Assembly: GCA_021826685.1 (NCBI GenBank)
Contig: JAKAYT010000014.1
Coordinates: 1 to 32,373, forward strand
DNA from: Thermoplasmata archaeon
GTDB lineage: Archaea; Thermoplasmatota; Thermoplasmata; Lutacidiplasmatales; UBA184
Reading direction: 5' to 3'
DNA: 32,373 bases
The translations under genes were made by a program, and so were the position numbers. Shown here one piece after another: positions 1 to 32,373 of the stretch; position 1 is the stretch's first letter; every line of letters begins with the position of its first letter. The notes beneath the pieces were generated by a model, which was not told where the DNA came from, ran no database searches, and worked only from the letters and a program-made list of their open reading frames with translations.

Positions 1-957
1 CGTGAACCCGAACCCGAACGAATGGTACACTAGGGCGAACGTCAGGACGTAGCCGAGGATCGCTCCGCTGTTGAGCAACGGCAGGCCGGCCTGCGCGGTC
101 CCCTTCAAGACCATGCGCATCAGGATGGCGTACCCGATCAGCGACCCGACGAGGGTCCCAATCGCCGTCCAGAGGCTCGCCGGGACCGCTAGGATCGAGG
201 GGCTCGCAGGGAGCCAGACGAAGGCCGCCGCCACCAGGATGCCCGGGATCACTACGTCGCCGAGGCCCATGAACAGCGCCCCGCGTTCCTCGACGGGAGC
301 CTGGCGGATCTCGGAAAGGGTGGGGGAGCCCGGATAGTCGTAGCCGGGGTCTTCCGGCATTACCATCAGGATCGGGAGCTTCATGTCGACCGCGAGGTCG
401 GCCAGGCGGAGCATATGCTTCGTCCGATAGACCGCAATGTAATCGTAGACCGCGAGCGCCACGAGGAGGACGAAGACGGGGAGGATCGCGAACGAACCGC
501 CGAGGATCGCGATCACGCTCGCGGCCGCGACGAACCCTGCGATATCCACGACGTACCATTGCGGCTCCATCGCGAGCCCGAGGAACAGGAGGACCGCGAT
601 CGCCGCCGCCAGGCCGATCGACGGGTAGACGACGAGGCCGAGGGCGTACGGCGCGAGCGGGTAGCCCACCGGGATCACGATGGAGAGGGTCTCGATCAGC
701 GTGATGTAGAGCGCTCCCCCGATCGCGATCAGGAGGATCCAGCGGACGCCGCTCATCACGTCGTGCCGACGGGCGAGCAGAAGAAGGACGATCGGTACGA
801 TCACCACCGCGGCGACGAGCAGGAGGGGCGTGTACAGATTCGTGCCTTCGCTCGGAGAACTGAACCCGGCCGCGCGGAAGGGGAACGCGAGCGCTAGGGC
901 CAGCGATTGCGCACCGACGTAAAGCGCGAGCAGCCCGAGCCAGCGCGTCGCGCGCAT
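1..957 (-). CDS. Presenilin-like A22 family intramembrane aspartyl protease (3' end cut by window)
   Basis: The minus-strand frame from the ATG at 957 stays open to the window edge (319 codons), so only the extreme C-terminus should be missing; archaeal homologues are about 300 residues. It encodes a polytopic membrane protein. Both catalytic signatures of presenilin/signal-peptide-peptidase (family A22) enzymes are visible: the YD motif in a transmembrane segment (LAVYDYIAVY, Asp172) and the GLGD motif (Asp234). A PAL-like motif follows (QAGLPLLN, Pro293-Leu295). Family knowledge: these enzymes cut transmembrane helices inside the bilayer, with the two aspartates as catalytic pair. A hydrophilic loop rich in Pro, Asp and Tyr (about residues 199-222) separates the two aspartate helices, as is usual. 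It begins 6 nt after the aIF2-beta stop codon, so the two are probably co-transcribed. The substrate is unknown. Confidence 0.9.
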   Translation of the reverse strand, partial: MRATRWLGLLALYVGAQSLALALAFPFRAAGFSSPSEGTNLYTPLLLVAAVVIVPIVLLLLARRHDVMSGVRWILLIAIGGALYITLIETLSIVIPVGYPLAPYALGLVVYPSIGLAAAIAVLLFLGLAMEPQWYVVDIAGFVAAASVIAILGGSFAILPVFVLLVALAVYDYIAVYRTKHMLRLADLAVDMKLPILMVMPEDPGYDYPGSPTLSEIRQAPVEERGALFMGLGDVVIPGILVAAAFVWLPASPSILAVPASLWTAIGTLVGSLIGYAILMRMVLKGTAQAGLPLLNSGAILGYVLTFALVYHSFGFGFT

Positions 958-963
958 CGCGGG

Positions 964-1581
964 CTAAGGTTGGACCACGGCGTAAGCGTTGTTGCCGAGG
1001 ACCTTCGTGATCTTCGCGTTGACGCTCGTGCCGCGCTGGTTCGCTCCGGTGACGAAGATGACGAAACCCTCCTTCTTGGCCACGCCGTCGCCCCGGCGTC
1101 CCACGTCCTCGATCGTCAGGCGATAGACTTCGCCGACGACGACGGGGGCTTTCGGCTTCTCCGGGGCGACCACGCGGCGGACCGTCACCGGTCGCTGCGC
1201 GCCGCACGCTTCGCAGACCAGGATCAGAAGCCGCCCCTCCTTCTGGAGATGCGTGTCGGGACGCTTGCACTCCGAACAGACGACGAACTTCTCGGTGTAC
1301 TCCCGGATCTTCTGCTGGATCGCCTCGCTGCTGACTCGGGACTTGAGCACGCCGCGGGGGAGGTCGAGCACGCCCGGGCAACCGAGCTCCTTCGCGAGGA
1401 ATCCGATCAGATGGGCGGGCTCGCGCCGTAGGACCTCTGCGATCGGACCCAGGTTGCGGATCACTGTGTTCCGGCCGTCGACCATGACGTCCGGCTCGGG
1501 AACGATGAACCTCTCCCCGCCCACCTTGACCTCGGGGAGTTTGGCCCGGGCCCGCTCGAGCAGCGCTTCGTACCCTTCCAT
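964..1581 (-). CDS. Translation initiation factor aIF2 subunit beta with C-terminal TRAM domain
   Basis: A 205-residue protein. aIF2-beta is part of the heterotrimer (alpha, beta, gamma) that brings initiator Met-tRNA to the small ribosomal subunit. Residues about 1-95 match the aIF2-beta/eIF5 N-terminal fold (VMVDGRNTVIRN, LGCPGVLDLP). A zinc ribbon follows with Cys102, Cys105, Cys123 and Cys126. Residues about 145-205 form a TRAM-type beta-barrel (VYRLTIEDVGRRGDGVAK, then FVIFVTGA and GTSVNAKIT). A TRAM extension on this subunit is known in some euryarchaea, such as haloarchaea. The frame can be extended far upstream, but homology starts at the ATG at 1581 (MEGYEALLERA); the upstream part runs antisense through the PhzF gene and is not real. 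A weak AT-rich element (AACCTTTTGC) lies about 33 nt upstream. Confidence 0.95.
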   Translation of the reverse strand: MEGYEALLERARAKLPEVKVGGERFIVPEPDVMVDGRNTVIRNLGPIAEVLRREPAHLIGFLAKELGCPGVLDLPRGVLKSRVSSEAIQQKIREYTEKFVVCSECKRPDTHLQKEGRLLILVCEACGAQRPVTVRRVVAPEKPKAPVVVGEVYRLTIEDVGRRGDGVAKKEGFVIFVTGANQRGTSVNAKITKVLGNNAYAVVQP

Positions 1582-1637
1582 CGGTGCCGACCAATGCCGG
1601 GCGCCGCGCAAAAGGTTGGCGCGCGGGGGCCCGCGTC

Positions 1638-2465
1638 TCAATCGAGGGCCGAGAGATCGATTTCGCCCCGAGCGACCGTGCGCGAACATCCCGTGAGTTC
1701 GACCGACGCGTCCCGAAGTTCGACCCCGATCTCCCCTCCGCGGGCGGAAAGTTGTCGGGCCCTCATCCGGGCGCGCCCGGTACGCTCGGACCAGTACGGC
1801 GTGAGGACCGTGTGGGCGGATCCGGTGACCGGGTCCTCGGGAACTCCAGCCCACGGATGGAAGAAGCGAGAGACGAAGTCGACCGGAGGCCGGCCAGCGG
1901 CGGTAACGATGATCCCCTCGACCGGTCCGTCCGTGACGCTCCGCGCGAGGCGTCCGAGGTCCGGGTCGAGGGCGGCGACCTCTTCCGAGCTCGAGAGCTC
2001 GACCAGGAACTTGGAGGAGCGAGGGCCACGTAGGACGTTGCGCGCTTCCCGGACTCCCAGCGCATCGAGCAGATCCCGAGGAAGGCTCGCGGGGACGGGG
2101 TCTTCGCGCGGGAACTCGAGAACGATGCCGGAGTCGGATCGACACGCGCGGAGCGCGCCGGACCGCGAGTCAAAGAGCAGCGAGGGATCCGCGAGCCCGC
2201 GCTCGTGGTAGAGCACGTGGGCGCTCGCGAGCGTGGCGTGGCCGCACAGGGGCACCTCGACCCGAGGGGTGAACCATCGGAGGGCGTAGGAGCCGTCGCG
2301 GACCCTGCGAACGAACGCCGTCTCGGAGAGACCCATCTCGGAGGAGATCGCGAGGTGGGATCTCTCCGGCAGTGGTTCGTCGAGGAGGCACACCGCGGCG
2401 GGATTTCCTCGGAGACCGGGTCCGACGAAGGCATCGACCCAGTAGGCCGGGAGCGTCCGGCTCAT
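1638..2465 (-). CDS. PhzF family isomerase/epimerase-like protein
   Basis: A 275-residue protein with the diaminopimelate-epimerase-like PhzF fold: two similar halves around an active site. Visible signatures are GNPAAV (residues 20-25), SETAFV with the expected catalytic acid Glu48, CGHATLA (74-80) and, in the second half, EDPVTGSAHTVL. Family knowledge: PhzF proteins move double bonds or protons without cofactor. Phenazine synthesis is the named case, but most members have unknown substrates, and no phenazine genes occur here. The start overlaps the stop of the preceding HAD gene by 4 nt (ATGA), indicating translational coupling. It is followed after 56 nt by aIF2-beta. The exact reaction is unknown. 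Confidence 0.88.
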   Translation of the reverse strand: MSRTLPAYWVDAFVGPGLRGNPAAVCLLDEPLPERSHLAISSEMGLSETAFVRRVRDGSYALRWFTPRVEVPLCGHATLASAHVLYHERGLADPSLLFDSRSGALRACRSDSGIVLEFPREDPVPASLPRDLLDALGVREARNVLRGPRSSKFLVELSSSEEVAALDPDLGRLARSVTDGPVEGIIVTAAGRPPVDFVSRFFHPWAGVPEDPVTGSAHTVLTPYWSERTGRARMRARQLSARGGEIGVELRDASVELTGCSRTVARGEIDLSALD

Positions 2466-3148
2466 GGGTCGGCCTTCGGGAGGGCGGCCGCCGGCGGCCC
2501 GTCCCGAACCGATCGAAGGTACGCCAGCGCCGGCAAGAGTGACCCGCCTTCAATGACGAAGGTCGCGGCGGCTCGCGTCGGAGGGTCCTCCGGACGGAAT
2601 GCGATCCCGACGCGGCTCTCGCGGAACATGGCGATGTCGATCTCGGAATTGCCGACGCTTGCGGTCTCCTCCCGCGTCACAGAGAGCTGGCGCTGCACGG
2701 CGGCGAGGACCCGATCCTTCTGCTTGATGGGCACCCGGACGATACCCTCGTCGGTCAGTCGTCCGTCCGGCCGGACGCGGATCCCGTTCGCGAGAACGTA
2801 ATCGATCCCCAGCTCTCGGCCGACGCGACGGGCCGCCACGTCCAGACCCCCCGAGATGATCGCCGTTCGGATCCCGTCCGACCTCAACCCTGCCACCAGT
2901 TCTCGCGCTCCCGGCATCAACGGGACCTTCCCGAGGATCCGCTCGAGGTCGTCGATCGAAATGTCCGGGTTCACGCTCTGCCAGAGCTGAACGTCCGCAC
3001 GAACGAACTCGACGTCGTCGATCTCGTCGCGCAGGAACCGTTCGACCGCCTTCGCGTTGGACAGACCGTAGTGCTGGTGCACGGCAGCCCAAGAGCTCGC
3101 GACGTCGATGAGCGTCCCGTCCATGTCGAAAGCGACCAGCTTAATCAT
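2462..3148 (-). CDS. HAD superfamily phosphatase, SerB-like (HAD-IB type)
   Basis: A 228-residue haloacid dehalogenase-type phosphatase. Motif I is AFDMDGTL, with nucleophile Asp8 and acid/base Asp10. Motif II is the Ser of IISGGLD. The Mg-binding motif is GNSEIDIAMF. The small helical cap between motifs I and II resembles phosphoserine phosphatase. Family knowledge: such enzymes hydrolyse small phosphomonoesters, and SerB-like members often act on phosphoserine, but the substrate cannot be read from the sequence. It lies in a tight minus-strand string: its start overlaps the end of the aldo/keto reductase by 8 nt and its stop overlaps the PhzF-like start by 4 nt. The C-terminal end (about residues 205-228) is Pro/Ala-rich and probably flexible. 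Confidence 0.88.
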   Translation of the reverse strand: MIKLVAFDMDGTLIDVASSWAAVHQHYGLSNAKAVERFLRDEIDDVEFVRADVQLWQSVNPDISIDDLERILGKVPLMPGARELVAGLRSDGIRTAIISGGLDVAARRVGRELGIDYVLANGIRVRPDGRLTDEGIVRVPIKQKDRVLAAVQRQLSVTREETASVGNSEIDIAMFRESRVGIAFRPEDPPTRAAATFVIEGGSLLPALAYLRSVRDGPPAAALPKADP

Positions 3149-4121
3149 GTGCCGACCGCGTCACGGCGTCCGCCGCGTCGAGCACGTCGTCCGGGACGGG
3201 CGTTGCCCACGCTCGGAGGTTCGCGTCGACCTGCTCGGGCCGGCTTGCGCCGAACAGGGGGAGCGCTCCCTGCCGTCGGACCCAGTGGAGCGCCACGGCG
3301 GCGAGGGTCACCTCTGCCTTTTCGGCGATCGTAACGAGGTCGCGAACCTGGGCGAGGGTCGACTCCGCGTGCTCGGCGTCCATGCGTCGGGATCCCCGCC
3401 GGTTCGCGGCCGGTATGGATTCCGAAGTGAGAAAGCGGCCCGTCAGAAGGCCGTGGGCGAGCGGGGTGTACGCCTCGAGGATTACGCCGGCCCGGGCGCA
3501 ATGGTCCCGCAGCTCGTCCCCGTCGTCGCGGTCGATCAAGTTGTACCGGATCTGGTTCACCGCGATCTTGCGGGGGCCGAGAGCGGATTGCGCCTCGTCC
3601 AACTGGGGCACGGTAAAGTTCGAGACCCCGATCGCCCCGATCCTCCCGTCATCCGCGAGCTCCGCGAGCACGCCCATGGTGTCGGCGATCGGAACCCGAT
3701 CGTCCGGGGCATGGACGAGGTAGAGGTCCACCATCGGCCGGTCGAGGCGCTCGAGAGTTCCCTGGATCGCCGCGCGGACCTGCGCGGGTCGTAGGTGCTC
3801 CCACGACACCTTGCTCGCGACGAACGGCTCCGGCGAGATCCCCGCGTGGCGGGCGAGCACTCCCCCGAGGATCCGCTCGGAGCGGCCCGCACCATAAACC
3901 TCCGCGGTATCGAGCCATCGGATCCCGGCCTCGATCGCGTGGGACGCCGTAGACTCTTCCCGGAGCTCGTCCTGCCTCGTCCACCGACCGAGGTTCCAGA
4001 GCCCCAATCCAATCTCGGGATGGGGCTTGGACGTGCCCGAGATGGGCACCGAGTCGATGGCGATCGACGGGGCGGGCGTCTTCGGGGGCGATCTCGTCCG
4101 ACTGCGGGGGGACTTCGTCAT
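3141..4121 (-). CDS. Aldo/keto reductase family oxidoreductase
   Basis: A 326-residue NADP-dependent oxidoreductase of the AKR (TIM-barrel) superfamily. The catalytic tetrad is complete: Asp71 and Tyr76 (WLDTAEVYGAGRSE), Lys104 (VASKVSW) and His137 (YLVHAPDD). GVSNF follows in its usual place. A much longer reading frame runs upstream to 5045, but it passes antisense through valS and shows no family similarity. The ATG at 4121 overlaps the valS stop as ATGA and gives a protein of normal AKR length. The first 30 residues are Ser/Pro/Arg-rich and not part of the barrel, so a later start is possible. The substrate is unknown. Gene order suggests co-transcription with valS upstream and the HAD phosphatase downstream. 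Confidence 0.92.
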   Translation of the reverse strand: MTKSPRSRTRSPPKTPAPSIAIDSVPISGTSKPHPEIGLGLWNLGRWTRQDELREESTASHAIEAGIRWLDTAEVYGAGRSERILGGVLARHAGISPEPFVASKVSWEHLRPAQVRAAIQGTLERLDRPMVDLYLVHAPDDRVPIADTMGVLAELADDGRIGAIGVSNFTVPQLDEAQSALGPRKIAVNQIRYNLIDRDDGDELRDHCARAGVILEAYTPLAHGLLTGRFLTSESIPAANRRGSRRMDAEHAESTLAQVRDLVTIAEKAEVTLAAVALHWVRRQGALPLFGASRPEQVDANLRAWATPVPDDVLDAADAVTRSAHD

Positions 4122-6826
4122 GGGTTCGCCTTCGCGGAACCGTCTCGGCTCAAGTGCGCATCGATGCGTCGAATGCGACCCGCCAGCTCCTCGACCTTCG
4201 CCTCGTGTTCCCGCACCACGGCGGGGGGGGCTCGGGCGCGAAACCCGGGATCCGAAAGGCGCTCGCGGCTGCGCTCGAGGAGTGCGATCAGCTTCTCCCG
4301 CTCGAGTTCCAGCGCCTCGTTCGTTTCGGCGGAGCCTTCGGGCCGCTGGACGCTGACCTCTCCGAAGGGGGCTACCCGGCTCGATGCGTTCTCGGGCCCT
4401 TGCGCTCCCGGGGCCAGGATCGTGAGGGGGTGGACCCGGGCGAGCCGCTCGATCGTCCCTTGGTGGAATTGAAAGAGCGCGGTCCGGCTCGGCGTCGTGG
4501 CTCGGACCCAGGCCGGAGGGACCTTCTCGGCGGCGATGCTCTCCTCCGATCGAAGGTTTCGGAGGAGTCGCACGGCCTCCAGCACGGTCTCCATCTCCGA
4601 CTCCGCGTTCGGATCGGGCGACAGCTCCGCGCCCGGCCAAGGCGCGAGCGCCAATAGTTCCCCATCGTGCGGGTAGGCGTGCCAGAGCTCCTCCGTGACG
4701 TGAGGCACGAACGGATGCAGGAGGCGTAGGGCGCGCTCCGTCACGAAGAGGAGCGTCGTCCGGGCCGCTCGTTGGGAAGGGGTACCGGCCCGGCCGGAGA
4801 GCCGCTCCTTGACGATCTCCACGTAGCGGTCCGCAACGTCGTGCCAAAGGAACTGATAGAGCGCACCGGCCGCCCGGGAGATCTGGAAGGAATCGAGGGA
4901 GCTCTCGACCTCTTCGCGCGTGCGAGCGTAGCGAGAAAGAATCCACCGGTCCTCGAGGGCCGAGTCCGGCGCGGGAACCGGGGGCGTGGTCGGTGCCGGG
5001 GTGTCCGGCGGGGTGTGGAGGAGGGTGAACCGGCCGACGTTCCACAGCTTGGTGAGAAAGTTACGTGCTCCGTCCAACGGGGCCCGTCCGAACGGACCAT
5101 CCTCCTCGACCGGGTTCGGGAAGGCTAGCGAAAATCGCAGCGTGTCGGCCCCCCGCTCCCGAATGACATCGAGCGGATCCGGCGAGTTGCCGAGGTGCTT
5201 CGACATCCGCCGGCCCTGGGCGTCGCGCAGCATGCCCGTGAACACGACGTCCGGGAACGGCGGCCGGTCGGTGAACTTGAGACCGGCCATGATCATCCGG
5301 GCGACCCAGAAGAACATGATGTCGCGGCCGGTGACCAGCACCTTCGTCGGGTAGTAGTGGGCAAGGTCGCCGGTCGCCTCGGGCCATCCTAGGGCGAGAA
5401 ACGGCCACATCCAGCTCGTGAACCACGTGTCGAGCACGTCTGGGTCCTGGGCGAGTTCGGTCCGATGGCACGAGGGGCACTCCTTCGGTTCGTCGACGGA
5501 TGCGAACTCGTTCCGGCACGAGCGGCACGTGTAGACGGGTATCCGATGACCCCAGAGGATCTGGCGGGAGATGCACCAATCTTGGATCGACTCCATCCAC
5601 CGGAAGTACGTGAGGTTCCACCGCTCCGGATGGATGCGGATACGGCCCTCGCGCACGGCCGCGATGGCGGGAGCGGCGAGCGGCTCCATCCGCACAAACC
5701 ACTGGGTCGAAAGGCGAGGCTCGACGATCGCCTCGGACCTCTCCGATCGGGCGACCGAGTGGCGGAACTTCTCGCGTCGGACGAGAAGGGCCAGCCGCTC
5801 GAGTTCCTCGGCGGCGCGCTCCCGAGCCACGTCCCGGTCCAGTCCTTGCCACTCCGCGGGGACGGCGGATCCCTGGAGCCGGGCCCGCGCATCGAAGATC
5901 TCGGGCGGCATCGCGAGATCCGGATGGCGCCGGAAGACCTCGTAGTCGACGAGATCGTGCCGCGGTGTCACCTTGAGAGCACCGGTGCCGAACGTCGGAT
6001 CGATGGCCTCGTCGGTGATGACGGGGACGACTCGGTCCGTGAACGGCACGCGCACGCGCCGTCCCACCGCCGTGGAGTGGCGCGTATCGGAGGGATGGAC
6101 CGCGATCGCGACATCCCCGAGGATCGTCTCCGGGCGGGCCGTCGCCACCTCCATTCCCCCGGGGCTTCCGTCGGCCCAAGGATACCGAACGTAGTACAGC
6201 GTTCCCTCCTCCTCCGAGTGGATTACCTCGAGATCGGAGATCGCGGTCTCGAGGCGAGGATCCCAGTTGATCATCCGCTCACCGCGGTAGATCAACCCCT
6301 CCCGATAGAGCCGAACGAACGCCTCGCGGGTCGCGCGGGCGGCGAGCGCGTCCTGGGTGTAGCGGAAGCGGGACCAGTCGATCGAGAATCCCGCCGCTTC
6401 GAACTGAGCACGGATCCGAGCCTCGTGCTCCTCACGCCACTTCTCGAGGTGACCGAGCGCCTCGCCCCGCGGCAGCGTCTCGAACCGTATCCCCTGCCGC
6501 GAAAGTCGACGGCGCACCTCGACCTGCGTTGCGAGCCCTGCGTGGTCGACGCCCGGGACCCACAATGTCGCTCGGCCCTGCATGCGGGCCCGGCGCACCA
6601 GCACGTCCATCACGGTCCCGCCCAGCATGTGGCCGATGGTGAGGACCCCGGTCACATTGGGCGGGGGAAGGGCAAGAGCGAACGTCGGCTCGCGAGGGCG
6701 GTCGGGGGCGCGGAAGGCGGCGAGACGGGCCCACTCCTCCTGCCAGCGATGCTCGATCGGTCCCGGCTCGAAGCGAGCGGCCAACGGCGGAGAGCCTCCT
6801 ATCGCAGACTCCTGCGAGGCCGACAT
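4118..6826 (-). CDS. valS: Valyl-tRNA synthetase (bacterial-type)
   Basis: A 902-residue class I aminoacyl-tRNA synthetase that charges tRNA-Val. The signature PPPNVTGVLTIGHMLG (from residue 54) contains the HIGH-equivalent TIGHM, and the KMSKS-equivalent is RRMSKH (Met541). The CP1 editing domain lies between them (VATARPETILGDVAIAVHP, then GTGALKVTP). The anticodon-binding helical domain follows. The last 65 residues form a long charged coiled coil (GFRARAPPAVVREHEAK), the C-terminal arm typical of bacterial ValRS. The insert YRGERMINWDPRLETAISD is also bacterial in style, whereas archaeal ValRS usually has a Cys-containing CP1 motif and lacks this arm. It starts 49 nt after the lysS stop and ends in an ATGA overlap with the aldo/keto reductase. 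A weak AT-rich element (AACTTCTTTGA) lies about 30 nt upstream. Confidence 0.96.
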   Translation of the reverse strand: MSASQESAIGGSPPLAARFEPGPIEHRWQEEWARLAAFRAPDRPREPTFALALPPPNVTGVLTIGHMLGGTVMDVLVRRARMQGRATLWVPGVDHAGLATQVEVRRRLSRQGIRFETLPRGEALGHLEKWREEHEARIRAQFEAAGFSIDWSRFRYTQDALAARATREAFVRLYREGLIYRGERMINWDPRLETAISDLEVIHSEEEGTLYYVRYPWADGSPGGMEVATARPETILGDVAIAVHPSDTRHSTAVGRRVRVPFTDRVVPVITDEAIDPTFGTGALKVTPRHDLVDYEVFRRHPDLAMPPEIFDARARLQGSAVPAEWQGLDRDVARERAAEELERLALLVRREKFRHSVARSERSEAIVEPRLSTQWFVRMEPLAAPAIAAVREGRIRIHPERWNLTYFRWMESIQDWCISRQILWGHRIPVYTCRSCRNEFASVDEPKECPSCHRTELAQDPDVLDTWFTSWMWPFLALGWPEATGDLAHYYPTKVLVTGRDIMFFWVARMIMAGLKFTDRPPFPDVVFTGMLRDAQGRRMSKHLGNSPDPLDVIRERGADTLRFSLAFPNPVEEDGPFGRAPLDGARNFLTKLWNVGRFTLLHTPPDTPAPTTPPVPAPDSALEDRWILSRYARTREEVESSLDSFQISRAAGALYQFLWHDVADRYVEIVKERLSGRAGTPSQRAARTTLLFVTERALRLLHPFVPHVTEELWHAYPHDGELLALAPWPGAELSPDPNAESEMETVLEAVRLLRNLRSEESIAAEKVPPAWVRATTPSRTALFQFHQGTIERLARVHPLTILAPGAQGPENASSRVAPFGEVSVQRPEGSAETNEALELEREKLIALLERSRERLSDPGFRARAPPAVVREHEAKVEELAGRIRRIDAHLSRDGSAKANP

Positions 6827-6875
6827 CGGACCCAGCCCACCCTGGCACGGTCAAAGAAGTTTGCGCGGCGGGGAA

Positions 6876-8360
6876 TCACCCCGAACGGGCCCGCGTTTGG
6901 GGAAACAGCAGGACATCCTTGATCGACGTGGCGCCGAGGAGCGCCATTACGAGACGGTCGATACCGATACCGATGCCCGTCGCCGGGGGCATTCCGTAAC
7001 GCATCGCCGCGACGAAGTCGGCGTCGTACGCGTAGGTGTCCTCGCCCCGCGCGCTGAGTTGCTCGCGAAACCGACGTTCCTGCTCGTCCGGGTCATTGAG
7101 CTCGGTATAGGCGTTCCCGAGCTCGAAGGAGCGGCAGAAGACCTCGAATCGCTCCACGCGCCCTGCTTTGGACCGGTGGCGTTTCGCGAGCGGCGTCGTG
7201 CTGGCGGGGTGATCGATTACGAAGGAGACGTGATCGATCGTGGGCTCGACATAGTGCTCGAACAGCTTGTCGAGGAAGATCCCGGGGGGAGAGTCGTCCG
7301 GAACGGTAGCTCCGATCGCCCGGGCGCGGAGCCGGAGTTCGTCCACGCTCAGGTCCGCGACGCGGGAGATCCCGCTGGCCCGCTCGAGGCTCTCCACGAA
7401 ATCGAGGGTTGGGAACGGGGGGAGGAACCGGTCCGTCGCGGCGCGAACCTGCGGCACGTCGGGCAGAAGCTCCTGCGTTCGCGCGGCGAGGCGCTCGAAG
7501 AGATCCTCCAGGAGCCGCCGCAGATCGTGGTAGTCCGCGTAGGCCCAGTACGCTTCGAGCATCGTGAACTCGGGAGAGTGGGTCGCGTCGAGGTCTTCGT
7601 TACGGAAGCAGCGGCCGATCTCGTAGACCCGTTCGAGCCCTCCGACCAGGAGGCGCTTGAGCGAGAGCTCGATCGCGATGCGCAGCTGCAGCTCTTCGTC
7701 CAGGTAGCGAGAACGGGTCACGAAGGGGGCTGCGGCGGCCCCGCTCGCCACCGGTAGGAGGATCGGCGTCTCGACCTCCAGGAATCCGGCCGCGTCGAAC
7801 GCGCGTCGGACCTCCTGCACGATCTCGGAGCGCAGGCGGAACCGCCGTCGCACGTCCTCGGAGGCGAGCAGGTCGAGGTAGCGCCGTCGGATCCGTTGCT
7901 CCTCGTCCTTGAGACCGTGGTACTTCTCCGGGGGCGGCGAGATCGCTTTGGCGAGCAGGACGAGCGACCGCGCGACGAGGGAGTTCTCCCCCCGGCGAGT
8001 CCGAGCGGCGTACCCGATCGCTCCGATGATATCCCCGGGATCGAGGTCGCTCAGCCAGGCCGCATAGGCATCCTCTCCGAGAACGTCGCTTCGCAGGACG
8101 AGTTGGAGTGTCCCGGATTGGTCGACGAGATCGGCGAACGAGGCCTTTCCGTGCGTTCGCACGCTCCTGAGGCGCCCGGCGACGCGGTACTCGGCTTGGA
8201 CCGATTCCTCTCCCACCGCGAGCCGGCTCGCCGCGGCGGCGACCTCTCGCGTGGGAACACGACCCGGGAAGGAATGGGGGTATGGTTCGATGCGCCGGGA
8301 GCGCAGCCGCTCGATCTTCGAGCGTCGCTCGGCCTCGAGAGAGGACTCCTCCGACGGCAT
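6876..8360 (-). CDS. lysS: Lysyl-tRNA synthetase, class II
   Basis: A 494-residue class II aminoacyl-tRNA synthetase for tRNA-Lys. The N-terminal OB-fold anticodon-binding domain (VAGRLRSVRTHGKASFADL) precedes the catalytic core. Motif 2 is CFRNEDLDATHSPEFTMLEA and motif 3 is GIGIGIDRLVMALLG. The ATG at 8360 is preferred over a TTG at 8393 because it gives the usual short basic N-terminal helix (SLEAERRSKIERLRSRRIEPYP). Many euryarchaea use the unrelated class I LysRS, so a class II enzyme points to ancestral replacement or bacterial transfer. The adjacent ValRS is bacterial-like too. The gene lies 44 nt after the 133-residue hypothetical gene and 49 nt before valS. The full N-terminal domain argues against an EpmA/GenX-type paralogue. 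Confidence 0.95.
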   Translation of the reverse strand: MPSEESSLEAERRSKIERLRSRRIEPYPHSFPGRVPTREVAAAASRLAVGEESVQAEYRVAGRLRSVRTHGKASFADLVDQSGTLQLVLRSDVLGEDAYAAWLSDLDPGDIIGAIGYAARTRRGENSLVARSLVLLAKAISPPPEKYHGLKDEEQRIRRRYLDLLASEDVRRRFRLRSEIVQEVRRAFDAAGFLEVETPILLPVASGAAAAPFVTRSRYLDEELQLRIAIELSLKRLLVGGLERVYEIGRCFRNEDLDATHSPEFTMLEAYWAYADYHDLRRLLEDLFERLAARTQELLPDVPQVRAATDRFLPPFPTLDFVESLERASGISRVADLSVDELRLRARAIGATVPDDSPPGIFLDKLFEHYVEPTIDHVSFVIDHPASTTPLAKRHRSKAGRVERFEVFCRSFELGNAYTELNDPDEQERRFREQLSARGEDTYAYDADFVAAMRYGMPPATGIGIGIDRLVMALLGATSIKDVLLFPQTRARSG

Positions 8361-8404
8361 CGGCCCCGCGCACCCGGAGTGGGCGGGGGACAAAGAGGCT
8401 TCGT

Positions 8405-8806
8405 TCAGCCGGCGAGGCCCTCGAGCGACAGGCGCTCCACGCTCCCGGGGCGGACGAGCGCGAGATGCTCGGGAACGGCCGCCTCGGCCCCCGCGGGGCG
8501 AGCGGGCTCGTGCAGCAAGAGGAACGTACCGTAGAAGAACTCGGCCGTCGCGTCCCCGCCCCCGATCCCGTAGCTGACGTAGTCGGAGAAGTAGATGTGC
8601 AGGTAGCCCGAGCGACGTTCTCGGATCGCCGCGAGGAAAGCGGTGAGGTCCGCGGAGCCCTTGCGTTGCAACTCCTCGATAAGGTCGCGCAGCAGCGGGC
8701 GGAGCGACAGTCCGGCGAGGCCATCGTATGCGAGGTAGACGGCCGGCCTCGGGTCGAGGGAAACGACGTCGAGCCGGAGCACTCCCTCTACCGGTTTCGT
8801 GCGCAT
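8405..8806 (-). CDS. Hypothetical protein, 133 residues, upstream of lysS
   Basis: I do not recognise this protein. It is soluble-looking and begins MRTKPVEGVLRLDVVSLDPR. An acidic/basic helical middle (about 36-63, LRPLLRDLIEELQRKG) follows, then an aromatic and glycine-rich stretch (about 67-95) with IYFSDYVSYGIGGGDA and FFYGTFLLLHEP. Support for coding: it fills the gap between lysS and the divergent amidase, it has normal codon use, and its ATG at 8806 lies 25 nt from a TATA-like CATAACG. The glycine turn plus hydrophobic strands suggest a small alpha/beta protein. It is probably the first gene of the lysS-valS transcript. No function can be assigned. Confidence 0.65.
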   Translation of the reverse strand: MRTKPVEGVLRLDVVSLDPRPAVYLAYDGLAGLSLRPLLRDLIEELQRKGSADLTAFLAAIRERRSGYLHIYFSDYVSYGIGGGDATAEFFYGTFLLLHEPARPAGAEAAVPEHLALVRPGSVERLSLEGLAG

Positions 8807-8827
8807 GCGGTCGACCTAACCGGTCCG

Positions 8828-8834
8828 CGTTATG
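8828..8834 (-). promoter_or_regulatory. TATA-like element for the 8806 hypothetical gene / lysS-valS transcript
   Basis: On the minus strand the sequence reads CATAACG, one of the few AT-rich spots in this intergenic region. Its centre is about 25 nt upstream of the ATG at 8806, the spacing expected for a leaderless archaeal mRNA. This is inferred from spacing and composition only. Confidence 0.4.
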
Positions 8835-8870
8835 AGGTCTTCGATGCGCGGTCGCACGAACTCGCCAACC

Positions 8871-8878
8871 CTTCTAAG
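8871..8878 (+). promoter_or_regulatory. TATA-like element for the amidase gene
   Basis: CTTCTAAG on the plus strand is centred about 26 nt upstream of the ATG at 8901. Together with the minus-strand element at 8828-8834 it makes the 94-nt gap a divergent promoter region. The spacing supports the ATG at 8901 as start rather than in-frame starts further upstream, which would overlap the promoter. Confidence 0.4.
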
Positions 8879-8900
8879 TCCGGGTGGCGTGGCCCGAGGA

Positions 8901-10082
8901 ATGACCGAGCCGCCCCGCACCGATGCCTTCGTACCCGGGCCCCATCTGCATCGCCCTCCGACCGGCACGGGACCGTTGAACGGCCTCTCGTTCGCGGCGA
9001 AGGACACGTTCGATGTGGCCGCCGCCCGCAAGTCATCCGGCAACCCGGACTGGCGGCGGACCCACCCGCCCGCCGCTCGGTCGAGCCCGGTGATCGAACA
9101 GCTGCTCGCAGCCGGCGCGCGACTCGAAGGGAAGACCGTGCTCGACGAGCTGGCCTTCGGCGTTCAGGGGGAAAACGAATTCTACGGCACGCCCCTCAAT
9201 CCACGTGCGCCCGACCGCACCCCGGGGGGGTCCTCGAGCGGATCGGCGTCGGCGGTCGCTCGGGCGCTGGTCGACTTTGCCCTCGGGACCGACACCGGCG
9301 GGTCGACGAGGGTTCCGGCCAGTTACTGCGGTATCTTCGGGATGCGGCCCACGACGGGACGGATCTCGCTCGGCGGGGTGACCCCCCTCGCGCCGAGCTT
9401 TGACACGGTCGGTTGGTTCGCGCGCGACGGGTCCCTCCTCGCGCGCGTAGGTTCGGTGCTCCTCGGAGAACCGACGGGGGTAGCCCCCTATCGCTTCCTC
9501 TGGGCCGCCGACGCCTTCGAGATCGCCGGTCCGAGGGTGACCCAGGAGCTACGGAGCCGGGCCCACGAGCTCTTCGGCCCGATGGAGGAGATCCGGATCT
9601 ATCCCGACCTTCCAGCCCGGGCGTATCAGACCTACCGGACCATCTCCGCCTTCGAAGCCTGGCAGGTCCACGGCCCCTGGATCACGGAGGCGCAACCGCG
9701 GTTCGCCTCGGTGATCGCCGGGCGATTCCACGACGCCTCGATGGTGACACGGGCCGCCGCCGAGGCAGCCTACGGCGACCGAAAGCAGTTCCAATCGGTC
9801 GTGCGCGCGGCCATCTCGGCGGGAACCGCGATCGTCGTTCCGGCCGCACCGGGGCCGGCCCCCCGGCTTCGGGAGGACCCGCCGACGGATCCGGTCGCAT
9901 CGCGTGAACGGATCATCTCGCTGGAGGCGATCGCGACGCTGGGCGGTCTACCGGAGCTTGCGATACCCCTAGGGAGCGTCGACGACGCGCCGGTCGGGCT
10001 CGGACTCATCGGGGCCGAGGGCGCGGACTCCTCGCTGCTCGCCCTCGCGGCGAGCGGGGCGGTCGCCCGCGCCGTGCGGTAG
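8901..10082 (+). CDS. Amidase signature family hydrolase (AMI1-like)
   Basis: A 393-residue amidase signature enzyme with the complete Ser-cisSer-Lys triad: Lys34 (FAAKDTFDV), the cis-Ser in GGSSSGSA (about 111-112) and nucleophile Ser135 (GTDTGGSTRVPAS). Several blocks recall plant AMI1-type indole-3-acetamide hydrolases and their bacterial homologues: GNPDWRRTH, GENEFYGTPLNPRAPDRTPG, ASYCGIFGMRPT and SFDTVGWFARD. At about 390 residues it is much shorter than GatA (about 475). It therefore should not be called a Glu-tRNA(Gln) amidotransferase subunit, and no gatB or gatC is adjacent. The reaction is hydrolysis of a small amide; the substrate is unknown. The ATG at 8901 is supported by a TATA-like element 26 nt upstream. 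The gene ends 14 nt from the convergent thermosome gene. Confidence 0.9.
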   Translation: MTEPPRTDAFVPGPHLHRPPTGTGPLNGLSFAAKDTFDVAAARKSSGNPDWRRTHPPAARSSPVIEQLLAAGARLEGKTVLDELAFGVQGENEFYGTPLNPRAPDRTPGGSSSGSASAVARALVDFALGTDTGGSTRVPASYCGIFGMRPTTGRISLGGVTPLAPSFDTVGWFARDGSLLARVGSVLLGEPTGVAPYRFLWAADAFEIAGPRVTQELRSRAHELFGPMEEIRIYPDLPARAYQTYRTISAFEAWQVHGPWITEAQPRFASVIAGRFHDASMVTRAAAEAAYGDRKQFQSVVRAAISAGTAIVVPAAPGPAPRLREDPPTDPVASRERIISLEAIATLGGLPELAIPLGSVDDAPVGLGLIGAEGADSSLLALAASGAVARAVR

Positions 10083-10096
10083 GTCGAAGGGGTCGC

Positions 10097-11716
10097 TCAG
10101 TCCATGCCGCCGCCCTTGGGGGACGACGGGCCGGACTTCTTCGACGCAATGACGTCGTCGATGCGCAGGACCATGCTCGCGACCTCGACGGCGCTCGAGA
10201 GTGCCTGGCGTTTCACCCGGGCCGGCTCGACCACGTGGAGCTTCCACATGTCCGCGGCCTTTCCGTTCTCGAGGTTCACGCCGACGTTCTTGTTGGCCTT
10301 CGCGCCTTCGTGGGCGCTGCGGAGCTCGATGAGGGTGTCAATCGAGTCGTAGCCGCCGTTCTCGGCAAGGGCCCATGGAACGACCTCGAGCGCCTGGGCA
10401 AAAGCCTCCACGGCGAGCTGCTCGCGCCCGCCCACCGTCGGGGCGAACTTTCGAAGCCGGACCGCGAGATCGATCTCGGTCGCCCCACCGCCGGGGCAGA
10501 CGACCCCGTCCTCGAGGACGCTCGCGACGACCTTGAGCGCATCGTGGAGCGAGCGCTCGACCTCCTGCGTGACGTGCTCGGTGCCGCCACGGATGAGGAT
10601 CGATACCGAGCGCGGGTTCTTGCAGCCGGTGACGAACGTCATCCGGTCCTCGCCGACCTTGCGTTCGTCCACGAGGGCTGCGTTGCCGAGGTCGGCGCTC
10701 GTGAGCTCGGCGATGCCGGTCACGATCTTGCCGCCGGTCGCGCGGGAGAGCTTCTGGAGGTCGGATTCCTTGACCTGCTTGACCGCGTAGATCCCTTCCT
10801 TCGCGAGGTAGTGGAGGACGACGTCGTCGATCCCCTTCTGGCTGACCACGACGTTCGCGCCGGCGGCCCTGATCTGACTGACGATCCGGCGGAAGGTCTT
10901 GTCCTCCTCGTCGAGGAAGCTCTGGATCTGGGTCGGGTTCTTGATGTTGATCTTGCTCTCGATCTCGGTCTTCTTGATCTCGAGGGCGGAGTTCAGTAGC
11001 GCGATCTTAGCGTTGGAGATCGAGGCCGGCATCCTCGGGTGCCCGCGCTCCTTGTCGAGGAGGATTCCCTCGATCAGCTCGGTGTCCGCGATCGTGCCGC
11101 CGTGTCGCTTCTCGATCTTGATCTGGTCGACGTCCGCGACCACGCGATCGCCCCGGGTCTCGACAATCTTCTGGACAGCCTTGACGGCGACCTCGGCGAG
11201 GTGTTCGCGCGAGCCGAAGACGCCCTTCGAGCCCATCGCGGTACGCGCGCAGTCCGTCAAGATTCCGACGTCGTCCGTCTTGACCGGTATCCCGATCTCC
11301 TTCTCGATGATGCGCTGGGCTTCGGTGTTCGCGACGTCGAAGCCCTTCGTAATCACGGTGGGGTGGATGTTCTGTTCGAGCAGGTACTCCGAGCGCTTGA
11401 GCAGTTCGCCGGCGAGAACGACCGCGGTCGTCGTCCCGTCGCCGCACTGCTGGTCCTGGGTCTTCGCGACCTCGACCAGCATCTTCGCGGCCGGGTGTTC
11501 GACATCGACTTCCTTGAGGATCGTCACGCCGTCGTTCGTGATCGTGATATCGCCCATCGAATCGACGAGCATCTTGTCCATGCCCCGCGGTCCGAGCGTG
11601 GTCCGGACGGCATCCGCGACGGCCCGCGCCGCCGCGATGTTGTTCTGAGTCGCATTGCGGCCGCGGTCGCGTTCGGTTCCTTCCTTCAGGATGAGAATAG
11701 GCGTTCCCTGTAGCAT
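10097..11716 (-). CDS. Thermosome subunit (group II chaperonin)
   Basis: A 539-residue archaeal group II chaperonin subunit, which assembles into double-ring ATP-driven folding chambers with a built-in lid. Near the N-terminus are NNIAAARAVADAVRTTLGPR, GMDKMLVDSMGDITITNDG and the ATP-site signature GDGTTTAVVLAGELL. The C-terminal ATPase half has VCPGGGATEIDLA. The protein ends in the Gly/Met-rich tail GGGMD. The ATG at 11716 is chosen over an in-frame TTG at 11737, which would lie only about 15 nt from the centre of the TATA box. The ATG at 11716 lies about 35 nt away, giving a leader of roughly 10 nt. Only one thermosome gene is in the window; paralogues elsewhere are possible. Confidence 0.97.
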   Translation of the reverse strand: MLQGTPILILKEGTERDRGRNATQNNIAAARAVADAVRTTLGPRGMDKMLVDSMGDITITNDGVTILKEVDVEHPAAKMLVEVAKTQDQQCGDGTTTAVVLAGELLKRSEYLLEQNIHPTVITKGFDVANTEAQRIIEKEIGIPVKTDDVGILTDCARTAMGSKGVFGSREHLAEVAVKAVQKIVETRGDRVVADVDQIKIEKRHGGTIADTELIEGILLDKERGHPRMPASISNAKIALLNSALEIKKTEIESKINIKNPTQIQSFLDEEDKTFRRIVSQIRAAGANVVVSQKGIDDVVLHYLAKEGIYAVKQVKESDLQKLSRATGGKIVTGIAELTSADLGNAALVDERKVGEDRMTFVTGCKNPRSVSILIRGGTEHVTQEVERSLHDALKVVASVLEDGVVCPGGGATEIDLAVRLRKFAPTVGGREQLAVEAFAQALEVVPWALAENGGYDSIDTLIELRSAHEGAKANKNVGVNLENGKAADMWKLHVVEPARVKRQALSSAVEVASMVLRIDDVIASKKSGPSSPKGGGMD

Positions 11717-11747
11717 GGTGACACCAGTGTTTGGCAAAATGCTCTTG

Positions 11748-11756
11748 TATATAAAA
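11748..11756 (-). promoter_or_regulatory. TATA box of the thermosome promoter
   Basis: The minus strand reads TTTTATATA in very GC-rich surroundings, the best TATA box in the window. The preceding purine-rich AAGATGC may be the BRE. The box centre is about 35 nt before the ATG at 11716, predicting transcription start near 11726. A strong box fits the high expression expected of a chaperonin. Confidence 0.8.
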
Positions 11757-11785
11757 GCATCTTGCCGGGAAAGTTCGGGTCGTAC

Positions 11786-11804
11786 TCCCGATCCGCCGTC
11801 GGGA
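11786..11804. promoter_or_regulatory. Inverted repeat upstream of the thermosome TATA box
   Basis: TCCCGA (11786-11791) and TCGGGA (11799-11804) form a perfect 6-bp inverted repeat around 7 nt. An overlapping alternative pairs CGATCC (11789-11794) with GGATCG (11802-11807). The element sits about 30 nt upstream of the TATA box, where an activator or heat-shock regulator could bind. It could instead belong to the 3' end of the upstream MoeB-like transcript. Function is inferred from position only. Confidence 0.35.
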
Positions 11805-11900
11805 TCGAACTATGGTTGGAGGACGCGCGCTCGGGGGCCCGATTTAGCGCCCTGACGCGCCCTATGGCTCCGGTCACCTACGGGGCGCCGACCGCCCGGA

Positions 11901-13124
11901 TCAGTACCTCGGAAGCGAAGGATCGATTTCCCGAGTCCAGGCGTCGATCCCTCCGCGCAAGCTACGGACGTTGCGGAAGCCGAGGTTGAGGAGCAGATCG
12001 GCCGCGTCGCGGCTGCGTTCACCGGACTTGCAATAGAGGACCAGCGAACGCGCGGACGTCAGCTCGTCTAGGCACTCGGCGAGCTCCCCCTGGGGGATGA
12101 GTCGAGCGCCGTCGATCCGAGCGATCGCCCACTCTCCCGGCTCACGCACGTCGATGAGCATCGGGGCTTCGGGGCCGCGCAACTCGGTCGCGAGCGTTGA
12201 CGGCGTGATCTCGGGTCTCCCCGCCGGCTCGTTTCCCGACGCGACCGTGCCGCAGAAGGCCGGGTAGTCGATCAGTTCGTGCTGGGTGGCGTGAGGGCCG
12301 CAGATCACGCAGTTCGGGTCCTTGCGCACCTCCAACTCCCGAACCCGCATCGCCAGCGCGTCGTAGAGCATCAGCCGGCCGACCAACGTCTCTCCGAGGC
12401 CCAAGATGAGCTTCACCGTCTCCGTCGCCTGGACGAGTCCGATGAGTCCCGGCAGAACGCCCAGGACACCCGCCTCCCCGCACGAAGGGACCATTCCGGG
12501 TGGAGGAGGTTCCGAATACAGGCACCGGTAGCAGGGTCCGGAACGCGCGTCGAAGACGCTGGCCTGCCCCTCGAACCGGTAGATCGAGCCGTAGACGTTC
12601 GGCTTGCCGAGCAGTACACAGGCGTCGCTGACGAGATAGCGGGTCGCGAAATTGTCGGTGCCGTCGACGACGACATCGTACGGGCGAAGGATCTCCATCG
12701 CATTTTCCCTCGACAAGGACGCCTCGTGAACCGCCACCCGCACGTGGGGGTTCGCCGCACGAATCCGCCGACGGGCCGCCTCGACCTTGCGCTCGCCGAC
12801 GTCCTCCGTGCTGTAGAGGATTTGCCGCTGGAGGTTCGAGATGTCGACGCGATCGAAATCCACGAGGCCGATCTCGCCCACCCCGGCAGCGGCGAGGTAG
12901 AGCGCTATCGGGGAGCCGAGCCCGCCGGCGCCGACGATCAGCACCTTCGCGCGTTGCAGCCGGCGTTGGCCCTCGATCCCCACTTCGCGCAGGAGCACAT
13001 GACGGCTGTAGCGCGCGAGGTCTTCGCGGCTCAATGCGTTGCCGTCCTCCGCGCGGGTACCGGCCTCGGGGAGGGGGCGGGCCGCCGGTCGGCTGACTCT
13101 CGCTTTGTCCGACGCCGGCCCCAT
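11901..13124 (-). CDS. MoeB/ThiF-family adenylyltransferase fused to a rhodanese domain (UbaA/MOCS3-like)
   Basis: A 407-residue E1-like enzyme. After a 30-residue flexible N-terminus comes the adenylation domain: the nucleotide loop VLIVGAGGLGSP (62-72), DFDRVDISNLQRQ, and DGTDNFATRYL. Zinc cysteines are Cys198/Cys201 (CYRC) and Cys272/Cys275 (CVIC); the likely catalytic Cys215 is in PSCGEAGV. The C-terminal third is a rhodanese domain (MLIDVREPGEW, active Cys365 in LYCKSGERSRDAA). Family knowledge: such proteins adenylate the C-terminal glycine of ubiquitin-like sulfur carriers (MoaD, ThiS, SAMP) and the rhodanese can supply the persulfide. This feeds molybdopterin synthesis or tRNA thiolation. 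The fused rhodanese resembles eukaryotic MOCS3/Uba4 and bacterial MoeZ. The ATG at 13124 is supported by an adjacent GGAGG and a TATA-like element. The partner sulfur carrier is not in the window. Confidence 0.93.
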   Translation of the reverse strand: MGPASDKARVSRPAARPLPEAGTRAEDGNALSREDLARYSRHVLLREVGIEGQRRLQRAKVLIVGAGGLGSPIALYLAAAGVGEIGLVDFDRVDISNLQRQILYSTEDVGERKVEAARRRIRAANPHVRVAVHEASLSRENAMEILRPYDVVVDGTDNFATRYLVSDACVLLGKPNVYGSIYRFEGQASVFDARSGPCYRCLYSEPPPPGMVPSCGEAGVLGVLPGLIGLVQATETVKLILGLGETLVGRLMLYDALAMRVRELEVRKDPNCVICGPHATQHELIDYPAFCGTVASGNEPAGRPEITPSTLATELRGPEAPMLIDVREPGEWAIARIDGARLIPQGELAECLDELTSARSLVLYCKSGERSRDAADLLLNLGFRNVRSLRGGIDAWTREIDPSLPRY

Positions 13125-13407
13125 CTCTCCTCCAATCGCTCGCGCGGGATTTTAGCTATCGGTCGATGAGGGCCGTCGGGCGGCGACGCGATGTCACGGC
13201 CATTTCGTCGCTCTGCGGGCCGAAAGGTCCGGTAGGAGGGGGGCGACGGATCCGGGCCCCTCTCGAAACCGAGCAGGGTAAAATCGAGTTGTCAAAGGAC
13301 CGGGGAGAGGCCCGTCGGCGCGGCGGGCAGGGACGAGCCCGGGGGCGTCGGGAAAGAAGGAGACCGAACGATGGTCGTCTCTTCCGGCTCGGGGTGCTCG
13401 GGTTCGT
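13125..13407. other. 283-nt intergenic region between ksgA and the MoeB-rhodanese gene
   Basis: This is the longest gene-free stretch. Its left end holds the MoeB-rhodanese promoter. The rest is GC-rich with one AT-rich island at about 13278-13294 (plus strand GGGTAAAATCG, with TTGTCAAAGG just after) that could act as a promoter in either direction. A run of G/C-rich potential stems follows at about 13300-13350. I see no convincing protein, tRNA, RNase P RNA or SRP RNA. Short open frames here are Arg/Gly/Pro-rich and look like composition artefacts. A small RNA is possible but unproven. Confidence 0.35.
13149..13157 (-). promoter_or_regulatory. TATA-like element for the MoeB-rhodanese gene
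   Basis: The minus strand reads AGCTAAAAT, centred about 29 nt upstream of the ATG at 13124. A Shine-Dalgarno-like GGAGGAG (13127-13133) lies directly before the ATG. With transcription starting about 25 nt after the TATA centre, the mRNA would be almost leaderless, so the purine run may be only partly included. Confidence 0.55.
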
Positions 13408-14298
13408 CTATCCCCGGACGGGATCGGACGGGGCAACGCGGGCGAGCGCAAAGTACGCTTCCGGCGGCAAGTCCTCGGGACGGGCCGTCGACCAGGTCGG
13501 AGGCCAGCGGGCCCCGCTCGCCCACCGCTCTGCCGCGGGGTGGGATCCGGCGATCCGCGGGAGGAGGTTCCCGAGCTGCTTTCGCCGGGAGGAGAAGAGT
13601 CCTCGGACGAGCTCCTCGAACCGCGGAACGGAGGGGACCGGTAGGTCACCCTCGCGAGCGCGGAAGACCAGGAGCCGGCCCTCGACCTCGGGCACGGGGC
13701 GGAACGAGCGCGACGGGACGCTCTGGAAGAGCTCCGGGGTCCCGTAGAGCGCGGCGACGATCGACAGGCGTCCGTACTTCTTGGAACCGGGGGTCGCGGC
13801 GATCCGTTCGGCGACCTCACGTTGGACCATCACGACGATCCGGGGAACGCGCGCCGCCCAGAGCGCGAGCAGCATGGGGGTCGCGGTCGAGAAGGGGAGG
13901 TTGCCTACGACGGTCGCTCCGACCGGAAATCGGTACGTGAGCGCGTCCGCCTCGACGACGCGCACTTCGTCCCCGAACGTCGCGCGAAGATGCCCGGCCA
14001 AACGGGTGTCGTGCTCGACGACCGTGAGAGGGCGGGCGCCCCGGCGCAGCAGCGCTTCGGTCAGCACGCCGAGGCCCCCTCCGATCTCCACGATTGGCCC
14101 CGTCCGGCCGTCGACCGCGAGCGCGGCCTCCGCATCCGCGACGAACGGGTCCGCCAGGAACGACTGACCCCAGCGCCGCGAGGGCCGAAGTTCGAGGCGT
14201 TCCAGCACCTCCTCGATCGCTCGAGGGTCGCTCGGCGCCCGAGAGGCGGGGTCGGGCGCGCCCCTACGCCGCGACGAAGAGCCGGTACTTGTCGTCAA
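13408..14298 (-). CDS. ksgA: Ribosomal RNA small subunit dimethyladenosine transferase KsgA/RsmA
   Basis: SAM-dependent enzyme that dimethylates two adjacent adenines in the 3'-terminal hairpin of 16S rRNA late in small-subunit assembly. Visible: the N-terminal RRWGQSFLADP (usual form LGQhFL), motif I VEIGGGLGVLTEAL, the acidic VVEHD, the target-base motif NLPF (GNLPFSTATPMLLAL) and the C-terminal helical domain with SSRRKQLGNLLP. The start is uncertain. The 296-residue version begins at a TTG (14298) with GGGAG about 10 nt upstream, but it overlaps DUF655 by 35 nt and adds about 40 poorly conserved residues. A GTG at 14208 (EEVLERLELRP) would give a more typical N-terminus. It is the last gene of the pus10-rpl21e-rpoF-DUF655-ksgA string. 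Confidence 0.93.
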   Translation of the reverse strand: MTTSTGSSSRRRGAPDPASRAPSDPRAIEEVLERLELRPSRRWGQSFLADPFVADAEAALAVDGRTGPIVEIGGGLGVLTEALLRRGARPLTVVEHDTRLAGHLRATFGDEVRVVEADALTYRFPVGATVVGNLPFSTATPMLLALWAARVPRIVVMVQREVAERIAATPGSKKYGRLSIVAALYGTPELFQSVPSRSFRPVPEVEGRLLVFRAREGDLPVPSVPRFEELVRGLFSSRRKQLGNLLPRIAGSHPAAERWASGARWPPTWSTARPEDLPPEAYFALARVAPSDPVRG

Positions 14299-14809
14299 TC
14301 CCCGTCAGCTCCCGTTCGATCCGCGCGACAATGAGCTTCTCGGGCGACTTCAGGTGGACCCGCGACTCGAGGTCCGCGAAGCTCGCGAACGGTCGGGCGC
14401 GGCGCTCGGCGACGATTGCCTCCATCGTCTTCTTCCCGACCCCGGGGAGAAGCTCGAGCAAATGAAAACGCCGCGAAACCGCCCCGGCCTCGTTGAAGAA
14501 CTTCAGGTAGCGCGGCGCGTCCTCGCGGACGACGACCTCGAGGGCCGGCCCGAGCTCGGTGCGCGCGGCGCTCGTGAGCTCGTCGGCGGACAGGCGGCGA
14601 CGCACGTGGTCGATCGGCGGGGCCTTTCCATCGATGGGGACCAGCGCGATCCGGGAGCCCGGGGCGAATCGAGCGCCCGGCGCTACTACGGCCTCGAGGA
14701 ACTTGAGCTCGGAAATCCCGAGCCCGATCACCACGGGTTCCCGGTGAAAACCGCGGTCGGTCGACCGGCCGTTTGGCAAGTGATCCAGTACGATGGCGTA
14801 CGTTTCCAC
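14264..14809 (-). CDS. DUF655 family protein (OB/helix-hairpin-helix nucleic-acid-binding protein)
   Basis: A protein of about 181 residues of the archaeal DUF655 family, usually found between rpoF and ksgA. The N-terminal part has the typical TYAIVLDHLPNGR and a beta-rich segment (PVVIGLGISELKFLEAVV). The C-terminal part contains a helix-hairpin-helix (LLELLPGVGKKTMEAIVAER, about residues 117-136), a non-specific DNA/RNA-binding element. No catalytic residues are evident. Its place between RNA polymerase and rRNA methylation genes suggests a role in transcription or ribosome biogenesis, but the function is unknown. I take the GTG at 14809 as start because GGAGG lies 8 nt upstream and family similarity begins there. 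A TTG at 14842 would overlap rpoF and lacks such a site. Confidence 0.88.
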   Translation of the reverse strand: METYAIVLDHLPNGRSTDRGFHREPVVIGLGISELKFLEAVVAPGARFAPGSRIALVPIDGKAPPIDHVRRRLSADELTSAARTELGPALEVVVREDAPRYLKFFNEAGAVSRRFHLLELLPGVGKKTMEAIVAERRARPFASFADLESRVHLKSPEKLIVARIERELTGIDDKYRLFVAA

Positions 14810-14817
14810 GGCGACCG

Positions 14818-14822
14818 CCTCC
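14818..14822 (-). promoter_or_regulatory. Ribosome binding site deciding the DUF655 start
   Basis: GGAGG on the minus strand ends 8 nt before the GTG at 14809. It overlaps the rpoF stop region (stop codon 14826-14828), consistent with coupled translation within the operon. Confidence 0.65.
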
Positions 14823-14825
14823 GAA

Positions 14826-15140
14826 TCATCGGTACCGGGCAACGAGTTCGAGGAGGGTGGTGATCTGGGTCTCGTCCAAGGCGAGCCGCTCCTTCGCGAA
14901 CAGGAGGCGGACCTCCTCGGGATACTGAGGGAGGAGGTCGGCGATCTTGATCGCCGCGGGCACGCTCACGAACCCAAGCGTGGCGAGCTCCCCGAGCATC
15001 TTCTGCGTGTCCTCCATAGTGAGGTGCGCGAACGCTTCGGCGTGCTGCTGGGCGAGCAGCGCCTCGCGGGGGAGGGGCCGGCGGGCGGCCTCCTCGGTGA
15101 GCATCTGCTTGACCGTCGTGAGCGGGACCGGATCGGGCAT
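14826..15140 (-). CDS. rpoF: DNA-directed RNA polymerase subunit Rpo4 (RpoF, Rpb4 homologue)
   Basis: A 104-residue protein matching archaeal Rpo4/RpoF, which pairs with Rpo7 to form the polymerase stalk. The N-terminal VPLTTVKQMLTEEAA is the Rpo7-contacting strand and helix. The C-terminal HRDC-like helices contain TMEDTQKMLGELATLGFVS, AAIKIADLLPQYPEEVR and ALDETQITTLLELV. Size is normal for the family. The ATG at 15140 lies only 2 nt after the L21e stop, so the two are co-transcribed. The order L21e-RpoF-DUF655-KsgA is a known euryarchaeal arrangement. Confidence 0.95.
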   Translation of the reverse strand: MPDPVPLTTVKQMLTEEAARRPLPREALLAQQHAEAFAHLTMEDTQKMLGELATLGFVSVPAAIKIADLLPQYPEEVRLLFAKERLALDETQITTLLELVARYR

Positions 15141-15142
15141 CC

Positions 15143-15454
15143 CTACGCCGCCCCCTTCGCCCCACCGGACGGGAGCAGATGGATGGCATTGGCGACCAGC
15201 TGCTTGCGCTTGCCGCCATCGAGGAACTCCACGCGATAGGCACGGCCCACGCGGGCCACGACCGTACAGACCCGGCCCTGGTAGCGCGGGTGCGGAACGC
15301 CGTGCGGATCTGACGGCTCGATCCGAACGATGACCTTCTGCCCGATCTCGAACTGTCGCAGGAAGCGAGTGAGCGGAGGCAACCCACGCTCGCGGGCCTC
15401 CTTGGTGAACGTTCCGCGGCTGCGCGAGCGGAACCCTTTGGAGCTCTTGACCAT
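15143..15454 (-). CDS. rpl21e: Large ribosomal subunit protein L21e
   Basis: A 103-residue protein of the archaeal/eukaryotic L21e family, a component of the 50S subunit. The basic N-terminus (MVKSSKGFRSRSRGTFTKEA) is typical. An SH3-like barrel follows with QKVIVRIEPSDPHGVPHPRY, QGRVCTVVARVGRAYRVEFL and GGKRKQLVANAIHL. Longer upstream extensions of the frame run antisense to or through pus10 and are not real. The ATG at 15454 has a good ribosome binding site 9 nt upstream. The gene lies 17 nt after pus10 and 2 nt before rpoF. Confidence 0.96.
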   Translation of the reverse strand: MVKSSKGFRSRSRGTFTKEARERGLPPLTRFLRQFEIGQKVIVRIEPSDPHGVPHPRYQGRVCTVVARVGRAYRVEFLDGGKRKQLVANAIHLLPSGGAKGAA

Positions 15455-15463
15455 CGGATGGAA

Positions 15464-15468
15464 CCTCC
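15464..15468 (-). promoter_or_regulatory. Ribosome binding site of rpl21e
   Basis: GGAGG within GGGAGGTT on the minus strand, 9 nt upstream of the ATG at 15454 in the 17-nt gap after pus10. It fixes the start of L21e and shows that internal operon genes use Shine-Dalgarno sites, unlike the promoter-proximal leaderless genes. Confidence 0.7.
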
Positions 15469-15471
15469 CGA

Positions 15472-16716
15472 CTAAACCCCGTATGTATCGTGGACCTCGA
15501 GAACGTCTAGGCTCTCGACCTTCAGCGGGATCCCCGCGATCCCGGAAAGACTCGGCTCGGTGCGCCCTCCATCCCCTTCCACCCACTCTTTGACGTATGT
15601 TCCGGCCTCGGTCCTTAGTTCGATGGTGAACCTTCCCGGCGCCCACGACGCGAGATCGGCCGCGACGATCCGCCGCGGCCGAACGCGGTCGGAACGCCGG
15701 TGAGCGACCCGAGTCGGGGTGCGCTGGGCGATGGTTCGAGCGAGTGCGAGCGATAGGGCCTCCTTAACCTTTGCTTCGGGGAGCTCGCCGAGGACGACCA
15801 CGCGGTAGCTCTTCTCCGGCGCGGCTTCCTTCACCCGGACGACCTCGACCGGCTCGGCAAACCGCAGCCCGTCGACCTCGACCCGCCCTCCCGAGAGGGT
15901 AGGGATCTGGGCGGCGATCGCCACCGGATCGATCGATCGGTGGTGGGGCCGTCGGATCTCGAGGACGAACGGCCGTCCTTTGCCGAGCATCCGCGCATCG
16001 ATATCCTCCCGTCCCATGCCGTGGAACCGTGTACCTTCGCCCGCCGTCGCGCGGAGCACGGGGGCCGCTACGATCTCCTCAACGCTCTCGGAGTACGTCT
16101 TCCCCGTCCCCCCGCACTTCTCGCAGCCCCGTCCGCGGCACGCGCGGCACGGCCAGCGGGTCTGGGGGAGGGTACGGTCGAGCTTGCGGTAGCGACCGTA
16201 GACGTAGAGGGGTTGGATCGTGACCTGGACCTGCCCGACCGGCAGATCCGCGAGGAACACGACATCGGGGCGTTCGCTGCCTCCCGCAGCGCCGGTCGCG
16301 GCCTCGACCTTCTTACCGAGCTCGCGGTTGAAAGCAGCACGGATGCTCTCCGCCCATGGAGTCCCGATCGTGCGCGCGAGCTCCTCCTCCCGGGCGAGGT
16401 CCTCCGGTTCCCATCGGGAGCCGCACGTGAACCGGTGGTACTCGATTCCCTCGCCGGCGCGGACGACGCGTTCGACCCACACCGGGATCCGGTCGAAGGC
16501 GCCGTGGCACAAGGAACACTCCGAACCGACACGGAAGGAGAGAGCCGGAACTCGCTCGCGCAGCCGCTCGGCGCGCTGGGGGTTGGTGAGCCCCCGCCCC
16601 AGCCGCCCGAAGAGTCGGCCGAAGCACTCGGGGCACAACGTCTCGCCGCGCGCGCGCTCGGCGATCGAAAGCGCCTCGGCCGTGAGATCGAACGGGACCA
16701 AAGGTGCGTCGCCCAT
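15472..16716 (-). CDS. pus10: tRNA pseudouridine synthase Pus10
   Basis: A 414-residue archaeal Pus10, which makes pseudouridine at positions 54 and 55 in the T-loop of tRNA. The N-terminal zinc-bearing accessory domain has Cys28/Cys31 (LCPECFGRL) and Cys67/Cys70 (ECSLC), with the THUMP-related region behind. A second Cys cluster is in the middle (CRACRGRGCEKCGGTGK). The catalytic domain carries GREDIDARMLGKGRPFVLE with catalytic Asp240, then RRPHHRSID and, near the end, AGTYVKEWVEGDGGRT and PSLSG. Length is normal. It is the first gene of the operon continuing into rpl21e. A minus-strand AACGTTTTCC (16744-16753) about 32 nt upstream of the ATG is a probable TATA element. Confidence 0.96.
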   Translation of the reverse strand: MGDAPLVPFDLTAEALSIAERARGETLCPECFGRLFGRLGRGLTNPQRAERLRERVPALSFRVGSECSLCHGAFDRIPVWVERVVRAGEGIEYHRFTCGSRWEPEDLAREEELARTIGTPWAESIRAAFNRELGKKVEAATGAAGGSERPDVVFLADLPVGQVQVTIQPLYVYGRYRKLDRTLPQTRWPCRACRGRGCEKCGGTGKTYSESVEEIVAAPVLRATAGEGTRFHGMGREDIDARMLGKGRPFVLEIRRPHHRSIDPVAIAAQIPTLSGGRVEVDGLRFAEPVEVVRVKEAAPEKSYRVVVLGELPEAKVKEALSLALARTIAQRTPTRVAHRRSDRVRPRRIVAADLASWAPGRFTIELRTEAGTYVKEWVEGDGGRTEPSLSGIAGIPLKVESLDVLEVHDTYGV

Positions 16717-16743
16717 CGCCGGATCCCGTCGGCCCGGCGGAGC

Positions 16744-16783
16744 GGAAAACGTTGTCGAGGGCCGCGCGACTCATCGCTTTACG
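16744..16783. promoter_or_regulatory. Divergent promoter region between pus10 and the 16812 gene
   Basis: Two AT-rich elements stand out in a GC-rich gap. AACGTTTTCC on the minus strand (16744-16753) is about 32 nt from the pus10 ATG. GCTTTACG on the plus strand (16776-16783) is about 32 nt from the GTG at 16812. Both assignments rest on spacing and composition only. Confidence 0.4.
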
Positions 16784-16811
16784 CTCCCGAGGAGTGGCCT
16801 TCCCCAGTTCC

Positions 16812-17249
16812 GTGCCCGAACCCGAGACCTCCGGCGACAGCACCCGTTCCGTCACCGAGCCGGAGCTGACGCATGCGATCGAGCGTACCCTCGTGGTCCA
16901 CGGCCGCATCCCGGCCTCCGAGGCGGCCCCGACCGCGCGGATGGTCCTCGGGTACTTCGGACCGGACGATACCGTGCTCGACAACACGCTCCAGGGCGAG
17001 GACCGGGACCGGTTCTACTGGTTGGAGGACGAGGGCTTGCTCACCAGCCAGGAAGAGGACGCCACCGTCTCCCAAGGACGTAGCTGGCGGATCCACTATT
17101 GGATCCTGCAGAAGGGGCGGATTCGGGAGCTTGCGAAGGAGGCCGAGCGTCGCCCCGCGTCCGGCGAGCCGGCCTCCGCGGTCTACGCCTCGATAGGCGA
17201 TCGCGACTGGCGTCGCGAGGACCGACCGCCCGCGTCGCGGACCGGTTGA
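16812..17249 (+). CDS. Small conserved-looking archaeal protein (DUF6015-like, tentative)
   Basis: About 145 residues, soluble. Residues about 15-100 look like one compact alpha/beta unit: TEPELTHAIERTLVVHGRI, then ARMVLGYFGPDDTVLDNTL, DRDRFYWLEDEGLLTSQEED and SWRIHYWILQKGRI. The helix-rich layout with a short beta hairpin resembles a winged-helix-like domain. From memory it recalls the Thermoplasmata family DUF6015, which I cannot verify. The C-terminal 40 residues are charged and probably flexible. The GTG at 16812 is chosen for its spacing from a TATA-like GCTTTACG; the GTG at 16794 lies too close to that element. It is 72 nt upstream of, and in the same direction as, the coupling-protein-like ATPase, so co-transcription is likely. 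No function can be assigned. Confidence 0.7.
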   Translation: MPEPETSGDSTRSVTEPELTHAIERTLVVHGRIPASEAAPTARMVLGYFGPDDTVLDNTLQGEDRDRFYWLEDEGLLTSQEEDATVSQGRSWRIHYWILQKGRIRELAKEAERRPASGEPASAVYASIGDRDWRREDRPPASRTG

Positions 17250-17321
17250 GGGCGCCGGGCACCTTCCGCGTCGAGAGCAGGGGCCAAGACCCTCGAGGGA
17301 GCCCCACCGGGCGGTGGGCTC

Positions 17322-19871
17322 TTGGACGCGAGCGTGGGCGGTGTGGTCCGGGGAATCATTCCCGCCGAGGGACGCCCGGTCGTGGCCGAGCAGTTGGCCC
17401 GGGCGGTGGCGGGGGCCGCTCCCGGCGCCGGCCTCGTTTTCGAACAGCGTGTCGGGGAAACGGACATACGGGTAACCGCCCGCGCCATCCCGATCGCCGC
17501 GGGGACGCTCCGGCCTCCCGGTTCTCGCGCGGGCCCTTCCTCGTTCACGGAAGGAACCGAGGCGGGCGATGGGCCCGGGAGCGAGCACGGGGTGCTGGTG
17601 CGGGCGCTGCACACCCTCCCAGCATCCCGAGCGGATCTCACCGACTCGGCGATCCCGGCCTTCGCAGCTCCCGCCGGACCGGATCTCCAGGTACGGCTTC
17701 AGACGTTCTGGCTCCCGAGCGGAACCGGATCGGTCGCGGCTGCCCGACGCTACATCCTATCGGACGAGCCGGGTCCTGGAGGAGAGCGGCGCCGGGAGCA
17801 GGCGACCGCCCTCGTCGTCGACGATTGGGCGGTGCGCTCGCGACGTGCGTGCCGGGCCGAGCGGTGCCGACCCGCCCGCGGGCTCCGCGACTGGCGTGCA
17901 CTGCGCGCGCGCAGCCTGCCCCGCGACGCGTGGTTCGAGCTGCCCGTGCCGCTGGCCGCTCGAACGATCGACGGTCCTCGATCCCCGCAACCGCCCGCCT
18001 CGCTCGTGGACCTCCCGGCGCATCTCGCGGTCTTTGGGGCGACGGGTTCCGGAAAGACCTCCTGCCTCATCGAGATCGGGGCCGAAGCGATCCGGCGGGG
18101 GACCACCGTTGTCACCCTAGATCTTCACGGAGACCTCGCGCCGGGGATCGTCGCCCGCACTCCGGCCGCGCTTCGGGACCGGATCCTCGCGATCGACGCG
18201 ACCGTGCGCCCCGTCCCGGGGCTGGACGTCCTAGGGTCGGTCCGCGGGCAGATCGACGATCGCCTCGCCGCCCACGTGGTCGCCTCGCTCAAACGCCTGA
18301 GCCCGGACGGGGAGGAAATCTACTGGGGGTTCCGCCTCGAGCGGATCTTCGATTCGTTCGTGCGCATTGCCCAGGAGGAGGGCGGGTCGCTGGTCGACCT
18401 GGCCGAACTCCTCGCCCGTCCCGAGCGTCGGGAGGTCGCGCGCTGGAACACCCGCCGACCCGAGCTCGCTCACTTCCTCGAGGAGATAGAGCCGGTCGCG
18501 CGCCGGCAGCCCGAGATCCTCTGGGCGGCGGGGGCCCGCCTCTCCAAGATCGTGCTCGTGCCGGCGCTGCGGGAGCTCCTCGCGCCCGAGGTCCCGGCCT
18601 GGTCGTGGGAGGGGGTGCGCTCGGACGGCCGTTCGCTCCTTCTCCGCCTTCCGTTCTCCGAGATCGGCCCCGAGGCCTCCAGCCTCGCCGCGAGCCTCCT
18701 GCTCGGTCGATTGTACCTCGAGATTGCACGGGAGCCCTCCCCTCCGCGGCCGGTCGTCTTCCTCCTGGACGAGGGCCACGCCCTCTCTCCTCGCCTTCTC
18801 ACGGAGGTGCTCACGGAGGGCCGGAAGTTCGGGGTCCGTGCGGTGGTCGCGACGCAGTATCCCGAGCGCCTCGCAAAGGAAGCCGAGGCGGCGGTGGCGG
18901 GATCCGTGGGGACCCTGCTGTGCTTTCGGATCCCGCGCGCGAGCGCGCGGCCGACCGCACGCTGGCTGGGCCGGGATTCGGAGGCCTCCGCCGACGCCTT
19001 GGCCACCCTCCCGACCGGGGCGGCGTGGCGATTCGGCGACCAGTTCGAACCGGTCCTCGTCCCGACGCCGCCCGCGCCCGACGCGGACGTCTGGAAGCGC
19101 TGCGTCGAGATTTGCCTTCCGGGCCCGAGCGAGCGCGACGTCCCGGAGGACGGATCCGCCGGTGGGACCCGGGCCGATCAACGGATCGAATCGCTCCTCC
19201 TGGCGGGCTCCGTCCTCGAGGAGGAGCGACCGGACGGGTTCACCCCGTCCGAGTTGATCGCGCAAGCAAGGTCGAACGGGCCCCTGGGACCGGACATCTC
19301 CGTACTCGCGGTGGCGTGGACCTCCCTGCTGCGCGCCCGATGGGTCGAGCCCGCGGGCGACGGCCGATGGCGGCTGAGCGCGCGGGGGGCCGCCGAGCTC
19401 GGTCAAGGCCGGTCGACCGGCGCAACCCGAGAGACCTCGGAGCACCGAGCCCTCCTTCGGCTCGCGCGACGTCTGCTCGCGCGCCGAGGATGTCTCCTCG
19501 AGATCGTGCGGCAGGGACGATTCGACACGACGCTGCCGGACGGCCGCGTCACGCTCGTCCCGGCCGACCGGGTCGGCACCGCGCCCGTCGAGCGGGCGGC
19601 GGCGCTCGCCGAGGCCGAGCGAACGTGGGCGTGGAGGTTCTTCGGCGGCCGGGACGTGCAGGTCGAAGCCGAGGTGAGCGGGGCGCTGCGCCGCGAGCGG
19701 ATCGAGCGAGGGCTCGCCAAAGCGCGCAAGAATGGCGCGTTCGCGCTGTTCCTCGTCGCCGACGCCGGACGCGCCCGGCGCGTGCGTCGCGTTCTCCGGG
19801 AGAAAGGTCTCGTGCCGGCGCTCGCCCAGGTCTGGACGCTGCGGGGCGCCGCCGCGGTGCGCGACCTATAG
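17322..19871 (+). CDS. VirD4/TraG/HerA-type ATPase with C-terminal PD-(D/E)XK-like domain
   Basis: An 849-residue P-loop ATPase of the FtsK-HerA superfamily. About 230 residues of unrecognised N-terminal sequence precede Walker A (FGATGSGKTS, about 238-247). TLDLHGDLAPGIV and ILAID follow, then GRSLLLRLPFSEIGPEASSL, Walker B VVFLLDEGHAL (Asp483, Glu484), the sensor-like LTEGRKFGVRAVVATQYPER and a strand like FRIP. This order matches conjugative coupling-protein-like ATPases (HGDL, 'DE', 'EGRK', 'TQ'). After about residue 600 comes a winged-helix-like part (GFTPSELIAQA to WRLSARGAAEL). A C-terminal domain has TLPDG (Asp740) and QVEAEVSG (Glu782, Glu784), reminiscent of a degraded PD-(D/E)XK core. 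No predicted transmembrane helices are obvious. The TTG at 17322 is the first possible start after the upstream stop; GTGs at 17334, 17343 and 17346 are alternatives. DNA translocation or unwinding is inferred. Confidence 0.85.
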   Translation: MDASVGGVVRGIIPAEGRPVVAEQLARAVAGAAPGAGLVFEQRVGETDIRVTARAIPIAAGTLRPPGSRAGPSSFTEGTEAGDGPGSEHGVLVRALHTLPASRADLTDSAIPAFAAPAGPDLQVRLQTFWLPSGTGSVAAARRYILSDEPGPGGERRREQATALVVDDWAVRSRRACRAERCRPARGLRDWRALRARSLPRDAWFELPVPLAARTIDGPRSPQPPASLVDLPAHLAVFGATGSGKTSCLIEIGAEAIRRGTTVVTLDLHGDLAPGIVARTPAALRDRILAIDATVRPVPGLDVLGSVRGQIDDRLAAHVVASLKRLSPDGEEIYWGFRLERIFDSFVRIAQEEGGSLVDLAELLARPERREVARWNTRRPELAHFLEEIEPVARRQPEILWAAGARLSKIVLVPALRELLAPEVPAWSWEGVRSDGRSLLLRLPFSEIGPEASSLAASLLLGRLYLEIAREPSPPRPVVFLLDEGHALSPRLLTEVLTEGRKFGVRAVVATQYPERLAKEAEAAVAGSVGTLLCFRIPRASARPTARWLGRDSEASADALATLPTGAAWRFGDQFEPVLVPTPPAPDADVWKRCVEICLPGPSERDVPEDGSAGGTRADQRIESLLLAGSVLEEERPDGFTPSELIAQARSNGPLGPDISVLAVAWTSLLRARWVEPAGDGRWRLSARGAAELGQGRSTGATRETSEHRALLRLARRLLARRGCLLEIVRQGRFDTTLPDGRVTLVPADRVGTAPVERAAALAEAERTWAWRFFGGRDVQVEAEVSGALRRERIERGLAKARKNGAFALFLVADAGRARRVRRVLREKGLVPALAQVWTLRGAAAVRDL

Positions 19872-19893
19872 GGGCCGGGGCCGAGCGCGCGGC

Positions 19894-20736
19894 CTACGCC
19901 GGCGGGCGGGGTCGGACCGTCCCGGGCTGGAACTGCCGGGCCCCGGCCAGCACCGGGAAGTCGGTTTCCCGGATGAGCCGGGCGATGTGCTGGAAGGCGA
20001 GGACGGCGAAGGCGATCGCCGCGACGAGCGCCACGTCCCCGGCCAGCGCGCCGATCGTGTTGGAGACCCCGAACGCGAGCAAGATCACGCCGAGCGAGGC
20101 GAGGGCGTTGTAGGTCGCATGCATTCCCACGGCGACGAAGTAGTACCGACCCGAGGCCCCCGGGACCCCCCGGACGCGGGACTGAGCGTAGCCGTAGCCG
20201 AACATGGCGGTCGAGCTCGCGTGCAGCAGTACGCTCGACACGCTCCGAACGAGAATGACCGCGATCGCGGCCGGCAGTCCTCCCACCGCAAACCCGACGA
20301 TGGCATAGAGCGCCGTCTCGAAGAATCCGAAACCGAGTCCGACCGAGGCCCCGAAGACCGGCCCGTCGGCGAGGATCTGGATGCGAGCGCGCTGCCCGAC
20401 GACGCCGAGGGCCTTGAGCCCCTCTTCGACGAACGGCGCGATCACGAGGATCAGGAAGAACGTCCCCGCGGTCGAGTTCCCGTTGAGGAAGGAGAACGCG
20501 GGGCCGGGAATCGCCTGGGAGAGGCTCGTCCCGCCGGCGACGAGGAGGGCCTCGATCGCCGCGGCGACCAGGGTCGCGATGACGGCGCCGTAGGCGAAGG
20601 CCGAGACGATCGGCCCCCAACCGATCGTCCGGTACCGCTCGATCCCGCGGATCCAAACGAGGTAGAGGACCGCCGGCACGAGGGCGATCACGAAGATCGC
20701 GAGGAAGTCGAGGAGCTCGGTCGCGAGATCGGTCAT
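19894..20736 (-). CDS. PrsW family intramembrane metalloprotease-like protein
   Basis: A 280-residue polytopic membrane protein with the PrsW/CPBP-related signature. The motifs sit in successive transmembrane segments: APFVEEGLKALGV (Glu104, Glu105, Lys108), GFGFFETALYA (Glu140), LLHASSTAMFGYG (His172) and VGMHATYNAL (His206). Family knowledge: PrsW in Bacillus cleaves an anti-sigma factor, and the conserved Glu and His residues are thought to bind metal. Archaeal substrates are unknown. About eight hydrophobic segments are visible, with a short polar C-terminus. The ATG at 20736 overlaps the stop of the hydroxyacyl-CoA dehydrogenase gene as ATGA. It converges on the ATPase gene with a 22-nt gap. 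Confidence 0.9.
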   Translation of the reverse strand: MTDLATELLDFLAIFVIALVPAVLYLVWIRGIERYRTIGWGPIVSAFAYGAVIATLVAAAIEALLVAGGTSLSQAIPGPAFSFLNGNSTAGTFFLILVIAPFVEEGLKALGVVGQRARIQILADGPVFGASVGLGFGFFETALYAIVGFAVGGLPAAIAVILVRSVSSVLLHASSTAMFGYGYAQSRVRGVPGASGRYYFVAVGMHATYNALASLGVILLAFGVSNTIGALAGDVALVAAIAFAVLAFQHIARLIRETDFPVLAGARQFQPGTVRPRPPA

Positions 20737-21629
20737 GGACCGCTCCCGCGGGCCGGGTAGGGGTAGAACCCTTCACCGGACTTCCTACCCAAACGGCCGG
20801 CCGCCACCATCTGGCGCAAGAGAGGGCAGACCCGGTACTTCGGGTCACGGAAGCCGTCCCAGAGCACGTCGAGGATCGCGACGGCCGTGTCGATCCCCAC
20901 CAGGTCCGCGAGCTCGAACGGGCCCATCGGGTGGCGGAACCCGAGACGGTAGGCGGCGTCGATGTCCTCGCGGGTCGCCACGCCCTCCTGGAGCATCCAA
21001 GCGGCCTCGTTGATCAGGACCGCGAGCGCGCGGGTCGTAACGAACCCGGGCGAGTCCTTCGAGTGGACGACGGTCTTGCCGAGCTTCTTCGCGAAGCGTT
21101 CCGCGCGCTCGACGAACTCGGATCGCGTCCGGATCCCGGGAATGAGCTCGACCAGGTCCATCTGCAGTACCGGGTTGAAGAAGTGGATCCCCACGAGCCG
21201 CGTCGGGTCCTTCAGGACCTGCGCGATCGAGGTGATAGGGAGGGATGAGGTGTTCGTCGCGAGCACGGCGTCCGCCGCGGCCGAGTCCTCGATCTCCCGG
21301 AAGAGCTGCTGCTTGATCTCGAGGTTCTCCGGCGCCGCCTCGACCACGATCGTCGCGATCGACGCTCGCCGCAGGCCGATCGCCACGTCGATCCGGCCGG
21401 CCGCCTCCTCGCGGCTCACCGAATCGAGGAGCCCTTTGCGGACCTGATGGTCCAACGCCCGCAGGGCGTTCGCCCTCCCGCGCTCGGCGAGCTCGCCCGA
21501 GACATCCTCGAGGGTCACGAAATACCCGGCGAGGGCCGCTTGGGCCGCGATCCCGCTCCCCATGATTCCCGCGCCGACGACGAACACGCGCTCCCCGACC
21601 GACTGTCGGGGATCCGACGAAGCGCTCAC
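20733..21629 (-). CDS. 3-hydroxyacyl-CoA (3-hydroxybutyryl-CoA) dehydrogenase
   Basis: A 298-residue NAD-dependent dehydrogenase acting on 3-hydroxyacyl-CoA in fatty acid or butyrate metabolism. The Rossmann motif VFVVGAGIMGSGIAAQAA (about 15-32) is followed by EAAPENLEIKQQLF, ATNTSSLPITSIA, the catalytic-His region VGIHFFNPVLQMDLVELI (His149), SKDSPGFVTTRAL and HPMGPFELADLVGID. The size equals single-domain 3HBDH enzymes. The frame is open much further upstream, but the true start is the GTG at 21629, which overlaps the ncsA stop as GTGA; the extension would be antisense-like Arg/Pro-rich sequence. No thiolase or enoyl-CoA hydratase is nearby, so the pathway context is unclear. Confidence 0.94.
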   Translation of the reverse strand: MSASSDPRQSVGERVFVVGAGIMGSGIAAQAALAGYFVTLEDVSGELAERGRANALRALDHQVRKGLLDSVSREEAAGRIDVAIGLRRASIATIVVEAAPENLEIKQQLFREIEDSAAADAVLATNTSSLPITSIAQVLKDPTRLVGIHFFNPVLQMDLVELIPGIRTRSEFVERAERFAKKLGKTVVHSKDSPGFVTTRALAVLINEAAWMLQEGVATREDIDAAYRLGFRHPMGPFELADLVGIDTAVAILDVLWDGFRDPKYRVCPLLRQMVAAGRLGRKSGEGFYPYPARGSGP

Positions 21630-22564
21630 GCGGCCTCGCTGCTCGCGGGAGCGGTGGCCGATCGGGCCTGCTCGAGGTATTCGCACGCCCGACAGCGAAC
21701 TCCGGCGGACGGTGCGCCGCACGAGATGCACCGGCCCGGCGCGCCGACCCGCTCCAGGAGGCCCCCGTCGACGAGCTCGCGGTGGGTGCGACGCAGCGCG
21801 TGGCGGGTCCCGGGCACTTCTTCCTCGAGGCGCCAGACGACCTCGCGATAGACGTTTCGGGCCGCGCGGGCGGCGTGCGGGCACTCCCCATGGTCGAACG
21901 GAAGCCCGCTCAGGAGGGCATAGAGGTAGACCTCCCGCTCGGGGATGTCGGCGAGGGGGGCGATCCGGGGCACGAGGCCGGGCTGGCGGTGGCGGTGCGG
22001 CGCCATCCGGGAGAGGCGGCTGAGGTCCCCCCGAGCGAGGTTCATGAGGATCGTCTGGGCCAGGTCATCAAGGTTGAAGCCGAGGACGAGCGCCCGCGCG
22101 TTGACCCGTTGGGCGAGGTCGTTCAGCATGCGCCGACGCCAGACCCCACAGAACGAACACGGGATCGTGGTCGGCAGGGAGGCCGCGGCCCGGTCGGTGG
22201 TCGTTCCCAGCTCGTCCTGGGCCCGCGCGATGCGATGCTCGACCCCGAGCTGGGTCGTCAGGCGCTCGGCCGCCCGGAGCGTGGGCGTCCGGTAACCGGC
22301 GATCCCCTCGTCGACGCTGATCGCCACGAGCTTCACGTTCGGCCGCCGTCCGAAGTAGCGCTGGGTCTCTACGAGCGCGACCGAAGAGTCCTTCCCGCCC
22401 GAAAGGGCGATCGCGATCGTCCCGCCGGGAAAGCGCGGGATTTGCCGGTGCAGCTCCCGTCGCACCCTTTCGTGGACGGACCTTCGGAAGTGTGTCTCGC
22501 AGAGGTGGACGCCTGCGTACGGTTGGTCGACCACGGCGGTCTCAAAGCAGAGTGCGCACTCCAC
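21626..22564 (-). CDS. tRNA thiolation enzyme, TtuA/NcsA/CTU1 family
   Basis: A 312-residue ATP-dependent tRNA 2-thiouridine synthetase of the TtcA/TtuA family. The N-terminal zinc site has Cys3, Cys6, Cys22 and His25 (ECALC, LCETHF). The PP-loop is ALSGGKDSSVAL (54-64). The three Fe-S cysteines expected for TtuA are present: Cys136 and Cys139 (CSFCG) and Cys228 (GECPH). GFNLDDLAQTILMNL is typical. A C-terminal zinc site has Cys279, Cys282, Cys291 and Cys294. Family knowledge: TtuA thiolates U54 and NcsA/CTU1 thiolates the wobble U34, with sulfur from a ubiquitin-like carrier; sequence alone does not separate them. The start is the GTG at 22564, 25 nt from a TATA box. The ATG at 22648 lies upstream of that box and on top of the divergent gene's start. 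Confidence 0.92.
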   Translation of the reverse strand: MECALCFETAVVDQPYAGVHLCETHFRRSVHERVRRELHRQIPRFPGGTIAIALSGGKDSSVALVETQRYFGRRPNVKLVAISVDEGIAGYRTPTLRAAERLTTQLGVEHRIARAQDELGTTTDRAAASLPTTIPCSFCGVWRRRMLNDLAQRVNARALVLGFNLDDLAQTILMNLARGDLSRLSRMAPHRHRQPGLVPRIAPLADIPEREVYLYALLSGLPFDHGECPHAARAARNVYREVVWRLEEEVPGTRHALRRTHRELVDGGLLERVGAPGRCISCGAPSAGVRCRACEYLEQARSATAPASSEAA

Positions 22565-22584
22565 GTTCCCGTCCAGCCGGCGCC

Positions 22585-22594
22585 GATATTTATG
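22585..22594 (-). promoter_or_regulatory. TATA box of the ncsA/ttuA promoter in a divergent control region
   Basis: The minus strand reads CATAAATATC, centred 25 nt before the GTG at 22564: ideal spacing for a leaderless transcript. The same AT-rich block reads GATATTTATG on the plus strand and could also serve the divergent membrane-protein gene. A second plus-strand element, CCCTTACGT (22612-22620), is 30 nt from that gene's ATG at 22647. Confidence 0.65.
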
Positions 22595-22646
22595 CCGCCG
22601 TGGCGCCGCTACCCTTACGTGGAGTGACCCGCCTGCGCGGGCGTAC

Positions 22647-23669
22647 ATGCGGTGGACCGAGCACTACCTTCCCGAGATCGTCCTCGGGACCACCTTCGGC
22701 GGGGCGGCCGCCGTCAACGTGGCCATCTACGCGGTCCGGGGGATCTCCCCCTACTCGACGATCGCATGGGACATCGCGACCCTGCTCGCGGTCTCGACCT
22801 ACTTCACCGTACGCCGCTCCCGTCGCGATCCCCAGGCCTTCCTGCGGGAGATGGTGGTCATCGGCGTCGTCCTCGCCGCGGTGAGCATCTTCACGGGGAT
22901 CGGGAACGGCGCCACCGACGAAGGGTACACGACCCCGCTCTACGGGAACATGATGGTCTCGCTCGTGAACCCCTACTGGCACCTTCTGACCGTGCCCTAC
23001 ACCGTCCACTACGGGCCGTTCATCAGCTACCGGGTGATCTCGACGAGCTACGACACCTATCTGCCGCTGATCTCGTTCCTCCAGATTCCCGGCACCGGGA
23101 TCCTCGGTTACGAGCTCCTCTGTGTGGCGGCCTGGCTCGGCCTGGTCTACCTGGTCCGGAAGGACGAGTTCGCCTCGCTCACCCTCGCCAGCCCCGTCAT
23201 CGCGCTCCTCGCTGCGAACGGGTTCAACGACCTTCCGGTACTGTTCCTGATGACCCTCAGCCTGCGGGGATGGAGCGGTCCGAAGGCGAAGGTCGTCGAG
23301 TACCTCACGTACGGGATGAAACAGTTCGCGAACGTCTTCTGGTTCGCCTTCTACCTTATCCAACGCCGGTGGGTAGGTGCGACCCTCGTCCTCGTGATCT
23401 CCGCGGTTTGGGTTCTGCCCTTCCTCCTTTGGCCCGGAGAAGGGAGCGGCATCTACTGCCAGGCGCTCACCCTCGGATGGGGCCCCGGCTGCGCCGGGGT
23501 GAGCAGCGGCGTTCGAGGGGTCGCCGACCTCTGGGACCACTGGAACTACTACGCGTGGCCCGTCTGGGCCTACGCGCTCTTCCGCTCCCGGATCGACCGG
23601 TGGTGGGGAACCGCGCGGCTCCGCCTCGCGCGACGACGGCCCTCCAAAGCGTCGGTGGCCGACGGGTGA
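22647..23669 (+). CDS. Polytopic membrane protein, possible GT-C/GT87-like glycosyltransferase
   Basis: A 340-residue integral membrane protein with roughly eight to ten hydrophobic segments. An early extracytoplasmic-type loop carries an Asp-Glu pair (ATDEGYTTPLYGN, residues 91-92), followed by NPYWHLLTVPY and a long aromatic-rich segment. Later, LTYGMKQFANVFWFAFYL then IQRRW resembles the 'k-Q-...-RRW' region of DUF2029/GT87-like polyprenol-sugar glycosyltransferases, and the Asp-Glu loop fits a GT-C active site. This is a weak, from-memory resemblance; 'conserved membrane protein' is the safe name. The C-terminal 25 residues are strongly basic (RLRLARRRPSK), so that end probably faces the cytoplasm. 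It is transcribed divergently from ncsA and followed after 75 nt by xerA. Confidence 0.75.
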   Translation: MRWTEHYLPEIVLGTTFGGAAAVNVAIYAVRGISPYSTIAWDIATLLAVSTYFTVRRSRRDPQAFLREMVVIGVVLAAVSIFTGIGNGATDEGYTTPLYGNMMVSLVNPYWHLLTVPYTVHYGPFISYRVISTSYDTYLPLISFLQIPGTGILGYELLCVAAWLGLVYLVRKDEFASLTLASPVIALLAANGFNDLPVLFLMTLSLRGWSGPKAKVVEYLTYGMKQFANVFWFAFYLIQRRWVGATLVLVISAVWVLPFLLWPGEGSGIYCQALTLGWGPGCAGVSSGVRGVADLWDHWNYYAWPVWAYALFRSRIDRWWGTARLRLARRRPSKASVADG

Positions 23670-23708
23670 GAGCGCGATCCCGCGTCGCGTCGCTTCCTCT
23701 GCGCGCAT

Positions 23709-23719
23709 ACGGTTATTAG
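23709..23719 (+). promoter_or_regulatory. TATA-like element for xerA
   Basis: CGGTTATTAGG in the 75-nt gap after the membrane protein gene, centred about 30 nt upstream of the ATG at 23745. No Shine-Dalgarno sequence is visible, so a nearly leaderless message is likely. Confidence 0.5.
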
Positions 23720-23744
23720 GCCAAAGTCGGCCGGACCGCTGGCG

Positions 23745-24716
23745 ATGGCGACCGCGGCGTTCCGGGCTCGTGCGGAACCTGTGGTCCGACGTTCCCCGAG
23801 GACGAATCCCCCCGGGGCCGCGCCCGCTCCTCCGACGGATGTCGGTCGGTTCGATCCGGAAGAAACGGTCCGGCGGTTCGAGCGATACCTACGCTCCCAG
23901 GAGCGCAGTCCCTGCACGGTGAAGCAGTACACCCACATCGCCCGGATGTTCTTCGCGTTCGTCCGGAAGCCGATCGAAGAGGTCGGCGCCCGAGATCTCG
24001 ACGCCTTCCGCGAGCACCTTGCGATCCAGCGTCGCTACTCGAAGAACTCGCTCTACACCACGATCCGCGGACTCACCTGCATGTTCCGGAGCTTCGGGCT
24101 CGGGATCGCGGACCAGCTCGAACCGCCGCGTCGACCCGAGCGCCTCCCCCGCTACCTCAACGAGGAAGAGATGCATCGCCTGTTCGAGGCGGTCGCTCCC
24201 TCCCCGCGGGACAGCGCCATGATCCACGTGCTGGGCTACAGCGGTCTGCGCGTCGGCGAACTGTGCCACGCCGAGCTGGACGACCTCGACCTCGACCGGA
24301 ACGTGCTCCACGTCCGATCCGGGAAGGGCGACAAGGATCGAGAGGTCGTTCTGGACGAGCGCGCCCGGGCGGCAATCGACCGCTATCTCGCGGATCGCGC
24401 GACCCGGGCCGAGAACGGTACGGATGCCATGGGCCGTGCGACCGCGAGACCCCCCAGCTCGCGCCTCTTCCCCGTGGGACCGGTGACGGTCGAACGGGTC
24501 GTACGCTCGGCCGCGCGCACGGCCGGTATCGAGCGCCGCGTGACCCCCCACATGCTCCGTCACTCCCTGGCGACCGCGTTGCTCGCGCGCGGCTGCGACA
24601 TCCGCTACATCCAGAAGCTCCTCGGGCATGCGTCCGTCGCGACGACGCAGATCTACACGCACGTCGACACCCAGTCATTGCGGGCGGCGTATGAGCGCGC
24701 GAAGCCGGGCTATTAA
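23745..24716 (+). CDS. xerA: Tyrosine recombinase, XerA-like
   Basis: A 323-residue tyrosine site-specific recombinase. The first 35 residues are Pro/Ala-rich and probably disordered. A SAM-like core-binding domain follows (RRFERYLRSQERSPCTVKQY to LTCMFRSFG), then the catalytic domain with all active residues: Arg169 (GYSGLRVGELC), Lys194 (SGKGDKDRE), His269 and Arg272 (PHMLRHSLAT), His295 (LLGHAS) and nucleophile Tyr304 (IYTHVD). Archaeal XerA resolves chromosome dimers at a dif site. An integrase of an integrated element is the alternative, but no attachment repeats or element genes are next to it. Its small size and clean core-gene surroundings favour XerA. Confidence 0.9.
   Translation: MATAAFRARAEPVVRRSPRTNPPGAAPAPPTDVGRFDPEETVRRFERYLRSQERSPCTVKQYTHIARMFFAFVRKPIEEVGARDLDAFREHLAIQRRYSKNSLYTTIRGLTCMFRSFGLGIADQLEPPRRPERLPRYLNEEEMHRLFEAVAPSPRDSAMIHVLGYSGLRVGELCHAELDDLDLDRNVLHVRSGKGDKDREVVLDERARAAIDRYLADRATRAENGTDAMGRATARPPSSRLFPVGPVTVERVVRSAARTAGIERRVTPHMLRHSLATALLARGCDIRYIQKLLGHASVATTQIYTHVDTQSLRAAYERAKPGY
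24711..24716 (+). promoter_or_regulatory. TATA-like element overlapping the xerA stop codon
   Basis: TATTAA, formed by the last Tyr codon and the stop codon of xerA, is centred 24 nt before the GTG at 24738. This spacing gives a leaderless transcript for the flavoenzyme gene and supports the GTG start. Confidence 0.5.
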
Positions 24717-24737
24717 CCGGTCGACCTTCCGCCCGGC

Positions 24738-25937
24738 GTGAACTCTTCCGAGCGGTTCGATTATCTCGTGCTCGGGGGCGGCCTCGCAGGGGCGGCGACC
24801 GCCTACCATCTCGGGCGACGGGGAGAACGATCCGTGCTCCTGTACGAAGCCCGGATCCCCAACGCCGGCGCAAGCGGGCGGGCGGCGGGGATCGTGACCG
24901 ATCAGCTGTGGAACGAGTGGGACGTAGAGGTCGCTCGGGCGACCGCAGAAGAATACGCCGACCTCTCGCGCACCCACCCGGAGATCAACTTCGCCCGCAA
25001 TGGCTTCCTTCGCTGGACGACGAACCCCGTCGCGGCCGATGCGATCGACGTCGCGTACCGCCGGCTGCGCGGCTGGGGAGTCTCGGTGGATCGTATCGGG
25101 CCGACGGAGCTCGCGTCGGCGTTCCCGTGGGGGCGCTTCGAGGACGTGCGTGCCGGACTGCGCGGAACCGTCGACGCCGTCGTGACGCCCAGCGCCACGA
25201 CCGACGCCTACCTTGCCGAAGCACGAGCCCGCGGCGCGGAGGTATGGTTCGGGGACGGCCCGGGCACGCTCCGGGCCGAGAGCGCCGGAGTCTCGTTCAC
25301 CGCGGGTGCTCGTAGGGTCCGGGCGCGGACGACGATCGTGGCCGCGGGCGCGTGGTCGAAGCCCCTGTTGCGGTCCCTCGGACAGAGCCTCCCTCTCGCG
25401 CCCTACCGTGTGCAGGCGGCGACGCTCCGCCCTCCGCTCGCTCCCCCGGAAGTCTTCCCCAGCGGTCACGACCTCGATACCGACGTCTACTTCCGCCCCG
25501 AAGGACCGGGCCGGGTCCTCGCCGGCGACGGGACCGAGCGCGTCGAGGCCGACCCCGATCGTTTCGTCACCGCCGGCGACCCGCGCTTCCTTTCCCATCT
25601 CGCCGAGAGCATTCGCCTCCGGCTGCCGGGGTGGGAAGCTTCGGAGCTCGTGCGCGCGTGGGCGGGAGTGTGCACGTCGACCCCGGACCGACGTCCCCAC
25701 GTGGGCGCGGTCGACCCCGATCGGGGGGTGTACGCGATCGTCGGGTTCAACGGCTTCGGCGTGATGCGGGCCGGCGGGGCGGCCCGTCGCCTGGTCGACC
25801 TGCTCATCGAAGGGCCCGGCGGCCGCGCGTCGCACCGGCTCGCGCCGGTCGACCCGCGCCGGTTCCCGCCGCGCCAGGCCAATTTCCTCCCGCGTCCCGG
25901 CTTCACGCTCGATGCGGGAGACGAACCCCGATTCTGA
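24738..25937 (+). CDS. FAD-dependent oxidoreductase, DAO family (glycine/sarcosine oxidase-like)
   Basis: A 399-residue flavoprotein. The dinucleotide-binding motif YLVLGGGLAGAATAYHL (residues 9-25) and the following acidic strand end (LLYEA) bind the ADP part of FAD. ASGRAAGI and NFARNGFLRW follow as in the D-amino-acid oxidase fold. TTIVAAGAWSKPLL and the C-terminal FAD motif (RRPHVGAVDPDRGVYAIVG, FNGFGVMRAGGAAR) complete the family pattern. Such enzymes oxidise secondary or primary amines such as glycine, sarcosine, D-amino acids or proline, often passing electrons to oxygen. The substrate cannot be told. The protein is cytoplasmic with no signal peptide. It ends 36 nt from the convergent thyX gene. 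Confidence 0.9.
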   Translation: MNSSERFDYLVLGGGLAGAATAYHLGRRGERSVLLYEARIPNAGASGRAAGIVTDQLWNEWDVEVARATAEEYADLSRTHPEINFARNGFLRWTTNPVAADAIDVAYRRLRGWGVSVDRIGPTELASAFPWGRFEDVRAGLRGTVDAVVTPSATTDAYLAEARARGAEVWFGDGPGTLRAESAGVSFTAGARRVRARTTIVAAGAWSKPLLRSLGQSLPLAPYRVQAATLRPPLAPPEVFPSGHDLDTDVYFRPEGPGRVLAGDGTERVEADPDRFVTAGDPRFLSHLAESIRLRLPGWEASELVRAWAGVCTSTPDRRPHVGAVDPDRGVYAIVGFNGFGVMRAGGAARRLVDLLIEGPGGRASHRLAPVDPRRFPPRQANFLPRPGFTLDAGDEPRF

Positions 25938-25973
25938 CGCGCTCGGGGCCACTCGGGGGAGCGTCGCGGTCTG

Positions 25974-26882
25974 TCAGCGTGCCGGGCGAAGGCGCTCGAG
26001 CTTCTCGAGGAACTCGGGGCCTTCTCCGGTCTTCAGAGGCTGTCCATCCGGGCGGGTGAGGTCGAGACCCGCCTGGGCGCACGCCTCCTTCGGGGTCCGT
26101 CCTTCGAGCAACGCCCGGACCGCCACCTGCTCGCGCTGGGTGAGGGTCAGGGCGCGCAGCTGGAACTCCTCGAACGCCTCGAAGGCGATCGGGCACACGA
26201 GCCGGGCGAGCCGGTCGACCTCCGCGGCGAAGAGGCGGATCTCCTCTTGGGCGTGGGGGTCGAGGCGGAGCAAGAGGAAGTGGAACAGGTTGTGGAGATC
26301 GATCTTCCAGTACCACTGGGTGTAGTAGGCGACCGGCAGGAGCAGGCGCGCGGTCTCCCGGGCGACCCCGGCCTCGAGGGCCCGTTGGTAGGAGGCGTAG
26401 GCGTCCCGGGAGACCCGCTCGAGGTCGGTCCGGAAGGCGTTCACGACATCCGAGGGCAGGGGATCGCCGCGGCCCTGACGGTTCCGGGTGGATTGGTGGC
26501 GCACCTCTTCAGGGGGCGGAATCTCGTACTCGTCCTCGAGGACGGAGTAGCGGGCGCTGACCTCGTTGAGCGAAGCGGTGCGGTGGCGGACCCACTGCCG
26601 TGCGACGAAGATCGGAAGCCGAACGAGGAACTTGTACTCGACCATCTCGAACGGGGTCGTGTGCTGGTGACGCATCAGGTAGCGGATCAGTCCCCGGTCA
26701 TCGCGGGCCGTTTTGGTCCCTCGGCCGTAGGAGACCCGCGCGGCTTGCACGATCGCGTCGTCGTTGCCCATGTAGTCGATGAGCGCCACAAAGCCATGGC
26801 TCAGCACCGGGTGCCGAACGCCGAGTTCGCGATCCGCCGCATCGACCCTCGGACGCGCGAGCGGGCCTTCCGGTTCCGCCAC
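25974..26882 (-). CDS. thyX: Flavin-dependent thymidylate synthase ThyX
   Basis: A 302-residue ThyX, which makes dTMP from dUMP using methylenetetrahydrofolate, FAD and NADPH. The diagnostic RHRX7S motif is present as RHRTASLNEVSARYS (residues 99-113). MRHQHTTPFEMVEYKF carries the upstream conserved His and Glu residues. Further on are RETARLLLPVAYYTQWYWKIDLHNLFHFLLLR and HAQEEIR. About 60 C-terminal residues extend past the usual core (ALLEGRTPKEACAQAG) and look like a small helical add-on. The GTG at 26882 is taken as start because a TATA-like CCCTTTATGG is centred 27 nt upstream and the first 25 residues are compatible with homologues. It is divergent from metG. Confidence 0.95.
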   Translation of the reverse strand: MAEPEGPLARPRVDAADRELGVRHPVLSHGFVALIDYMGNDDAIVQAARVSYGRGTKTARDDRGLIRYLMRHQHTTPFEMVEYKFLVRLPIFVARQWVRHRTASLNEVSARYSVLEDEYEIPPPEEVRHQSTRNRQGRGDPLPSDVVNAFRTDLERVSRDAYASYQRALEAGVARETARLLLPVAYYTQWYWKIDLHNLFHFLLLRLDPHAQEEIRLFAAEVDRLARLVCPIAFEAFEEFQLRALTLTQREQVAVRALLEGRTPKEACAQAGLDLTRPDGQPLKTGEGPEFLEKLERLRPAR

Positions 26883-26904
26883 GACGCGCGGAACCCGGCC
26901 TCCT

Positions 26905-26914
26905 CCATAAAGGG
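26905..26914. promoter_or_regulatory. Shared AT-rich element between thyX and metG
   Basis: On the minus strand CCCTTTATGG is centred 27 nt upstream of the thyX GTG (26882), giving a leaderless message. On the plus strand the same block reads CCATAAAGGG and could start metG transcription near 26934. The plus-strand GCAACTTTTTG (26932-26942), 37 nt from the metG ATG, is an alternative for metG. Confidence 0.5.
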
Positions 26915-26974
26915 CACGACGCGCTCGGTGGGCAACTTTTTGCCGTGGCAGGTCTCGCCTCGGCCGGAGGGCGG

Positions 26975-29230
26975 ATGCCGCGGATCTTCGTGGCGGCCTC
27001 GTGGCCGTACGCCAATGGGCCGATCCATATCGGCCAGTTCGCGAGCACGTACCTGCCCGCCGATATTTTCGCCCGGTACCACCGTCTGAAGGGCAACGAG
27101 GTCCTGATGGTCTCGGGGTCCGACATGCACGGCACTCCCCTGCTCGTGCGGGCCGAGGAGGAGAGTACGACTCCCGAAGCGATCGCGCGCCGCTATCACG
27201 CGGTCCACCAGGCGACGTTCTCTCGAGCCGGGATCTCCTTCGACCTCTACACCGACACCCACACCGTGAACCACGAGCGTACGGTCGACGAGATGTTCCT
27301 GACCCTCCTCGAGAACGGGTACATTCGGCGCCGAACCGAGGAGGGACCGTACTGCCCTCAGCATCGACGTTTCCTGCCCGACCGCTACGCGCTGGGGACC
27401 TGTCCGCACTGCGGATTCCCGGACGCCCGAGGGGACGAGTGCGACCACTGCGGACGGCCGATCAACATCCGGCAGCTCGGCTCCCCCCGGTGCGCGCTCT
27501 GCGGGACCCCGGCGGAGTTCCGACCGTCCGAGCACTTCTACCTCGAGCTCGACAAGCTCGAGAGCGCGGTGGCCGAGTTCGTCGACGCCCGTCCCCACTG
27601 GCGGGCCGGAACTCGACGGGTCGCCGAGAACTTTCTTTCGGAGGGATTGCATCCCACCCCGATTACCCGGGACCTCGACTGGGGGGTTCCGATCCCGCTG
27701 GACGGCTACGACGGCAAGGTCTTCTACGTCTGGTTCGAGGCCCTGATCGGTTACCTCTCGGCGGCGCGGGAGTGGGCGATCCGCACCGGTCGGCCGGACG
27801 CGTGGCATCGGTACTGGGACGCATCCGAGCCCGTCCGCCAGTACTACTTCGTCGGGAAGGACAATCGGTTCCACCACACGATCGAATGGCCCGCGATGCT
27901 CCTCGGCGCGCAAGGTCTCCAGGTACCGTACGACGTTCCGGCGAACGAGTGGATGAACCTGGGCGGACAGAAGGTATCGAAGTCGCGGATGAAGGAGTTC
28001 GACGTCTTCGTCCCCTCGCTCCTCGATCGCTATCCGGTCGACGTGGTGCGGTTCTACGCCGCGCTCCTTGCGCCGCAGAACCATGACACGGACTTTGACG
28101 CGGACGAGTTCGAGCGCCTGCGCGACGAGATCCTCTCGAACCAGCTCGGCAACCTCGTCCAGCGCACGCTCGTCCTCGCCCGCGACAAGCACGGGAACCG
28201 GATCCCGCCGCCGCCACCGAGCTGGAGCTCCACGGAGGCGGATGGGGTCGGCTCCCACCTCGTGGGAGCGCACACCCGCATCGAGGAGGAGTACGAGGCG
28301 GTCCACCTGAAGGAGGCGCTGGACCTCGTGCTCGAGGAGGTGCGGGAGGCCAACCGAGCGTTCCACGAGGCGAAGCCGTGGAGCCTCGACCCGGCCGAAC
28401 AGGCCAGGGTCCTCTACGAGACGATCTGGCGCCTGAAGGCGATCGCCACCTGGCTCGCGCCGACCCTCCCGACGACGTCCGAGCGCATCCTGACGATGAT
28501 CGGGTCCGACGGACCGCTGGCGGACGGCCGCTGGGAGCAAGCGTTGCAGCCCCCGACCCCCGGGCAGACCCTCGGGAAGGTCGAACCCCTGTTCCCTCGC
28601 GCCTCCGCCGCTCCGGGGTCCGCTGCTGCACCTACTCCCGGTCCGACCCGCGCCCCGCCGCCGCTCGCGATCCGCGTGGGTATCGTGCGAGTGGCGGAAC
28701 CCCATCCCGAGGCCGACCGCCTCCTCGTCCTGACCGTGGACCTCGGCGAACCCCACCCGCGCACCATCGTCGCGGGGATCCGGGGCGCCTACGCTCCCGA
28801 ACAGCTGATCGGTCGGCGGATCGTGGTCCTCGCGAACCTCGCCCACCGTACGATCCGCCGGAAGACCAGCCAGGGGATGCTTCTCGCGAGCGAGATCGAC
28901 GGTCGTCCGGTGCTGCTGTCGCCCCCGGACGGGCTTCCTGCGGGCGCTTCCATCGACGGAACCCCGGAACCCGCTCCCCAGATCTCGATCGACGACCTGG
29001 GGCGAGCTCCCTTGGTCATCGGCCAGGTCGAAGGTCCGGCCGATAAAGGGGGCTCCCGCGTCCGACTGAAGGACCGGTCGATCGCGGCCACGGGCAGCGC
29101 TCCTCCCGGCTCGCTGGTCGTGGTGCGCCTGGTCGCTCCCGACGCGGCGGCCGGGTCGATACTTACCTTCGGCCTAGCGGGACCGATCCGCCCTTCCGAG
29201 CCGGTCGCCGCCGGCGCCGTGGTCCGATGA
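26975..29230 (+). CDS. metG: Methionyl-tRNA synthetase with C-terminal tRNA-binding domain
   Basis: A 751-residue class I synthetase for tRNA-Met. The HIGH-equivalent is GPIHIGQFAS (His18-Gln21 in context) and the KMSKS-equivalent KVSKS (333-337). Between them lies the Zn-knuckle insertion with four CxxC/CxxH-like pairs (YCPQH, CPHC, CDHC, CALC). The anticodon-binding helical domain follows. From about residue 563 an EMAP-II/Trbp111-like OB-fold begins (IRVGIVRVAEPHPEADRLLV, with NLAHRTIRRKTSQGMLLAS). About 85 further residues (665-751) form an extra beta-rich tail not usual for MetRS. The ATG at 26975 is preceded by GGAGG (26966-26970); the in-frame GTG at 26945 lies too close to the AT-rich element. 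It ends in an ATGA overlap with the PHP gene. Confidence 0.95.
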   Translation: MPRIFVAASWPYANGPIHIGQFASTYLPADIFARYHRLKGNEVLMVSGSDMHGTPLLVRAEEESTTPEAIARRYHAVHQATFSRAGISFDLYTDTHTVNHERTVDEMFLTLLENGYIRRRTEEGPYCPQHRRFLPDRYALGTCPHCGFPDARGDECDHCGRPINIRQLGSPRCALCGTPAEFRPSEHFYLELDKLESAVAEFVDARPHWRAGTRRVAENFLSEGLHPTPITRDLDWGVPIPLDGYDGKVFYVWFEALIGYLSAAREWAIRTGRPDAWHRYWDASEPVRQYYFVGKDNRFHHTIEWPAMLLGAQGLQVPYDVPANEWMNLGGQKVSKSRMKEFDVFVPSLLDRYPVDVVRFYAALLAPQNHDTDFDADEFERLRDEILSNQLGNLVQRTLVLARDKHGNRIPPPPPSWSSTEADGVGSHLVGAHTRIEEEYEAVHLKEALDLVLEEVREANRAFHEAKPWSLDPAEQARVLYETIWRLKAIATWLAPTLPTTSERILTMIGSDGPLADGRWEQALQPPTPGQTLGKVEPLFPRASAAPGSAAAPTPGPTRAPPPLAIRVGIVRVAEPHPEADRLLVLTVDLGEPHPRTIVAGIRGAYAPEQLIGRRIVVLANLAHRTIRRKTSQGMLLASEIDGRPVLLSPPDGLPAGASIDGTPEPAPQISIDDLGRAPLVIGQVEGPADKGGSRVRLKDRSIAATGSAPPGSLVVVRLVAPDAAAGSILTFGLAGPIRPSEPVAAGAVVR

Positions 29231-29907
29231 CCGACGAGGCCCGGCTCGATCTGCACGTGCACTCTCGCTATTCCCCCGACTCCCGGATGACGGTCGAGGC
29301 GATCGTCATGCGGGTGATGGAAGCGGGGCTCCGGGGGTTCGCGTTGACCGACCACAACACGCTCCAAGGTCTGGGCAAACTGGCCGAACTCCAGAAGAAG
29401 TATCCGCGCTACCTCTTCGTCCCGGGCGTCGAGATCTCGGCTCACGAGGGCCACCTGCTCGCGTACGGGCTCTCCGAGACGCCGCCTCGGGGGCGTCTCG
29501 TGGCCGAGACCGTCGATTGGGTCGAGGCTCACGGAGGCGTGGCAGTGGTGGCGCATCCGTTCCGTCGGAACCACGGCGTGGGGGAACGGGTCGCACGGGA
29601 GACGCGGATCGATGCCCTGGAAACTCGCAACGGACACAACTCGGAGATCGCCAACGACCGGGCCGAGCTGGTCGCGGCGCAGCGGCACCTCGGGACGACC
29701 GGCGGCAGCGACGCTCACGTCCCGCACGAGATCGGGCGTGCCTACACGCTGGTCCCGGAGCCGCTCTCGACCCTGGACGACCTCCTCGAGCATCTTCGCC
29801 GCCGCGCGACCCAGGCCGAAGGCCTCTCGCTCACCCCGTGGGGTCAGTTCCGGGTCGGAGTGCGATCGGCCTTCCTGCGCGTCGGCCGGGGATTCCGGCC
29901 GATCTGA
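29227..29907 (+). CDS. PHP domain metal-dependent phosphoesterase
   Basis: A 226-residue PHP (polymerase and histidinol phosphatase) domain protein. All typical metal-ligand motifs are visible: LDLHVHSRYS (Asp8, His10, His12), ALTDHNTL, PGVEISAHEGH, VAVVAHPFRR and GGSDAHVPHEIG. Family knowledge: stand-alone PHP proteins hydrolyse phosphoesters, for example nucleoside 3',5'-bisphosphates or 5' ends of RNA (RNase AM/TrpH type), and bind three metal ions. The exact substrate is unknown. The start overlaps metG as ATGA, so translation is coupled. Linkage to a tRNA synthetase hints at RNA or nucleotide metabolism, but only as an inference. Confidence 0.92.
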   Translation: MTDEARLDLHVHSRYSPDSRMTVEAIVMRVMEAGLRGFALTDHNTLQGLGKLAELQKKYPRYLFVPGVEISAHEGHLLAYGLSETPPRGRLVAETVDWVEAHGGVAVVAHPFRRNHGVGERVARETRIDALETRNGHNSEIANDRAELVAAQRHLGTTGGSDAHVPHEIGRAYTLVPEPLSTLDDLLEHLRRRATQAEGLSLTPWGQFRVGVRSAFLRVGRGFRPI

Positions 29908-29947
29908 GGGGGGCCCGGTCCGAGAGGTCCCTACCGCAACGACATAG

Positions 29948-32270
<2,323 letters not shown>

Positions 32271-32341
32271 AAGGTAGTGCGAAGCGCGCTCCGACGGAAT
32301 CGTCCGAGGCCGGTCCGCTCCTTCGCGCGTCGGGCGCTCTC

Positions 32342-32366
32342 GGTGCCACCGTCGGCACCCCTTAAA
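32342..32366 (+). promoter_or_regulatory. Hairpin and TATA-like element at the window end
   Basis: GGTGCC (32342-32347) and GGCACC (32354-32359) form a perfect 6-bp stem with a 6-nt loop. Directly behind it CTTAAAG (about 32361-32367) is the only AT-rich spot in the post-katG segment and may be the TATA box of a plus-strand gene beyond the edge. The 128 nt after katG contain no recognisable gene. Confidence 0.35.
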
Positions 32367-32373
32367 GGACGGA

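Follow-up and report, generated by a model that had tools for sequence, protein, structure and literature searches.

We describe here a gene of an acid-soil archaeon that, with about an even chance in our estimate, encodes a chromosomal and vertically kept archaeal coupling ATPase of the VirD4/TraG type, which carries a PD-(D/E)XK-like domain and is likely to process DNA in DNA exchange or recombinational repair. The gene lies in a stretch of 32,373 nucleotides (the window), which constitutes contig C53 of a 1.39 Mb assembly (90% complete). Its relatives in our genome collection come from MAGs of Thermoplasmata, among them UBA184 and the AcS isolates, which belong to the order Lutacidiplasmatales (PMC9287336). 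The architecture also occurs on archaeal plasmids; what is new is that the gene is chromosomal and vertically kept, that its tail is under constraint, that it is tied to ThpR and that it offers a testable connection with conjugation in the absence of a relaxase.

Table 1. Coordinates of the ATPase gene, its domains and motifs, and the neighbouring DUF6015 gene in the window
Feature	Position	Strand	Size or residues	Basis or remark
VirD4/TrwB-type ATPase CDS, type A of the UBA184 family	17322..19871	+	849 aa	chromosomal; winged helix, then PD-(D/E)XK-like domain at the C-terminus
N-terminal soluble alpha/beta domain	17322..18011	+	1-230	AF2 secondary structure, hydropathy, dN/dS 0.37
Walker A	18036..18059	+	239-246	sequence motif
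Helical insertion in the Walker A-to-B interval, matching the all-alpha domain of TrwB	18258..18623	+	313-434	AF2 helices, Foldseek to TrwB
Walker B strand including D483-E484	18753..18773	+	478-484	motif; invariant in 57 sequences
Winged helix	19179..19397	+	620-692	AF2
PD-(D/E)XK-like domain (E704/E707, P739-D740, E782, E784, K800), likely	19419..19838	+	700-839	conservation; hhalign to plasmid TraG tails; EcoRV register, sub-threshold
DUF6015 gene, mere neighbour outside the unit	16812..17249	+		Pfam PF19479

Domain architecture and motor type

The putative start codon of the ATPase reading frame is a TTG, which is shared by the closest relative. Across the genus and the family the orthologous frames are uninterrupted, and comparison with the 93%-identical copy at locus L068 yielded an overall dN/dS ratio of 0.28; these data indicate that the reading frame did not arise by chance and evolves under purifying selection. 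Among the regions, the C-terminal domain had the lowest ratio (0.14) and the linker with the winged helix the highest (0.55); the motor stood at 0.20 and the N-terminal part at 0.37. The tail is thus the most constrained part of the protein. A preliminary description of the gene had listed a Walker A motif, an LHGDL block (residues 268-272), a Walker B motif with Asp-Glu, a EGRKFGVRAVVATQYP block (residues 499-514), a PDG motif (within LPDG, residues 738-741) and an EAE motif (residues 782-784), and all of them were found in their places.

Assignment of the motor to the VirD4 type was corroborated by profile matches, structural modeling and phylogeny. Pfam searches returned TrwB_AAD_bind (1e-8) and DUF87 (2e-6). 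An AF2 model built from an alignment of 57 family sequences reached a mean pLDDT of 84.6 and a pTM of 0.82, and when it was compared with the PDB by Foldseek, TrwB occupied ranks 1 to 28 (E 5e-12 to 2e-10) with HerA below. In a maximum-likelihood tree the window protein was separated from the VirB4 clade (support 94/95 with HerA included, 98/95 without), with the branching order among the VirD4-type groups and HerA unsettled. TrwB of plasmid R388 is thus the closest structural match to the motor, and both proteins carry an all-alpha insertion. TrwB is membrane-anchored, works together with a relaxase and is not known to carry a nuclease-like tail. In the window protein hydropathy analysis revealed no transmembrane helix or anchor (top 19-residue mean 1.27), which counts against our preferred reading.

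Two minor observations concern the reading frame itself. ARAGORN reported a tRNA-Ala at 17808-17886 within the coding sequence, which is likely a false positive. In an order-level relative (G026, L044:11600-12300) the conserved E-A-E part is out of frame with the rest of the gene, which therefore looks frameshifted or misassembled.

The C-terminal nuclease-like domain

Among the 57 family sequences E704, E707, P739-D740, E782, E784 and K800 are near-invariant, with E707, D740, E782, E784 and K800 each kept in about 88-98%. The preliminary description had seen no catalytic lysine in this region. This statement holds for the canonical lysine position of PD-(D/E)XK enzymes, which is occupied by Glu784 and counts against our preferred reading, but not for the domain as a whole, since a near-invariant Lys800 (55 of 57 sequences) sits on the helix that follows the EAE strand. 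Structure prediction, which had been suggested as a check on this region, gave a divided answer: the order of elements in the AF2 model agrees with an alpha-beta-beta-beta-alpha-beta core, as expected for the PD-(D/E)XK fold, but a Foldseek comparison of the C-terminal model (winged helix plus tail) with the PDB yielded only insignificant methyltransferase alignments and no nuclease at a significant score. The only nucleases matched by this model were a few viral ones, weakly; both outcomes also weigh against our preferred reading.

Searches with the window family alone yielded no Pfam or PDB relatives of the domain. The connection to other proteins was provided by distant ATPases of other Thermoplasmatota, for which the E-x-E half was matched and which carry the full tail (GGELHRALLFK..., EQPDM..., IAVEVETS..., N-Y-E-K). 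When one of them was used as query, TraG-like proteins of Sulfolobus plasmids were retrieved over 91-95% of the query length. A PD...E-x-E[ST] tail following the motor was found in the proteins of pARN3, pTC, pNOB8, pING1 and pYN01, in one protein of a Thermococcus nautili plasmid and in three proteins of haloarchaeal plasmids. Profile-profile comparison (hhalign) of the window family with these plasmid tails gave a probability of 97% (E 8e-11), with the PD, the E-x-E and the downstream lysine all in register. When the plasmid-tail profile was compared with the PDB, the top match was EcoRV at a sub-threshold E of about 0.1, and in this sub-threshold alignment PD74, D90 and K92 stood opposite the PD, E and E of the plasmid tails. 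CoiA_nuc was matched by two tails (best 0.0026) and an AHJR-like family by one (0.0077), all below the curated cut-offs. Taken together, the near-invariant PD and ExE motifs and the matching plasmid tails bear out the earlier suggestion that a nuclease-like domain is joined to a VirD4-type ATPase in one chain. The domain is likely PD-(D/E)XK-like, and judged from its sequence motifs it may be active as a nuclease.

Genomic neighborhood and relocation of the gene

In the window lineage (the window and loci L068, L069 and L070) the ATPase gene is located between the DUF6015 gene and PrsW. It had been suggested that the ATPase is paired with this small upstream gene. However, DUF6015 occurs throughout the class, and in 8/8 congener loci fetched for this site DUF6015 stands beside Pus10 without the ATPase. 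PrsW follows DUF6015 directly in six of these eight; the remaining two (L185, L189) lack PrsW and continue directly with the gene that comes after it in the window. DUF6015, which keeps its place in congeners that lack the ATPase, was therefore rejected as a partner. Most searched genomes of the class carry two DUF6015 copies.

At the usual site of the family the gene order is sarcosine-oxidase-like and FAD genes, DUF4147, an HxlR regulator, a small gene, the ATPase and ThpR/LigT, followed by an AlkA-like glycosylase, a PKD surface protein and SHMT. In the window genome this old site (contig C13, about 40-51 kb) has kept HxlR, AlkA, ThpR and SHMT, and the ATPase is gone. Together with the congener loci lacking the ATPase, this shows that the ATPase gene moved in the window lineage and that DUF6015 is a chance neighbor.

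The small gene precedes the ATPase in 36 of 49 testable loci and overlaps the ATPase start by four bases in many of them; it was not found in G000, G004 and G002. The encoded protein had no Pfam match. It comprises about 105-145 aa with the core VRLPLAGPYRP..LYRLPDGR..W.VRLWEVDR (L073-L125, e.g. L085:7672-7992).

We considered whether the direct orthologue came from a virus or a mobile element and rejected this, with no phage match and four weak matches to viral contigs. Similarly, 23 plasmid records matched the ATPase motor only, at about 26% identity or less.

Occurrence in the UBA184 family and co-occurrence with ThpR

Of the 103 UBA184-family genomes (Lutacidiplasmatales, Thermoplasmata), about 80 carry the ATPase, which is nearly universal in this family, mostly single-copy and vertically kept in housekeeping or metabolic surroundings. 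ThpR lies downstream of it in 48 of 53 testable loci. Over the 103 genomes, 76 carry both genes, 4 the ATPase only, 2 ThpR only and 21 neither (Fisher 7e-16; 1e-13 when the ambiguous ATPase calls in G327 and G329 are counted as present), where gene presence was taken from E-value tables, the family genomes are related and not independent and the Fisher tests are uncorrected. For the 36 genomes of higher quality (completeness of 90% or more, contamination of 5% or less) the corresponding numbers were 31, 0, 1 and 4 (p 8e-5). Linked loss accounts for part of this signal. Both genes are also kept where they are unlinked, on separate contigs or tens of kilobases apart (e.g. G000, G010, G139, G322, G355); in G000 ThpR is on C13 and the ATPase on C53. 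In known cases ThpR acts on RNA ends, which leaves its tie to a DNA motor unexplained and counts against our preferred reading. In Deinococcus LigT is part of a radiation-induced cinA-ligT-recA operon (PMC5552922), which offers a parallel, by analogy, for a link of LigT with recombination.

Relation to known DNA-transfer and repair systems

As the preliminary description had stated, the window has no recognizable gene for a relaxase, VirB4, NurA or a pilus. Elsewhere in the family, where a chromosomal VirB4-type operon is found in most genomes, ten loci of ten relatives (L234-L243; G361, G344, G002, G018, G367, G362, G044, G338, G369 and G349) share this operon in conserved form. It encodes a VirB4-like ATPase (NF045971, E 1e-39) together with 7-TM, 2-TM and 1-TM proteins. 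Its members are Flpa, a surface protein of about 600 aa, the small 2-TM, the 7-TM and the 1-TM protein, the VirB4-like ATPase and a 180-aa protein. The membrane parts matched no curated family, and this Thermoplasmata operon resembles a DNA-transfer apparatus of the Ced/Ted type. In G361, G344 and G367 our ATPase gene adjoins it tail to tail. When the entire assembly of the window genome (1,388,183 bases) was searched by tblastn, no VirB4, 7-TM, 2-TM or 1-TM gene of this operon was detected, an absence that could stem from incompleteness of the assembly. In the 36 complete genomes 26 carry both VirB4 and the ATPase, 5 the ATPase only, 4 VirB4 only and 1 neither (Fisher p = 1). From the absence in the window genome and this independent variation it follows that the ATPase belongs with the coupling-type ATPases and is not an obligate coupling protein of the VirB4-type operon.

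The closest counterparts in architecture are the TraG/VirD4-like proteins of pNOB8, pING1, pARN3, pTC and pYN01, in which a VirD4-type motor, a winged helix and a PD...E-x-E[ST] domain follow each other in the same order. The Sulfolobus proteins are plasmid-borne, comprise about 1000 aa and are encoded beside transfer genes, whereas the window gene is chromosomal, encodes 849 aa and comes from an assembled genome without such genes. Because of this identical layout, the earlier statement that the module is not obvious from known operons had to be given up. The preliminary interpretation would have been refuted by homologues that serve as ordinary coupling proteins in complete conjugative elements. 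This applies in part, through the plasmid TraG proteins that share the layout, but the direct orthologues are chromosomal and lie outside such elements. In S. islandicus pM164 depends on TraG both to conjugate and to transfer chromosomal genes (PMC9899855). The plasmids pSOG1/2 are transferred despite lacking a relaxase, and no gene for one was identified in pTC (PMC4390865). The word nuclease is absent from the main texts of these two papers (PMC4390865, PMC9899855), which thus describe no nuclease-like TraG tail there.

HerA-NurA involves a ring motor of the same superfamily paired with a nuclease. There the motor bears a HAS barrel and the nuclease is a separate protein, whereas the window ATPase gave no HAS-barrel match in the Pfam profile search and carries its tail within one chain. 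The window genome has a HerA of its own, as do almost all genomes of the family. NurA (PF09376) was found in 0/61 UBA184-family genomes with positive controls. Since many other Thermoplasmatota also lack NurA, its absence does not single out this family; with HerA kept in almost the whole family, replacement of HerA-NurA by the ATPase was rejected. Beside one HerA-like gene (L202:5370-6818) no NurA, Mre11 or Rad50 was recognized. CedB and CedD of the crenarchaeal Ced DNA import system are DNA-exchange ATPases of the same superfamily, and the window ATPase matched the CedD profile weakly (2.9e-8). According to the excerpt of the source (PMC11868833), they differ from our protein by VirB4-like N-terminal domains and TM helices, and no nuclease-like tail is described in that excerpt.

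Alternative explanations

In the family's chromosomal VirB4-type DNA-transfer apparatus, the ATPase might act as coupling protein (VirD4). Conservation of that operon in ten loci, its adjacency in three genomes and the grouping of the ATPase with VirD4 rather than VirB4 are consistent with this function, but its genes were not detected in the assembled window genome and VirB4 does not co-vary with the ATPase, so that we regard this explanation as unlikely. Antiviral defense by an ATPase-nuclease akin to the HerA-nuclease systems appears quite improbable to us. The PADLOC mad8 profile matched the ATPase core (1.5e-16), weak matches were obtained with several HerA defense profiles, and the gene evolves faster than its surroundings (61% identity to the G004 copy vs 78-95% for most neighbors). 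However, the mad8 match is limited to the generic motor, none of its partner set (MADS) was recognized among the annotated neighbors, no other defense genes were recognized in the surroundings, and a near-universal, mostly single-copy, vertical gene in housekeeping or metabolic surroundings speaks against defense.

With similarly small probability, the C-terminal domain has a nuclease fold without catalytic activity that only grips DNA or a partner. Glu784 in place of the canonical lysine and the lack of a clear nuclease match of the C-terminal model in Foldseek point in this direction. On the other hand, the candidate catalytic residues are kept in most sequences within the tail that has the lowest dN/dS, and BamHI is active with a glutamate at the canonical lysine position.

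Proposed mechanism and implications

Under our preferred reading of a coupling ATPase that processes DNA, we infer that six subunits would form a ring that pumps DNA at the expense of ATP. The winged helix and the N-terminal domain might select or hold the substrate, and the PD-(D/E)XK-like domain (D740, E782, E784 and perhaps K800) would nick or trim the DNA entering or leaving the ring. ThpR/LigT, a 2H phosphoesterase, would be the functional partner, and the pathway may be DNA exchange or recombinational repair.

Transfer in the absence of a recognizable relaxase occurs in some conjugative plasmids of Sulfolobus. A nuclease-like domain on a coupling ATPase, common to these plasmids and a conserved chromosomal gene, is a concrete candidate for making the strand in archaeal DNA exchange, and the tail may thus help to explain how DNA is prepared for transfer in archaea. 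A more general idea, which we put forward as rather doubtful, is that archaeal VirD4-type ATPases on plasmids and chromosomes make the transferred or processed strand with their own PD-(D/E)XK domain; this domain would stand in for the relaxase that was not found in several Sulfolobus conjugative plasmids (e.g. pTC and pSOG1/2, PMC4390865), and the window gene would be the chromosomal relaxase-free version. The co-occurrence with ThpR/LigT suggests a possible genetic partner for this widespread 2H phosphoesterase.

A further paralogue of the VirD4 type (type B; L040, L041, L043, L046) of about 800 aa without the nuclease-like tail was also observed. It occupies a separate chromosomal locus, which in several genomes lies beside fibrillarin and Nop genes.
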